Positions 1-64,000 of a stretch of 64,000 nt of DNA are shown here, piece after piece (position 1 is the first letter of the stretch; the number at the start of each line of letters is the position of its first letter). A model generated the notes under the pieces. It ran no database searches and was not told the DNA's origin. It worked only from the letters and a program-made list of their open reading frames with translations. The stretch comes from Spongospora subterranea. Its lineage: Eukaryota > Endomyxa > Phytomyxea > Plasmodiophorida > Plasmodiophoridae. The stretch lies in contig OUQQ01000006.1 in the NCBI GenBank assembly GCA_900404475.1, positions 143,134 to 207,133 on the forward strand, read 5' to 3'. A program made the translations under genes and the position numbers.

Positions 1-549
1 AACAGTGGAGACACCCCAATCAGCTAATGTGGTTCCGCGATGAGGAGTGGCGATGGTAGTGATCGATGCGATGTGGCAATAACCGTGGAGGTGGGTGACG
101 ACATGTCGGGCATCCAGACCTCCAAGGGAATGGGCAATAATATTGACACGTTGTTCATGGCAAATCTGTCCGCTGGCGTAAAGCCCACTGATATAAGCTA
201 ATAGAGCAGACGCCCGCCTCTCAATACTAGCTGCATGAGGTACTAGTGGCTCAAACACGGTGCACCCCAAACTACGAAGCGCGTCCGATATCTGATGGAA
301 ATAAGGCATGCGGAAGTACCGCCCTATGTCCATCAATCCATGGCAAAGGATGAGGGGATTCTTGGGCGTTGGCCCCAACATCAAAGTGGGAATCCGACGA
401 TTATCTGCCCACGAACATACTGTATATTGTCTGACTGTGTGTGTTATAGCCGTGTCACGTTTGACACACACAGCAGTCCGCAGTATATCGGTCTGTGAAT
501 CTGTTACACACAATATCATGGGGGGAACTGATACACTGATATCCGCCAT
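1..549 (-). CDS. Triacylglycerol lipase, alpha/beta hydrolase (3' end cut by window edge)
   Basis: The frame is open from an ATG at 549 down to base 1, 183 codons with no stop, so the C-terminus lies outside the window. Residues about 65-72 read NPLILCHGL, the oxyanion-loop HG motif. The nucleophile elbow reads NIIAHSLGG, with the catalytic serine in A-H-S-L-G-G. It is followed by ITTIATPHRG and ADW, the arrangement seen in fungal triacylglycerol lipases and related PGAP1-like hydrolases. The acid and histidine of the triad would be in the missing part. Expected activity is ester hydrolysis of acylglycerols. There is no obvious signal peptide at this start. The hydrolase family is certain; the substrate is inferred from family resemblance. 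Confidence 0.85.
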   Translation of the reverse strand, partial: MADISVSVPPMILCVTDSQTDILRTAVCVKRDTAITHTVRQYTVCSWADNRRIPTLMLGPTPKNPLILCHGLMDIGRYFRMPYFHQISDALRSLGCTVFEPLVPHAASIERRASALLAYISGLYASGQICHEQRVNIIAHSLGGLDARHVVTHLHGYCHIASITTIATPHRGTTLADWGVSTV

Positions 550-838
550 AATGTAAACAAACACATAACCCCATTGCTGGATATCGGAAAATCGCCCGAT
601 CTGCAGACAGCTAATTCAGTTCAGACGCTATTAAACTGTCTGAAAACTGAATAAGGTAGCTAAGTATCTAGAACCTGACGTGTGATCGCATTATCGGAAT
701 GGTAGAGTTTTACGGGTATATCCGACGCGGAACGACTGTTGCTCAAACATCAGCAGTTTTATTTCCTTTAGTTGTTAGATGTGGCAAGGAGACCATGATG
801 CAGTTCTGTTTCCGTAGTTGAGTAGATCAATTATAATA
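550..838. other. Intergenic, divergent promoter region
   Basis: This lies between the start of the lipase (-) and the start of the coiled-coil gene (+), so it must hold both promoters. I see no open frame and no recognisable element. A short ATG/GAT repeat begins at 838 and supplies five successive in-frame ATGs for the next gene. Confidence 0.5.
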
Positions 839-2612
839 ATGATGATGATGATGGGGCCCGTATGGGCCATGATCATGATCATGAACTTGACATACCGTCA
901 TAGGTTGAATTGTCGCGGATCGTGATCGCCAAGCACAACCTGAGCTCCATGATTCTGGGCAGGATATCGTCGGCAAGGTAAGCGGGCGTCATGCTCGTCG
1001 TCGACCTATCACAACGGGTGTATTTCACAGGTTTGGTGAGCGGGTTGATGACGATGGGTCCTACAGCGACGATTTTAACGCACCAGGGGATGCCGATCCC
1101 GATGATTTACCACCGCCAAGTTTCGACAGTCATGATCATTCTCCACGACCTCTCGGATCCCGTTCCAGCGAAGGAACGCCTCAATCAGCTTCGATCAACC
1201 AGAGCGCTGTGGAAACCTCTGAGAGTAAATCCCAATCGGTGGCATCAGACGGCTCCCGACGTCGGTTCTATGATTTATCACGCGGTAGGCTGGTTTCAGC
1301 CTACTTGCATATCTTGATGCTAATCACGATTACATAGCCGGCCATTCTTCCAGTAAAAAGAATCAAATTTCCAAGCTATTACGTCAGCATCAAAAGGTGC
1401 ACATCCGTTTGCATTCATTCCAGAGTATTACAGCGCCATTACAGGAAAACGCCCAACTACGCGAAGCCTTGACCAAATTACAAAGACGGGCCAGGAATGT
1501 AGCCAGCGAAAATGAGAACGTTGATCTCAGACGTCAACTTTCAGAGCAAAAAATGGAAATAAAGACTCTGAAATCGGTAGAGAGCCCCGCCAGTTTGTAT
1601 GTAAAATATAACCCAACCCAAGCCTCATGTAGGAAATTAGGCGCCACCAAAATATTCAAATGGAGTATGAGCAATCTCAATCTGAATATCCTGAAAGGAT
1701 CAGAAGTATGGCTAAAGAATTACGTCAAGTCAAGGAAAAAAACAAAGAGCTGTTGGTGCAGAATCGAGAAGGAGACCGGCAAGTTCGATCTCAACACGAT
1801 AAAATTTGTCTGGTCTGTTATTCACTTAAGAGACCGTGTCCATTTGTAATTGATACCCTCTGATCACATCTGCAGCTTCAAAAACAGAGTCAGAAAACCA
1901 ATTCGAAGAAGGGATTTGACGTTCAAGTCGAGATGGAACAAGAGAGAGAAAAATGGAGCAACGTTGAACAAGTTTTGTGAACCTTTTTTATATTACGCTC
2001 AGACGACACATACCGACACCTCAAACTTTAGGATTTGCGACGGCAGATTACTGAGCTCAAGCTGGCGATACAGACGGAACAACGGCGGAATCGGCGACTG
2101 AGCAATACAATGAAGAACCACAGGCAGCAATTAGAAGGTCAGGTGGTGGACTGCAAGCTTGACCAAATCATGACGATGTAATACTAGGCGAAATTATACG
2201 GCTCGGGAGTTTACTTAAAGAAAAAGATAAGAAGATATCGTCCAGTTCTCAGAAAATCGAGCTGATGATGCGTCAGTCATCAAATGATATCTTACAAAAT
2301 GGGATCCAACAGACCATTTTCGAGAAAGAAACTTCTTCAGAAGGTTTTGAAATCATCCACCAGATTGAGTTCGCGGATTATTTTTTCAACCCTATGTGCA
2401 GAAACCGTTTTCGAACCACCAGATAATGGTATGGTCAGATCTGCATTCCTATCGGACTCAGGTCGTGATAATTCTCTCCAAGAAATTACTGGGATATCTG
2501 CAGAGTACGATGAAGATTTTGATGAGTATGTCTAAGATAGTCTACCACTTTGTATTATATTATTCATTCATTTTCTAGGCTTGGAGTTGACGAGCTAAAA
2601 GCTCTATTGTAA
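839..2612 (+). CDS. Coiled-coil protein with many very short introns (possible ciliary protein)
   Basis: About ten small exons join in frame. Clear ones are 839-859 (five ATGs then Gly-Pro), 904-977, one from 1031 rich in Ser/Asp/Pro, and a last exon 2579-2612 after an intron with a GTATGT donor at 2526. Introns are about 27-60 nt; the junction near 1275-1310 is the one I cannot fix. After a disordered N-terminal third the protein is almost all coiled coil (QLREALTKLQRR, KELRQVKEKNKELL, DLRRQITELKLAIQ, RLGSLLKEKDKK) and ends DELGVDELKALL. The heptad pattern resembles lebercilin-type ciliary proteins, but I found no diagnostic motif, so function is unknown. The stop codon lies inside the 3' end of the convergent 5-phosphatase gene. 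Confidence 0.65.
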
Positions 2613-3668
2613 AATACACGATCCTTGACTGGGCATATTGGGATTATTTGCCCTGGCGGTCGACCAATCGCTTGTAATCATGAACGTAGCGATAACCGGC
2701 CGATGATCAGATGTTTTGACCTCGTTAACGCTGGCGTATTTTAATTGTACGATGTGTGTACTCTCTTTCCACAGTATCCGATCTGTCCATGACGGTACTC
2801 GTTGCTTCTTACTGCTGTCGTATACGTCGCTATTCTTATCGAATTTATACGATGGGAGAAATGTGATATCGCCTTCCGTAAAACCAGAGAATATATTCCC
2901 TTTTCTCATTTCCATGGTAAGCTGCTCGTTCGCCTTCATCACCTCGAGCATTTGGGATTTGATTAACGAATCGACCATGCGTCTACCCCCGTTTATTCGG
3001 TAATTCAAGTCCCCAAACCAAAATACGATGTCAAATGCCTCAGATGCCCGCCGGCCGTTTGATCCTGATAGACTCAGACCACTGTCAATCGTGTGAAAGT
3101 CGGCGTTCCTTTGCGAGACGCCATTATCGTGGGCATGAAAATGACAATTAATAAATACGAACGATAGATTCCCTAACGTGAATGATATGGCAACACCTCC
3201 TGAGATATTCGTTGTGATGAGACCATTGTATTGATGATGGACGCCACAAATACCTTTATTACCAATCACATTTCCAACTCCAGTAGCGACGGAACTGCTT
3301 GAGATATTTGACACACATTGATACAGCTCCCGCCTGATGAAGATCGCTAAATGAATTGCGTTCAATGTCACAGATTGAACAGCAACCCATTTATCACCAA
3401 GATGATGAACTAGCTTGCGCACCCATTTCGTTTTGTCATCATAAACCAGGGATACTTCTAGTGACTGGCCACATTCTTCGGTCCCGATGGCATAAACATC
3501 AAACGATTCCTTAGGAATAAATAGCGCCAAATCATCAGTAGGAGTGCAAGCATGCAAATTCCATGTTCCAATAAAGACAGTAATGGATGGGGGCTTTGGA
3601 TCCGTAGGATGATTTGTTGATTCCAACCGGTCTGTATTGGCGCCAGCTTCAGCGTCACCAGCGGGCAT
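2604..3668 (-). CDS. Inositol-polyphosphate 5-phosphatase (catalytic domain only)
   Basis: Single-exon gene, ATG at 3668, about 354 residues, roughly the size of a lone IPPc domain. It removes the 5-phosphate from phosphoinositides or soluble inositol phosphates in the cytosol or at membranes. Motifs in order are FIGTWNLHA, FINCHFHAH, FWFGDLNYR (magnesium and active-site motif), VPSWTDRILW (the family's P-x-W-x-D-R-I-L) and KTSDHRPVIATF. There are no SAC, SH2, CAAX or transmembrane parts, so it resembles a type I/II core without localisation domains. A short polar N-terminus precedes residue 30. The 3' end overlaps the convergent coiled-coil gene by 9 bp. Substrate preference cannot be read from the sequence. 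Confidence 0.93.
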   Translation of the reverse strand: MPAGDAEAGANTDRLESTNHPTDPKPPSITVFIGTWNLHACTPTDDLALFIPKESFDVYAIGTEECGQSLEVSLVYDDKTKWVRKLVHHLGDKWVAVQSVTLNAIHLAIFIRRELYQCVSNISSSSVATGVGNVIGNKGICGVHHQYNGLITTNISGGVAISFTLGNLSFVFINCHFHAHDNGVSQRNADFHTIDSGLSLSGSNGRRASEAFDIVFWFGDLNYRINGGRRMVDSLIKSQMLEVMKANEQLTMEMRKGNIFSGFTEGDITFLPSYKFDKNSDVYDSSKKQRVPSWTDRILWKESTHIVQLKYASVNEVKTSDHRPVIATFMITSDWSTARANNPNMPSQGSCILQ

Positions 3669-4363
3669 CAATAAAACAAGTCTGAGCCTTGAATAAGATG
3701 AGAAGTATGTGGCGAGATCAATAGGTATACCATTCGTTGTTATCTGGTTTTTTTCTCTCTAATTTAGGATGCCATTCATTTTTCAGTATACCATTCGGTT
3801 AAAATATAACCATTCAGTTTTAGTTAGTATATTTTCAGTTTTCTACAAGCAGCAGATAAAATTACTACTATTTCACATTAAGCCAAGGCCGCGTCGATAA
3901 ATGCCAAAAATTCCGCAAAAATCAGAAACTATTAGTAATAACGACTGTCAACATATTATACTGTTGTCGCCGTTGATGCGTTATAAACTGCAAATTTCTA
4001 AAAAAACAGGCACCAACCTGTGTTGAAATCAGGACGATGGCGGGACGCAACTCTACTGTAGATCTGCGACAGACCTTGTCCCAAAGAAACGTTGCCCCCG
4101 TAACTGCTATTGGCCCTACTCGCCGTTTTGGGCACTGGCAGTGATTGAAACATCTGAAGACTTGGTATCTTAAGCTCGATGTTACAGATGTGTGTCAGAT
4201 ATTTCCAAATTGTGAAACGCGGCCCTGTGGCAGAGTGTCGCCAGTGAGTAATGAGGTTACCCCTGCCGGGACGAAGTAACTGAATGCTGGGCCGGTCCAC
4301 ATTTGAAAACTTGGTATCAGAATATCGTTGTGATCGACTAGCTGAACTTGTCATTGGTTGCCA
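3669..4363. other. Divergent intergenic region with a possible upstream exon
   Basis: AT-rich spacer between the 5-phosphatase (-) and the zinc-finger gene (+). On the plus strand an ATG at about 4036 opens a 35-codon frame beginning MAGRNSTVDLRQ, and near 4170 another frame reads TDVCQIFPNCE. Both look codon-like and could be 5' exons of the zinc-finger gene, but I could not find a splice phase that joins them to it. Confidence 0.3.
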
Positions 4364-5658
<1,295 letters not shown>

Positions 5659-5851
5659 ATGCTTCACATCGTGTACATAACTGAACCTTCCACCGGTCTA
5701 TAATATAAGAAGTAAATATGTATCGAAACTAACCCACCGTAACGTCGAATTTCGATCCCATTCCATAGATAGGTTCAGTACAATCCCTGTCATTTATTGG
5801 CGAGAAAGTTAGCAGTTAATTATGGGTCTTCTGTCAAAAATAGTTAGTGAA
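5659..5851. other. Convergent 3' spacer
   Basis: Short AT-rich stretch between the stop codons of the zinc-finger gene and the PhoD-like gene. It must contain both poly(A) sites. No other feature is visible. Confidence 0.5.
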
Positions 5852-7753
5852 TCAGTAGAGACAATGCCACCAAAACTTTACCCTCTTAGAGTTTCTTCTG
5901 ATGCGATATATTAATGTCGTCACCATCACTGATACCGCTGTCAGTACAATGGCATTGGTTTGCCAAGCACGTATCCTGAATCCTAAATTGAACACATTTT
6001 GAGATGCTTGTGTCCACTGTGACGGCGATTTGTAAAATATTGGGATAGCTTCGTAGTTTTCTGATTGGCCGTTGACTATCAAGGCGTTGTGCCCGATATT
6101 AACAGCGTCAGGTACGAGCTCCCAGCTGCCGAGTTGCCTGGGTCCAAGAAACAAGCACATAAAGTGGAAAATACACACTTTCAGTTGGTTGGCGGCTGTA
6201 CTTGCGACAGTCACCCCGCTTGTCACAATTTGCTCGATGCAATGACGAGAAGATGTCGCGTGCGAGGTTGCTTTCTGGCAAATGCGCGACCTCAAGAAAA
6301 GATGCACGTCTCCCGCCAAGAACGTCGACTTGTTAGCAAATTTGCCAACGAGGTCTAACAAAGTAGACGTTTCCCGGCGATGGACAGAATGCGATGTTAA
6401 CTTTTCCCCTTCAACAATGTCAGCCAGAGTGGCAAACCATTTGAAAGGTGCGAACATGAACGGAACACTTGAAACGACGAACATGCGTGAAATAGAAGTA
6501 TCCTGGCCATAACGATGAATTGACGTGTTCACTCTGTGCATTTGTGCTTTTCCAAGCATCGGAGCGTTCCCATCGAAACTGAATGTTCGCTGAAAACGTG
6601 TGTCTACAAATATGAAAGCAAACGAGCTAATCACTTTGTTGAAGTCTGCACAAACTTGGCTCAATTCTGTCCCATTTTCATGAAAAACGTCTCTGTGCAG
6701 CTGGAACTGATATTCTAATAATGCTTGACGACCGGCCAAGAGTAACGGTCCACGGCCGTCTCTGAAATGTTCTGCATCAAGGTTATTTCTGATCACCACG
6801 ATTGTAAATATATGAAATGGAAGTCAAGTTTTGATGACTCTAACATAATGTCATGATCGTCTAGAAGCATCCAATTTGCTGCCGTGCTCAATAGTGTGCG
6901 CATTTCAGGAGCCGACCTAAGAACTGATTTCAGAATGCAAGATACTTGAAAAGTTGCGAAGTTATACCAAACTCTTCTATAAGCACTACGAAACTCTTCA
7001 AGCAACACTTCAAAAGGTTTCAACCGGCCACCGCGATTCCAATTGTGAAATATTGGATCCGCATAAATCTGATCACCTAAAAACAACAAAAAGATAAGTT
7101 GCGACCTATTGCATGTGAATTTTATACCAATATGCATCATTCCGATCCGTGATTGCACGTTTTCATCTTCTGAAAGTTGTTTGAGAAATGATCCGTCATG
7201 GTCGGAATCAAAGTTGTTACAACTGGCAATTCTGGTATAACAATTCTGTTAATGGGACGCAAACCACATTGAAGCAAAAATACACGATCTTAAAGCTTGA
7301 ATCACGATTGCTTGAGAGCGTAGAGAAGCTTGCACGGGAACTGATTCCATTTTTGCTAGACAAGTGTATCAGGTAGTGCTGGCCTAAAAAACATTAGACT
7401 ACTGCAAACTGTTTCAAAATGGGACCGACCTGGCTCTAGACTTGATAGAATCCAAATGCTGGGCTTCTCAGCAATGATAAGAGTCTCGCTGTATATATCT
7501 TCACCAGAGAGCGATAACACAGCCTGGACTGGCGTATGCACAAGATGCCTATGAGAATGAGGTTGACCTGGATGGATGCACACAATGCCGATTATCGACT
7601 GTACCTGTCTAGCGCATCATACATGATACGGGCATTGTTTGTGTTGACGTCGCCCACGACAATGAGAATGGGCTCCTGGAACTGTGGGATGGCACTGATT
7701 GTCAAGCAACTGATCGATATTGCTAGAAGGCGCAAAATAGAAACGACAATCAT
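5852..7753 (-). CDS. PhoD-like secreted/membrane metallophosphatase
   Basis: The gene starts with an ATG at 7753 and a hydrophobic signal peptide (VVSILRLLAISISCLTISA). Five introns of about 40-60 nt are placed by frame: near 7617-7580, 7430-7387, 7260-7222, 7125-7078 and 6845-6795. Metal-binding motifs are IASCNNFDSDHDGSF, MHIGDQIYAD (the PhoD H-x-G-D-Q) and LLDDHDIINN, the last restored only by splicing. A later SGVTVASTAANQ segment follows. The protein ends with a transmembrane helix (AIVLTAVSVMVTTLIY) and a basic tail, so it is probably a type I membrane enzyme facing the lumen or exterior. Family members are phosphodiesterases or phosphatases; the substrate is unknown. It shares its upstream region with TRM13. 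Confidence 0.85.
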
Positions 7754-8251
7754 GATTGATAAATGCACAGCAGCGAGTGGTTTCGCTTTGCCTCATCAAT
7801 CCCGTGTCACTCTGCTCCGCCCGCACTAAAACGTAACAGTGCACGATACACGATATCTATCAGCTGCACTCGCCAGCCACAGTCACAGACTGTAAGCTGT
7901 CCTCTGCACCTGACGTTTTCAACCATCTTCAGTGCGTCACCCATAAATGTGCAATACAGGTTATATCTATTGCAATGCCAGATTTACAGAAACCTGAATT
8001 TTGTCGAAATTCATTTTTGAACTGTACCAAACCGTACTTATTGCTGTATTTTTGACCCCTTTCAACGTCTAGTGCAACCTCTGCTATCTCTACACACGTC
8101 ATTTTCGAGAAACTTTTTGCAAATTTTGCACACTTCATTAAAAACCGCTATTTACCTACAGGCTACAGTACGCAGTTATTTGAGGATCCCAGATCACTCC
8201 GGCGGAGTAGCGCGAATTATTGCAGATTTTCCGATTTTGGACAGATTTCAC
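7754..8251. promoter_or_regulatory. Divergent promoter region, PhoD-like / TRM13
   Basis: About 500 bp between two divergent start codons. The 180 codons upstream of the TRM13 ATG are open but read as low-quality sequence and may be 5' UTR, or contain an intron ending at 8159. No promoter element can be named with confidence. Confidence 0.35.
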
Positions 8252-9394
8252 ATGTTGCCATGTCAACATTTTTGTAAGCATACTAATCGGCATTGTCACC
8301 GACCCGTTTTGGTGACGAATAAATTATCATCGTATTGCCTCTTTCATCAAGATGAACCTGTCCAGAATATGACCTTCTGTACTGCTTGTCGAACATGGGT
8401 TCGGTCTGCGACGTTCCGTGCTCACTCTGGGAAAAAGTGTCCTGTGCTAAAGCGGCAAATGGTCTTAAGGTGCGTCCAATTTTGTGCTTTGTGGATGAAC
8501 CGGTTGAATAAGACTCGTAACAGGAGTCAACCATTTTATGACGAAAACTGTAATGGACACAACGATTGCGTCCCAGGCTTTGTTCCAGTTTCAGTCAGGG
8601 CTGACGACCTTGAATCCCGAATTTTGTCCTTTAGCAAACAGTATGGTATACAACCACTTGATATTACAGCGTCCGATCAGGCAATATCACCAGCAATGAA
8701 GCATAGTCTTCAACATGATGCCATCATCGCAAGAATTTCACGGATCAAGGGTATGAATGAGGGAATAGCAGTTGTCGAACTTGGCGCTGGCAAAGCTGAT
8801 CTGTCTGAAGCAATTATACTGAAATTTCAAAACGATTTCAAGGAACGTGTGGGCGTTGTTGCTGTCGATATGTGCTCGTTCAGGCACGCCGCAGACTGCC
8901 GGTTACGACGCCTCTCAGAATTCACCCGCGCCACAATCGATATTCGCCATTTCAGACTGGATAAAGTCGACATTATCAACCGCAGAGAAAGCTGTATCTG
9001 TGTCAGCAAACATCTTTGCGGATCAGGGTTCGATTATGCATTACGATGTATTGTCAATTCTGAAAAACGCGTCAACGCCGTTGCAATGGCTCCATGCTGC
9101 CATCAGAAGTGTACATGGGGTGCACTTGTTGGCAGGAAATATCTCGAGAATTTGGGCTTTGATTCACACGACTTTGAGTCAATGTGTAGGTTTTCGTCAT
9201 GGGCAACTCTCTTATCTGAACAATGCTCCACTCCCCAGCAGTTTATTATCGGGAAAACGTGCAAGTACCTAATCAACCGATGTCGAATGGAATACCTAAA
9301 AGAAAGCGGATTTATCAACGCCGCGCTCACTGAATACATCGACAGCTCGGTGACGCCCGAGAACGTTTTGCTTGAAGCGACAAGGAATCCATGA
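8252..9394 (+). CDS. TRM13: tRNA 2'-O-methyltransferase TRM13 (position 4)
   Basis: The likely start is the ATG at 8252, where the CCCH zinc finger begins (MLPCQHFCKH, then C-H-R-P and CLFH). A second CHHC-like finger follows (FCTACRTWVRSATFRAH, with KKCPV). A 54-nt in-frame intron (8470-8523) separates these from SQPFYDENCN. The methyltransferase core has VVELGAGKADLSE (AdoMet motif I), CVSKHLCGSGFD and the family signature MAPCCHQKC, and ends GFINAALTEYIDSS. The enzyme adds a 2'-O-methyl group at position 4 of the tRNA acceptor stem, using AdoMet. At about 360 residues it is compact for the family. No regulation is visible. Confidence 0.93.
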   Translation: MLPCQHFCKHTNRHCHRPVLVTNKLSSYCLFHQDEPVQNMTFCTACRTWVRSATFRAHSGKKCPVLKRQMVLRCVQFCALWMNRLNKTRNRSQPFYDENCNGHNDCVPGFVPVSVRADDLESRILSFSKQYGIQPLDITASDQAISPAMKHSLQHDAIIARISRIKGMNEGIAVVELGAGKADLSEAIILKFQNDFKERVGVVAVDMCSFRHAADCRLRRLSEFTRATIDIRHFRLDKVDIINRRESCICVSKHLCGSGFDYALRCIVNSEKRVNAVAMAPCCHQKCTWGALVGRKYLENLGFDSHDFESMCRFSSWATLLSEQCSTPQQFIIGKTCKYLINRCRMEYLKESGFINAALTEYIDSSVTPENVLLEATRNP

Positions 9395-9840
9395 GTGAGC
9401 CATTGTATATTGTGTCATAAAATATTTCCTTTGAAAAAGTCTACGTATTTCATGACTGTGTCGTCGTGTGATTCGTGAACGTTTTGCCCAAATCATTCGC
9501 TGAGTCAAGCTGTATACATGTCCATACATACCAGGTCAACATCAACTCTGTTTCTCACTCTGCCATGCGAGCTTGATAATGGTGCTCGCATGGAAGAGTG
9601 AGAACACCAATGGATTATCCGGACTACAGTATTAAGCCAGTTCAGCGAAGAATAACCGAAAGAAGAAACATTATCACCAAATAAATGAGCTTCGAGTGTG
9701 TAATTCGGTCCGGTGTACATATGCCCCGGCTCAAAGTGACCATATTGATCAGGTACAGACATCATTCATTACCTGAATCCCATATGCCTCATCGCAGCAC
9801 CACGAGTGCTTAGGTCGGGACATGGCCGATAATCTTCTCA
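9395..9840. other. Intergenic region with a strong hairpin
   Basis: Between TRM13 and the WDR7-like gene. It holds the inverted repeat listed separately. On the minus strand an ATG near 9764 opens an 85-codon frame (VPDQYGHFEPGH, NYTLEAHLFGDN) that reads like protein in its first half but matches nothing I know; I do not call it a gene. Confidence 0.4.
9554..9602. repeat. Inverted repeat / hairpin, 19-bp arms
   Basis: The left arm is CTCACTCTGCCATGCGAGC and the right arm is GCTCGCATGGAAGAGTGAG. The two pair at 18 of 19 positions around an 11-nt loop. It lies 160 bp downstream of TRM13 and is not followed by a T-run. It could be a small structured RNA, a 3'-end signal or a transposon relic. 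Confidence 0.7.
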
Positions 9841-12800
9841 ATGGATCTTAAGACTCTGACAGCCCCGTTCGTATGCTGGACCAATGCTCCAGAGCATCAT
9901 ATCACGTGCTGCTGTGCTGTTGAAGGCGCGCCGGGGGCCCCAACTTCACATATTGTCACTGGCTCACAATCCGGTGGCCTAGTTCTCTGGCGAAAACAGC
10001 CTATTCCGACTAGCCATACAGCTCTACCATTACCTAACAATGATATGGTCACGCTTATGGAATCGAGCATTCATTCACAACTCCAAGATATGATGTTAAC
10101 GCGCTCAAGTTCTGATGGTGACCAATATCTGCCCGTTGCGGTAGTTCTAGGCCGTAAGGAGTCTGGGATCGCTGTCACTGCTGCGGCAGCGTTCTACTTT
10201 GCAAATACTGCTCTGTTCATTATAACTTATGAGGATGGTCTCGTCTCTGTTCATGAATGTCAGAAGTTCGTCTCCGTGATACTTCGCTTTTTAATCGTAC
10301 TGGTTAGGCCTTAGTGGCGATTGCATAATATCGGTTCAAGCTCTTTCCATCTGGACCGCTAAGATTCGCGTCTATTTACACTCACCAGATGATCCTTTTG
10401 TTATGGCGGTCTGTGTTCCAAGACAGCAAACTTCAACCCAGGTCTTTATTTTACGGATTGGGCTTGGCGAGGGGTATCGGGGAAGCCTTTCTGTTGTAAG
10501 GACCATTGATGCTGATTTGCCGGTGATTGACGCAGAACTCATCAACAAACAAAAACGAATCTGTATCATTACGCGCCGACAGATCTATATTACAAGCACT
10601 CAAGAAGTCGATGAGAGTGTCACTTTTCCAACTGCTAAAGACAGCAACCCTATTGGCATTGCCGTCTCTGAAGCTCATCTGGTGGTCATCAACAGTCAGC
10701 GGTTGGATTTTTTCAATCTTTCTGAGAATTGCGTAACGCTGAAGAAAACGTTGGACTTGTTGGAAAGCGACATTTCTGGAGCAATTTTTTCTCAAGACGG
10801 ATCGAAGCTCTTCGTTTTTTATGGACACAATGCCTCCGTTCTAATACTGCAGACCTATGACGAACCTCTTGTTGTTGCACGAATTGACTCACAGCACTTT
10901 TCTGAAAGACCATCAACGCCAGATTATTTTTGCCCATCTCTGCAATGCATCGTGACATCCACGTCCCTTATTATGAGTGGTGGCGAATCTTTGCCAGACG
11001 GTGCCATTCTGGAATATAAAATGGACGAGCTTTACCATCCGATTGTGTCATGTCTGTCTGATTTATTCACGAAGAAACGGGATCGTCCGCAGATTACAAG
11101 CTCTTGCTTTATATTTATCGCTTCGCCATTGCTTGCTGCTGGATATGGTCGGTCCATTACCTTTGCCGTCCTCGGTAGTTGAATCTGTTAACAGACAACG
11201 GTGAGGTTCGCATTCAAAGACTTGAGTTGGACGCCTCTATGCAGACTCTTCATTGGCATACGTCCGGTATCACTGCACTTTTCAATGTGTCCACTGAGCT
11301 ATTCTCTGGGGACGATGATGGTCGGATTTCTATCTGGAAATTGAATCCAAAGTAACTGCATCTGCATATTATTAATTTGATTCTAATCTGTCTTTGATTT
11401 CCCTCTAGTTCTGTAGAGTTTCTTGCTGGGTTCGACGTGCATTATGGGGCGATAACGAAGTTTTATCCACTAATGCGATCGCGAGTCGCCGCAGTGGCAT
11501 CAGATTTGTCCTTCTCCGTACTTGAGGTATCGGAAACCACAGGCGCTAGATGTTTGATCACCGCACCTGGCCATGTGCGCCCGATCGTTAGGTAAAACCT
11601 TCAAGTCGTTATCTTTCAATTCAATAACCGAATGAGTAGTTTTTTGTGCAATTCGTGGACAGAGATTGCAGATTACGCCATCCCCATCACCGAAAATGGG
11701 ACTATATATATTTGGGCAATTTCTACGGGCACGTTGGATAGCATTCTGAAGGGTAAAGCTGCCAGAACATTCATTGATATCCATAAATTCAGCCCCGAGA
11801 ATATTAGCGGTCCATACGTTCAGGTGAGTGGCTCTCTGGGTCTCACTTTCGTACTGACTCAAACAATAGAGCGCGTCGAACGGGCTATTTAGGCACCTTG
11901 CAAATGTAGATGCGAGGCTGCATGCATCCATATTCACTTTGGATATCGTTGCCACTACTAACCTATGCGTGGATTGTTCAAATATCGAGTTAACAGCCAG
12001 TGGAAGCAGACAAGGACCTGAGCGTGATAACGAGTTTGATGAACTGAATGACAGTTCGTGATGTTTTGATTGGTTTAATGCATCTTGTCCATCCTCTTGA
12101 ATAGGTCCTGATCGTAACAAAGACGTTGGCAAAATGCCAAGCATGGTTTTGAACGATTCCATACGGTTTGCCATGTCACTGTTGCTAGACTGGACACTAG
12201 ATTCCGAGCTTGATAGGGTAATGTCTGTGGATCAGACTTTCGTCAGTGGGTATTAAATTCTCTCAGCAAATGTCAGAGCGACTTTTAATGGTAGATCTTT
12301 TTCGTATGGTGGCAGATAAATTGAGTGGCATTCTATGCTATGCTGCTTTCGGAACTGTTTTTGCACATGCTGCTTATGGGCAATCAAACAATCAGCGTAG
12401 GGGTCTTCGCAAAGGTGGTTCAAAATTGCTCATGTACCTCCATAGTCCCTTTCTCCATCACTCTGCTGCTACCGTCTCGTTGGCCAAGTACATCTCGATG
12501 GCGGTTTTCTCATCGTTTTACAGCCATGCAATCCCTCTATATTAATTCACTGTACTTGCCTCTGGTACCAAAACTGTTATGTCATTTTTTTTCTCGGAAT
12601 AATGTTTCCTATTCTTCAGATGTGTCACGGATTGGTCGTTGATCAATCGCTGTTTTCTCGTTTTCTAACCAATTATGGTGTTCTTCTACCTGATGCTTTA
12701 TGTCTTTATAAAGAGCCGGCTCTTAGGGTATCGGTTGGCATCAGGCTTCAAAATTTGCAACTTTATTGATCCGGTAGTTGTGTAGGTATTATCAGCGTTT

Positions 12801-14323
12801 TGCCTCCATTCTATCGAGTCTGTCAACGTCGCCGCTCGTCTTTTGCTGCAAAGCGTGATAACTCGAATGTCAGTTGATCGGAAAAATGACGCCCGTGAAT
12901 ACTGGACAACAGTGTTCAAAGGCGTTTCATTGCTCCGCACAACGAGAAATCCCAGCAGGGACTATCAAAACGATGATGCTCTTTCGAATGTATTCCCCTT
13001 GTTGTTTTTTTTTGCTCTTTGTAGTCACCATTAGCCAGTTGGAGTTTCTCTCCCGCAATGATGAAAGACTGATGGCTGCCATGATCCTGTGTATCTTGTG
13101 TGTCAATCATCAGCTTCTGCTCGATGACCAATGCAGCCTCAAGATCATAGAAATGCTAAGCAAGCTAATCACATCCGAATCAGAAGGGTATATACGGTCG
13201 TCTTTAGCGGCCGAACTAATTGGCAAAGGTAACCTCCCGTTTCTTGCTGACATACGGTTTGTCATATTCTTCTCTTAGGAATCCGGTTTTGGCAGCCGTA
13301 TCTGTCCCAAGTTGATGGAATCATTGAACGATTATTATACTTGGGGCTTCCGCAAAGTAAAAAGTCCAAAACAATTCAGGTTGGGTTCGCGCATTATCAA
13401 TGTCAGTGGATGCGAGCTCAGCCAACACATTGCAGGTTACTGCTCGGCGAGCATTGCTGGAGGTTGCTGCAGTCAATGTACCCGTTTTTTTCACAACTCT
13501 GGGCAAAATTGCTAACAGTCCAACCAAGGCCGGTTATTTCGCGTCAAAACCCATGATTATTTTAACACCCTTTCTCATGGCTGTTTTGCGTAGTATGCTG
13601 ACGCCGTTGCAGTTGCTTCTCTTAATGCCGCTGCTGGTCTTATCATGAAGAACCCGACGTGCATGTTATCTAGTGAAGGCTCTTCTTCTTTGATCCCGTT
13701 TGCTATTGATATCATTATTCGATGCTTAAATCCCGACGAGTCTGGCAGTCAATTTAATAATGTCGCTTTTTTCCAACTCATGTTTACTGTTTAGGCCCAC
13801 TGATAGGCGCTCAATAATTGGTCCGGCGCTAGCTGTGTTAAAAGCGTTTGCTATTCGGTTTCCGGTTGTAAAAATGCACGGTTCATGTCATCTTGTTGCA
13901 TCTGTGTCTAATAGCCATATCGTTGTCTACGATGTAACGACGGCATCAAAATGGAAAATTTTGGAAGATCACACTCAACAGGTGGACGCTTTGTCTTTCA
14001 ACCCTGCCGGTATTATCGAAATTTTCAAACACCATTTGATTTCAACGCGCTGTTCTTTTTTAGGGTCAATGCTGGCATCCTATTCCTCTCAAGAAGATCC
14101 GCCGACATTGCGTCTCTGGAATCTTCCTGTATCGAAACGAAATCTTCTAACGAGCTGGTTGAGCACAACCATCCGGAATCACCGAACTTTGCACCTCGCA
14201 CCATTAGCCTCCACGCCTTCGTTTTCCGAACGTTTGCAATGCATAACGCTGACTTGGACCAAAAATTGCATACAGCTTATACGAGAAGATGGATCCATTT
14301 GCCGCTTTTCATCAGAACAGTAG
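9841..14323 (+). CDS. WDR7/rabconnectin-3-beta type WD40 protein
   Basis: At least twelve exons; the frame was followed across most junctions. The N-terminus is a WD40 propeller (TGSQSGGLVLW, ITYEDGLVSVHECLSGDCI, LFSGDDDGRISIWKL, ITENGTIYIWAIS). After a polar linker comes the conserved element SLLLDWTLDSELD, corresponding to LLSWLLPWGLDEE in animal WDR7. The alpha-helical middle contains VNVAARLLLQSVITRM, DERLMAAMILCILC, QVTARRALLEVAAVNVP and SLIPFAIDIIIRCLNPDE. It ends with C-terminal WD repeats (LASYSSQEDPPTLRLWNL). WDR7 partners rabconnectin-3-alpha/DMXL to regulate V-ATPase assembly and vesicle acidification. Around 12240-12330 and 12780-13050 the exact exon edges are uncertain. The product is about 1,300 residues. 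Confidence 0.85.
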
Positions 14324-14383
14324 ATGTTTTCTGCGGAACCCAAGGATCTGTCATGTAAATAACAATATACTTTGAGTTGTTTT

Positions 14384-14572
14384 ATGAAAATGGAAGATCG
14401 TTTTATAATCGCTTTGGCCTCGGGCATACAATTGACGTCCAACATTGACTGGGCGTGTTTCCCCTGTCATGTTTTTATTGATAATCCAGAGGATTTAGGC
14501 CTTATTGAACGGCAAATCCCGCATAACCCACTACACATTCGGACCGACCTGACGATCGAAATTTTCCGGTAA
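14384..14572 (+). CDS. Possible small protein, 62 codons
   Basis: An ATG at 14384 opens a 62-codon frame (MKMEDRFIIALASG, DWACFPCHVFIDNPEDLG) ending at 14572. Its composition is protein-like and no intron is needed, but I recognise no family. It sits just after the WDR7-like gene, so it could also be part of that 3' UTR. Confidence 0.25.
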   Translation: MKMEDRFIIALASGIQLTSNIDWACFPCHVFIDNPEDLGLIERQIPHNPLHIRTDLTIEIFR

Positions 14573-14830
14573 ATTGTACTTCTGGCTCCATGCGGCCGGA
14601 TAAACTTCTGGACGAGCACTGAATTTTTAAGAAAAAAAATGGAAAATGTAAGCAGCTATGTGTTGCCAGGTCGGGGCAGTAGCGCCATGCTAGACTTGAT
14701 GAGGCCGAGGACTGCTACAATACACGTCGGGGATTGAGTGGAGGAGGGTTTTCGCTACACACCACAGTCCCCGCAAGTGGTGTGGCGTAGCAATAATGAT
14801 ACACATGATTGAGTCGATAAAACATTAACA
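14573..14830. other. GC-rich intergenic segment with hairpin
   Basis: Between the small frame and the PIG-V start. Bases 14670-14750 are unusually GC-rich and non-coding in all frames, followed by the stem-loop at 14754-14791. I compared it by eye with U4, SRP RNA and hammerhead cores and found no real match. Confidence 0.4.
14754..14791. repeat. Stem-loop, possible structured RNA
   Basis: The left arm GCTACACACCAC pairs with the right arm GTGGTGTGGCGTAGC, with a small internal asymmetry and an 11-nt loop. It lies 40 bp upstream of the PIG-V ATG, so it would fall in the promoter or 5' UTR. Confidence 0.6.
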
Positions 14831-16455
14831 ATGCGAGACCACTCGATTGGGTTTATCGTGGTTGTTGCTGTTTGTGTCCGATTATTTGTACTGGCTCTCG
14901 GTGCAATTGCCGGGTTGGTCTTCCCGCACTATGATAGATCTGGCGGATACCCTTTCGCTCATTGGTAATATTAATGAGTTTGTCGTTAACCGGGGACAGG
15001 AGTTTCCATCCCATTTTTCCGGGCCATTGTTTTATCGAAACTTATTCGCTTTGTTTTACGACAGGGATGCTGTATTCTATATTGATATAGCTAGAAAATC
15101 TTACGAATTCGAACAGCAATATGCTTTCCAGCCATTGCTTCCAATGATGCTCAGTGCGTTCGTGAAAGGTAATCAGTGCTATGGCACCGGTCTCTCTTTT
15201 TTCAATTTATCTCAGTGGTCAGGACCATTTTTCGGGCTGATGATGCGCTGGCATACCAAATTGCCGGGCTTATCATTTCCAATGGCTGTTTTGTTCTAGC
15301 GACAGTGGGCCTTTATCGGTCTGATGACATCGATCCATTTCCCGTTATGGACCTTAATTGCACTTCAGATTGGGTCAAGTTGCCACAAAAAATGAGCGAC
15401 TATCGTATCTTGGGGCCCTTGCCTTCTGCTTTACTCCGGTTAGATAGGATAGCTGCAACGGATTCCCCCGTCTCACTTTATCTGATGCAGGCTGGAATAT
15501 TTATGTCAGCGGTATACACGGAATCACTGTTCGCTTGTACCTCTTTTTGGGGACTTTATTTTCTCTATCGTACTCCCTCGTACCCATTAGTTACATCGGT
15601 ATTGTTCTCTGCTGCTGTTTCTACCCGTTCTAATGGTGTCGTCTTGGTCGGGTTTCTTCTATACAATGTTTGTTCGTGCTCTTTCGTTCGCTGATACTGC
15701 TTTGACTTTTTTTCCCCTAGACAATTCAGCAATCGCGCGAGCTTTATCGATTCAAATGTCGGATGTTGTTATTGATAGTCAAATCGATATGCTTCTCCAT
15801 CATTTGCGTCGCCCCCTTTATAACGTTTTTAGCGTTCGGCTATTCTCAGTTTTGTTATGGACCCGTTCCTCGCCCGTATTGTACATCTATGTTTCCTAAT
15901 ATCTATTCGTTCGTTCAAGCGGAATATTGGTGCGCTTTCTCTTCTATCTGAATTTTGAGCTGACCTCGTATCTTTTAGGGGTCTCGGTTTCCTAAAATAT
16001 TTCGTCGTAAAGCAAGTTCCTAATTTTCTTCTGGCAATTCCCGTTATTACTACGACAAGCTTAGCTTGCGCATCGTATATATTGAATGGAGGATATGTCC
16101 AGGTTGTTTCAGCTGGTTTGATGAAGGCTCCTCAACAATCGCAAAGCGGCGGATACTATGCAGCTGATATGACCTGCTTCGTTTATCATGCCGCCATCCT
16201 AACCGTTTTCGTCACATTGGTCGGTTTCCTCCCCCATCCCATATTCCGAATGTATCAAACGCTGACAATATGTTGCAGGTCGGCCATATCCAAATTAGCA
16301 CTCGTTTACTATTATCGTCATCGCCTCTCATATACTGGTTCATCGCCAGCTCCGCCTTTCAAAATCATCATATATGGACCATCTATCTAATCTGGTCGGC
16401 AATCTACACCTGCGTCGGAACCTGCTTATTTTCGTGTTTTCTCCCTTGGACATAG
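14831..16455 (+). CDS. GPI mannosyltransferase 2 (PIG-V/GPI18)
   Basis: Multi-pass ER membrane enzyme that adds the second mannose to the GPI anchor precursor, using dolichol-phosphate-mannose. The N-terminus is a signal-anchor-like helix ending FPHYDRSGGYP. The next exon has RDAVFYIDIARKSY and QYAFQPLLPM, matching the family's WDAVYF...YEHQ.AFFP region. Then come SLYLMQAGIFMSAVYTESLF, STRSNGVVL and FGYSQFCYGPVPRPYC with IYSFVQAEYWG. The end is HIQISTRLLLSSSP with LIYWFIAS. Introns are about 45-60 nt and the GT-AG joins keep the frame, for example near 15926-15977 and 16219-16277. Length and hydrophobic profile fit the family. Confidence 0.9.
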
Positions 16456-16747
16456 CACAATGGTTCTCAAATAAAAACAAATACTAAGCTATTGCGTTCT
16501 CACCTACGTATTCGATTAGCATTGCACCTACCTAGTTAATTAGGTTTGGACCTACCGTTGATTGGTATAGTTGGAGTGAGGGAACCATATGTAGTTCCCC
16601 CTCCCCCCCCATTGTGTGTAGTGGAGCCCATCCTGTAGAGACAAGCCGTCACGGGTTCGTCTCGTTCAATACCATATTAGCGGCTCTGTGGGCTAACGGG
16701 TGGGCAAATCTCCATCGGGCGGCATCGTAGTCAAACCCCCCCCCCCC

Positions 16748-16848
16748 NNNNNNNNNNNNNNNNNNNNNNNNNNNNNNNNNNNNNNNNNNNNNNNNNNNNN
16801 NNNNNNNNNNNNNNNNNNNNNNNNNNNNNNNNNNNNNNNNNNNNNNNN
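16748..16848. other. Assembly gap (N run)
   Basis: A block of about 100 N flanked on both sides by poly-C. Sequencing probably stopped in a long C homopolymer. The true distance is unknown. Confidence 0.98.
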
Positions 16849-17154
16849 CCCCCCCCCCCTTGATCATGCGCTAATGCCACCGACCTTCTTCGAAATCGCC
16901 TCGGTACATATCAATTGGTAGATGATTCCCAGAGATTTCGGCGCTAGATTCAGTTCGACAATTAAGTAATCCATTTCAAATTCGGTTGTCTCCCCAAGGT
17001 ATAATGTCCTGGATCATTTATTTCATTGATTTTTTCTGGTTGATTTCGGGTTCCACTGCCGTTGATAATACGACGCGACAACGACGCCAGTCCCTATCCC
17101 CCGATCGCACAACACCAATCTACCGATACGGGCACCAAGTGATGGGAGCGAGTG

Positions 17155-17240
17155 ATGTGTGATATACACCACACCCACACAGACACACACCACACCACAC
17201 CAGACGGACAGACAGACACCATTCACCCAATCACATCACA
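17155..17240. repeat. CA-rich simple repeat
   Basis: Imperfect CA/CACAC and GACA repeats, about 220 bp upstream of the DH-PH-FYVE gene start. Similar CA/TG-rich tracts lie upstream of other genes in this window. Confidence 0.75.
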
Positions 17241-17462
17241 CTCACCAAATGGCCACTCGAGATCTTTCGCCATCGTTCTCATATATTTTTGTCTATTGGT
17301 TCCGTGACCGCCACCAACCACATTTCGTCATTCGAATCGTTCATCTCTAACACAGTCTGTCCCAGATTTGATTATTCGTTCAGGAATACGTGCTGATCCA
17401 TCAATTTGCCTACATACACGCATTGCGACTCGTCACTCTTGCCCAGAGTTATTTGAGTTCCA

Positions 17463-20320
17463 ATGATATTGCAGCGCTCTCATTCGGCGCCCATCCTGCA
17501 GGCCGAAATACCGAACCATGTACCGGCCAATAGGGAGTCGGCACTTGACGAGCTACTGTCGTCAGAGCGGGTCTACACGCGATCGCTATTGGCCATTCGT
17601 GATATATTCCACACACCATTATTGATCCGCTCGCTGAAGACCGAGCACCAGCTCATGGCAGCCAATGATATATCGACCGTGTTTCGCAATGTACGACAGC
17701 TGGCTGCTCTACATCAAAACCTGCTGAAAGGGGTTGAAGATAAGGCCAAGAGGTGGAGCGCAGGACAAACCTTGTACTTCAAAAGTTCTGTTCGTCGATA
17801 TGATGTTTATTTCTGTATTTTTCAGAGGGGATATATTCGCGCAATGGTCTGAAGATATGCCAGCAGCGTATATGGAGTTCTGTAGCAGTCAAGAAAAGGC
17901 TTTGAGGCGGCTTGGACGCCGCTCCGCCTCTGACACTCGTTTGCGAATGTTTCTAGCTCATGCCGTGTCGCATCCTCAATGTCAAGGTGACAGCTTGCGT
18001 TCTCTGCTGATTCTCCCATCGCAAAGGCTGTCGCGATACATCCAGATCGTGTCCCGCCTTATCGATGCCACGCCTGTTGGCCATCCGGACTATCGCCAAT
18101 TGCATGATGTCCTCATCATCTGTACTACAGCTATGGAGAATATCGCTGAACACCTTTTACAAGTCTCCGCTGCTAATCAATGGTCACGGCTTCGAAAACA
18201 GTTGAAAGGTGGTTGAACTAAATATTGAACCTCGATGTGTATCTAATTGTTTATTCAGGGCCCCTTGTCGAAAGGCTATCCCGAATGGTGTTTTCATCGG
18301 AGACAGGTGCTGATCGGCCAAGGAATTGGCTTATTCTACATTCGCAACTGCATAGCACTAGTGATGCGTTGCCATCACAACACTTGTTCCTCTTCAGGAA
18401 CAGTGTTGCTTTGTGCGAAGGCGATTTTCATTCTGGATTTCACGTGATTCAGATTATGGCTGTGGACCGACTGACTTTCCTGGAAGCGCTCCGACCAGAT
18501 GATCGCCACAACACGATATCAATGAGGCGAATTGATTCAGACAGTCATCTTTGTGTTATAGTACCCGGTAAACACAAGTGCTGACGTTCTGTAGCCCCGA
18601 AACCCCTAAAACGCTGGTACAGATAATCATGAATACTGGATATCGATGCTGTCTATGTGCATCAGTGGCAGCGATACTGAAGAGATTGACCGTTTAGGCT
18701 CAATGGTTTGTCGCTGCTGCGACTCCCGATTCAGTTTGGACGTCCGACGAATCCCTTGCGGTTATTGCGCATATTTCGTCTGTTCGTCATGTTTGCGCTC
18801 TCATGCTGACTCAAGGCTCGCTTGTGGATCTAATGATGCATTGATCGATTTGTGTCGATCGTGCTCCTCGGAAATGAAGCCTGCTTTATTAAGAACGACG
18901 TCCAACCCATGCAGTGTCGATGAAGGCGATCGTCATCGGGGCGATTCTAATCCGGTAAAAGTCCATCTACCGACTCTTACAATAGATGATGGTCGAGAGG
19001 ATGGCGAGACCACAGTTGTCAACACTCCTTCAAGTGGATCGTCAGTAGCTGGGCATTCGACCACAATGGCAAGGTTTTTCGATGGAGAGTCCGAGTTTAT
19101 CGATATTTTCTCAAAGCTGATCGCGCTCTACGTGCACCCATTGCTGACGATGTCTTCAGACACTTCATTATCCATTATGAGCCGTGATAAGATTCATATG
19201 GCGTTTGGCAATTCTTTAGCGTTACTCGCCTTTCATTCTTCTTTGCTGCGAGAATTCCAGAATTCCGCCGCCGGTGATTTTGAGTCAGTTCTCAGGAATA
19301 ACTTGGCCCAACTGAAGGTCTATCGTGGAGATGCATTCGTGGCCAACGTCGAAAGCGCGCTCTCCGTCATTGAGTCTGCTGTGAAGCGAGAAGCCAAATT
19401 ACGTCGATTCTTCAATGCATGTTTGCCGCAGTCGCCTGGAGCAAGAGCTGTGACATTATGTGATTTGTTAGAAATGCCAGCTCAGCGCCTTTCGGTAAGA
19501 TCTTGGCCTATCTGATTACCTTGGCTAACGCCAGCGGGCAGGTGTACGTGTCGCTGTTGCCCAGCGATTCTCTTACCAGATCTTCGTTGGTTTCATTATT
19601 GACATCCATCGTACTCTCCTTTGACCGGTCCGATGTCATGAGACGGACGAGATTAGCTGCAGATCAGGTCCGAAAGTTGGGCGACCCGTCCACAGCTGGA
19701 CAGTTCATAAGGAAGGGCCCGGTATGCGATATTATTGGTTTGCCATGTAACAATAATCCCCAATACCGATTTCTATCGCTGGTGTAGCTCCGAGGAAAGA
19801 AGGAGAAGCATGCTAATATTTGCTTTTTATTTACGAAAGTCATGATCATTTGCCATCCGAACAAAACGTCGGGTAAATATAACATAATCAAAAGGATGCT
19901 GATAGGAAACGACGTAATTTTCGTAAACGATTTCATCGCAAGCGTTGCAACAGTGGCAAGAAATCCCAGTCAGTTAACGCCAATTCAGGTATGCGATTTC
20001 TTCAATCAAAGTCTCACATTTCTTCTTACATTGCACAGCTTGTCAGGACCCGCAAATCCATCATCTTACATGCCCAGAATGATCGGGATCGTCTTGCATG
20101 GGTTGCAGCATTAAGAAGATGTCTAGGAAGCCCCGATCCCGTCGAGTGTAATATATCATCGGTCTGCATATGCTGCTCCAAATCTTTCACAATCGCGTTA
20201 AGGAGGAGAATATGCTGCAACTGCTGCGAATTTATATGTCAAAATTGTGCAAATATCCAGAGGGATATCTTTGATGTCGTATGTAATTTATGCATTTTGG
20301 ATAGAACATTAAATAAATAG
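17463..20320 (+). CDS. Tandem DH-PH-FYVE / DH-PH-FYVE Rho guanine-nucleotide exchange factor
   Basis: About 850 residues from eight exons. Module 1 is a DH domain (SALDELLSSERVYTRSL to LRSLLILPSQRLSRYIQIVS), a PH domain (SRMVFSSETGA, HLFLFRNSVALCEG, ending EYWISMLSM across an intron) and a FYVE-like finger (MVCRCCDSRFSLDVRRIPC, CSSC, LCRSC). After an acidic linker, module 2 repeats this: DH (ESEFIDIFSKLIAL to LCDLLEMPAQRLS, continuing VYVSLLPSDS after an intron), PH (KKEKHANICFLFTKVMI to DRLAWVAALRRCL) and a second finger (VCICCSKSFTIALRRRICC, CQNC, VCNLC). The architecture is FGD-like but duplicated. It should activate Rho/Cdc42-type GTPases at membranes. Both fingers lack the RR.HHCR pocket, so PI3P binding is doubtful. 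Confidence 0.9.
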
Positions 20321-20389
20321 AATGGATGAACTAATGATCACGCTCCATGGGTTCTTGGACTGCGTCGGACTTTGCCATTAACATCTCAA

Positions 20390-20757
20390 ATGGTCTATCG
20401 AATTCTGGTGTTCGGCTTCTGTAAAGACCTACTCGATGGCCAGCCAATGATTGAACTCGATCTACCGTATGATCAAGTTACGTTGAACAAGTTGGTTGAT
20501 GAGGTTGGATCTCTTGGGATTTAAGGGGATACATGGGTACCGACATGATAACACTAGATCATGACGGAATGTCCTTGCCTGGACCAATACCGGAAACATT
20601 TCTGTATATCGATTAATTTGCAGTTATGCGGTTTAACAGACGAGAGATTGGTCTACAGCAGTGATGAGATTGCCTTAATACCTCCTATTGGGTAAGAATC
20701 TGCATATAACTTTAAGGGTAGCTCTGAAGTTAATCGCCATATCGCAGAGGGGGCTAA
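20390..20757 (+). CDS. Molybdopterin synthase small subunit (MoaD/MOCS2A-like sulfur carrier)
   Basis: Small ubiquitin-fold sulfur carrier for molybdenum cofactor synthesis. Exon 1 (from ATG 20390) reads VYRILVFGFCKDLLDG, then IELDLPYDQVTLNKLVDEV, the usual MoaD beta-grasp start. The last coding part reads ERLVYSSDEIALIPPI. Splicing an intron with a GTAAGA donor (20692-20747) adds GGG-GGC, giving a terminal ...PPIGGG. That supplies the C-terminal Gly-Gly that carries the thiocarboxylate. Without splicing the chain would end PPIG. A middle exon must lie between about 20510 and 20640; I could not place its edges. The subunit would be adenylated by an E1-like enzyme and pair with MoaE, neither of which is in the window. 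Confidence 0.75.
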
Positions 20758-20805
20758 AGTTCAGATGACCTGCACCGATTACAATGTTATCAATGAATTG
20801 TATAT

Positions 20806-22286
20806 TTAAACGCGATTTTCTGAGCATCGGAACAGCATCAGCGTATTGTCGGCTTCGATTTTGACGGCACAATTGTCTGGAATCGCCACGACAGAGCCAG
20901 TTTGCAGCCGAATGTCGGCAAGCCGCCCCGTTCCTTCAATGACGATGACGATAGATATTCCTTGAGTGGGCGCCATCGTGTAACAACCGTCATCAAGTTT
21001 CAGAGTCGTCCTTGTTAAGTAAAACTCTGAAACAGGAGCAGGAAATGCCAAGGTGCATGGGTCAATCATGTTGCCATAACTCAAATCAGGCATCTGTGTA
21101 ATCGCATAGTTGGTCTGATGTATACACAAACACTAGAGACGAGTAGTACCAGGGCACGATAAGAGAGCATACTGCATAAGGTATCGACGTCTCGGAATTT
21201 AGGAGTAAGGCCAGCACGGACGACATTGTCTGAGCAAGCCATGACTTCAACACAACTACCACATAAATATGCATGGGGCTCATTGGCATCAAGAAACATC
21301 GCACTTCCAGGAGTCATATTGATGGCATTCAGGAAAAACACACAAAATATTCCCACATCATCTGGGTATTGCTCAGCCAACCGGATTATGAGCGATTTTA
21401 GATTAATTGTGGATTTTGTTGATGGCAACTCAAAATCAATATCTGCAAAAGTTTTATGAAAAAGCATTGCATTTTGCGACGAAAATTACCTGCGATGTTC
21501 TTTAGCAATGCTTGTAACTCCTTGGCAACAGTGTCAGGCGAGCATTTCATTAAGTCTGTAAAAATAGCCTGGAGCTCCTTTTTCTGACAGTTACTTGACT
21601 CCAACGCTGAAAAAAAGTCTTTCGCACTTTGCTCCTGAATAAGTGTGCGAAGTTCTGCTTTCAATTGAGAAAATGCGAAAACCTCAACCTTAACCCGACA
21701 TACGTGGAACTGTTTTCAAAAAATGGGCAATCTCCGGTAACGGGCGAAAGCCACATAGTGCCTCGAATGGCGTCAACGCGACCGCCATCTCTGGTTTATG
21801 GTTGTCATCAGCATATTCCTATCACAACTGAGGTGGCACGATGAACATCAACACGTAAAATGTACTTTAGGCATCTTTGCATGAAGAACTTTAGCGAGTG
21901 CCTTATTTGGGTGCGCTTGTATAGACAACGCTTTATCAACTGAAAGAACCTGGGCAAAACACTGTTAATAGTTCGGATGACGGTTTTGCGAAAATCAAAC
22001 CTTAAAAAGAAAAGGAATATCTTGTCCACCGATGGCCTCCTTTAATGGAATGGAAGTTCGCCGGATAGTTGAAGGACCATTCACATGTGTTCCCATCCAC
22101 AATTCAGCATACCGCAAGCTAGAGTCTACGGGATGGCGGGACGAATGCAGTAGCGCCACCATGGAATCATCGCCAAACTTCCCCCATGCGTAGTTCTGCA
22201 CGCGGCAATCGAGTTCCGACGGCTCCTATAACGGTAATCACTAGCTATTTGAGGATGGCGACAAATTCCCTGACCGTTAATGTCAT
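20806..22286 (-). CDS. Mannose-6-phosphate isomerase
   Basis: Cytosolic zinc enzyme that interconverts fructose-6-P and mannose-6-P, feeding GDP-mannose for N-glycans, GPI anchors and wall mannan. A tiny first exon (ATG 22286, M-T-L-T) joins [10 protein letters not shown]. The series continues [73 protein letters not shown] and [16 protein letters not shown], ending with a C-terminal cupin part ([15 protein letters not shown]). The zinc ligands Q/H in QAHPNK, E in NHKPEMA and H in EPHAY are present. Introns of about 45-60 nt are needed near 22270-22230, 22010-21960, 21870-21820 and 21700-21660. Length is normal for the family. Confidence 0.93.
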
Positions 22287-22790
22287 GATCTGAACCTGCG
22301 ACAAGAGTGAAATGTAGTAACAACAGAGGCTGAGCGTCTTAATCAGTGCGTGCGTGGCGTGCGTACAGTACACACAGCCCACACACTTTGTTCGTGACTG
22401 AAGTGGGTAACCTGCTCAGGTCCAAATATAGATTCAAGAGTGTGTCATTTGCGACCACTGGATTTGTGTCAGCCACAAAGTCACAAAACTGAACTGCTTC
22501 ATTCATCTGTTTTCATTTCAGGCGACGACTGTTCGGGAAATTCGAAACCACATATATGTCGATTGTAAAGAATGACGAGACCGTGCCTAAGGCTAATACA
22601 TACATATTTCAACAATACTCCGCCTTGAATCGTCTTTGGCTTAAGAATATAGGGGTAGTACATAATTATCGCATCATGACTCCTCTGTTGTTTCATGCAA
22701 GGTTTCGAGTAATTTTGACCGACAAAAACTTTGATGATTTCTCGCTCATCTCCAAACGATAAGGTACTTCATGACACGAGCTAATAATCT
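22287..22790. other. Intergenic region
   Basis: About 500 bp between the MPI start and the 3' end of the membrane-protein gene. A TG/CA-rich patch with a GTACAGTAC core lies at 22345-22390, 60-100 bp upstream of the MPI start, and is probably part of its promoter. Nothing else is recognised. Confidence 0.5.
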
Positions 22791-25172
22791 TTATATATTC
22801 GTCTTTTCTTTCGTTCTACTCTTATTGCTTTTCTCTGGACCGGTGTCGCAATCTGACAGTGCAAGCTTCCTGTCGTTTTTGTCAACATTCACTCCTTGAA
22901 GATCGGAACTGGTATTTTTGCCCTTGGACGAATGCGTGCAACGCCTTATGGCATTGTAAAGTAGCATGTACAACGATAAGAGTATAGATTTCAGCGCCTT
23001 ATATGTTGCAGACAGCAACAACAACGCGCCTGATGCGCTAAAGCACAGGTGCAACGTCTGAATGTCAATATAAAAAACACAGAGTGCCCCTATTGAATTC
23101 GCTGTTAACCACGTAGCCGCATACACCATTCGAGAATGCTCGGCCATGGTGCCAATGGAATAAGGTACCGCAATTAGATATCTTCCTGGAAAAGATAGCA
23201 GTTCATGCGGCAAAGTCATGATGCAATAAATCCGACCCCCCATGATTGCTGCAATAACACAGATTATAATCGATACAGTTAAGCAAGCAATCCAAATTAA
23301 ATCGCCACTTTCCTGAGTGAATGTAAAGATATCCCCAGATTCGAGCAATGTGCTGATAGGTGCAATCAAGTCACCGCGACCGAGAATGTAATGGATTATA
23401 AGGACCGAAACAACGGTTGGGGTGATCAACATGGTGGCCAGTAAACACGATTTTCCAAATGAAAAACGAGAAGGCGATATAACGAGAGGTACTTGCATTC
23501 CACAAAGAGAAAGGAATATAACTTGAAAGAGAAAAATGTCAAGTTGCGATCTAGAAATCGTCGCCACGCGGATACATGCAGCAAACACGGTGAGGTTGAA
23601 CATCCAGAGTAAACTTTCAATAGTTAGCATGACCAGGATAACAAGCTCGTCAGGAGCAAAATGCCTCCATCGAGAGTATATGCTCGCCCATTGCCGGGCC
23701 TTAGCATTTCTTTCACTCGAGAGCACCTCTTCTGCGCTTCGCGGATTTTGGAGTGCGGTAGCCACTTCATTCACACATGATGTTCGCCAAAAACACGGCG
23801 ACTGACGAACGACTCTTACAATAGCTAGTTTGGAATAATGTGGACGAATATGTTTACGGCAACCGGAATCGACCAATTCATCAGCAACGCCGTACCCAAA
23901 AATATGTGAACCGGTCATCGGCGTTGTCATCAGTGACCCGCTGACAGATATTGGGCAGGTGGGTGACACTGCAGCATCTAAACTGCTATTGAACTGCAAG
24001 GCTGATATTAAACGAATGAGGACATCCTTGTGAACAAGGGTTCCATTTGGGACAGAAATAACAAAATTGGGGCAGAGTCGTTTGGTCAGCATGTCCAATG
24101 GATCCACTTGACAGTGCGGAGAAGAACGTACGAAAACAAACGTTTGCAGGATATCGGTTGATCCGGTGTAGTCTGTTCGTTCAAATATATGAGCTAGGGC
24201 GTTAGGTTTGATGTCGAAACATTTAGGACGGAGCATTCCTAAGGCGTCCAACAGCCATACTGCTTCAGGAGGTGGCAGATTCTCAAACTTAATGAGCAGA
24301 ATGAAGTTATCCAAGCTCAAAGACAGAAAGTTTTCGCCCACAAGAGAACTCAAAGACTTTGAAAGTTTCTCCAACGTTTTCTTCATCCAATTTGCCGGTT
24401 CATCACTTACAGTCAGTGTAAGAACTATTTGAATTGGCTTCTCATTCAGCAAACATTGAGGAATAAAGTTCAGAAAGATATTCTCCGCGCAATCACTGTC
24501 AATTCTCGTATGATGTAAGAGCGATTTCGTCTTGTCATCTTGGATCTTCGTTGTTACACTTAAAATATCCTTAACCTCCATTCTTGCTTGGAGTACATTA
24601 CCGCCAGACCATACACCGAGATCATCATTGAACGACGCATTGCGGAAGTCGGGAGGGTCTGGCTTTTTCGGAGAATCGTGCGTTTTTGGAGGCTCTTCCA
24701 CCTGGATAGCGATGTCTCTACTAATCCTTTCTGTAAACGCGGTTTTTGGGTCGACTTTCACTAATGAAGTAGCAGGGCCCCTCTTGATAACTGGACTCTC
24801 AGAGAATACTTCTGTTGGCGGCAAGTTTGGCAGGACATCGACCTTATAGCGGACCCTAGCGTGTTGCTTTTGCTCCAAACTGCCACCAATATAAGGAGGC
24901 ATTCTTGAGGTAAAAGCAGCTGTCGATGATGATGTCCAATTCGCTTTCTCTAATCGTGATGCAACCGCAGCCATATCGGTACGTAAAATTGTTGAGGGCA
25001 TCTTCGTTCCAGTCCTGTTTCTTGCGTCTAACAAACCCTGACTATTTTGAGTGGAAAAGAGTGAGTTGTCCTCAATGGTTGATGGCAGGCTCCGAGCCGA
25101 TACCGCCCTGGGCTGTGAGCGAGACCGATGCTGCTGCGGCCGATGATGCCGCGAATTTCGCGGGGACGACAT
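22791..25172 (-). CDS. Unidentified multi-pass membrane protein, 793 residues
   Basis: One uninterrupted reading frame from the ATG at 25172. Residues 1-180 are polar and basic/Ser/Pro-rich. Residues about 220-480 form a soluble domain (PIQIVLTLTVSDEPANW, LCPNFVISVPNGTL, KLAIVRVVRQS). From about 500 there are six or seven membrane helices (LVILVMLTIESLLWMFNL, FLFQVIFLSLCGMQVPLVI, LIWIACLTVSIIICVIAAI), then a basic, Lys-rich cytosolic tail. The order (cytosolic domain, then a helix cluster with YLIAVPYSIGTM) recalls chitin synthases. The region RQWASIYSRWRHF sits where QRRRW would be, but no ED or EDR catalytic motif is visible. I leave the function open. Lack of introns over 2.4 kb is unusual here. 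Confidence 0.8.
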   Translation of the reverse strand: MSSPRNSRHHRPQQHRSRSQPRAVSARSLPSTIEDNSLFSTQNSQGLLDARNRTGTKMPSTILRTDMAAVASRLEKANWTSSSTAAFTSRMPPYIGGSLEQKQHARVRYKVDVLPNLPPTEVFSESPVIKRGPATSLVKVDPKTAFTERISRDIAIQVEEPPKTHDSPKKPDPPDFRNASFNDDLGVWSGGNVLQARMEVKDILSVTTKIQDDKTKSLLHHTRIDSDCAENIFLNFIPQCLLNEKPIQIVLTLTVSDEPANWMKKTLEKLSKSLSSLVGENFLSLSLDNFILLIKFENLPPPEAVWLLDALGMLRPKCFDIKPNALAHIFERTDYTGSTDILQTFVFVRSSPHCQVDPLDMLTKRLCPNFVISVPNGTLVHKDVLIRLISALQFNSSLDAAVSPTCPISVSGSLMTTPMTGSHIFGYGVADELVDSGCRKHIRPHYSKLAIVRVVRQSPCFWRTSCVNEVATALQNPRSAEEVLSSERNAKARQWASIYSRWRHFAPDELVILVMLTIESLLWMFNLTVFAACIRVATISRSQLDIFLFQVIFLSLCGMQVPLVISPSRFSFGKSCLLATMLITPTVVSVLIIHYILGRGDLIAPISTLLESGDIFTFTQESGDLIWIACLTVSIIICVIAAIMGGRIYCIMTLPHELLSFPGRYLIAVPYSIGTMAEHSRMVYAATWLTANSIGALCVFYIDIQTLHLCFSASGALLLLSATYKALKSILLSLYMLLYNAIRRCTHSSKGKNTSSDLQGVNVDKNDRKLALSDCDTGPEKSNKSRTKEKTNI

Positions 25173-26017
25173 GCGAGTATCAATGGTTTAGCAGTAATTT
25201 TATACTATGAAGGCTGCTCGCTGTGATTGGAGATTTGAGAACGGGGAAAACCGGTGAAACATAGTACACCAGGTGGATTGCTGAGTAAGGCCGGTATGGG
25301 TCGGGGGCACTCGAAACTACTTGGCTTCGCTAGTTGCAGGGGCTACGCAACCACTTCCTGATCACTGCATCTGGCTGGGCGGACACGCTCAATGAGTTCA
25401 GCTGTGGAAGAGGGAAGGGACACACCAGTTGACAACAATTTCTTCACTGTTGTAGCCGTCAAGTGGGATTTTTTTTTGACCCCCTTTATCACCGTCAGGG
25501 CGGACACATAACGCTTCGCATTGTCCTTCGACCGTTCATTGATTGCAATTCGGATTGGTTCTGAACGGACTTCGATCCGCTAGAGAGTCAACCGGGCTCG
25601 GTCCTCGGGCGCCACATGTTGATGGCTCGCCATATCAGCGGTTATGAAGACGATACAGAAGTCCAGAACACCCGGTACGTATCTGAATAACTCACCGAGC
25701 TGCTGAGATTAATCGGCCATTATGAAAACGCAGGCTCCAGCAGAATTGGTGTTGGGATAATTTCAGATAAACATTCAGCAACTGTCATCATGCCCGGCAG
25801 GATGCCAAACTCTGTCGATTGGTCAACTCCGTTTCGCAACAGGTTGATAAAGTTGGAGCATCTTATCGAGAATCGTCAGTTTTCAATCGACTATTTCATC
25901 TCTTCTCTGCAAGCCACCGACAACCCAACCGTTGGCGTCAGGGTTCAGGTGAAACCATTGAGTCTTAAGCACAAACACATCTGGCCATAATGACCTTAAG
26001 ACTATCAGGTGAAATAT
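25173..26017. other. Intergenic region, no confident gene
   Basis: About 850 bp. A 66-codon frame at 25790-25990 (ATG; RLIKLEHLIENRQFS) reads like protein but matches nothing and lacks supporting structure. The rest has stops in all frames and no clear repeat. Confidence 0.4.
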
Positions 26018-28589
26018 CTATATCAGTTGTTTATTTGGCATGATGTTTGAAAGAATTGATTCTTCAAGGCCTTCAAGGCTGTCAAATAACACTGCATGTT
26101 CTTCATAACTCTGCAGTAGTTGCAGTAACCGCTGAGCCCCATTGGCCAATTCTACCAGATGGTCTATTGTAGAATCAAATAGCTCAACTTCTATCGTAAA
26201 GATCGCATGTGATTGAAACCATGCAACAATACGCGGCGTCTCTTCTTCTCGTTGCTTCTCTTGCTCAATATGAATTGAAGCGATTGCCGCAGACAATTCA
26301 GTGAGTGACTCATAGTTCTTTCCGTCGTCGGCGATGACTATACCCAGAATACGCTTGATCGTGCCATGTGTGTGGGTCGCGTTCATTAACCGCTCTATCG
26401 TAGCAATATCCATTTTCTGGGCGTCACTAGCATGACGGAAAATAGCGCTGACGTTCTGCTGAATCAAGTCGATAATCTCTTGCTTAGCAGCCATCAGAGA
26501 AGGGTCTTTTTGCAAAGAAATGAGTTCTGCGAAGGTCAACAGGTCACGTCCCTGGGCGTTCAGAAGACCAATGTTGCAGATGATGGAGGACAGAGATGGG
26601 TTTTCTTGAATCAAGGCGCTGATGTCGCTGATCTTGATACTGATGTTGCTATCAACAGAGGAGAATAGCCGGATAGATGGGTTAGATAATGCAGTCATGA
26701 TAGCTTTCGCCTTATATTGTAGTGCCTGCTGCGCTGGTAGCCCGTTCAGCTTTTGTTCTTCATCGTCATCTTCCACGCTGGAGAATCGAGCCAATGGGCT
26801 TCCTTGCCCCATACACAGTATGCTTGGATCACGGCCTGTTCCTCGTTTGAACACTGCGATCATCATCGATTCCAAATCGCTAAACGTCTGTTGATCAGCG
26901 GCGAGCGATTCCAATGTGGCGATGATATCGTCCGCCGTCATGCCATTGCACAGAAGCTGAAAAACAGGATTTGGCCTAAGATCAAGAAACCCAGAAAACA
27001 ACTGCAGATTTGGCAAACGAAGCGCCAAAAATACAGCTTGACATTCTGCTTGGAGTTTCACCTGCCGGGCTTTTGAACGACTTCGTTGTCTGGCACTGAT
27101 AACGGCCATCAGCTCATCAAACCCATTGCATGGTTTGCCAGTATGGACCAGGTCGATTTCTTCGCGAAGGCGGTCGATGATTTCAGATCCGCACGTTGTC
27201 CCTGTTACTAATTGTGATATCTGATAGGGATCCAGAGTAGTTGCTGGGTTGGCGAACAGCAATGCCGCTCCCTGTCGCAGGAACTCTCGGCACTCATCTT
27301 CCAATGCATCCCAGTTGTTGCGAAGCTGTTGAACACTCACGACCAACGCCTGCATATTGGGGAAGTTTCGCTTGTTCCTATCCAGCTCTAAAAGGGTCGT
27401 CAACGATCCTGTTAGGGTGCGGCCACCACGTAGGATCTGATCAATCATATCTGTGAAAACTTCAACGCGACCATGAGCCCGGGCCTCGCTGAATAGACTC
27501 GATTCCTCAATGAACTTCATCACCGCTTGACGATCTTCTGGCCTCGGAATGCAATACCGGAAGTCAATCTCGCGCTTTGCGGGCGTGCCCACGTTGGGTG
27601 AGTCGTCATTTACCATCTCAAGGAACGACTGCGGAATCCAACCGAAATCGTCCCCGTTCTTGATCAAGCACCAACCATCATCGTTCACTTCGTACTAAAA
27701 AACAGAAGGTTCATTGCTGCATCGAACCACAATCGTGCAGTATTACCGCTGACACAACATCTCCTTTGAAGGCATGTAATTCTGCAACTCCCTGCTTCAC
27801 AAAATCCTGGATAATTCTGGCTTTAAACAGGGCGAAGTCGTTGTCGTTGGAGAAAGGATCTGGTTCGGCCGTGGTCTCAGCAATTTTTGAAGGACTTTGA
27901 GCACCCGCTTTGACCAGGACGGCGTCTGAGACACTGTTTTTTTCCACTTCTTCACAAATGCTCAGGTTCTCGTTGGACGAGAATTGGAGATCAAGCTCCT
28001 CCGCTTTCATTCCATTGGTATCTGCCGTTACGAAGGCGTCGTCAATGACGATTGATTCGACTGCCTCTAATCTTGTGTCGGCCTTCACTGCGATAAAAGC
28101 ATTGCTGAAAGTAGAACACAACAGCTGGGAATGGTTTTTCTGTGCGGAATAGTCGACCACGTTTCCACGAGCAGCAACGTCCCCGTTGTTCGCGGCGCCA
28201 ACGAACAGGGAATGGGATAGATTCTCTGACCCTTTCAATAACGATTGATGCGAGGCGACAGTCGTTCCTCTAGATGCTTCGGTGGACTTCATCCCTTGAA
28301 GACTCGAAAACGATGGCGCCGTCGACGAATGAATAGCATTCAAGAACGCTTGCTTTCTCTGCTTAACTAATATCGATGTCGGGGCGGCATTGTCAGGCCG
28401 GCGACTATCTAATTTGAGAGCACCGAACTTGGTTGAACCGTATCCACGACAGATGAGATTTTCAAAAAATATTTGCAATGCCTGAACACGCCCTGGAGCA
28501 ACTTCAACCGACGACATGATTCTCACGAAAACAAAGGCGCGTGTCCTTATATCAATAATCACTCGTACAACAAATGTACCGACAATCAT
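26018..28589 (-). CDS. SH3-domain protein with C-terminal helical repeats
   Basis: Two exons joined by a 54-nt intron (near 27748-27695) that splits the SH3 domain. The join restores ELHAFKGDVVSAYEV plus NDDGWCLIKNG and FGWIPQSFLEMV, a well-formed SH3 with the DDGW and P..F landmarks. Starts are possible at 28589 or 28517 (MSSVEVAPGRVQ); the second gives a more usual N-terminus. The 230 residues before the SH3 are polar. The roughly 500 residues after it are helical and repetitive, with recurring F-x-E/D-L units (GFDELMAVI, TFSDLESMM, TFAELISL, SLTELSAAI) about 90-120 residues apart. It is probably a cytoplasmic scaffold. No enzyme motif is seen, and the repeat family is not one I recognise. 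Confidence 0.75.
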
Positions 28590-28615
28590 GGGTTTAATCG
28601 ATATTTATTTATACC

Positions 28616-29460
28616 CTAGCGTTTGTTCACTCGTCGCGGACGCGATATGGAACGGGTAGGCGAACATGGTATGGGGTCTCGGGTTGGGAAAATGGATTGA
28701 GGGTTCGACGGTCGGCTGATACCGTCCAGTAGAGACATAAACGAGGTGATTCCACCAGCGCTAGCCAGACTATTATTGGAGCCGGACAGGTTATCCACCG
28801 GTAATCCTTCGTGCAATCGTTGTTCGCGTGTCTGGAATGTGGTGATGTGTTGTTGGAACGTCCTTCCACAGGCACAAGGATAACTATGGCCAGATTTTAG
28901 CGATTGTGTTCTCTGAAGTGGGACGGTACGATGCAGTATGACCTCGATTTGAAATGGCTACATGGGCACAGTGCTCTCTGGCACTTTTGGTGACCACTCG
29001 AGTGCTCAGTATAGGAATGTTTGCAATGGCATTTGAGGTCCTGCGTTCCCCGAATCGGAATATACACAAACGCCGCACATCGACATGTCGAAAGGCGGCA
29101 GGGAGGGCCCGATGTGGCGTCGTCGAAATGACGATGATCTTTGAACCGATGGCTACAGAAGCCTATGCATAGGGAAAATCAACAGCTATACTTACATAAA
29201 TCGCCAGAACAGTAGGTCGGTGAAATACATCGAGATTCGGGTCCAATTAAACGACATTCAAACGATGGGTCGTCTAATGGCCTCCAAGACGTATATAATC
29301 GGACAGATTTCGCTGTTTGCTCTTTAAAATCGTCGTATTCTGCCTGTGTGAATAGTTTTCCATTATCCGCACCACCCACGACTGTTCGATACTCGAAGTA
29401 GGCATCGACGTGCGATGCAGCCGAGGCGCTTAGGGATATTTTACTGGTCGATGAATCCAT
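28616..29460 (-). CDS. FAM221-family cysteine-rich protein
   Basis: The start is the ATG at 29460. Exon 1 reads AYFEYRTVVGGADNGKLFT and RLYTSWRPLDDPSFECRLIG. An intron (about 29240-29174) joins ESR-CFCSHRFKDHRHFDD. Then come CRLSTCRCAAFVYIP, LKCHCKHSYTEHS and CPCSHFKS. A second intron (about 28960-28902) leads to YPCACGRTFQQHITTF. The repeated C-x-C...H patterns and VDNL after the last one are the FAM221A/B signature. The biochemical function is not known. The family occurs mostly in flagellated eukaryotes, which fits the CCDC113 gene elsewhere. The Ser/Pro-rich tail has no domain. Both splice junctions restore Cys-His motifs, which supports the model. Confidence 0.85.
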
Positions 29461-29683
29461 ACAGATAGATGGTAAAACAGAGTGAGGTCAAGTGACATGG
29501 CGATGTGACGAGCGAGAAATCGCCAGGGTGTCGTCATATATCGAATCAAGATTGAACATGGATTAGTGGGGAAATTATCGCTCAATATCTTGTGAAGAAA
29601 ACATCTGACAGTTATGTTATTGAAAGTTGGACGCGCTAGCTGGCTGATAAACGAGGCCATTGCCTGTCCACGCGATCGCTGCA
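29461..29683. other. Spacer upstream of FAM221-like gene
   Basis: Between the FAM221 start and the inverted repeat. The minus strand has an open frame through it (ATG near 29657) that overlaps the FAM221 start in another frame. I see no reason to call it a gene. Confidence 0.35.
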
Positions 29684-29864
29684 CTACCAGCGTAACGCGT
29701 CGTGAACTAATTGCTGTAGGGATGTGGCGACCCGCACTGTGAGGAGAAAGTCTTCGATTGGTTCCTTGATTCTGCCCGCTGGTATTCTGGGTTTCGACTC
29801 CATGACAGCTAGGCTGGCTTGAATTGCTACTGCCACCAATCGGCTTATAATGTTCTCCTCTTTC
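29684..29864 (-). pseudogene. 3' gene fragment, left copy of an inverted duplication
   Basis: The minus-strand frame starts at an acceptor-like TAG (29865-29867) and runs 60 codons to a TAG stop at 29684. It reads EENIISRLVAVAIQASLAVM, then ESKPRIPAGRIKEP, IEDFLLTVRVATSLQ and LVHDALRW. It reads like a real C-terminal exon. The sequence further upstream on this strand is the inverted second copy, so no 5' part of the gene can be attached. No family is recognised. Confidence 0.5.
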
Positions 29865-30050
29865 CTACGTGTTAACAGTTGTACACTAGAACCGAGGAAT
29901 GGTAACTAGGGTGGAGGCTAACGAGGAGAACCTTAGCAGCCGATTGGCAGCAGTAGCAATTCAAGCCAGCCAATAGCTGTCATGGAGTCGAAACCCAGAA
30001 TACCAGCGGGTCGGCATCAAGGAACAGCAATTAGTTCACGACGCGTTACG
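29691..30050. repeat. Large imperfect inverted repeat (inverted duplication)
   Basis: The outer ends CGTAACGCGT (29691-29700) and ACGCGTTACG (30041-30050) are exact complements, and the similarity continues inward. The left arm is about 170 bp and the right about 120 bp, around a spacer of about 60-80 bp. The left arm has 43 bp (after TTGCTG) that the right lacks. The right has an extra AA at about 29971 that shifts the reading frame. Identity outside the indels looks above 90 percent by eye. Confidence 0.85.
29930..30050 (+). pseudogene. 3' gene fragment, right copy, frameshifted
   Basis: The plus-strand copy reads ANEENLSSRLAAVAIQASQ and then hits a stop created by a 2-nt insertion. The remaining homology (LVHDALR) is in another frame after a 43-nt deletion relative to the left copy. 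It looks like a decayed duplicate, though part could be reused as exon sequence by the next plus-strand gene. Confidence 0.5.
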
Positions 30051-30726
30051 CCTGGCAAGACGCCGAGGGAGAACTAGCGTTTGCAGGTGCCTGGAGGCAG
30101 TCGCCGTATGATGATTGGCTGATGTACCTGGTGAACAAGCTCAATCCGAATTCTGTCGGAGGCAATAATATCGACGAATCTGGCAGTTTAGAGACATGAT
30201 CAGCAATAATCACCAGCACGAGTTTTGGAGGTAATTTTAGCTCGATATCTTCTCATGCTGGAGATGATTTGGGTTTTAAGGAGGATGAACCTGGTACCAA
30301 TGAGCGTCCAGAATGAGGCGATTTGGTTCAATTCACGACAGTTCACATATACATCTATGTGCCACCATCAGCATTGCTATCCCATACTAACTTTGAGACC
30401 CGGCCAACGAGTACGTTGATGCGGATTAGCCATGACATCATGGCGCTGAGCAAACACTATCACTGTACAACTCGACCTGTTCTTGCCCTCAAACAACCTT
30501 TCGGTTCAATTATAAAGGCAGTGCCGCCGCAATCACGGCTGACCCGAACGGAAACATCTTGCGCTCGGACCACCCATCCTATTATAACAGGATTCCCACT
30601 GTGAGCAACGTATTGCCCTTTATTTTAAGACGGAAAGAGGACTCCAATTGCTCATTTATGAACTGGACATTTTGCATGCGGTCACGACTTATGCCGGGCA
30701 CAGCGTTTGATGTGTATTACGAGTGA
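30035..30726 (+). CDS. Unidentified protein, four exons (5' end uncertain)
   Basis: An open frame beginning in the right arm of the inverted repeat reads YAWQDAEGELAFAGAWRQS and DDWLMYLVNKLNPNS. Introns of about 32, 51 and 43 nt, all GT-AG and phase-consistent, join FRDMISNNHQHEFWR, RMNLVPMSVQNEAIWFN, PILTLRPGQR and TLSLYNSTCSCP. The last exon has TADPNGNILRSDHPSYYNRI and ends RLMPGTAFDVYYE at 30726. Cysteines and an N-x-S/T site suggest a secretory protein, but no signal peptide was found because the 5' end is unclear. No domain is recognised. Confidence 0.5.
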
Positions 30727-31299
30727 TGTTGTGACCTCTCATTTCATCGGGACCGGCCCCATAATGATTAAGAAGACTGAAGTGGGACCACAGACCCACC
30801 AAAAGCTACAGCTTTGTAGTTGTCATTGCGTAACGATCTGATATTTGGATCAAGAACTCTTTAGTATACAGAGGGCTCCTAATATATAGCACACTTGCAC
30901 ATGCACCCACCCATTGGCATAACAACTATTGTATATGAATACTTTTTACAAAACGCCATCAAAGTCATAATATCAACATGGGGCGGTCGATCGACGCAGG
31001 GGATTCATCATGCGATGAGGGGCCATAACGCCATGGCATGGCATGCTGCCCAGGCCCACAACGCCCTACACCGACAGCTCAGCCCCCCACCTCACGCAGC
31101 GCAGTTTTTCGCCATACTGTGGGCAATGTATCCAGGGGATTAGAGGTCAGCGGACTATTTGTAACATACCCTGGGCGCTTGGTGACCGACACGTGGGCGG
31201 ATCGAGACTCTCGGGCACCGACCGGATACATAAGATCGCTATCGGCTTCATAATTGACCATCTGCGGCAAATCAGACGCCCCCTCATCGACATTTCACC
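30727..31299. other. Intergenic / promoter of bromodomain gene
   Basis: About 570 bp with no supported gene. The 3' half is CCC/GGG-rich and in some frames open for 80 codons, but the translations are low quality. It presumably holds the promoter and 5' UTR of the bromodomain gene. Confidence 0.4.
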
Positions 31300-32043
31300 A
31301 TGAGTGCAGTTGGGGGTTCAGGACAAAACAAGAAGCGGAAAATGTCGGAAGGAGGGGGCGGCGGCGGTTCCACGGTTGAAAGCGATCTCGTCAAGACGTG
31401 CATGCCGATATTGAAATTTATCGCCAGCAAACCGGATGCGGAGCCTTTCCTGGACCCAGTGGATTGGGAGGAGCTTGGCATCCCCGACTATCCAGAGGTG
31501 ATCAAAGTGCCCATGGACCTAGGGACCGTCAAAGCAAAGCTAGAAGACGGGAAATACGAGACCGAAAACGACTTCGCAGCCGATGTCCGGAGGGTCTGGG
31601 ACAACGCTAAAAAATACAATCAACCAGGGTCGGGGATTTACGTAGCGGCCGATGCGCTCTCTAAACTATTTGACCGTCGGATGCAGAAAGTGGTAGTCAA
31701 GAAACCTACCGAGAATGGATCCCCGGCCGCCTCAGAGGCGCCCGCCGCCCCAACACCCTCAGCGGGCCAGAAGAAGAAGAAGGCAACGACGCCATCGGTT
31801 GTGAAGCAAGTTACACAGGCTGACAAGGTCAAGTTCGCCACACTCATCAATCAGCTGACGGCGTCGCAAATCGGCAAAGTGGTCGATATGATCTCGAAGG
31901 CGTGCCCGGACGCGCTGAACGAGGAGGACGAAGAGGATCTCGAGATCGAAGTCGACAAGATTGACCGCGCGACACTGCTTTCGCTGAACCAATTCTGCGA
32001 GCAGTCAACGACCGGCAGCGACGCCAAAAAGAAAAAAAAGTAA
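31300..32043 (+). CDS. BET-type protein with one bromodomain and an ET domain
   Basis: Single exon, 247 residues, ATG preceded by CACC. The basic and Gly-rich start (KKRKMSEGGGGGG) is followed by a bromodomain: PVDWEELGIPDYPEVIKVPM, DLGTVKAKLEDGKY, then FAADVRRVWDNAKKYNQPGS, with the acetyl-lysine-anchoring Asn in NAKKYN. After an Ala/Pro/Lys linker comes an ET (NET) domain: DKVKFATLINQLT, KVVDMISKACP, an acidic DLEIEVDKID and LLSLNQFCEQ. The tail ends in a run of Lys. It reads acetylated histones and recruits transcription factors in the nucleus. Fungal Bdf1/2 carry two bromodomains; a single one plus ET is the plant-GTE-like order, so this is either a reduced or a divergent BET protein. Confidence 0.92.
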   Translation: MSAVGGSGQNKKRKMSEGGGGGGSTVESDLVKTCMPILKFIASKPDAEPFLDPVDWEELGIPDYPEVIKVPMDLGTVKAKLEDGKYETENDFAADVRRVWDNAKKYNQPGSGIYVAADALSKLFDRRMQKVVVKKPTENGSPAASEAPAAPTPSAGQKKKKATTPSVVKQVTQADKVKFATLINQLTASQIGKVVDMISKACPDALNEEDEEDLEIEVDKIDRATLLSLNQFCEQSTTGSDAKKKKK

Positions 32044-32230
32044 ATCCTCTGGCAGATCCATATTTTCCCGAATTAAGATCTGTTATTAAAATACCTGCTC
32101 AATTTCGTTTTTCGTATACTCCTCGTCATTCGGACCTCGTAGATATATCCAGGGAACCCATCGATTATTGGTTCATGGCGCTGAACTTTGCGCCAAATAT
32201 ACATCTGGTAGAACAGCCCGCGCAATTCCA

Positions 32231-33398
32231 ATGGCAATGTCGGTTGATGACCCTTTGCCGATCGACTGTCGTTCGCTTCTGGCCCAACCGATTCCGAAGC
32301 TCTCGGTAGGGTGCAGAATATTGGACGACCTGCTTGATGGCGGAATCAGTCCAGGGCTAACCGAGGTCAGGCCCCGATGGAAACTTGGGCACCGGGTTGG
32401 CGCTCTAATCGATGGTAGATCTGTGGGGAAGCTGGTACGGGAAAGAGCCAGATCGCTCTTCAGCTTCTGCTTCATGTACAGTTGTCAGTTTTCAGCGACT
32501 GTTGTCGTCCATGTCTGGCTGATGTATTGCTTGTGCTGATCTGCCCCAGACCGAAGGAGATGAAGGGTCTCGATGGTCGAGGGATCTATCTGAGCACCGA
32601 AGGCCACGTACAGTCTAGGAATCTGGATTTTTTTTTGGCGTTTTACGATTGTCACTTGATAGGTGGCAACAGCGAGGCTGAACGCGATGGCGTCGGCACT
32701 CGTCAGGCGATATTCGTGGATGAACCAATGGCCGTTCTTGGATAACATTTTGGTGAAAACAGGTCAAACGCGCGCCACACCCGAAACCGGTGACGATTTA
32801 TTGATTGGTGTCTAGTCAATACGATCGATGAGCTAGATCAACTGCTGTTTTCATCGATTCCCAACCTTCTGTCGACAATATCGTCGATTCCCATTCGTGT
32901 GATCATCATCGACAGTATCGCGGCGCTGTTCTCCCCCGGCGACGATGATCGAACCAAGTGCAATCACCTGCTGGCCCTATCCCAACATCTTCACGCGCTG
33001 TCGCTCAGGCACCAGGTCCACATCGTCACCGTCAATCACATCAGAGACGTGTTCGACGCCACGACATCGCAGAGGGCCCTGCCGATTGCCTTCAACGACA
33101 GGGGCCAATTATCGTTCATCAGTTCAGGGCGATGTGTCCATCCAGCGTTAGGTCTGGCGTGGACGATCGGAATATCGCAACGGTTGATCACTATTCGCGG
33201 TTCGATCGAAATCACAGCCCTCCCCCAGTGTTTACTGACAACAATTCTACAGACAGGAATTCGCCACCTCGCCGGTTCATGCACATTATCGGAAGTTCAT
33301 CCACGCCCGATGGCACAGCGGAATTCACCATATCCGATGATGGCGTCTTCGGGTGTCCTCGAGTCGCGGACGGGTCGCCATCGAATATAGGTCAATAG
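32231..33398 (+). CDS. XRCC3-like RAD51 paralogue
   Basis: RecA-type ATPase for homologous recombination. The ATG at 32231 opens AMSVDDPLPIDC, PKLSVGCRILDDLLDGGISP. An intron joins ITEICGEAGTGKSQIALQ (Walker A, GEAGTGKS). A second intron joins QLPKEMKGLDGRGIYLSTEG. Then come the Walker B strand VIIIDSIAALFSP, HIVTVNHIRDVF, and HPALGLAWTIGISQRL. The last intron (phase 1) restores PPRRFMHIIGSSSTP and EFTISDDGVFG, which match the XRCC3 C-terminus. An intron between about 32620 and 32810 is required but its edges are uncertain. Upstream sequence (32080-32230) is open in one frame and could add an N-terminal exon. The 3' end overlaps an antisense frame. Confidence 0.83.
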
Positions 33399-33830
33399 TA
33401 TCGCCATGGACCACGGGCAGGTGGACCCGGCGTGCTTGCTCCTTGCTGAGCTCGCGACAATCGGGGTAAGTCAGCCGTTGGCCTGAATCGTGAACAACGC
33501 AGACGGGTGGTTTGTACGGAAATAAACGGAATCGAACCCCAATACTGCATATTGCAACAAGGTTTATCTGACCTGAACTAAACGTTGTACAAAGACAATT
33601 TGTGACACTCAGGTTGGGTTGGCGGTCGGGACTTGATTGAATTACCTCTACCTCGACGAAACCGAAAATCTGGTCGTAACCAATTACCATATCAGATTCG
33701 GGTTCGATTGCCTCTAGGGCATCAGATTCGTTCACTGGTGGCACCGATTCGATCGCCGAGAACGTGGCCACATGGAGTGTGGTTGGATCCCCAGGTAAAG
33801 TCTATCGCCCTGTTTGGTGAGCCCTCTGCC
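33325..33830 (-). CDS. Possible unidentified gene antisense to XRCC3 3' end
   Basis: A minus-strand frame reads LPGDPTTLHVATFSAIESV and ESDMVIGYDQIFGFVEVEV after an acceptor near 33805. A later part reads VRFRLFPYKPPVCVVHDSG, LTYPDCRELSKEQARRVHL and a basic end. The translation is protein-like, but no start codon or domain could be fixed; an upstream exon near 33850-33910 is possible. It overlaps the last 74 bp of the XRCC3-like gene on the other strand. Confidence 0.35.
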
Positions 33831-34540
33831 AAGAATTCTTCGGGAGCGACGACGGGCCAGTCGGTGTGTGTCAATGAGATCGACAGACGGGCACTTATCG
33901 AATGCACTCATCGGAATCGCCGAATCGACGGAAGGATATCGTATTGGTAAACGCCGATCTTTTGTGGTGCATTTGCAAAGTCAGTCCGATGATGAAACAT
34001 CTTGATTCCCGAATTCATCTATCGATATGATACCCCTGGTTGACGAAGTAGCAACCCTTGACGCGAATTGATAATATTCGAATTGGCTTCACCAACGCAT
34101 CCAAAAATTTTAACCAACGCAACCTTCCTCTAACATTTCTGCTGCTATACCACAATGGAAAACAATGTCTCGACATAGTCCAACAAATCGCGCGATTCCG
34201 ATCATCGCATCGATGACCGCCCTTCTCCGATCGTTCGAATCAACGCTCATCGCGATTGACCATTCTCCACGATTCACCAGCAGGGAGAGTGGCCAAAGGG
34301 CAGATAGCCACATTTCCCTGGCCATCATCCTGTGTGTCACGTTGGCGGCGCGGCGACGGGTGGTATCGTGAGGGTGCACTGTACAGTGTACAGACACACG
34401 ACCGACTGGGACGTGGGATTGCCAAGTGGGCTCACCTGAGTCCTGCGGGGCCCGTTGCCCACACTACCACTGCGCGTGGTTTTTCCCATGACCCAATTTG
34501 GTTTGCGGACATTCATTCTCATTGATTGACTGGTTTCAGG
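33831..34540. other. Intergenic / promoter of NF-YC gene
   Basis: About 700 bp with no confident gene. A palindromic GTACAGTGTAC-type motif and CA repeats lie at 34375-34400, 140-165 bp upstream of the NF-YC ATG. A pyrimidine-AG immediately before the ATG (34531-34540) suggests a 5' UTR intron. Confidence 0.4.
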
Positions 34541-35190
34541 ATGTCGAGCAATGTCCCGGTTAGTAGTAGCTCTCACGCAGACCGGCCACCCGACCAGGCA
34601 ACGACCCCGTCCAGATTCGCCCCCTATGTTAGTATGGAGTTCACCGGTCTGAAGGCGCTGCAGTTTCCTGTTGCTCGGATCAAGAAGATCATGAAATCGG
34701 ATGAAGATGTCTCGGTGAGTGCAGATCCGTTTTCTCGACGCTCTGCCCCCCGTCGTCCCGTTGATGCATGTTCCGCTCGATTCAGATGATTAGCGGCGAG
34801 GTACCCGTGTTGTTCTCTAAAGCATGTGAGCTTTTCATTTTGGACATGACTCAACAAGCCTACGAACATACGCTTAATTGCAAACGCAGAACGCTTCAAT
34901 TGTTGGTGGCGCGAAGGTTTATTGGCCTCCTCGCTTATTCATTTTTCAACAGGAATGATATTGCTGCCGCCGTTTCGCAAAGCAGCTTATTCGATTTTTT
35001 GCTCGATGTCGTCCAGCCAATTGAAACTGAAGATGGGGAACACGGTGAAGGGGAAGTGACCGCTTCTAACGAGCCTTCATTGGATTTCCCTGTCGATATA
35101 CCAAGACAGGAGGGCAACACCGAGCGCATATCACCCTTCAATAACGCTGAGCCGGTTCTGCCCGTTTTACCCCCGCCGTTTGCCGATTAA
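34541..35190 (+). CDS. NF-YC / HAP5 histone-fold CCAAT-binding subunit
   Basis: Three exons. The N-terminus is Ser/Pro-rich. The histone fold reads LKALQFPVARIKKIMKSDED, then (after an intron ending at 34785) MISGEVPVLFSKACELFILD, YEHTLNCKRRTLQ and (after an intron ending near 34951) LNDIAAAVSQSSLFDFLLDV. These match the NF-YC core LPLARIKKIMK...KMIS.EAP.LF.KACE.FI..LT. The acidic/Pro tail ends LPPPFAD. It pairs with NF-YB and then NF-YA to bind CCAAT boxes. Position 1 of the conserved RNDIAAA is Leu-Asn-Asp here at the splice junction, a small departure. The start at 34541 follows an acceptor-like CAG. Confidence 0.93.
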
Positions 35191-35517
35191 TTCTATCGTC
35201 TGCACAATATACTATTTAAGGCACATCATCCCTCAATTGTACACCATCCATGATCGGGGTAGACGAGACGATACGAACGCATTGGCGCCGTCAGCGTGGT
35301 CGCTCACCCGCCGGAGACAGCGACGATTCGCATGGCGCCATTCCACATCGATAATACATTTCGGGTTTACCAGTTTCACAAACAACAACAACAGTCCACC
35401 TGTGGCTGAAAACACTGCAGGGGTGAATGGAAACGTCGGTGGTTGCACATGGCGCTATGGTCGAGTGCCCAACACGCACAGCCCATATCGGAATCATTCC
35501 CATTAACATTACGTTTT
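35191..35517. other. Spacer between NF-YC and dymeclin
   Basis: About 330 bp. Both strands are open for 60-90 codons in places, but none of the translations is convincing. In-frame ATGs upstream of the dymeclin start (35449) exist; the 35518 ATG is preferred because it creates an N-myristoylation motif. Confidence 0.4.
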
Positions 35518-38116
35518 ATGGGTGGTGGTCTGTCCGTGGCCGAGCAGCAGCTGGTCGATGGCGATAGCTCGGCGCTATCGCGTTTGTCGGGGCGGCGAAG
35601 TCTGCCGCCCGATAACGCGTTTTGGATGCGGCTGCATGAGATCCGGTTCACGCTGGATCATCTGGACCACCACCAGGTCGCCCGTGTGGTCGACATAATT
35701 TGTGGCCGGATGGTGCAGAATAACATCGAGTCCCGCAACCTCAATGTTCTACTTGCCATCGTTTGCGAGAAGGTCGGGGAAACCGTAGCCGGATCGCCAG
35801 TATTACCGGTCACAACCAACCTGATTTTTCTCGCGAGAACCTTCATCAAGGTTCGTCGGTGGCTCTCTGCCCTGCGTCTCCCGAATTTAAACATTGACAG
35901 TATTTTTGCGAGAACCTAACAGCGCGGCAACTGCAGGAGCAGCTGGATGATGTATTTCTGGAGGACACACGCGCCCTGTCGATCGCGATAATACCGGATC
36001 ACGACAGCTCGCACTCTCACCTTCCGTTGCCCGAACGTCTTCTCTGTGTTCTGGTCGACGCTTGTATCAACGTCCGTCTGGAAGACGCAACGATGGATTT
36101 TCATATCGAGATCATGTACAGTCTTCTCGTGCTATTTTCAACTCAGATGTATGCCGGCTGTACTGGCCCCAACCTGTTCATCGACATCCTGTTCGAGAAA
36201 CTGCCGCACAAAATCACGCCGCTCTGCGAAGTTATGCTGTCGCGATTTGTTCTCAGATCGCCGTTGACCGCGTTTTCCCCGACGGCAAGGTCGAATGCGG
36301 CGGCCCATTCATGGTTCAATGTGCTTGGCCATTCGGTCATCTCTGTGTTTCTGTGGCCGTTCCAAATCTATAGGTTGCTGTTTTCCAAGAAGGATGCGGA
36401 TCATCTCGTTTCCGACGCCGCCGCGTTCCTTCTGCTGATCTTGACCCATCAACCCGACGGTAAAGATGAATTTCGTGAAGCTCTTCGGACAATCCAGGAT
36501 GTCGATGATGTGTCGGTTGCTAAAGAATCCCCAACCATATCGTTCGATCAGCTTTTCGAGGTACCTGTTGATGGCGCTCTTTGTATGCCTGGGTTTGTGA
36601 ATACGTGGTTTGGTGTTAGTCATTAGCTCAGGGGCTTTTTAACAAACAGCATCAAAACTGGGCCGTATTGCTGCTGTTCACAGTGATTCGTACAAATCCA
36701 GCGTTCTGCGAGTTTGTTTATTCAAAGTCGGACGTCGACGTCCTCGTTATGCCACTCCTTGAAATGGCCTATAAAGAAGAGAAGTTCGACTCGAACTTGA
36801 TGTACATGATCTTGGTGATTCTTCTTATACTCACCAATGTGGGTCCTGCCTCGTTTAGGGATTCTCATCAATCAATCTTGACCGAATCTGCTAGGACGAT
36901 TCCTTCTGCGACAACGCCCATCGTCGGCTGTCGATAAGCCACGTTCCCTGGTTCTCCGAATTACGGCTGCAGGAGATCACCCTGGGGAGTTTGATCATGG
37001 CGGTGCTCTTGAGGATAATGCAAAGGAACCAGGCAACGCTTCGGGACACGTATCTGCACAGCAACTGCCTGGCCGCATTGTGCAATTTGGCGCCGCACAC
37101 GACGTTCATCCACGAGCATACCGCAAAACGTCTGGTTAGTCTGCTTGCAGCGCTTTCACGCAGGTATACACGCATAGCCGACAAGATCAACAATCCGCCT
37201 TCTCAATTGGTACAAGCATTTTTTGCACTGTGTCTCTCTAACCAGCCGTTCAGGAACGCTCTGATGTTCGTCGGCGTGGATCATTCTGTGATGACGATGC
37301 CTCCGTTGAAGGAATGGCCACCTTTGGTATGTTCTTCAGCGTTCGCAGCTTGGCGCCCCGAATGTAATGCCTGTGCAGGGGAGTTTATCCGGCTGCTGCT
37401 GGAAACAATCTGCGCGTGTTTATGTTCTGGAAATCTCGCTGATAACATGCCATTGTTATACTGTCTAATGCACGACCAGAGAGTGCTGGAGCCGTTTCAC
37501 CACGATGCTGAACTGGGCGCGGTCGCCCAGCTTCTATGGATTCTAGTACGTCCTTTCACCTGTTCGTGCGCCTTTCGGCTTCAACCCAATCTATGTTCAG
37601 GTGCACGACTTTATCGATAGACTCAGTCTACGAAGTTTACCCGATGATTGCAGTGTTGGGACGGTGCAAAATGTTCTTCGACACGAAGCGCGGATCTATC
37701 AGGTTCGCAGGTGGCAAAATAACATGTACGGGTTCATTGACAGATGTTCTTCAGTTTTCCCCGTCACTAGAAATTCCTTCGATCCAAAAATTTAGCTATG
37801 AGGATTCAGGGGAATCGAGGAGCTTTTTCTTGTCATATTCGTGGGAGGTTGTGTTTAGGTATTGGCATTTTTCCTTGAGAGGTTCGGTCTTCAATGACCG
37901 GTGTTTGCCAGTTCGTCGACGATCCCATGGGCGCATGACAGGATCGAACTTTTCCTGGTCCCAATCAGCGTCGCTGAGGAGTCAACACCGCCACACCCAC
38001 CAGCTGAGGTTCCAGCCCATCCTGCCGCGAACGAGAACGCCACTGTTCGCGAACCGTCTGCTGATCCGGAACCTGTACCGAATTACCAGAATGTTCAAGG
38101 TGACGACCTCGTTTGA
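35518..38116 (+). CDS. Dymeclin (DYM)
   Basis: Golgi-associated helical protein. The ATG at 35518 gives MGGGLSVAEQ, a good N-myristoylation signal, as in other dymeclins. Landmarks are NAFWMRLHEIRFTL, MVQNNIESRNLNVLLAIVCE, FHIEIMYSLLVLFSTQMYAG, DAAAFLLLILTHQPDG, NWAVLLLFTVIRTNPAFCEF, LMYMILVILLILTN, LHSNCLAALCNLAPHTTF (family YLHTNCLAALANMS) and RLVSLLAALSRRY. The last exons give FIDRLSLRSLPDD and RSFFLSYSWEVVF joined to WAHDRIELFLVP. Introns lie near 35912, 36560-36630, 36855-36910, 37535-37600 and 37859-37910. A Pro/Glu-rich tail of about 40 residues is extra. AATAAA at 38170 may be its poly(A) signal. Confidence 0.9.
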
Positions 38117-38167
38117 CCCGAACAAGTTCTGTGCGCTCCACAGTCTATATTTATGTATTCCTACTGT

Positions 38168-38175
38168 GTCAATAA
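38168..38175 (+). terminator. Poly(A) signal AATAAA after dymeclin
   Basis: A canonical AATAAA within GTCAATAAAAC, about 55 bp after the dymeclin stop and 170 bp before the next gene's ATG. Confidence 0.5.
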
Positions 38176-38346
38176 AACTTATCCTTCCAATGAAGCGGCC
38201 CCGTTCATTCCAGAACGTTCGAACTTTTCATCCGCCATAGCCGTCGTGCTTGCCCAGGCAATTGATTCGAGAACAGTCCAGTACCCGACGAAAATTGGGG
38301 TTGGCAGCATTCTTTTTTTGTAGGCTCCCCTTACTCATTTCAACCG

Positions 38347-40212
38347 ATGAATTCTGTTGAGGGCATAAAGTTGCTGGTTTTGGTCGGCGTTGTCCTGTTC
38401 CATCATGGTCACGGTCACGGTCGTCTAACCCGCCCGATCACTCGGGATCAGCGGCTGCCTCTGCCGGAATACGTGTCGCGCGCTCCCGTGGCCAACGATG
38501 CCTCGTTCATTTGCAAAAATATCCCACCGCAAACGCCCCAGGTCGTGTTGACTGCTGGAACAGCACTGGAAACCGAATGGGAACTAAGTGGTTGGTCGAG
38601 GAATCTCCCACTTGTTTCTACGCCGTCTGATCAACCCTGTTTTCAGCGTTGCACCCCGGAGACTGTTTCTTCTATTTGAGCTACAGTTCCCCAGCAAGTC
38701 CATCGCAGATGAGGTGGTTCAAGTTCGCAGAAATCGCCAACTGCAATTTACTGAATCTGACACCGATCCAGATCGCGATCCCTTCCGAACTCCCTAGCGT
38801 TAGCCGCCTTCCGCGATCGACCGTCAACATCCGCCTGACCGTTGGTTGTAGTGCAATCATTGCGTCCTGCGATGGGAATGGTACGCCCTCCACAATCGTC
38901 CCACCGTCGAGTTCTACAGCCAATGCGTCGACGTCGTCATACGCGGATCCGATCCGGGCCGGATACCTGAACAGACGGTCGCGATTCCTGGGCATCTGCC
39001 GTCCAGTTCATTTCGTGGCGAATATCGGGACCCGTATGAAGTGGGCTCGGCCTTCTTCTTTACTGGCCCAGCTCTGGCTCGAGGAAAGCGGGCGACCTTT
39101 GGCAATCAGTAAGCATGGCGCGCTCTGTTTCACAGCCGTTGTGATGTCAATATCGGTGCAGGAACGCTGGACCATATCAAAACGTGTATCCCAGTTCCCT
39201 GAACAGTCGAGTGGCGCGATCAACGTCCCCTGGTGTTAACCGTACACGATCGTCCAATACGAAGGCAACACACACTGGAGTTATTCAGCCAGACCTCCCT
39301 CATGGTAATTACGGCGACTCATTAGACCGTTCCGATGATGGCTCCGAAGGCTCCTTAGATAGTCGATCCAACTCCCCTGCCGGTGACTCCTCAAGTTTAA
39401 TTGATCTCATATTCGATGATTCTTCAGAACTCCCTGATGTATATTCCGGCGATTCCTCAGAGCGCTCTGATATCATAATCGGTGACACCTCAGAAGTAGT
39501 TGATTTCAAAGTCGGTGACGCCTCAGAACTCCCTGATTTTTATTCCGGCGACTCCTCAGAGATTCTTGATATCAATTCCGGCGATCCCTCAAAAATTCTT
39601 GATATTAATTCCGGCGACTCCTCAGAGATTTCCGGCGATCCCTCAGAGATACTTGATATTAATTCCGGCGACTCCTCAGAGATTTCCGGAGACTCCTCAG
39701 ATATTCTTGATATTAATTCCGGCGATCCCTCAGAGATTCTTGATAATAATTCCGGCGACTCCTCAGAGATTTCCGGAGACTCCTCAGAGATTCTTGATAA
39801 TTCCGGCGACTCCTCAGAGATTTCCAAAAACTCCTCAGAGATTTCCGGAGACTCCTCAGAGATTCTTTATAATTCCGGAGACTCCTCAGAGATTCTTTAT
39901 AATTCCGGCGACTCCTCAGATATTCTTGATAATAATTCCGGCGACTCCTCAGAGATTTCCGGAGACTTTTCAGAGATTCTTGATATCAATTCCGGCGACT
40001 TTTCAGAAATTTCCGGCGACTCCTCAGAGATTCCCGGCGATCCCTCAGAGATTCTTGATAATAATCCCAGCGACTTTTCAGAGATTTTTGATATTAATTC
40101 CGGCGACTCCTCAGAGATTTCCGGCGATCCTTCAGAAATTCTTGATGTCTTATCCAGCAATTCCTCAGAACTCCCTAATGACAATCCTGAGAATCCTCAG
40201 ATACACAATTAA
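38347..40212 (+). CDS. LPMO-like secreted protein with long Ser/Asp/Glu repeat tail
   Basis: Four exons. A signal peptide (IKLLVLVGVVLFHHG) precedes HGHGRLTRP, which would leave an N-terminal His after cleavage, the copper histidine-brace residue of lytic polysaccharide monooxygenases. The core continues VANDASFICKN, then via introns (38591-38646; about 38801-38851) ALHPGDCFFYLSYS, MRWFKFAEIANC and VLRWEWYALHNRPTVEFYSQ with CVDVVI. These fit fungal/chytrid LPMO-type domains; the second brace His could be in WYALH. A third intron (39109-39161, GTAAGC donor) fuses this in phase to a tail of about 350 residues dominated by SGDSSEI repeats. Expected role is oxidative attack on chitin or cellulose, with the tail as an acidic extracellular stalk. 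The family number (AA11/AA16-like) is uncertain. Confidence 0.75.
39440..40160. repeat. Coding minisatellite, 21/33-bp units
   Basis: About 30 copies of TCCGGCGACTCCTCAGAGAT in two lengths: 21 bp (SGDSSEI) and 33 bp (SGDSSEILDIN), plus variants (GDPSE, GDFSE, ILYN). All indels are multiples of three, so the tail frame stays open. Antisense frames are also open, as an artefact of the repeat. Confidence 0.95.
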
Positions 40213-40636
40213 CTCTCATCGGCATCAATTCCGGTGACTCCTTAAAAACGCAATCATGACTCAAAGAAACGGGCGAATCTGATTTTTGTAAAAAGTGATT
40301 TGACCTTAAATGAAGAAGTTTTTCACTGATCTCAGACGTAAATCAGAGCGTGTTCTAATAAATTACCCGACGATTCATTGAAACCAGGCGATTCTACAGT
40401 ACAGTTTACAGGAAAAAAAAACTATGTTTGTCAGGTCTGATGGGCACGGAGGGGGAACAATTGCCGGAATACAGTACCGTAACCCGTAACTGTACCCATT
40501 GCACCCAGTCAGTGACTAATGGGACGCACCTGCTGCAGCCGCATTAGGAGGTAACATCATACAGTGCCTCGACCCCTAATCTCTCCCCAATATAACAGTA
40601 CACTTCACATATCCTCATTTAACTATCTACAACACA
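40213..40636. other. Intergenic / promoter of PrpD gene
   Basis: About 420 bp, no gene visible. Decayed copies of the upstream repeat (TCCGGTGACTCCT) continue to about 40245. Confidence 0.5.
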
Positions 40637-42908
40637 ATGAGCTTGACGGTTGCTGATAAAATCACCCGCGCCGGTAGAAACGCTGTCGTTCTTGGGCGAA
40701 ATACAAACCAAGTAGGCGTTGCCAAAGATAACTCCGATTCATTGTCAGAAGCATTGATTGCTTCCACAGGCCCTAGGAATCGCACGGTTTGCTATCGATT
40801 TCTTGAAGGGAGCTCTAGGAAAAGGACCTGATCCTTCCGTGATTGCGAAGGTAGAGCAATTCCACACGGATTCTGTGATATGTGGACTTTCTGCGCTAGC
40901 TTTGAGGACTAATGCTCCGACTGTATTGAGAGAAGAAGCTTTACAGTATTCATGGCCTTCTGGCGGGGCCAAAGTTTTTGGTTCCAACAATTTAGTTGCT
41001 CCAGAGAAGGTCCCTTTTTGTTTGTTTTGGTTTCGATGCTGATTTGACGTTAGGCTATCTGTGCCAATGTCGCCGCTGTTCGAGAATGGGATTCAAATGG
41101 AACTGTGTTTGGGTATCTGTCGTATGCTTGAGGTTTACCCTTTTTTATATTCTTTCAACTAGGTATAATTCTTTGTTTGGCAAAGGGCATATCGCGGGAG
41201 AATTCGGTCATAACGGTAAGAATTGCCCTTGAGGTCTTGACGATTTTCAAAGGTGGTCTGCACAGACTTTTATCCTGTGGTTATTGCTGCTTGTCAAATT
41301 CAGGTAGCGTCCGGTTTCATGTTTGCATATACAGATTTATTTAGTTTCAATCAACAGGGCCTTGACGGAAAGACCGCAGCACATGCGATGATCTTATTGG
41401 ACGAAATTCGTGGGCGCCTTGCTGAGGTGTTTAGTCTCAAGACTTATAAAATTGACCGTAAGTGCTATATCGTTCGCGTTCAGATACTGTTGTGACACAT
41501 ATTGACAATGAAGACGTTGTGCATGGCGCCATTGCTTCCGCGGCGACTTATGGGGCATTGCTCAATGCAACTGAAAAGCAGGTATCGTTTTTATTTGGTT
41601 TTTAATGCATCTATTTCAGTTTCTTCATGTAGATCGAATCTGCGATAGGCATGGTTGTTGCTCATTACATTCCCTTCCGAGCGATTCGCGCCGGCCATCA
41701 ACTGAGCGATTCCAAAGGATCGAGCGCAGCACTAAGCACCGGTAATCTTTGCGGATTGCGTTGGCCTTTGTTTTGATGTTATTTATCAGAGGTCGCCATT
41801 ATGTCAATGCATCGCTCTATGCGTGGTTTTGTTGGCCCAGCTGACATATTTCGGAATCCCGAAGCAATTTTTCGATTTTTTGAGCCTAGACCAAAAGGTA
41901 TTCCATCATTACCGTTTATTACTGTATATATATTCAGGCCATGTGCTATCAGGCAATCATGATTCACCTTTCGACATTGTGCTAAGCCACAGCGGAAAAG
42001 ATTTTGCTGTAATGGGTATGCATTTTAAACTTGGACTTTATGAACACCAATCGGCGGGTGCTCTTCAAGGTTAATCTCGCTCGTAGTTTTGCTGCACACG
42101 GTAACTGGATTTTCACACTAGGAATCATCAATCTGTTCCAAGCGTCGCCGCATCTTGCTAAATCAGCAGACTGTATTCGCTCAATTAAGGTTTTCCAACT
42201 ATGTTTCCATTTTTTTGTCTAAAGGCATGATAGATTGTGGCTTACGAACCTGCGTTCGGCATTATTGGAGATCCTGCGAAACGCAAACCGACGACCCGGC
42301 AATCCGCAGATCATTCAATGGTCTTCATAGTCTCAAGGCTGATTATGAAAGCGTTGCAATTAGGTTCAAACGGATGTCTCACTTTCTCTACGAAATTTTT
42401 GAACGTCAATAGGGCCGGAGGGAATTGCTGAAGCATCCCGTGATGGAACCGATACACTTTGGCAAAAACTAATTCTTACTCCATCTGATTTTAACAAAGA
42501 TGCGTTGGTTTGCAGTGAAACACGTGCCCTCATGGACAAAATCGAGTTTGAGCATGGTGGACCGGTAACTGACTAGTCTTTGTGTCAGTGTCTCATTTCA
42601 AAGTTCTTCTTTTTATTCAGACATATGATGCCAAATATCCAGATGGGATTCCGACTTCTGTCATCATAACCGATGACTTAGACGACCTTCATGATAGCGG
42701 TCTGGTCATGTATCCCGCCGGTCACGCCCGGAATACTGATGCTGACTTGACTGCTATTTTGAAAAACAAATTTCAAGTATTGGGGGCGCTGGCTGTCCAT
42801 GATCCAAGTTCTTTGGTTGAAAATTTATCCGATTTGGCGAACAAGACTCCAACTGAAATTGCGGGGCTTTACGACTGCGAACTGCAATTACGCGATCCAA
42901 TTGATTGA
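40637..42908 (+). CDS. 2-methylcitrate dehydratase (MmgE/PrpD family)
   Basis: About ten exons, introns 35-60 nt. Landmarks are ALGIARFAIDFLKGALGKGP, LRTNAPTVLREEALQYS, ICANVAAVREWDSNGTVFGY, GKGHIAGEFGHN joined to DFYPVVIAACQ, GLDGKTAAHAMILLDEIRGR, IASAATYGALLNATEKQ, AHYIPFRAIRAGHQLSDSKG, STEVAIMSMHRSMRGFVGPA, SPFDIVLSHSGKDFAVMGMH and FKLGLYEHQSAGALQG. This is the PrpD fold. The enzyme dehydrates 2-methylcitrate in the methylcitrate cycle, which removes propionyl-CoA in mitochondria. Paralogous cis-aconitate decarboxylase cannot be excluded, but the SHSGxDFAVMGMHFKLG stretch is PrpD-like. Several exon edges (41180-41260, 41460-41520, 42190-42460) are approximate. Confidence 0.88.
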
Positions 42909-42980
42909 TCGATTTATTTTTCGAAATCCTATATGAATTGCCCTATTGTCTGAAATATGAGCCCCATGACTGCAGCGAAC

Positions 42981-44164
42981 TCAAAAAGTAGATGCATATT
43001 GTGCGTTCCTTTCGGCTTCGTCGGCCTTTAACTTGTTATTAGTCTTTAAATCCGCATGATCGCGTAACGATTTTTGAAATTTCTGTTTTTTCTTCGTTTT
43101 GGCGCCAATTTGGGCGATTTCTGTTTTTCTTTGCCAGGTTTTCATTTGCGCTTGAAGTTTCTGAATTTCACTCATTTGCTGGACGTAATCAAATATGTGT
43201 GGCATTTCCGTATTGTTCAGTTTGCCTTCAGATTTTTTGTGGACTCGTTTTGCTTTTTCAATATCTGAAACTACTCTATTGAGTTCGTTGACCATTTTGC
43301 TAATCTGCGACTCCCGCTCTGCGCTGTCTCGGTTTAATCGGCTGTTTTCATTGAGTAAGTTGGATAAGTCATGTTTCGCATTGTTCAAAACCTATCCCAA
43401 ATGTGAGTTTTCAATTTTTGCTGGTAATGCTCGTCTACCTGCACCGTTTTTCCCGTTGTCATCTTGAGTTTCAAAAGTTGCTTATTGCGCTGCTGTATTT
43501 TTGCGTTATACTGGGAGTTTTCAATCTGTAATTGCTGAAAATCAATTTGATGTAAATTTTCTCCCTGTTCAGATTTTTGTTTGATCTGTAAGTCGCATTT
43601 TTGAATTTGCAACTTCAACGAATTGTTCTTTGCTTGAAGCTTGTCACACTGTTCCTGTTTGGCATTGATTTTCTCCTGAAAGTATTTGATGATCTTATCG
43701 GCAGAAATTTCACTCTGCAAATTTATCTCGAATAAGGTATTTCGTGGGCCACCAGATTAGGCGGTATGACATACCTTCGGATCGTCGACATTGATTAGTA
43801 GATCTCTTCGCAGTTCATATGCGTCTTTTCTGATTTCATTGCACCGGATTGTACTTTCCTCAATGACCTCCTTTAATGAATTGATATCTTTTTGAGCGCG
43901 TTCTGTAATATCATCGATATCGGCTGCGATCGCTTGTTCCTCCAGTAAAATGATTTCAAGCTTTTGAGCCTGTGTTAGTGGCCGGATAGACACAACATCT
44001 CCTAACTCTTCATCTGTCGTGATGCCCATTTTGGCATTCTGGCGAAGCAAATACGCAGCAAACATTTCGTTTTCTTTCACCAACGTGTCGGTTTGCTCCA
44101 TCACTTGCTGCAACGCATGCTCAAGCTTAACTTCATCATCTTCTATTTCCGCATTCACCGACAT
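42981..44164 (-). CDS. CCDC113-like cilia/flagella protein (DUF4201)
   Basis: Three exons from the ATG at 44164. The N-terminal coiled coil is EVKLEHALQQVMEQTDTL with VKENEMFAAYLLRQNAK. An intron near 43775-43725 leads to ADKIIKYFQEKINAKQEQCD and the signature IDFQQLQIENSQYNAKIQQR, NKQLLKLKMTTGKTVQ. An intron of about 47 nt (43438-43392) joins VLNNAKHDLSNLLNENSRL. The phrase DFQQLxIEN.QY..KI..RN.ELL.LK...G.T.QVLN is the DUF4201 core of CCDC113 and its partner CCDC96. In animals and ciliates these sit at the base of radial spoke 3 in the axoneme. Length (about 350) fits CCDC113. This is the best evidence that the organism builds flagella. Confidence 0.88.
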
Positions 44165-44578
44165 CTATTACCCCTCACCGCTGCCTATTCGATCTGACCA
44201 CGAGTACATCGCATCGATCGCGCTTCTCACCAATCATAACCAACCCCATACTCTAAAAAGCGCTTTTGCTGGCGAAACTTCCGGCACGTATTGCAGCGCC
44301 GTAACAAAAACAATCAAAAAAAATAAATACTCAAATTGAACTGGCGGAGTCGATAAATGTGCGTGCCTCGTTTCCACATGTGCATGATCCTTGGTGTTTC
44401 ATCAGCGACAGGGTATGAAGTGTAACAGATGATCCTATAGTGTTAGTTTGTTACGAGAGTGGGAATTACTCAGTTATGGAGCGGCCCCAATATGTATTCC
44501 CGCCAGTCACCTCACGATAATTGATCCAGTTTGATATGACGTTCGTAGGGATGGGATCACGTCTCGATCGACCCCAAC
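44165..44578. other. Divergent promoter, CCDC113 / PP2C
   Basis: About 410 bp between divergent start codons. No open frame and no recognisable element. Confidence 0.45.
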
Positions 44579-45738
44579 ATGATTCCCCACGACGCCGATG
44601 ACGCTCAACCACATGTCGAGGAAGATCGCCTCGCGTTGCGAATGGGATCTTCCGATATATATCGCGTGTCTATTGGTAAAGCAGCAGGTATATCATGTTG
44701 TGGACGGTTCAGAACGATTAACCAGGTTAATGGGTGAATATTCTATGCCTTGTTGAACTTGTCAATTCAAAGTATTCGATAGGATAGGATTTTTCTCGAT
44801 CACGTCAACGACAATTATGTTTTCGGTGTTTTTGATGGGCATGGAGCTTTGGGTGAAAATGCATCCACAATATGTGCAACACTGGCAACACCGTTCATTG
44901 CTAGCGGTTTGCCATTAGCCTCGTCAATTCAGTCCATGAATAACCTTCTTCTCAACATCGCCGAAAATGAGCACCGCCGAGATTCGTCTTGGGCATACGA
45001 TTACGGCACGACCGCTGCCATTGTTCGAATCTCGGGATTGGAAATGGAATACGCCTGGGTTGGCGACTCGAGAATCGCCGTGTTTGAGCAGAATGGCCGT
45101 ACTCATGCATGGGCGTGGCAGTGGTCATCGGACGACCACAATCCAGTGTGTAATGAGATTGAAGCGAACCGATTGGGCCAAGAAGGAGCATTTACTGTGG
45201 AAAACAACGGGATTAGGATATATCCTGGACGCGTTATGTCGGTTGATGTTGCAATCAAGGAGAGACTGACTCTGAATATGAGCCGAGCGCTAGGGCATCG
45301 TATCCTTGGAAAGCATGGCGTTTCATCTATCCCGGATATAATGCGACGAGAGCTTAGTAAAACTCGCTCGGTTTGCATAATTCTATCGCTTCATTTTCCG
45401 GTTTTCATATGCTATTTCAGAGCTGCATAATCTGTGCCAGCGACGGAATTTGGGATATGGTTGACGAGAAAGATATTGCTCAGTTATTGAAAGATCATCT
45501 GTCGGAAGGGGTTGGTTGCAACTTTCGCCTTTCAGATTCGTGAATAGCAATAATTCAACTCATTCTCTTTTTGCAGGCGGAAAACGCTGCGGAAGCCATT
45601 TTGCTTCGTTGCGATCAAGAATGGACCAGTGTTCATTCAGGAGACAACCTCAGGTATTTAAATAATTTCTTGGTAGATTGTGCCGATGTTGCTGATTGCT
45701 CAAATAGTTTGGTAATATTAGTTGTCAATCCACGGTGA
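44579..45738 (+). CDS. PP2C-type serine/threonine phosphatase
   Basis: The ATG at 44579 starts an acidic leader (DADDAQPHVEEDRLALRMG). An intron of about 100 nt joins FLDHVNDNYVFGVFDGHGAL, the metal-binding DGHG motif. Then YDYGTTAAIVRISG, EYAWVGDSRIAVF, WSSDDHNPV, LGHRILGKHGVSSIPD and, over an intron, CIICASDGIWDMVDEKDIAQ. Another two introns give AENAAEAILLRC, GDNLSLVILVVNPR and a stop at 45738. The acid residues that hold the two Mn/Mg ions (VFDGHG, SDG, DN) are all present. It is probably a cytosolic PPM phosphatase; the substrate is unknown. First-intron edges are uncertain. Confidence 0.9.
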
Positions 45739-46189
45739 CCACTTGTTCTTTCTCCATAAATTCACAAGAAATACACTTGTTTAATATATTGCTCCTTCTC
45801 CCTTAATTGCAATTCTTGGAAAATTATTTTGAGAAACTTGCTCAACTAAAGATGTACTTTTCGTGCGGGAGATATCGGCACGCATGTCTGAGACGACAAC
45901 GGGAAGAGAAGAAAAATATTTTTTGATATTTGTCTAAGTACGAATTGTACAGCGATATAAGGAGGTCAGCGATGTGACAGATGATTAAATGTCTTCGCTA
46001 CTTAGGTCAATGTTGTCTCTGTCGTTAGATGCTCAAATAAAAATTCCGAAATCGGTATGAATAGCAACGCGAGCGCATAGTATAGGAAGCAGGCACGAGA
46101 TGATTAATACAGTACTCCTGAATAAACCCAATGCTTCCGGAAATTTTAATTCATAACTGTATTCATGATAATTCTCAACACTAACCCGA
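45739..46189. other. Convergent intergenic region
   Basis: About 450 bp of AT-rich sequence between two 3' ends. Open stretches on the minus strand (46033-46374) are the out-of-frame shadow of the peptidase gene. Nothing else is seen. Confidence 0.5.
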
Positions 46190-47734
46190 TTAATAACGGT
46201 TCCAATAAGTTCGACGCCGAATATAGTTATAATCAGGCATCTCATGAATGGCACCAAAAGCGCTGACGGCCACGTCAGTATCTTGTAAATATTTGACTGC
46301 ACAGTTTCGGATAGCAGCTGTATCGCAATCATCGATTCGGGCAACAATTTCAGAAGGATGGATACGTCGACCATGGCAAAGCACCTGGCGACCTATTTCG
46401 TCAGCTAGAGTTGTCGTTCCATCCAATGAAGTTAAGCAGGCTGCCTTGAGCATATGCCGAGCGATGGAGACTTGATCGTCATCAAGTTCGTATGATAATC
46501 GCGTAATCTCTTCCATAATTTGGTAAACAGCTTCATTCATGAAATGAGGACGAGATTCGACATAAACACCGAACAAACCAGTATCAGTATACTGGGAATT
46601 GAAAGGAGTGATCTTATCAACACATTCAGCTTTGGTTACGCTAGAGATCATTCCAGAATGGGAAAATCTAGCGACGGTTGAAGGGACAGCTTGAGAAGTG
46701 GAGTTGCGGTCCCACTTGCCTAACAGAGTTTGCAAATACAGCAAAGGAATGGAGTCGGGAGAGTTAAATCCAGCTGTAGGATACCCAATGGCAAAATATG
46801 CCTTATTCATGTCATCTTGACGTTCACGAGTGTCGGACCCTGTGAATAGTGCAGGCGCAAGAACAACGGGCTCTGAGGGCGCCTGAGGCAAATTGGCAAA
46901 GTGTTTCTCAGTTAGCGCGACCAACTGTTGATGATCGATTGCCCCTGCACCAACGACTAAAATACGGTCTGCCGTGTAATGTTTGGAAATATAAGCACGG
47001 AGCATGTCGCGGTTGATCGTTTTGGAAATGTTTTTCACCGGACCTAAAATCGTTCTACCGAGAGGCTGATCACGGAATGCGGCTTCGTGAAGCCGATCGA
47101 TGACAACTTCCTCAGGAATTGATTCGACCTTCATAACGAATAAACGGCATGAAAAGCACAATGAAGAATGCACATACCTCCTTCAATTCTCTAAGAATAA
47201 CGTCACGCTCTCTTTCAATAGCGCCTGGGTCCAACACCGAATTCTATGTCATGTTTAGTGTGAAATAAGACAGACGCAAGCTTATTTGAAAACCTGAAGA
47301 ATATCAGACAGTATATCCATAGCTTGTGGAACATCATCTTTAAAAACAGATGCGAAATAGACTGTGTGCTCACGAGATGTATAGGCGTTGAGATGCGCAC
47401 CAATATCTTCAACTTCAGTTTCTAATGCGACTCTGGTACGTTTGGCGGTCCCCTTGAACTTTAAGTGCTCCAAAAAATGTGCCACTCCATTGGTTTCTTC
47501 TGTTTCGTACCGCGAACCAGCGTTGATCCAAATTTGGACAGTTGCGGTTTTACCAGGGAGTGTTTCGGTGGCGACTCTGACCCCATTCTTCGTCACGCTG
47601 ATCTGCGTTGGTGGGTACGACGCGAACAGCGACGCAGGCGAGTTGGAGCGCCATTGGGTCTGGGTCTGGGCCGCCTGGACCGACTTGTATCGCCTGGTCA
47701 GAACGGTGGCAATGCGGCACCTCCTGGAGATCAT
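46190..47734 (-). CDS. Mitochondrial processing peptidase beta subunit
   Basis: The ATG at 47734 opens a basic mitochondrial presequence (ISRRCRIATVLTRRYKS). The zinc site HFLEHLKFKG (H-x-x-E-H) and downstream EVEDIGAHLNAYTSREHTVY are complete, so this is the catalytic subunit rather than a core protein without zinc. Two introns (about 47290-47225 and 47175-47130) lie around IERERDVILRELKE. The rest reads VVIDRLHEAAFRDQPLGRTI, YTADRILVVGAGAIDHQQLV, DMNKAYFAIGYPTAGFNSPD and, near the end, LDGTTTLADEIGRQVLCHGR. It cleaves matrix presequences together with MPP-alpha. Length is normal. In some lineages it doubles as a bc1 complex core subunit. Confidence 0.93.
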
Positions 47735-48896
47735 AACTAACGAGCCGATGTTCCAAAACAGGTGGTTTATCCCTTTGAATGGGGTTTCTCCTCAAACAAT
47801 GGCGGGGAAAGGCCGCGCCTCAGCAAGCCCGTGCGGGGGCGTGACTGCGTTGCTAACCATGTATACACTCACGTTTTCAAACGTTATGTTACGACTGCGC
47901 ACACAATTTTTATTGAAAGTCGCCAACATGACCAGCGTTGGCCGATCACCAAGGAACTGAATGCAGTTTATTAAGGGTTCTGGGGTCTGTGATCCTCAAT
48001 CCTCAGAAATTGCATTGCCCCTGGTACTTGTGCACGTTGCTCCCCGTTCCGTGATTTCTTAATCGAAATATGTATACCCGTGACACAGCACCGTGTGTTG
48101 AGGCCGAACTTCAAACCAGATTAAGTTTTTAGTGCTCGATCGGAGTCAGTTCGGTAGCGAGAAGACGTCCGGTAACAACATCTGCACGAAATCATACGCC
48201 CTGATAAATGACGATTTTTTGTGTAGCGAAAGATCTTTCAGTATCGGTTATGACCATCATGTCCAATTATTGTAGGCATAAAACCGTTTGACCATCCACC
48301 CATACGGCGATCTTTGACAACAGGCCTTTATTTATGACCGTCTTGCATGATCGCTTTGGTAAACTAGCTTTCACTACTATTCGATTTGACAGACAGGCGA
48401 TCTCCTTTGATGGTCGCAATCAGCCGAGCCTAAATTCTCGAAACTTATGAAACGCTGCTACCAAGATGGTCAATTATACATTCCCATAGAATTTCTTGAG
48501 ACAATCATGCATTATCGACTATAATTTCGCCCGAAAGGATTACCGTTGTGAATTCTTGTACTGTAAATGCGGAACGTTGGGAACAAACGCATGGCATGAG
48601 GATCTAGACCGACGACATTTGAATGATTCCCTGACCCTTTATTTAATTTACCAGGATCTTCGGCAACGTCACCGAATCCACAAACTTTTCAACCATAAAC
48701 ATAAAGACTCTCCATATTTGGGCTGAATTGCGAACAATGCAGGCTGCCAACATTACGACTTGAGCGAGCGCTAACAGATTTTTATCATGTTTCTTGCACG
48801 AAGCGCTGCAAGTATTCCGTCCGAAATGGATCGTTAGTAAAACAAAGCAGTAGAGGGTGTCCGGTTAATGATCTGTTTAGTGATAGAGGACTAAAT
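47735..48896. other. Intergenic region, 1.16 kb, no confident gene
   Basis: The largest gap in this half of the window. A plus frame at 48510-48726 (EFLYCKCGTLGTNAWHEDL, DRRHLNDSLTLYLIYQ) preceded by protein-like fragments around 48330-48440 might be a decayed gene. No family or splice pattern supports a call. Confidence 0.4.
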
Positions 48897-50828
48897 TTAC
48901 TCTTTCTTCTTTGACACACCAGATACGACATCGTCAATCCGTAAGAGAAGGGCGGCTGATTCGATGGCCGTCTTTAGAGTCTGCGACTTTACTGCATAAG
49001 TGTCAAACACTCGAGATTGGCTGCAATCGGTGATTTCGCCTTTCACTCCATCAATTCCCCACGATGCACCACCGGGGCCAGCCTTGTCGGTCTCGGCGTG
49101 TTTCGAACGTAATGCTGTCAATAATCGGATAGATTGGCCACCGCAGTTATCGATCAGCGTTCGAGGAATAACTTCAAGTGCTGTGGCGACGGCCCGGTAT
49201 GGCCACTGGTGAATGCCTTCAATCAATTTTGATTTCTTGATCAAGGCTTGCGATAAAGCCATTTCAGCAGCTCCACCACCGGGAACAACACGCGGATCAA
49301 GGACAACGTTTTTCACGACAGCCATCGCGTCAATCAAGTTTCTCTCGATCTCTGACAATATATCCTTTGATGCACCACGTAGAAGGATCGAACATGCTTT
49401 GGGTTGAGAGCAACCAGTCAGGAAGGAAAAGTACTCGTCACCTAAAGATGCAAATCTGTAAGCACTATATTGAGCCCACTTTTACGGAAATACCAATTTT
49501 CTTGACTTGGAATAAACCACACCCAGTGCCAACATCGCTTTCCTTGATCTCTTCTGGACGGTTGACAATCGTGGCGCCAACAGCTCTAGCGATACGATCG
49601 TTATCAGTTTTGCGCACCCGTCGCAGACAGGAAACACCAGCTTTAACAAAGAAATGCTGAGCTAAATCGGAGATTCCTTTCCTACAAAATAATTAAAACG
49701 GAGCACAGAAATATGTAACTTTACAAACTCGGTAATGACGATGTCTGGTTTAACGGCCAGAATCGAGTTGCAAATTTTTTCGATATATTCCTCTTCTAAC
49801 TTGAGTATGGCGTTCCAGTCTTCCTCTCTGGAAATCTCAATATTGGTCTGACTTTCTCCCTTCTTGTATTCCAAGTTTGAATCAAGCAATACTATGCGAG
49901 GGTTGACAATATGACGTCGCATTTTGGGATGCGTGATGTCTTTCGAGAGCATGATACCATCTAACACCATAGAGTCCTCAAGCATACCACCAGGAATTTT
50001 CTCGACCTACAAAAAAACGAAGAGATATGAAACAAAGATCAACCGTCTGATATGTAGAATACCTTCGCATAGCGTTTGATATCAACATTTTTCTTGCCAT
50101 CGGGACGGACGTCGACAATGCGGTTGATTGATGTTAATGCCAAGTTGCAGATCATATCTCCATACCGGGACACAAATTTAGTCCCTAAGCAAAATCATTT
50201 ATCAATAAGGACGAAGTTACGATGTTGCACAATAACAATAGTACCGATTGTGCTTCGAACAACATCGAGCATTGCTTCGCGGTCTGATAAGTCGATAGTA
50301 ATTGCAATGTCTGATAAAGCTTCAAGAGCATCTTGGAGGGCATTTCGATAGGCACCAACTAATACAGTCGGATGCATATTCTGCTCAAGGAATGGTTCGG
50401 CCACCGACAACATTTCACCAGCCAGAATTATGACCGATGTTGTTCCGTCACCAACCTCCTAAATTCCTTTAAAGTTAGCATAAAAACAAGGTAGATGAAG
50501 TGTTTGTGCACCTCATCCTGGGTCCTGGATAGCTCAATCATTGATTTTGCTGCTGGATGTGAGACATCAATTTCACGGAGGATGGAATTGCCGTCATTCG
50601 TCAAAACAATTCCCCCCATTGGGTCAAGGATCATCTTCAACATCGACTGCGGCCCCAATGTCGTGCGAATGATGTCGGCAACTGCTTTCGCGGCTGACAC
50701 GTTGGCCAACTGCGCATCACGCCCTGTCGACCTAGTCGCATTTTGATCTGCACCAACATCAGACGATCCCGATCACATCGACAAAGGGAGCTGAACGTAC
50801 TCAGGACAATAACCGGAGCTTGACGCAT
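48897..50828 (-). CDS. CCT3: Chaperonin CCT subunit gamma (TCP-1 gamma)
   Basis: The ATG at 50828 gives MRQAPVIVL. An intron of about 50 nt joins NQNATRSTGRDAQLANVSAA. Then DIIRTTLGPQSMLKMILD, GGIVLTNDGNSILREIDVSH, the ATP-site GDGTTSVI rebuilt across an intron at about 50505-50462, MVLDGIMLSKDITHPKMRRH, NPRIVLLDSNLEYKKGESQT, VVPGGGAAEMALSQALIKKS, QWPYRAVATALEVIPRTLID and SWGIDGVKGEITD. The end is AIESAALLLRIDDVVSG plus SKKKE. Position-specific features (THPKMRR, WGIDG, RIDDVVSG) mark the gamma subunit. It forms part of the cytosolic eight-membered ring that folds actin and tubulin. At least six introns of about 40-60 nt. Confidence 0.94.
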
Positions 50829-51304
50829 TTGATAATGATTGTGGAGCGATTAACGGTAGTGGGTGATGAGAGAGGAGATGTGACGTTACGTGGTTGTTGT
50901 ATCACACACGGTCGTGTATTGTGTTGTGTGTGTTAGACCGGAGCGGACCTCCCTGCCATAGCAGCTCTTCATGAACCCCCCTCCCTCATATACACCACCG
51001 CACTTGTTACAACTCCGCGCGCGGTCTTGAAGGACACACACAGAGACACAGGAGACACTAAACGTACTGTACACTGTACACAACTATAAGTGTGCTGCAA
51101 CTGTGGTGTAACTCCAACTCAGGAGGGCCCGGCCAGCTGACAAGCAGCGCAACCCGCACGACTGGAGACGACCAAACACCCTGGCAACGATATTTGGATA
51201 AAACGATGGCAAAGTAATTGTGTGCATTCGATGCATTCACGTTAACTGAGAGAAGACGGCCAGCTCTTTGGAAGAAAACGTTTTTTTTTGGGGTTTTCTT
51301 CGTA
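50829..51304. promoter_or_regulatory. Divergent promoter with TG/CA tracts, CCT3 / PH-like gene
   Basis: About 475 bp between divergent starts. TG-rich sequence at 50885-50940, CA-rich at 51035-51060 and a GTACTGTACACTGTACAC palindromic core at 51064-51081. Similar motifs occur before NF-YC, MPI and the DH-PH-FYVE gene. Function as promoter elements is inference. Confidence 0.4.
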
Positions 51305-52740
51305 ATGGAGATACGAAGTGAGGTCGCAGCGGCACAGCAATTGGACATCGTCAACGATGGTGTGTTGGGGTCGTTAACAGACCACCTGGCTTTGCGACGT
51401 AATTCAACACTGCAACGGCTATTGTCGTCGAGCGATTATGAATGTGAGGAATTGTTGTACAGCGCTCGAGGGTTTATATTACAGCCAATGTACTGGCAAC
51501 AACCTGAACCGGAACAACCGAAAGAGCCGATCACTCTTTGCATCACCAACTACCGATTATTGTTGTTCCCACCCCTGATTGGCAACTGTCTTATCTGCAA
51601 TCCGCTGGACCAGTTTCCGTTGGAGGATATCTTGTTCGTTTCCCTACCCTTCAACACCGCTCCATCGCAGTCGTCCGATGTGGATTTCGCCTTGAGGACC
51701 GATGATTGCGCGATCCATTTCACCTCAATGACAACACTTTGGTTGAAGGTTGACGACGGCGGTCGCTCCGAATTCGTGAATTCATTATCGCAAACGGCTC
51801 ATCAGTTGATCAACCAATTTATCTCTCTCGAACACACCGAATACGCCGACCTGATCCAGCAGCTACGAACGGGCCAGTTGCACACAATGCTCACCCAGGC
51901 CAAGATTGCCAGATGGATCCAACAGCCGCTCATTCTCACCGGCACATTACTGTTCCAGGCGTTGCCGTTCAGTGAATGGTCCAGCCAGCCGACCATCATC
52001 GACGTCACCAAATTCCTCCCGCTTTTCCTGTCGATATCGCGCCACAGTCTGGACGTGTTTCGATCCGAGCAGCATATGAACATTTACAGGTGTCGCCTCC
52101 CACACCCCGTTATTAGCGCACCGTCCTATAATACCTGCTCAGGAACAACATCTCGGCGTTATCGTCGGATATGGCATCCGTCAAGGAAATCGACATTGAC
52201 CGCTGTGAGATGTCAACATTCCGATTGGAATACGATGAAACAAATCGAGACGGAATTCAGGTTCGACGGCCGAGTAGTGTCAAAAATGCCGCTTGACGTA
52301 ATTCTGGTTCAGATCCGTTGCCCTGATCAAGAGCTGTACTTCATCATGCCGACCGATGACGATGGCGATCCGGCCCGGACGATAAACGAGTGGTAGATTG
52401 AAAAATGCATTCTGATTCAGGGAATGGGTCTGAAACAGTGAGGGCTAGGATGACCGCCATCAAAGATCGCGATCTGAAGTTCATCAAGAAGATGTCGGAT
52501 CAGGTCATGAGCAGGAAGTCGTCGTCAGTGGGCCCCGCTGTCGGACCGATCGAAGTGTTGACCCCAATGCGATCTGTCCCCGAATCTCCGTATGCATTCA
52601 AGGGGAAAGACCTGTATGCGTCGTCTTCGTACCTACTCACGTCGTTGACGTTTGTTCCCGACAGGATCTCAGAGTTTGACAAAAAGTACGGCGATCTAAC
52701 TGATATATCGCTCAAATCTGCCGATAATCACAAGGAATGA
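51305..52740 (+). CDS. Unidentified protein with PH/GRAM-like ends
   Basis: The ATG at 51305 starts MEIRSEVAAAQQLD. Residues about 65-110 (FILQPMYWQQPE, ITLCITNYRLLLFPP, FPLEDILFVSLPF) look like a PH/GRAM beta-sandwich. A helical middle (SEFVNSLSQTAHQLINQF) follows, then a second sandwich-like part (EFRFDGRVVSKMPLDVILVQ). A 60-nt intron ending at 52448 joins RTINEW to MTAIKDRDLKFIKKMSDQV, giving the terminal PH-type helix with Trp. The tail is Ser/Pro-rich. It is probably a membrane-associated adaptor. I cannot name a family, and the domain call rests on pattern only. Confidence 0.65.
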
Positions 52741-52842
52741 CATTCCTTAGGTCATTACACAAATATGATATTTATTCATCTGTCTCGATAACCTTCTTGG
52801 CTTTACGTTGAACTCGCTTGAAGAACGGCCAGGAGACTGGTT
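52741..52842. other. Convergent 3' spacer, 102 bp
   Basis: AT-rich spacer between convergent stop codons. It contains no gene. Confidence 0.5.
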
Positions 52843-54459
52843 TTACTCCGAGAATAAAGGGCTGGAACTAAGGTCTTCTTTGAGCTTCGACAGGACCACC
52901 CGCGAATACGTGAACTTCCCCGTCAGCGCGTCCATATTCCGATTGGGGATGGCGCTGGTTGTCGGGCGGCAGCATTCTCGGCAGAGTTCCTGGGAGCTGC
53001 ACGCCCTGCACACAACATGACCGCAGGGCACACAGGTCATGGCGTCGTTGAACAGCTTCATGCACACGAGGCAGGTGAACGACCCTTCCATCGTCTCTTG
53101 GGCGTTCAGCAGTTTGGCGACGGCGGCTCGAACTTCGCATTCAGTGGCACACAATCGTGCCACACGATCTGCCGACGATTTTTCCTTGATTCGATGGCCT
53201 TCGATCACTGTATTGAGCTGATGGATTTTTGACCTTTCGATTTCGATCTCCTGGTCAAGGTTGACCCGATCTTGTAGTGTTTGCTGCTTCATATACGAAA
53301 TAACGTTCCCTAGTTGCGCAACACGGTTTTCCAGGTCAACGCATTTGGCATTGCCTTCTAACAGCTCAACATTGTGCGATTGACAGCAACGCAGTTCCAG
53401 GATTGTGTCCTGGAGCTGGGTCCGAAGTTCATCATGCTTTTCGTGCCAGACATGCTCACCATTCATGAACGTTGTCACCTGTATCTGGGCGTTTTCGAAA
53501 TCATCCTTTAGGCAGCGGTAGTTGACCTCAAGCTCGCGCAGATCTGTGATCCTCCTGGCGAGCTCTTCGCGATGGCCGTTGATTTCGTCGTCCATCCGGT
53601 TCCTGACCTGATCCAGCTCTGTTTTCGCCTGGTCGGACTCCTCCCTTAATTTCGCCACGACGACCGCATTCGCCTGCGTCTGCAGTTGGAGATCCGCTTT
53701 CAAGGCGGCCATCTGCTGTCGATATTCCAAGGAATCCCTGGTCGTGTTGACCTGCAGTTCCTGATTCTCTAATTCCAACCGGCCGATCCTCTCCTGCATG
53801 CCCTCAGTAAATTGCCGGTCGTTGCTCTCTCTGGCCGCCTCCATCTCCACGATCCGCTTGCGAATATCGCTCAGCTCCTGGGACAGCCCGTTTCGTTCCT
53901 GTTGAAGCCTTTCGATCGTTTGCGTCGAATCCATGTACTGTTTACAGGCGTCCGAGTTCTGGATATTCCGCCTGTGAACGACCTCATTCAAGGTCGCGAT
54001 CTCGGTATTCTGAGCAACAATCAAGGCGTCTTTCTCAGCGCAGCGATTGACGATGGCTGCATACGCCTCGCGTTTAGCCGCGACCTCCTGCCTCAACGTT
54101 TCGTTCAGCGTCGCCAACGAATCCTTCTCGCACCGGACCTTGACGAGTTCCTGTTGCTGCTCCTCGACCGTATTCTTCAGCAGTTCAGCGTGTTCCCGAT
54201 CGGCCCGACATATTCTCTCCAGGTCCTCGAATTTACTGCAGATCATCCTGGTCGTGGTTCGACGTTGCGCGAACTCGCTCCGCTGCTGCGTCATTCGCTC
54301 CTGAATCAGCTCGATCACCTGTTTGTCCACATCCGAGAGGGATTTCATTCGCTCGAACTTGTCGCGAATGGCCTCCATCCCGTCGTCCGGACAGGGGTTC
54401 CCGGGGACATTTCCCAGAGCAATTATTCGCTTGAGTTCCTTAGCGGCCCCTTTAGACAT
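52843..54459 (-). CDS. Coiled-coil RING-finger protein (probable E3 ubiquitin ligase)
   Basis: Single exon, 538 residues from the ATG at 54459. Residues about 30-430 are nearly continuous coiled coil (KFERMKSLSDVDKQVIELIQ, LVKVRCEKDSLATLNETLRQ, RIGRLELENQELQ). A C3HC4-type RING sits near the C-terminus: CLVCMKLFNDAMTCVPCGHV, VCRACSSQELCRECCRP. All eight ligands can be assigned. About 35 residues follow. The layout (long coiled coil plus C-terminal RING) recalls Bre1, but the RING sequence is not clearly Bre1, and that assignment is only one option. No introns in 1.6 kb. Confidence 0.88.
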   Translation of the reverse strand: MSKGAAKELKRIIALGNVPGNPCPDDGMEAIRDKFERMKSLSDVDKQVIELIQERMTQQRSEFAQRRTTTRMICSKFEDLERICRADREHAELLKNTVEEQQQELVKVRCEKDSLATLNETLRQEVAAKREAYAAIVNRCAEKDALIVAQNTEIATLNEVVHRRNIQNSDACKQYMDSTQTIERLQQERNGLSQELSDIRKRIVEMEAARESNDRQFTEGMQERIGRLELENQELQVNTTRDSLEYRQQMAALKADLQLQTQANAVVVAKLREESDQAKTELDQVRNRMDDEINGHREELARRITDLRELEVNYRCLKDDFENAQIQVTTFMNGEHVWHEKHDELRTQLQDTILELRCCQSHNVELLEGNAKCVDLENRVAQLGNVISYMKQQTLQDRVNLDQEIEIERSKIHQLNTVIEGHRIKEKSSADRVARLCATECEVRAAVAKLLNAQETMEGSFTCLVCMKLFNDAMTCVPCGHVVCRACSSQELCRECCRPTTSAIPNRNMDALTGKFTYSRVVLSKLKEDLSSSPLFSE

Positions 54460-55288
54460 AATACCATTGGATCAACGGTGTACCCGACAGAATTGTCTGC
54501 CCAACAAACGCCCAATAACGTGTCTATCCAGCTGGTCGTTGCTCGTTGCGTCTGAACCGGATTAGTTCGACGACAACTGCTGGTGTTGAACGAAGGGTGA
54601 GCCCAAATGGCGATGCGATTATTGCAGACGTTGACGTCGGATGGATCTTAGGTAGCTTGTTGGCAGTTAATGACTTTTTGAGGGCGGGACTCCATTGTTT
54701 GTTTCTACGTTGTCATGAGTCAATTGGCGCGGATTGCAATGGGAACCGCTCGAGCTGAGGCCTTCGTGCAAGATGATATTCGCAGAGTTGCCAACGTTTC
54801 GACAGATACCTATTGACGCCGCCCAACAGGCTCAGAAACGACTTTCTGCTGGTTGCACCATTGATCGCAATGCACTCCACTGTTTGCCACGCTTTCGATC
54901 GTCATTACTCAAACCAACGGTCCAATACAAAATTACCAACTCTGCGACTAGACACCGCCGATTTGCCCTGTTTTGTGCTACTGTAGTTGGTCAAATTTGC
55001 GAAAAAAAAATAGTGATGAATGAACAGTAAATAGGAGGAGTGTTTGTTCAAGATAATCTCTGATGTGCATGGAAAGCCTGATTAGCGAAATACACTGGGA
55101 TTGCCATCTGTATTCTGTAATAAAAGGAGGACTCCAGTACGCAATGTGACATGACTGACTAGGCTGCGCTAGAATGTGATGACTGTTGAAGGCCGGTAAC
55201 ACCAACAGGTACCAACTGCTGTTTGACCCTGTACCACTGGTACGGCACGGGTAAAACACAGTCAGGTCAAGAGTAGCGCCATCCCATC
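54460..55288. other. Intergenic region, 830 bp
   Basis: No confident gene. A plus frame from ATG 54715 reads MSQLARIAMGTARAEAFVQD for 33 codons, and an overlapping frame (54770-54960) reads LPTFRQIPIDAAQQAQKRLS. They could be two exons of a small gene, but no splice joins them convincingly. Confidence 0.35.
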
Positions 55289-56267
55289 ATGGATATCGAT
55301 GAAGACGATGATGATAGCGCCTCGTCCGGTTCTTCCGAACATGGGGGTGTGGTCACATCCATGGGAATCACACCTCACCAGTGGACCGATCGCCTGAATC
55401 GGGTCGAAATTCGTAAACGGTGCGTCGCACCGCCAACGCTTTGATGCCATGCGTTCCGAATAGAAATGCATTAGGTCGATGGATCGACTTGTCATGAACT
55501 TTCTCGTTGTGGAAGGACACTATACCGTTGCCGAACGGTTTCAGAAAGAGAGTGGCATATCAAGTACGTCCTATCCCTATTCACCTGAATGAACCGATGA
55601 CATCGTTGATCAACTAGTGGACATGAACATCTTAAAGTCCATGACGGATCGCGTTGAAATCGCATCGTTAATCAAGCAAGGAGCAATATCACAGGCCATT
55701 AACCGTATCAACGAGTTCGATTGCGAAATTCTTGATCGCGATGAGGCGCTATGTTTTCGCCTCAAAGGCCAGCAGTTGATTGAACTAATCCGATCTGGGG
55801 ATTTGCAAGCCGCGCTGTTGTTCGCCCAACAGGTTTTTGTGATTCTCGCATTTTTCGAATCGCGACTGCTGAAAACTCCTTCGCACAGAATTTAGCGTTA
55901 AGAGCTTTAGAAAATGCCGAATTTCTCGCAGAAATCGAACAACTTATGTCGCTGTTGGCTTTCGAAGATCTGGATAATTGTCCACTATCCTACTTAGTGG
56001 ACCAGAAGCATCGAAACGAACTTGCATCTTCGGCGAACATTGCCATTCTTGGCCACATCGGTCAAGAGAAAGGTTTGAATCTGATTTAGAAATAACGCTC
56101 CGCTCTGTTTCCAAAACTGTCCTTTTTCAGATCCAAAACTGTTAGATTTGTTGCGACGCTTAATTTGGACGGAAGAACGTCTAGACAAGCTGGTTGGATT
56201 TCCGACATATTCAGAGGGGGCAGCGATGCCTGAGCCGACAACTGATCGCATGGAGCAAGACCTGTAA
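55289..56267 (+). CDS. GID8/TWA1-like LisH-CTLH protein (GID/CTLH ubiquitin ligase subunit)
   Basis: Five exons. The acidic N-terminus (DIDEDDDDSASSG) leads via an intron (about 55414-55471) to the LisH motif DRLVMNFLVVEGHYTVAERF, QKESGIS. A short intron leads to the CTLH domain: LKSMTDRVEIASLIKQGAIS, QAINRINEFDCEILD, FRLKGQQLIELIRSGDLQAA. The CRA part is ALENAEFLAEIEQLMSLLAF, with LLRRLIWTEERLD at the end. Size (about 240) matches GID8. In yeast and animals this subunit is the scaffold of the GID/CTLH E3 ligase that degrades gluconeogenic enzymes and other targets. Stop at 56267. Confidence 0.9.
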
Positions 56268-56568
56268 TGTTTTATAGATCCCTTTCAGATTCATCTCAAA
56301 TCATCGCTGGTATTCTGGAGGTTGGAGGACTGAAGTCCGGCCCAGCACGATAAGTGGATTCTATTTTTAAGATATAAACTCATATTTAGCAATCATCTGG
56401 ATCTCAATCAGCGAACGACGTATCGTCAATTCATAACTCGTCGTTGCGAAGTCCGTTGAGCCTGTTATGTTCGTTCCGACCTGGCGCTTTTTGGACATGA
56501 TCCCCGTAGTCCGTGTCGGATCAACCAACCCGGCGGCCGTTTTTGGCCATATCTGCTGACTGAGGCGA
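56268..56568. other. Spacer / possible 5' exon of the tRNA-binding gene
   Basis: About 300 bp. An ATG near 56467 opens 30 codons (FVPTWRFLDMIPVVRVG) before a stop. It may be a 5' exon of the next gene or chance. Confidence 0.35.
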
Positions 56569-57543
<975 letters not shown>

Positions 57544-57697
57544 TGGCGGTCGTTTCTCAATAGTCACTCTTAAATTGATCATTTCGCTCTATACGTTTTC
57601 CATTTGGCTCAGCATAAAGCGATTCTATTGAGCGAAGTGTTTTCTATTCCACTTTGAATTTTGCCTCTTTCCAGGATGGAGCATATACATTGTCTTC

Positions 57698-58163
57698 CTA
57701 ATGTGCTCTTATGTGGCCGGATCGCTTTCTTAACGGCGCCGGTTTCTTCGACTGATCGTTCGCTTCCCCTGGAATGGCCTGACGGTCTTTCAGCGACCCA
57801 GCTAGTTGGGCATTGCCTGCGTCGGCACTCGGCACCGGGGACAGGTTCCATGAGCTAAAGAACTTGATTACAGGAGCTAACAATCCGTGATTCTGCCAAT
57901 CTATACTCATTCGTAAAGCCTCGATTTACGAGAACAAGCGATGGCCAACCTTCTTCTTTACTGGTGTTCGCTGATTTCAGTAACACTCCCTTATGTTTCT
58001 GGCAAACCATTTTACGTGTTTGCAAAAATCCAATCTCAGATATTACGGGCTGCCGGGCCGAGTCTGACTGACAGGTTTTCAGTTTGTCCTGGAACATTGT
58101 CAGGCGTTCCTGTATGGCTTCCAGCTTTCTGTCAACTGTTGGGCGGAAATTAGCAGAGTGCAT
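57698..58163 (-). CDS. Small unidentified coiled-coil protein
   Basis: The ATG at 58163 gives MHSANFRPTVDRKLEAIQER, LTMFQDKLKTCQSD. An intron (gttggcc...tatag, about 57945-57900) joins KEE to DWQNHGLLAPVIKFFSSWNL, and the protein ends in a basic tail. A second intron near 58010-57975 is possible. About 135 residues with one amphipathic helix and a disordered end. No family recognised. A protein-like exon further upstream (DPVKLHNLLLHSGLAFDE) has no start codon. Confidence 0.45.
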
Positions 58164-58397
58164 CGCCCCAGGCGCGCATGTCTAACCTCGTGCAACGGAT
58201 TGCTGCAGTGTCTTCGAGCCCATCTTACCCGTTGAATCTAGTTTCATCGAATGCCAGTCCGCTATGTAGCAGGAGATTGTGGAGTTTGACCGGATCGATC
58301 ACCTTTCACGAAATATCTCGGAATGGAGAAAAAATCGGATTGGAGTTGATATGTTTTTTTATTTGTACAATGAAAATAAGATTAATTAAAAGCTGCG

Positions 58398-61300
58398 TTA
58401 TATTCCGGAATCTTCTAACCCGAAATATGTGCTAAGCGCTCGACAAAACCTGATCCTGTAATCATGGGGCGGAATAACAGTAGGCAACGGAAGTCCAGCG
58501 AGCATCCCTAGTGATTTCACTTGAGTTTCTAACATCTGCAGTTTGAGATGTCAGTTTGAGCGAGAAACATCAAATGAAGAAAGATGACAGCTAACCGCAT
58601 CTATTGAATAAGGGCGCAGATAGTCGATGATTGCGAGTGAGATCTGCTGTTTTTCGGAATCTAATCCGAACAGTACCGAATAGTCGACGATCGACCTTGA
58701 TGCGAGGAACGTGGTATCACTCTAGATGACCATTTTAAAACGGACCAGTTAAACAATAAGTATTCTGACTTTCAATGCTTGCTTCAAAAGTGATAACGAC
58801 GTTGGACACAAAGTTAAAGGCATGCCGCCAGTGAAGGTTAAAAGATTACCATCCAGAAGAGTGGCAGTTTCGTGGCCAGAACTGTCACGACTACATTAAC
58901 ACAAATAAAGAAGAAAAAATGGTCAGTCAACCTGTCGCTTGGTGGATTTTGCGTTGCCATGGAGTGGCGTTGAACCCTCACACAACCTTTGAGATCGAAT
59001 ACCTTGTGGACGCGGTTCATTCCATAGAACAAATTGGGAAGTACAATAATGTGCTTAGAAATGCTACCCATGACAACCCGGAATACGCCAATTATCGGTA
59101 TCAATATTGTCGGTCTGCCTGAGCTGAGGGATGATCCCATATATCTAGGGCACATTAAACGATGGCAACATAGAAATCTCATTAGATCCCACCTATAATA
59201 TTCTAACCCCATTTGCTTGAACATATTGATGTCCTTTTTCTTCACGACTTTGATGACAAATCTGCCATCGCGACTCTTGCCGAAAGTTGCATCGGATTTC
59301 CCTCCTGATGCCATCCATTCACCAAAATCACTTAAGCTCACAGCAAATTCCTATGGGAATATGAATATATTTGATGAATAAACGCCACATAGGCAGCCAC
59401 CAAATCAGCAACGCTATCCCCAACGGTTAAACGTCGCAGGGCAGCGCTTTGACGAGGAAAAAATACAATAGATGTTTGACTGTCTGACGTTCCATGAACC
59501 ACTGTTAGATGACCGTCGTTATTGTCATTCAACAAAACATGCAGAGATGCTTCTCGACTATCAAGGCCTTATCAGCAAAATTAGCGAAGTTCCCCTGAAA
59601 CCTCAGCAATCGGAACGGACCTTGAATTGCCTCTTGATGAGAAGCAGAGGCCAAGGCCAATGCTAAGCTGGCTGAAAGTGAATCTCCGTCCAAAGCCGAC
59701 ATCGAAACTAAGGGTGATGCCGACGATCGCTTGCAGCTTTGATTCCACGATCTAACCCAATTCTCACTTAGTGCAAGAGCATACCAATGCGAAAGGAATG
59801 CGAGACTTAGCCTGGTTAAGCAAATCAAATCGAATTCGTGAAAGCTTGGAACCAGTCATCTCGCTTTGATGAAGAGATGTCATCATCAGATCCCGAAACT
59901 CATCAACTTCGACACGCAAAGTGGAGAATGTACGGAAATCATCCAGACACGCATTAGCCTAAAATTAACTTGGTATCAAACGAATGGCTATCCCGTACGT
60001 GTTGATCAAAATACAAGATGGATAAATCGAGAAACCACTTCGGGAGAAACTGCTAACTCAGCATTGGGCGAAGCATTATGGTACAGATTTGGGGATATTG
60101 AATAATGAGGCCGCGCAATATAGGTTATTGTCAATGTGAAGGAATTGAAGGAAAACTGACTAATATCAGGTTAGCTTCGCTGGAAAATATACTGGATGTT
60201 TTCCTTACCGCACGTGCTCGGTTCTTAATTTATGGTTACATGCTCGACAACAGGAAAGCTTGTCAACCACATACAATTGTAAGAATCTGTAGAAGGAAAT
60301 TTGAAGAGCGTGAACAGGAACTGGTTCTGGCGGGGAACAGATGTTGCCAGGAGCAGCGCAAATTGAGCACAATGCCCACGTGGTAATCTCGGAGTTAGTC
60401 ACCCTGGCACATCTGTTGATATTGATGTACTAGGTAGCATGCAATTATGTTTACCGGGAATTCAATCCTAATTGTAAAGTGATACGGGAAGAATCTTGCT
60501 CAAACACGACAGTATGTTGCAATGGAGAGCGCCGGCAATCGTTGCATGTGAAAAACGGAAATAAAAAAGATTCGCATAAGAATTCTCGAAGCGATAAATC
60601 TCCTAAATCAAAACAAAGTTCAGGACGACACATGAGGACACTTCGGCGTATAGACCTTGCTGATAAAAAGAGATCGCATCACAGTGGTGGGAACAGGGCC
60701 TAAGCATACGGATTAAATGATGTACAAATCAAAATTGAAATGCATTCAACCATGATTCGGCAATGTGCATTCGTCGAATAACAAAGTCGGGTCCTGATGC
60801 AGATATTGTTAGTCCATATGACGTCCCACCTGTTAAAAATTGAGGTTCAAGTCAACATCGAAAAGGAAGACGCTCGGTACTCAATTCTTTCGATACGTCA
60901 CAATAATTCGCTCCAAGAATTCGTTCTAATGAAATTTCACACCTGGGTCGATATTAGAAAATGGCCAATCATCAATGGACCACGAAGTCATACTTGGCGT
61001 TGTACGCATGGACGATTGCATTCGACATCAGTTTCGTGACAACATCATTCAGGCAGTTCATGACAATGGTGGATCCTGATGCTGGTAGACAGCCTTCAAA
61101 GAAGCAGGCAGGCTGATCCGACGCCCTCGAGGCGTAAAATATTCTACAAGTCCCCAGATTACCCTAAAAAGGAATAAACTACAAACCTGCAAAACATTAA
61201 CTTTTACCGCTATTTGATCAACTGATTCGAGCACCGACGCCCCAGTACACCGAGCGATTCGTTGTAAATCGTCCTGACTGACGTTAACGATGCAAGTGAC

Positions 61301-62477
61301 TCCATGATGCAAAAGAAGCGACAGGGCGTGCCCTGATATTGACCGATGCGTCAGCAACAAATCCGGAGAATGTTGCATAATTTTGGCGATCAAAATTTTG
61401 AGGTATACGACTTCTCCTTCACGCACCGATGTTAACGATGTCATCCTGCATGGATTACGGTCATACTCAAGAGCTCCCTAATTCCAAAGTTACAATTGGA
61501 GTCAACTCATGAAACACAGCGACCTGAAGCAAAACAATTTTAGGCTTCATTATCTTGGTACGCATGCGGCGATGAGCGATCGCCTTATTGATAACACAGC
61601 CTATCATGCAGAAACTCTGACCAGATTCCGCGTCAGCGCAAATCTAGAGCACATCTTAGGAAAGCGGTTCTCTGGCACCATATAAAGCCAAAAACCTGAA
61701 CATATTGTCTGGGGTCCCTGTTATCTCCATGATTCGGCCAAATTTCCAGGGCACTTGATGCCTGGATAGCAAGCTCCATAAATGGAAGGTGTGCAGTAGC
61801 ATCCACCTTGCTATTTAAAGACTCAACAGTTGCCTTTGACAAAATAGTTAATGCTTGCACCGGCCGCACGTCAATGCACTACCTGCACTCGTGCGTATAT
61901 CGTCTCAGAAATAATCTCGTCAATATAACAATTAGGGGCACAGGATAGAGACAATTCCGGAGCAAGTCGATTCTAACGCAAAAAATAAAATAAAAATAAG
62001 CTATTAGCAAGACGATAAAGGATTATTACTTGGTTGCACGATGAAAAATATTTTGCAATTGAGCTACAGTAATCGCATGCACGGCCAGAATCAATTATAT
62101 TTCCTGAGCAGCTGCAACCATAAATAAGATGTTGATGATTGCAGGCTACGCGGATGAAGCACCTTGCACAGAAAATCTGTCCACATTTCCGGCAGTGATG
62201 GCGCCGTCTCTGAATCAAAATTCAGGAAAAAACAGATACGTCAAATTATTGGCATACAAAGAGCGAGAACGGTCGATCACAGTTATAGCAATGGTTGCAA
62301 GCTTCATCCGGCATCCAGGAGGAACTGGGCGAGGCGGGGCATGATAAACTAATATTTCTAAAAAACAAAAAAATGAATCTACGTAAGAACATATACTCGT
62401 TTGCAAAATACGACGAAATCGATTACTATTGACCTGTCGTGCTTACTGCGGGAAGGCGAACTGTCTAGTGAGATCAT
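58398..62477 (-). CDS. Fab1/PIKfyve phosphatidylinositol 3-phosphate 5-kinase
   Basis: Many-exon gene; the 5' end is uncertain. A canonical FYVE finger is rebuilt by splicing: WMPDEACNHCYNCDRPFSLF joined to RRRHHCRKCGQIFC, then CSGNIIDSGRACDYC. The CCT-like domain follows (VVYLKILIAKIMQHSPDLLL, VTCIVNVSQDDLQRIARCTG). The Cys-rich Fab1 segment is SLREFLCESFLFPFFTCNDC. The kinase has EWMASGGKSDATFGKSRDGR, FVIKVVKKKDINMF, IIVLPNLFYGM, KVFDLKG, TLLDGNLL, DYSVLFGLD, LAIIDYLRP and, at the end, KSLGMLAGLPLPTVIPP with RIRFCRAL. It makes PI(3,5)P2 on endosome/vacuole membranes. Stop at 58398. At about 4 kb it is compact for the family. Confidence 0.9.
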
Positions 62478-63347
62478 GTGCGCCGAAACGAAGGTTGTGA
62501 TTCGTTAACCATCAGATATGATGGCCAGAAATGAACCGCGACGAACACCGCTTATCGACTGTTGGTAATGACTATAGTACAGTTCATGATATCAGGAAAA
62601 CTGCATATGCCACTGACTGATGCCCGTTGCAGGTCTGCAGGATCAGCTGGTGACGCGGGCACGCGTACCTGGCAGTGCGTAAACTGACGACTGTGTGGGA
62701 TTGAACTCGCACACGGTACCTGTAAAGTACAATTACCACTCAAGCCGTGGTAAGTAGTTTTATTGCCTTCCGGTATTTGCGGGGTGGAGAGGACCATCCA
62801 GTGAACCTGTTTATAATAGCATGTGCTTTTGGTGGAGTCATGGAGCAGTTTTAGGGTTTCTGGGTACCGGTAAACTGTTACGAAGGTCGCAAGTATTCAT
62901 AGCCACATGCACGGAACGGCGGTGGATTGAATCAAAACAAAATCGACCTCAATGCCAGTTATTATACTAAGTACGCAGACACACGTAAATACCACGCTAA
63001 CAGAAACCGCCTTCCGGCTTCGGCATTGCGGCGTGGATGCCAGCTCCACAAGTATGACAACTTCAATATTCTGCTGAAACTTTCACCCTGTTCCGTATCT
63101 CCATCGGCGACTCTTCTAGCTCATAAAAATGCATTCGTGATTGTCAATCGGTGCACATGAGATACAGGACTGCTGCGTGGATCGCGATTTTTTAAACGAT
63201 TTTGTCCTGCATTTTCACAAAACCCAGATTGCGAAGATCGTCATATGCATGACAAAGATTCTAGGTACCACGGTATAGGGTTCTTAGGAATAAGTTATGT
63301 ATTGCCTAACGAAATCTGGAATGGCAAAAAAACGTTTTGAAATGTAA
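62478..63347. other. Intergenic region, 870 bp
   Basis: Between the 5' end of Fab1 and the 3' end of the BTB-BACK gene, both on the minus strand. It probably holds the Fab1 promoter and first exon(s). A T-arm-like patch near 62690-62715 was examined and is not a tRNA. No other feature. Confidence 0.45.
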
Positions 63348-64000
63348 TCAGTACATAGTGATGGGTCGACGATTCACTCCGAGAATGGTCATTCGGTTGA
63401 TCATGTTGAACATAGTGTTGGGTGGGAGGAGAGTCGATAAAACCTGTTCACTTTCGTTGGGATGTGCAGCGTTAATATGAGCCCAACGTCTCAGAGCCGC
63501 CATCATGGAAATTGTATCAGCATCAATGTGTCCCCCATTCAGAGCCGCTTTCATCAATTCAGGTCGCAAATTAAGAAACCCAGACGATGTTGCGCAATCC
63601 ATGAAGTTATCTTGGAAAAACTGCATACAACGTTCGGATAAGTATTCGCTGCATGACGGAGACGACCATATCTGGCAGACGTTCGTGCAATTCAGGTAGC
63701 GGGTAACAACAACATGCTCAACCCAAGATTGAAGAGAATGGGCTCCCATCACCCACGACCAATGCATGGTCTCCATAGCCATCGAGAACGATTCTATAGT
63801 CTCGTAGCCCTCCATTCGTAGGAATCGCAATAATAGCGCCACTTGCATGACTGGAATAAAAGAAGCGTCAACAGTGCCGTCAACACTGTCAATATGCTCG
63901 GCAAACCAGGTTGATCTTGCTGCTAATAAAACAGCACTCTGCCTTCTGAACTTATACTGTCCAACGACCACAGTAACTTTGCCGTCAAATCGGGATGCAG
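63348..64000 (-). CDS. BTB/POZ-BACK domain protein (5' end cut by window edge)
   Basis: The minus frame is open from the right edge to the stop at 63348, about 217 residues; the start lies outside. It begins inside a BTB fold: SRFDGKVTVVVGQYKFRRQS, AVLLAARSTWFAEHI (family D..V..g...F.aHr.vLaarS.yF). The next helices (VMQVALLLRFLRMEGYETIE) and a BACK-like part (LSERCMQFFQDNFMDCATSS, GFLNLRPELMKAALNG) follow. No Kelch repeats occur before the stop. Such proteins often act as Cullin-3 adaptors; here that is inference from domain order. The missing N-terminus could carry other domains. Confidence 0.8.
   Translation of the reverse strand, partial: ASRFDGKVTVVVGQYKFRRQSAVLLAARSTWFAEHIDSVDGTVDASFIPVMQVALLLRFLRMEGYETIESFSMAMETMHWSWVMGAHSLQSWVEHVVVTRYLNCTNVCQIWSSPSCSEYLSERCMQFFQDNFMDCATSSGFLNLRPELMKAALNGGHIDADTISMMAALRRWAHINAAHPNESEQVLSTLLPPNTMFNMINRMTILGVNRRPITMY

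What the first reader, a model, noticed from the sequence alone, without database searches (positions are those of the whole stretch)
17463..20320. Rho-GEF with two complete DH-PH-FYVE modules in one chain
Seen: two DH domains (LPSQRLSRY and MPAQRLS regions), two PH-like ends with a Trp helix, and two Cys-rich fingers, in the order DH-PH-finger-DH-PH-finger, linked by phase-consistent introns. FGD-family GEFs normally have one DH-PH-FYVE (some with a second PH). A duplicated module could act on two GTPases or bridge two membranes. I do not know of a described protein with this order.
Basis: partly seen in the sequence, partly recalled or inferred. Interest (0 to 1): 0.75.

Follow-up and report, generated by a model that had tools for sequence, protein, structure and literature searches.

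The report
Double FGD-like RhoGEF of powdery-scab parasite
A potato-parasite gene makes one protein carrying two copies of a cell-skeleton switch-activating unit; the layout is real and is shared with water moulds, but the second copy looks as if it has lost its switching chemistry.

Summary
17463-20320 is one seven-exon gene encoding 845 residues in the order DH-PH-FYVE-DH-PH-FYVE. The spliced model matches a Spongospora subterranea protein (UniRef A0A0H5R4N3, P0001) at 844 of 845 residues. FYVE1 and DH2 lie in one stop-free exon. That record is very probably transcript-derived, though its provenance was not read directly. Both halves score as RhoGEF. The organism is a plasmodiophorid (Rhizaria), not a chytrid.

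The order is not unique: 25 of 140 proteins held have it and 7 more have DH-PH-FYVE-DH without a detected second finger; the named ones besides Spongospora's are oomycetes. The genome holds two further DH-PH-FYVE-DH-PH loci.

The copies are asymmetric. Over four GTPase-contact positions DH1 is complete in 29 of 30 proteins, DH2 in 0 of 28 that can be judged. Best reading: an FGD-like RhoGEF whose first module exchanges nucleotide and whose second is a pseudo-GEF with a regulatory or docking role. The window protein is a worn member: DH1 lost the Asn and both fingers lost the R+HHC histidines. One duplication or several: unresolved.

The parts
17463..20320 (+). Whole coding sequence: 7 exons, 845 aa, DH-PH-FYVE-DH-PH-FYVE
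   Evidence: Spliced model identical to UniRef A0A0H5R4N3 (P0001) at 844 of 845 residues
17541..18147 (+). DH1 (exons 1-2, residues 27-211)
   Evidence: RhoGEF E 5.7e-48 whole protein, best stretch 28-208; keeps E, Q, R; Asn1421-equivalent is Ala
18327..18669 (+). PH1 (exon 3 to start of exon 4, residues about 255-350)
   Evidence: Weak by sequence (5 bits); strands 258-332 plus C-terminal helix 337-350 in the model
18682..18879 (+). FYVE-like finger 1 (residues 355-420): four CxxC pairs, RRIPC instead of RRHHC
   Evidence: Pfam FYVE below cut-off; 60 bits with a local profile that contains it; sequence
18880..19053 (+). Linker between the modules, inside exon 4, no stop codon
   Evidence: Exon 4 open in one forward frame only; pLDDT under 50 at 423-478
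19054..19679 (+). DH2 (exons 4-5, residues about 479-671); keeps the Glu, has QRLSVY in place of QRxxRY, shortened after that helix
   Evidence: RhoGEF 45.9 bits, E 9.7e-12 for the second half alone; genome search 42.3 bits
19692..20125 (+). PH2 (exons 5-7, residues about 676-781)
   Evidence: SOS1/NGEF-like PH 28.4 bits, above its cut-off of 27.7; strands 680-764 and helix 767-781 in the model
20141..20308 (+). FYVE-like finger 2 (residues 787-842): four CxxC pairs, RRRIC instead of RRHHC
   Evidence: 11 bits; sequence; a hairpin and helices in the model
17774..17825 (+). Intron 1 (GTACTT...TTTCAG)
18209..18258 (+). Intron 2
18568..18622 (+). Intron 3
19495..19541 (+). Intron 4, inside DH2 at QRLS/VYV
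19722..19787 (+). Intron 5
19989..20038 (+). Intron 6

Best explanation
It is a Dbl-family Rho guanine-nucleotide exchange factor of the FGD kind with a duplicated DH-PH-FYVE module, one of a set of proteins with this layout found in a plasmodiophorid and in oomycetes. Shown by sequence: one open chain, two DH-PH-FYVE-like units, the same order in other species, and unequal conservation of the two DH domains. Inferred: the first DH-PH loads GTP onto a Rac/Cdc42-like GTPase; the PH domains and fingers place the protein on a membrane; the second DH-PH-finger is a pseudo-GEF half that keeps the DH fold and the switch-I Glu but not the full exchange site, and acts by docking, dimerising or restraining the first module. 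In this particular paralogue the Asn-to-Ala change in DH1 and the loss of the R+HHC histidines in both fingers suggest reduced exchange activity and little or no PI3P binding, so it may act mainly as a scaffold or as a slow, specialised GEF. A likely setting is actin control in the amoeboid or plasmodial stages, since phagocytosis is reported to underpin the Phytomyxea lifestyle (PMC10953367; title, abstract start and passages seen).
For: RhoGEF in both halves. Same order in 25 of 140 proteins held, 7 more with DH-PH-FYVE-DH but no detected second finger. At the E1244/Q1380/R1384/N1421 equivalents DH1 is complete in 29 of 30 proteins, DH2 in 0 of 30 rows, of which 2 are fragments that end before these positions, so 0 of 28; single-DH proteins with FYVE 13 of 15 after two misfiled family rows are taken out of the printed 14 of 17. 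Model with DH, PH and finger-like folds in both halves, mean pLDDT 70.8, DH1 blocks 81-95; Foldseek's best hits are DH/PH structures, E 8e-13.
Against: Residue loss is not loss of function: in the same count only 60 of 89 other single-DH proteins are complete, 25 of the 29 misses having Gln at R1384; these are mainly fish entries named Rho guanine nucleotide exchange factor 10-like, and I recall ARHGEF10 to be an active GEF. So loss of the Arg alone, which is all that P0003's DH2 shows, proves little. The 30 double proteins are not independent: most are oomycete-type orthologues. Two further DH2 rows had an alignment gap at the Glu and the window's own DH2 at the Asn (D). DH2 blocks of the model lie at 52-81 and PH2 at 52-88 pLDDT. 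The window DH1 scored slightly better with a single-FGD profile (96.9 bits) than with the DH1 profile of the double proteins (91.3), and its DH2 better with the copy-1 (37.4) than the copy-2 profile (19.0), so its membership in the family rests on layout more than on domain phylogeny. I found no biochemical data for any member in my literature listings.
Confidence: 0.6

Rival explanations
1. Bifunctional GEF: both DH-PH modules are catalytic and activate two different GTPases, as the first reader suggested and as in Trio and Kalirin (recalled).
For: DH2 keeps the switch-I Glu in 28 of 30 rows, the other two being gaps, and in 16 of 16 of a smaller alignment; DH2 of most oomycete-type members keeps the RY motif; Dbl proteins with two DH-PH cassettes are known (PMC8305018, passages seen).
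Against: No DH2 of the 28 that can be judged has the full residue set against 29 of 30 DH1. Oomycete-type DH2 has Q to E and N to E/Q/R; the others lose the Arg. Window DH2 is also shortened after the conserved helix.
Confidence: 0.2
2. The window gene is a decaying paralogue without function; better-kept paralogues on C319 and C260 carry the family role.
For: It is the most divergent member looked at: DH1 Asn lost, PH1 5 bits, both fingers lack the histidines, long branches in both trees.
Against: All seven exons are open, splice sites are intact and all 16 finger cysteines are kept; a public entry, very probably from RNA, matches it end to end.
Confidence: 0.15
3. Two adjacent genes wrongly joined into one model.
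For: None found.
Against: FYVE1 and DH2 sit in one stop-free exon; P0001 covers both halves; the same order occurs in other species; at C260 the end of FYVE1 and the start of DH2 again share one open frame (by eye).
Confidence: 0.03

Closest known systems
Oomycete proteins deposited as hypothetical or 'FYVE, RhoGEF and PH domain-containing protein' (Aphanomyces, Pythium, Lagenidium, Phytophthora, Peronospora, Bremia, Hyaloperonospora)
   Same: Same order DH-PH-FYVE-DH-PH-(PH)-FYVE and the same asymmetry, DH1 complete and DH2 incomplete
   Different: Longer (1231-2162 aa), most with insertions in DH2, R+HHC fingers in those listed; the window protein is short and its fingers lack the histidines
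FGD1-FGD6 / frabin family
   Same: DH-PH-FYVE module; atypical FYVE fingers occur there too (frabin and FGD1 lack WxxD, PMC3865658, passages seen)
   Different: FGDs have one DH and a second PH after the finger; the window protein has no such PH and a whole second module
Trio / Kalirin (recalled)
   Same: Two DH-PH cassettes in one chain
   Different: No FYVE fingers; kinase, spectrin and SH3 regions instead; both cassettes catalytic (recalled)
Entamoeba FYVE-family GEFs such as EhFP10 (PMC6396940, passages seen)
   Same: Protist RhoGEF with DH plus FYVE, linked to phagocytosis and pinocytosis
   Different: Single DH and single FYVE, no second module

Membership tests
Dbl-family RhoGEF | DH domain scoring above the RhoGEF cut-off | tested here: met
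   163.9 bits whole protein, two stretches; second half alone 45.9 bits, cut-off 27.6
Dbl-family RhoGEF | PH domain directly after DH | tested here: met
   PH2 28.4 bits, cut-off 27.7; PH1 only 5 bits by a local profile but PH-like strands and helix in the model
Dbl-family RhoGEF | GEF activity | not testable with these tools
   No assay; contact residues only
FGD/frabin family | Order DH-PH-FYVE-PH with one DH | tested here: not met
   Order is DH-PH-FYVE-DH-PH-FYVE; no PH directly after FYVE1
FYVE zinc finger | Eight Cys in four CxxC pairs | tested here: met
   Both fingers, by eye
FYVE zinc finger | PI3P motifs WxxD, R(R/K)HHCR, RVC | tested here: not met
   RRIPC and RRRIC in place of RRHHC, no WxxD (motifs as in PMC3865658); Pfam FYVE 24.3 bits, below 27.8
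Double-module FGD-like layout (this report) | DH-PH-FYVE followed by a second DH, with or without PH and FYVE | tested here: met
   32 of 140 proteins held, P0001 and C319 included; C260 by exon-level matches
Double-module FGD-like layout (this report) | Single common origin of the two modules in all members | tested here: inconclusive
   AU p 0.102 for one origin, 0.84 for an oomycete-own duplication, neither rejected; 10 double and 9 single proteins used

The most novel reading that the evidence does not exclude
Plasmodiophorids and oomycetes keep an undescribed class of double FGD-like proteins in which a catalytic DH-PH-FYVE is permanently fused to a pseudo-GEF copy of itself: a DH fold that holds a Rho-family GTPase through the switch-I Glu without releasing its nucleotide, so that it senses or stores the GTPase and gates the first module at a phosphoinositide membrane.
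Probability: 0.3. Interest if true: 0.6.

Novelty: new variant of a known kind. Interest (0 to 1): 0.4.

Why it matters
Pseudo-enzymes are well studied among kinases but, as far as I recall, much less so among Rho exchange factors. Proteins that fuse an apparently competent and an apparently incompetent DH-PH-FYVE unit in one chain, kept in many oomycetes and at three loci of a plasmodiophorid, are a natural system for asking what a non-exchanging DH domain does. Both groups include major crop parasites whose Rho signalling is little known, so the family is also a handle on their actin and endomembrane control. The window gene alone is an ordinary, rather worn member.

Tried and rejected
Rejected: chytrid origin (one search gives Spongospora). 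Rejected: two adjacent genes. Rejected: unique architecture. Led nowhere: dating the duplication. The DH tree and the concatenated module tree disagree or are weakly supported. Leave-lineage-out profiles (10 double proteins) put DH1 with copy 1 rather than copy 2 in 10 of 10, but DH2 with copy 2 in only 3 of 10; PH and FYVE profiles did not separate the copies. The constraint tests reject none of the six alternatives by AU, with a warning of too few replicates; by bp-RELL in the same table the single-origin tree falls outside the 95% set. Led nowhere: ribosomal RNA typing of the assembly (not completed). Not settled: whether Plasmodiophora brassicae has a double-module gene; the only hit named P. 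brassicae (P0017) is a single-DH protein, and each protein search scores only about 8000 candidates sharing most words. P0001, P0002 and P0005, though rows of the A1 query, were not among the 120 hits listed (of 137), so that search is incomplete. C319 is richer in GC (57-59% over its core 3 kb) than the window (46%) and no near-identical protein appears, so its being Spongospora rather than a contaminant is likely but unproved. Corrected on checking: of the 30 DH2 rows, P0044 and P0045 are fragments that cannot be judged, and the printed single-FYVE group held two misfiled family rows (P0043's DH2 and P0046's DH1).

Full report
What is there. The coding sequence runs from the ATG at 17463 to the TAG ending at 20320 in seven exons. 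A first hand-made splice model gave 838 residues. A search of about 5.8 billion proteins returned one hit at E 0.001 among 7995 candidates scored, P0001, the UniRef entry A0A0H5R4N3 of Spongospora subterranea, 845 aa. Apart from one residue it differed from my model only by a donor 21 nt further on in intron 1; with that donor the model equals P0001 at 844 of 845 residues, S472C being the one change. The organism is therefore a plasmodiophorid, in Rhizaria, not a chytrid.

One transcript. P0001 is listed by UniRef, EukProt and metaclust. I recall that accession numbers of the A0A0H5 series date from 2015, so the entry very probably stems from RNA. I did not see the nucleotide record itself. 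Independently, exon 4 is open from the end of PH1 through FYVE1 into DH2, while the other two forward frames carry 15 and 17 stops.

Domains. Pfam finds RhoGEF twice, PH2, and FYVE below its cut-off. The second half alone gives RhoGEF 45.9 bits, E 9.7e-12. Local profiles find all six domains in order, PH1 (5 bits) and FYVE2 (11 bits) only weakly; those profiles include domains of P0001 itself, so its own scores are inflated. The AlphaFold model (20-row alignment, mean pLDDT 70.8, pTM 0.44) shows, twice, a helical bundle, a seven-strand PH-like unit with a helix, and a finger-like end. Foldseek's best PDB hits are DH/PH crystal structures such as 1xcg and 3p6a; the whole-chain search does not test the second half apart.

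Not unique. A search with the C319 paralogue (26 proteins) and with a seven-row profile (137 proteins, 120 listed) brought the proteins held to 139; with C319, 140. Of these 140, 25 have DH-PH-FYVE then DH-PH-FYVE; 7 more have DH-PH-FYVE-DH with or without PH2 and no detected second finger (several are fragments); 3 have two DH in another pattern, one of them (P0041, Hyaloperonospora brassicae) with only its first finger undetected; and 105 fall in the rest. My pattern rule merges neighbouring DH stretches, so the rest includes a few proteins with two DH stretches and no finger between (P0013, P0068, P0077, P0098). Of the 25, one is P0001, 19 are named entries of genera that I recall to be oomycetes, and 5 are unnamed; P0043 among them has a truncated DH1. 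The own genome also holds C319, with DH-PH-FYVE-(short presumed intron)-DH-PH, and C260, with DH-PH-FYVE-DH-PH where the end of FYVE1 and the start of DH2 again share one open frame (its best DH2 exon has only 20.1 bits against Pfam RhoGEF, below cut-off). C387 carries a single DH-PH-FYVE.

Asymmetry. I used four GTPase-contact positions of intersectin (E1244, Q1380, R1384, N1421: numbers and role recalled; the motif spacing in the intersectin chain printed fits them). In an alignment of 16 of the 32 double proteins all 16 DH1 keep E, Q and R and 15 keep N or D, the exception being the window protein (Ala); all 16 DH2 keep E, and none keeps Q, R/K and N/D together. In the larger automatic count, which kept 30 of the 32, DH1 is complete in 29 of 30 and DH2 in 0 of 30. 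On checking two of those DH2 rows are fragments, so the fair figure is 0 of 28; the single-DH group with FYVE, printed as 14 of 17, held two misfiled family rows and is 13 of 15. Other single-DH proteins are complete in 60 of 89, 25 of the 29 misses being Gln at R1384, mainly fish entries of the ARHGEF10-like kind. So the Arg alone is not decisive; the consistent failure of DH2 is. The lineages differ in how DH2 fails: oomycete-type members have Q to E and N to E/Q/R while mostly keeping the Arg; Spongospora (window, C319, C260) and P0002, P0003, P0007, P0047 lose the Arg. Seven of 20 investigated human Dbl proteins showed no GEF activity (PMC8305018, passages seen), so inactive DH domains are not without precedent.

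Fingers. Both window fingers keep four CxxC pairs but have RRIPC and RRRIC where PI3P-binding fingers have RRHHC; C319 and the oomycete-type members listed keep RRHHC or a close form, and P0003 and P0007 deviate in part. The motif set is given in PMC3865658 (passages seen), which also says that frabin and FGD1 lack WxxD yet the FGD1 finger recognises PI3P and PI5P. So a missing WxxD is tolerable; missing histidines in both fingers make PI3P binding of the window protein doubtful.

History. The domain tree groups second DH domains of C319, P0002, P0047, P0003 and P0007 (UFBoot 95) and holds the family's DHs, that of C260 included, together apart from the others (94), but places both DHs of P0001 outside on long branches (14 of the double proteins used). 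In the concatenated tree the oomycete modules pair with each other (UFBoot 25) and P0001's two modules pair with each other across a midpoint root. Constraint tests reject neither one origin (AU p 0.102) nor lineage-own duplications. Profile tests are mixed and for P0001 unfavourable. I therefore leave open whether the layout arose once or repeatedly, and whether P0001 descends from the same double ancestor.

Mechanism. Shown: chain, order, residue states. Established for the relatives: DH-PH catalyses exchange, and FGDs couple membranes to actin through Cdc42 (PMC3865658). Inferred: DH1-PH1 as the working half, DH2-PH2-finger as a docking or gating half. For the window paralogue I expect weak exchange and little PI3P binding. 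A role in phagotrophic actin control is a guess from the lifestyle (PMC10953367, title, abstract start and passages seen; a search of its text found no 'Rho', 'Rac', 'GEF' or 'FYVE').

Literature. Searches were made for the architecture and its parts; their listings, mostly the top 10-20 of more, showed no paper on a DH-PH-FYVE-DH-PH-FYVE protein. P. sojae is reported to have 272 FYVE proteins (PMC8233823, passages seen), and FYVE-RhoGEF co-occurrence across eukaryotes is reported (PMC2837644, passages seen); the passages shown did not mention a doubled module, and supplements could not be searched here.

Verdict. A true observation, sound in its anatomy, wrong in its host and its uniqueness. 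The new point is the imbalance between the two DH domains in a layout shared by a plasmodiophorid and oomycetes.

Noticed in passing
L040 (G000:C260:800-7800), minus strand, positions 1465-4743 along that strand: A further DH-PH-FYVE-DH-PH locus of the same genome; FYVE1 end and DH2 start share one open frame; DH2 motif PVQRIPVY; no second finger seen.
   Followed up: partly
L021 (G000:C319:7500-16500) 2685-6109: A further DH-PH-FYVE-DH-PH locus, GC-rich (57-59% over its core), with a WW-like stretch before DH1 (by eye); no near-identical public protein.
   Followed up: partly
L042 (G000:C585:20500-26500), minus strand: Sec7 (Arf-GEF) exons followed by a PH and a split FYVE-like finger, possibly one Sec7-PH-FYVE gene.
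   Followed up: partly
L043 (G000:C442:23500-31000), minus strand, positions 2841-4573 along that strand: FYVE, a very weak DH-like stretch, a weak PH, then two more FYVE fingers in a row: perhaps another worn multi-module relative.
   Followed up: partly
window 22791-25187 (-): 798-aa open frame with no Pfam match at E 0.01; looks rich in membrane segments by eye.
   Followed up: partly
window 21081-22225 (-): Phosphomannose isomerase type I pieces (21081-21485 and 21995-22225 tested) just downstream of the RhoGEF.
   Followed up: partly
window 15959-16390 (+): PIG-V mannosyltransferase piece upstream; neighbouring open frames probably belong to it.
   Followed up: partly
window 16740-16860: Run of N flanked by poly-C on both sides, an assembly gap at a C homopolymer about 600 bases upstream of the gene.
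   Followed up: no
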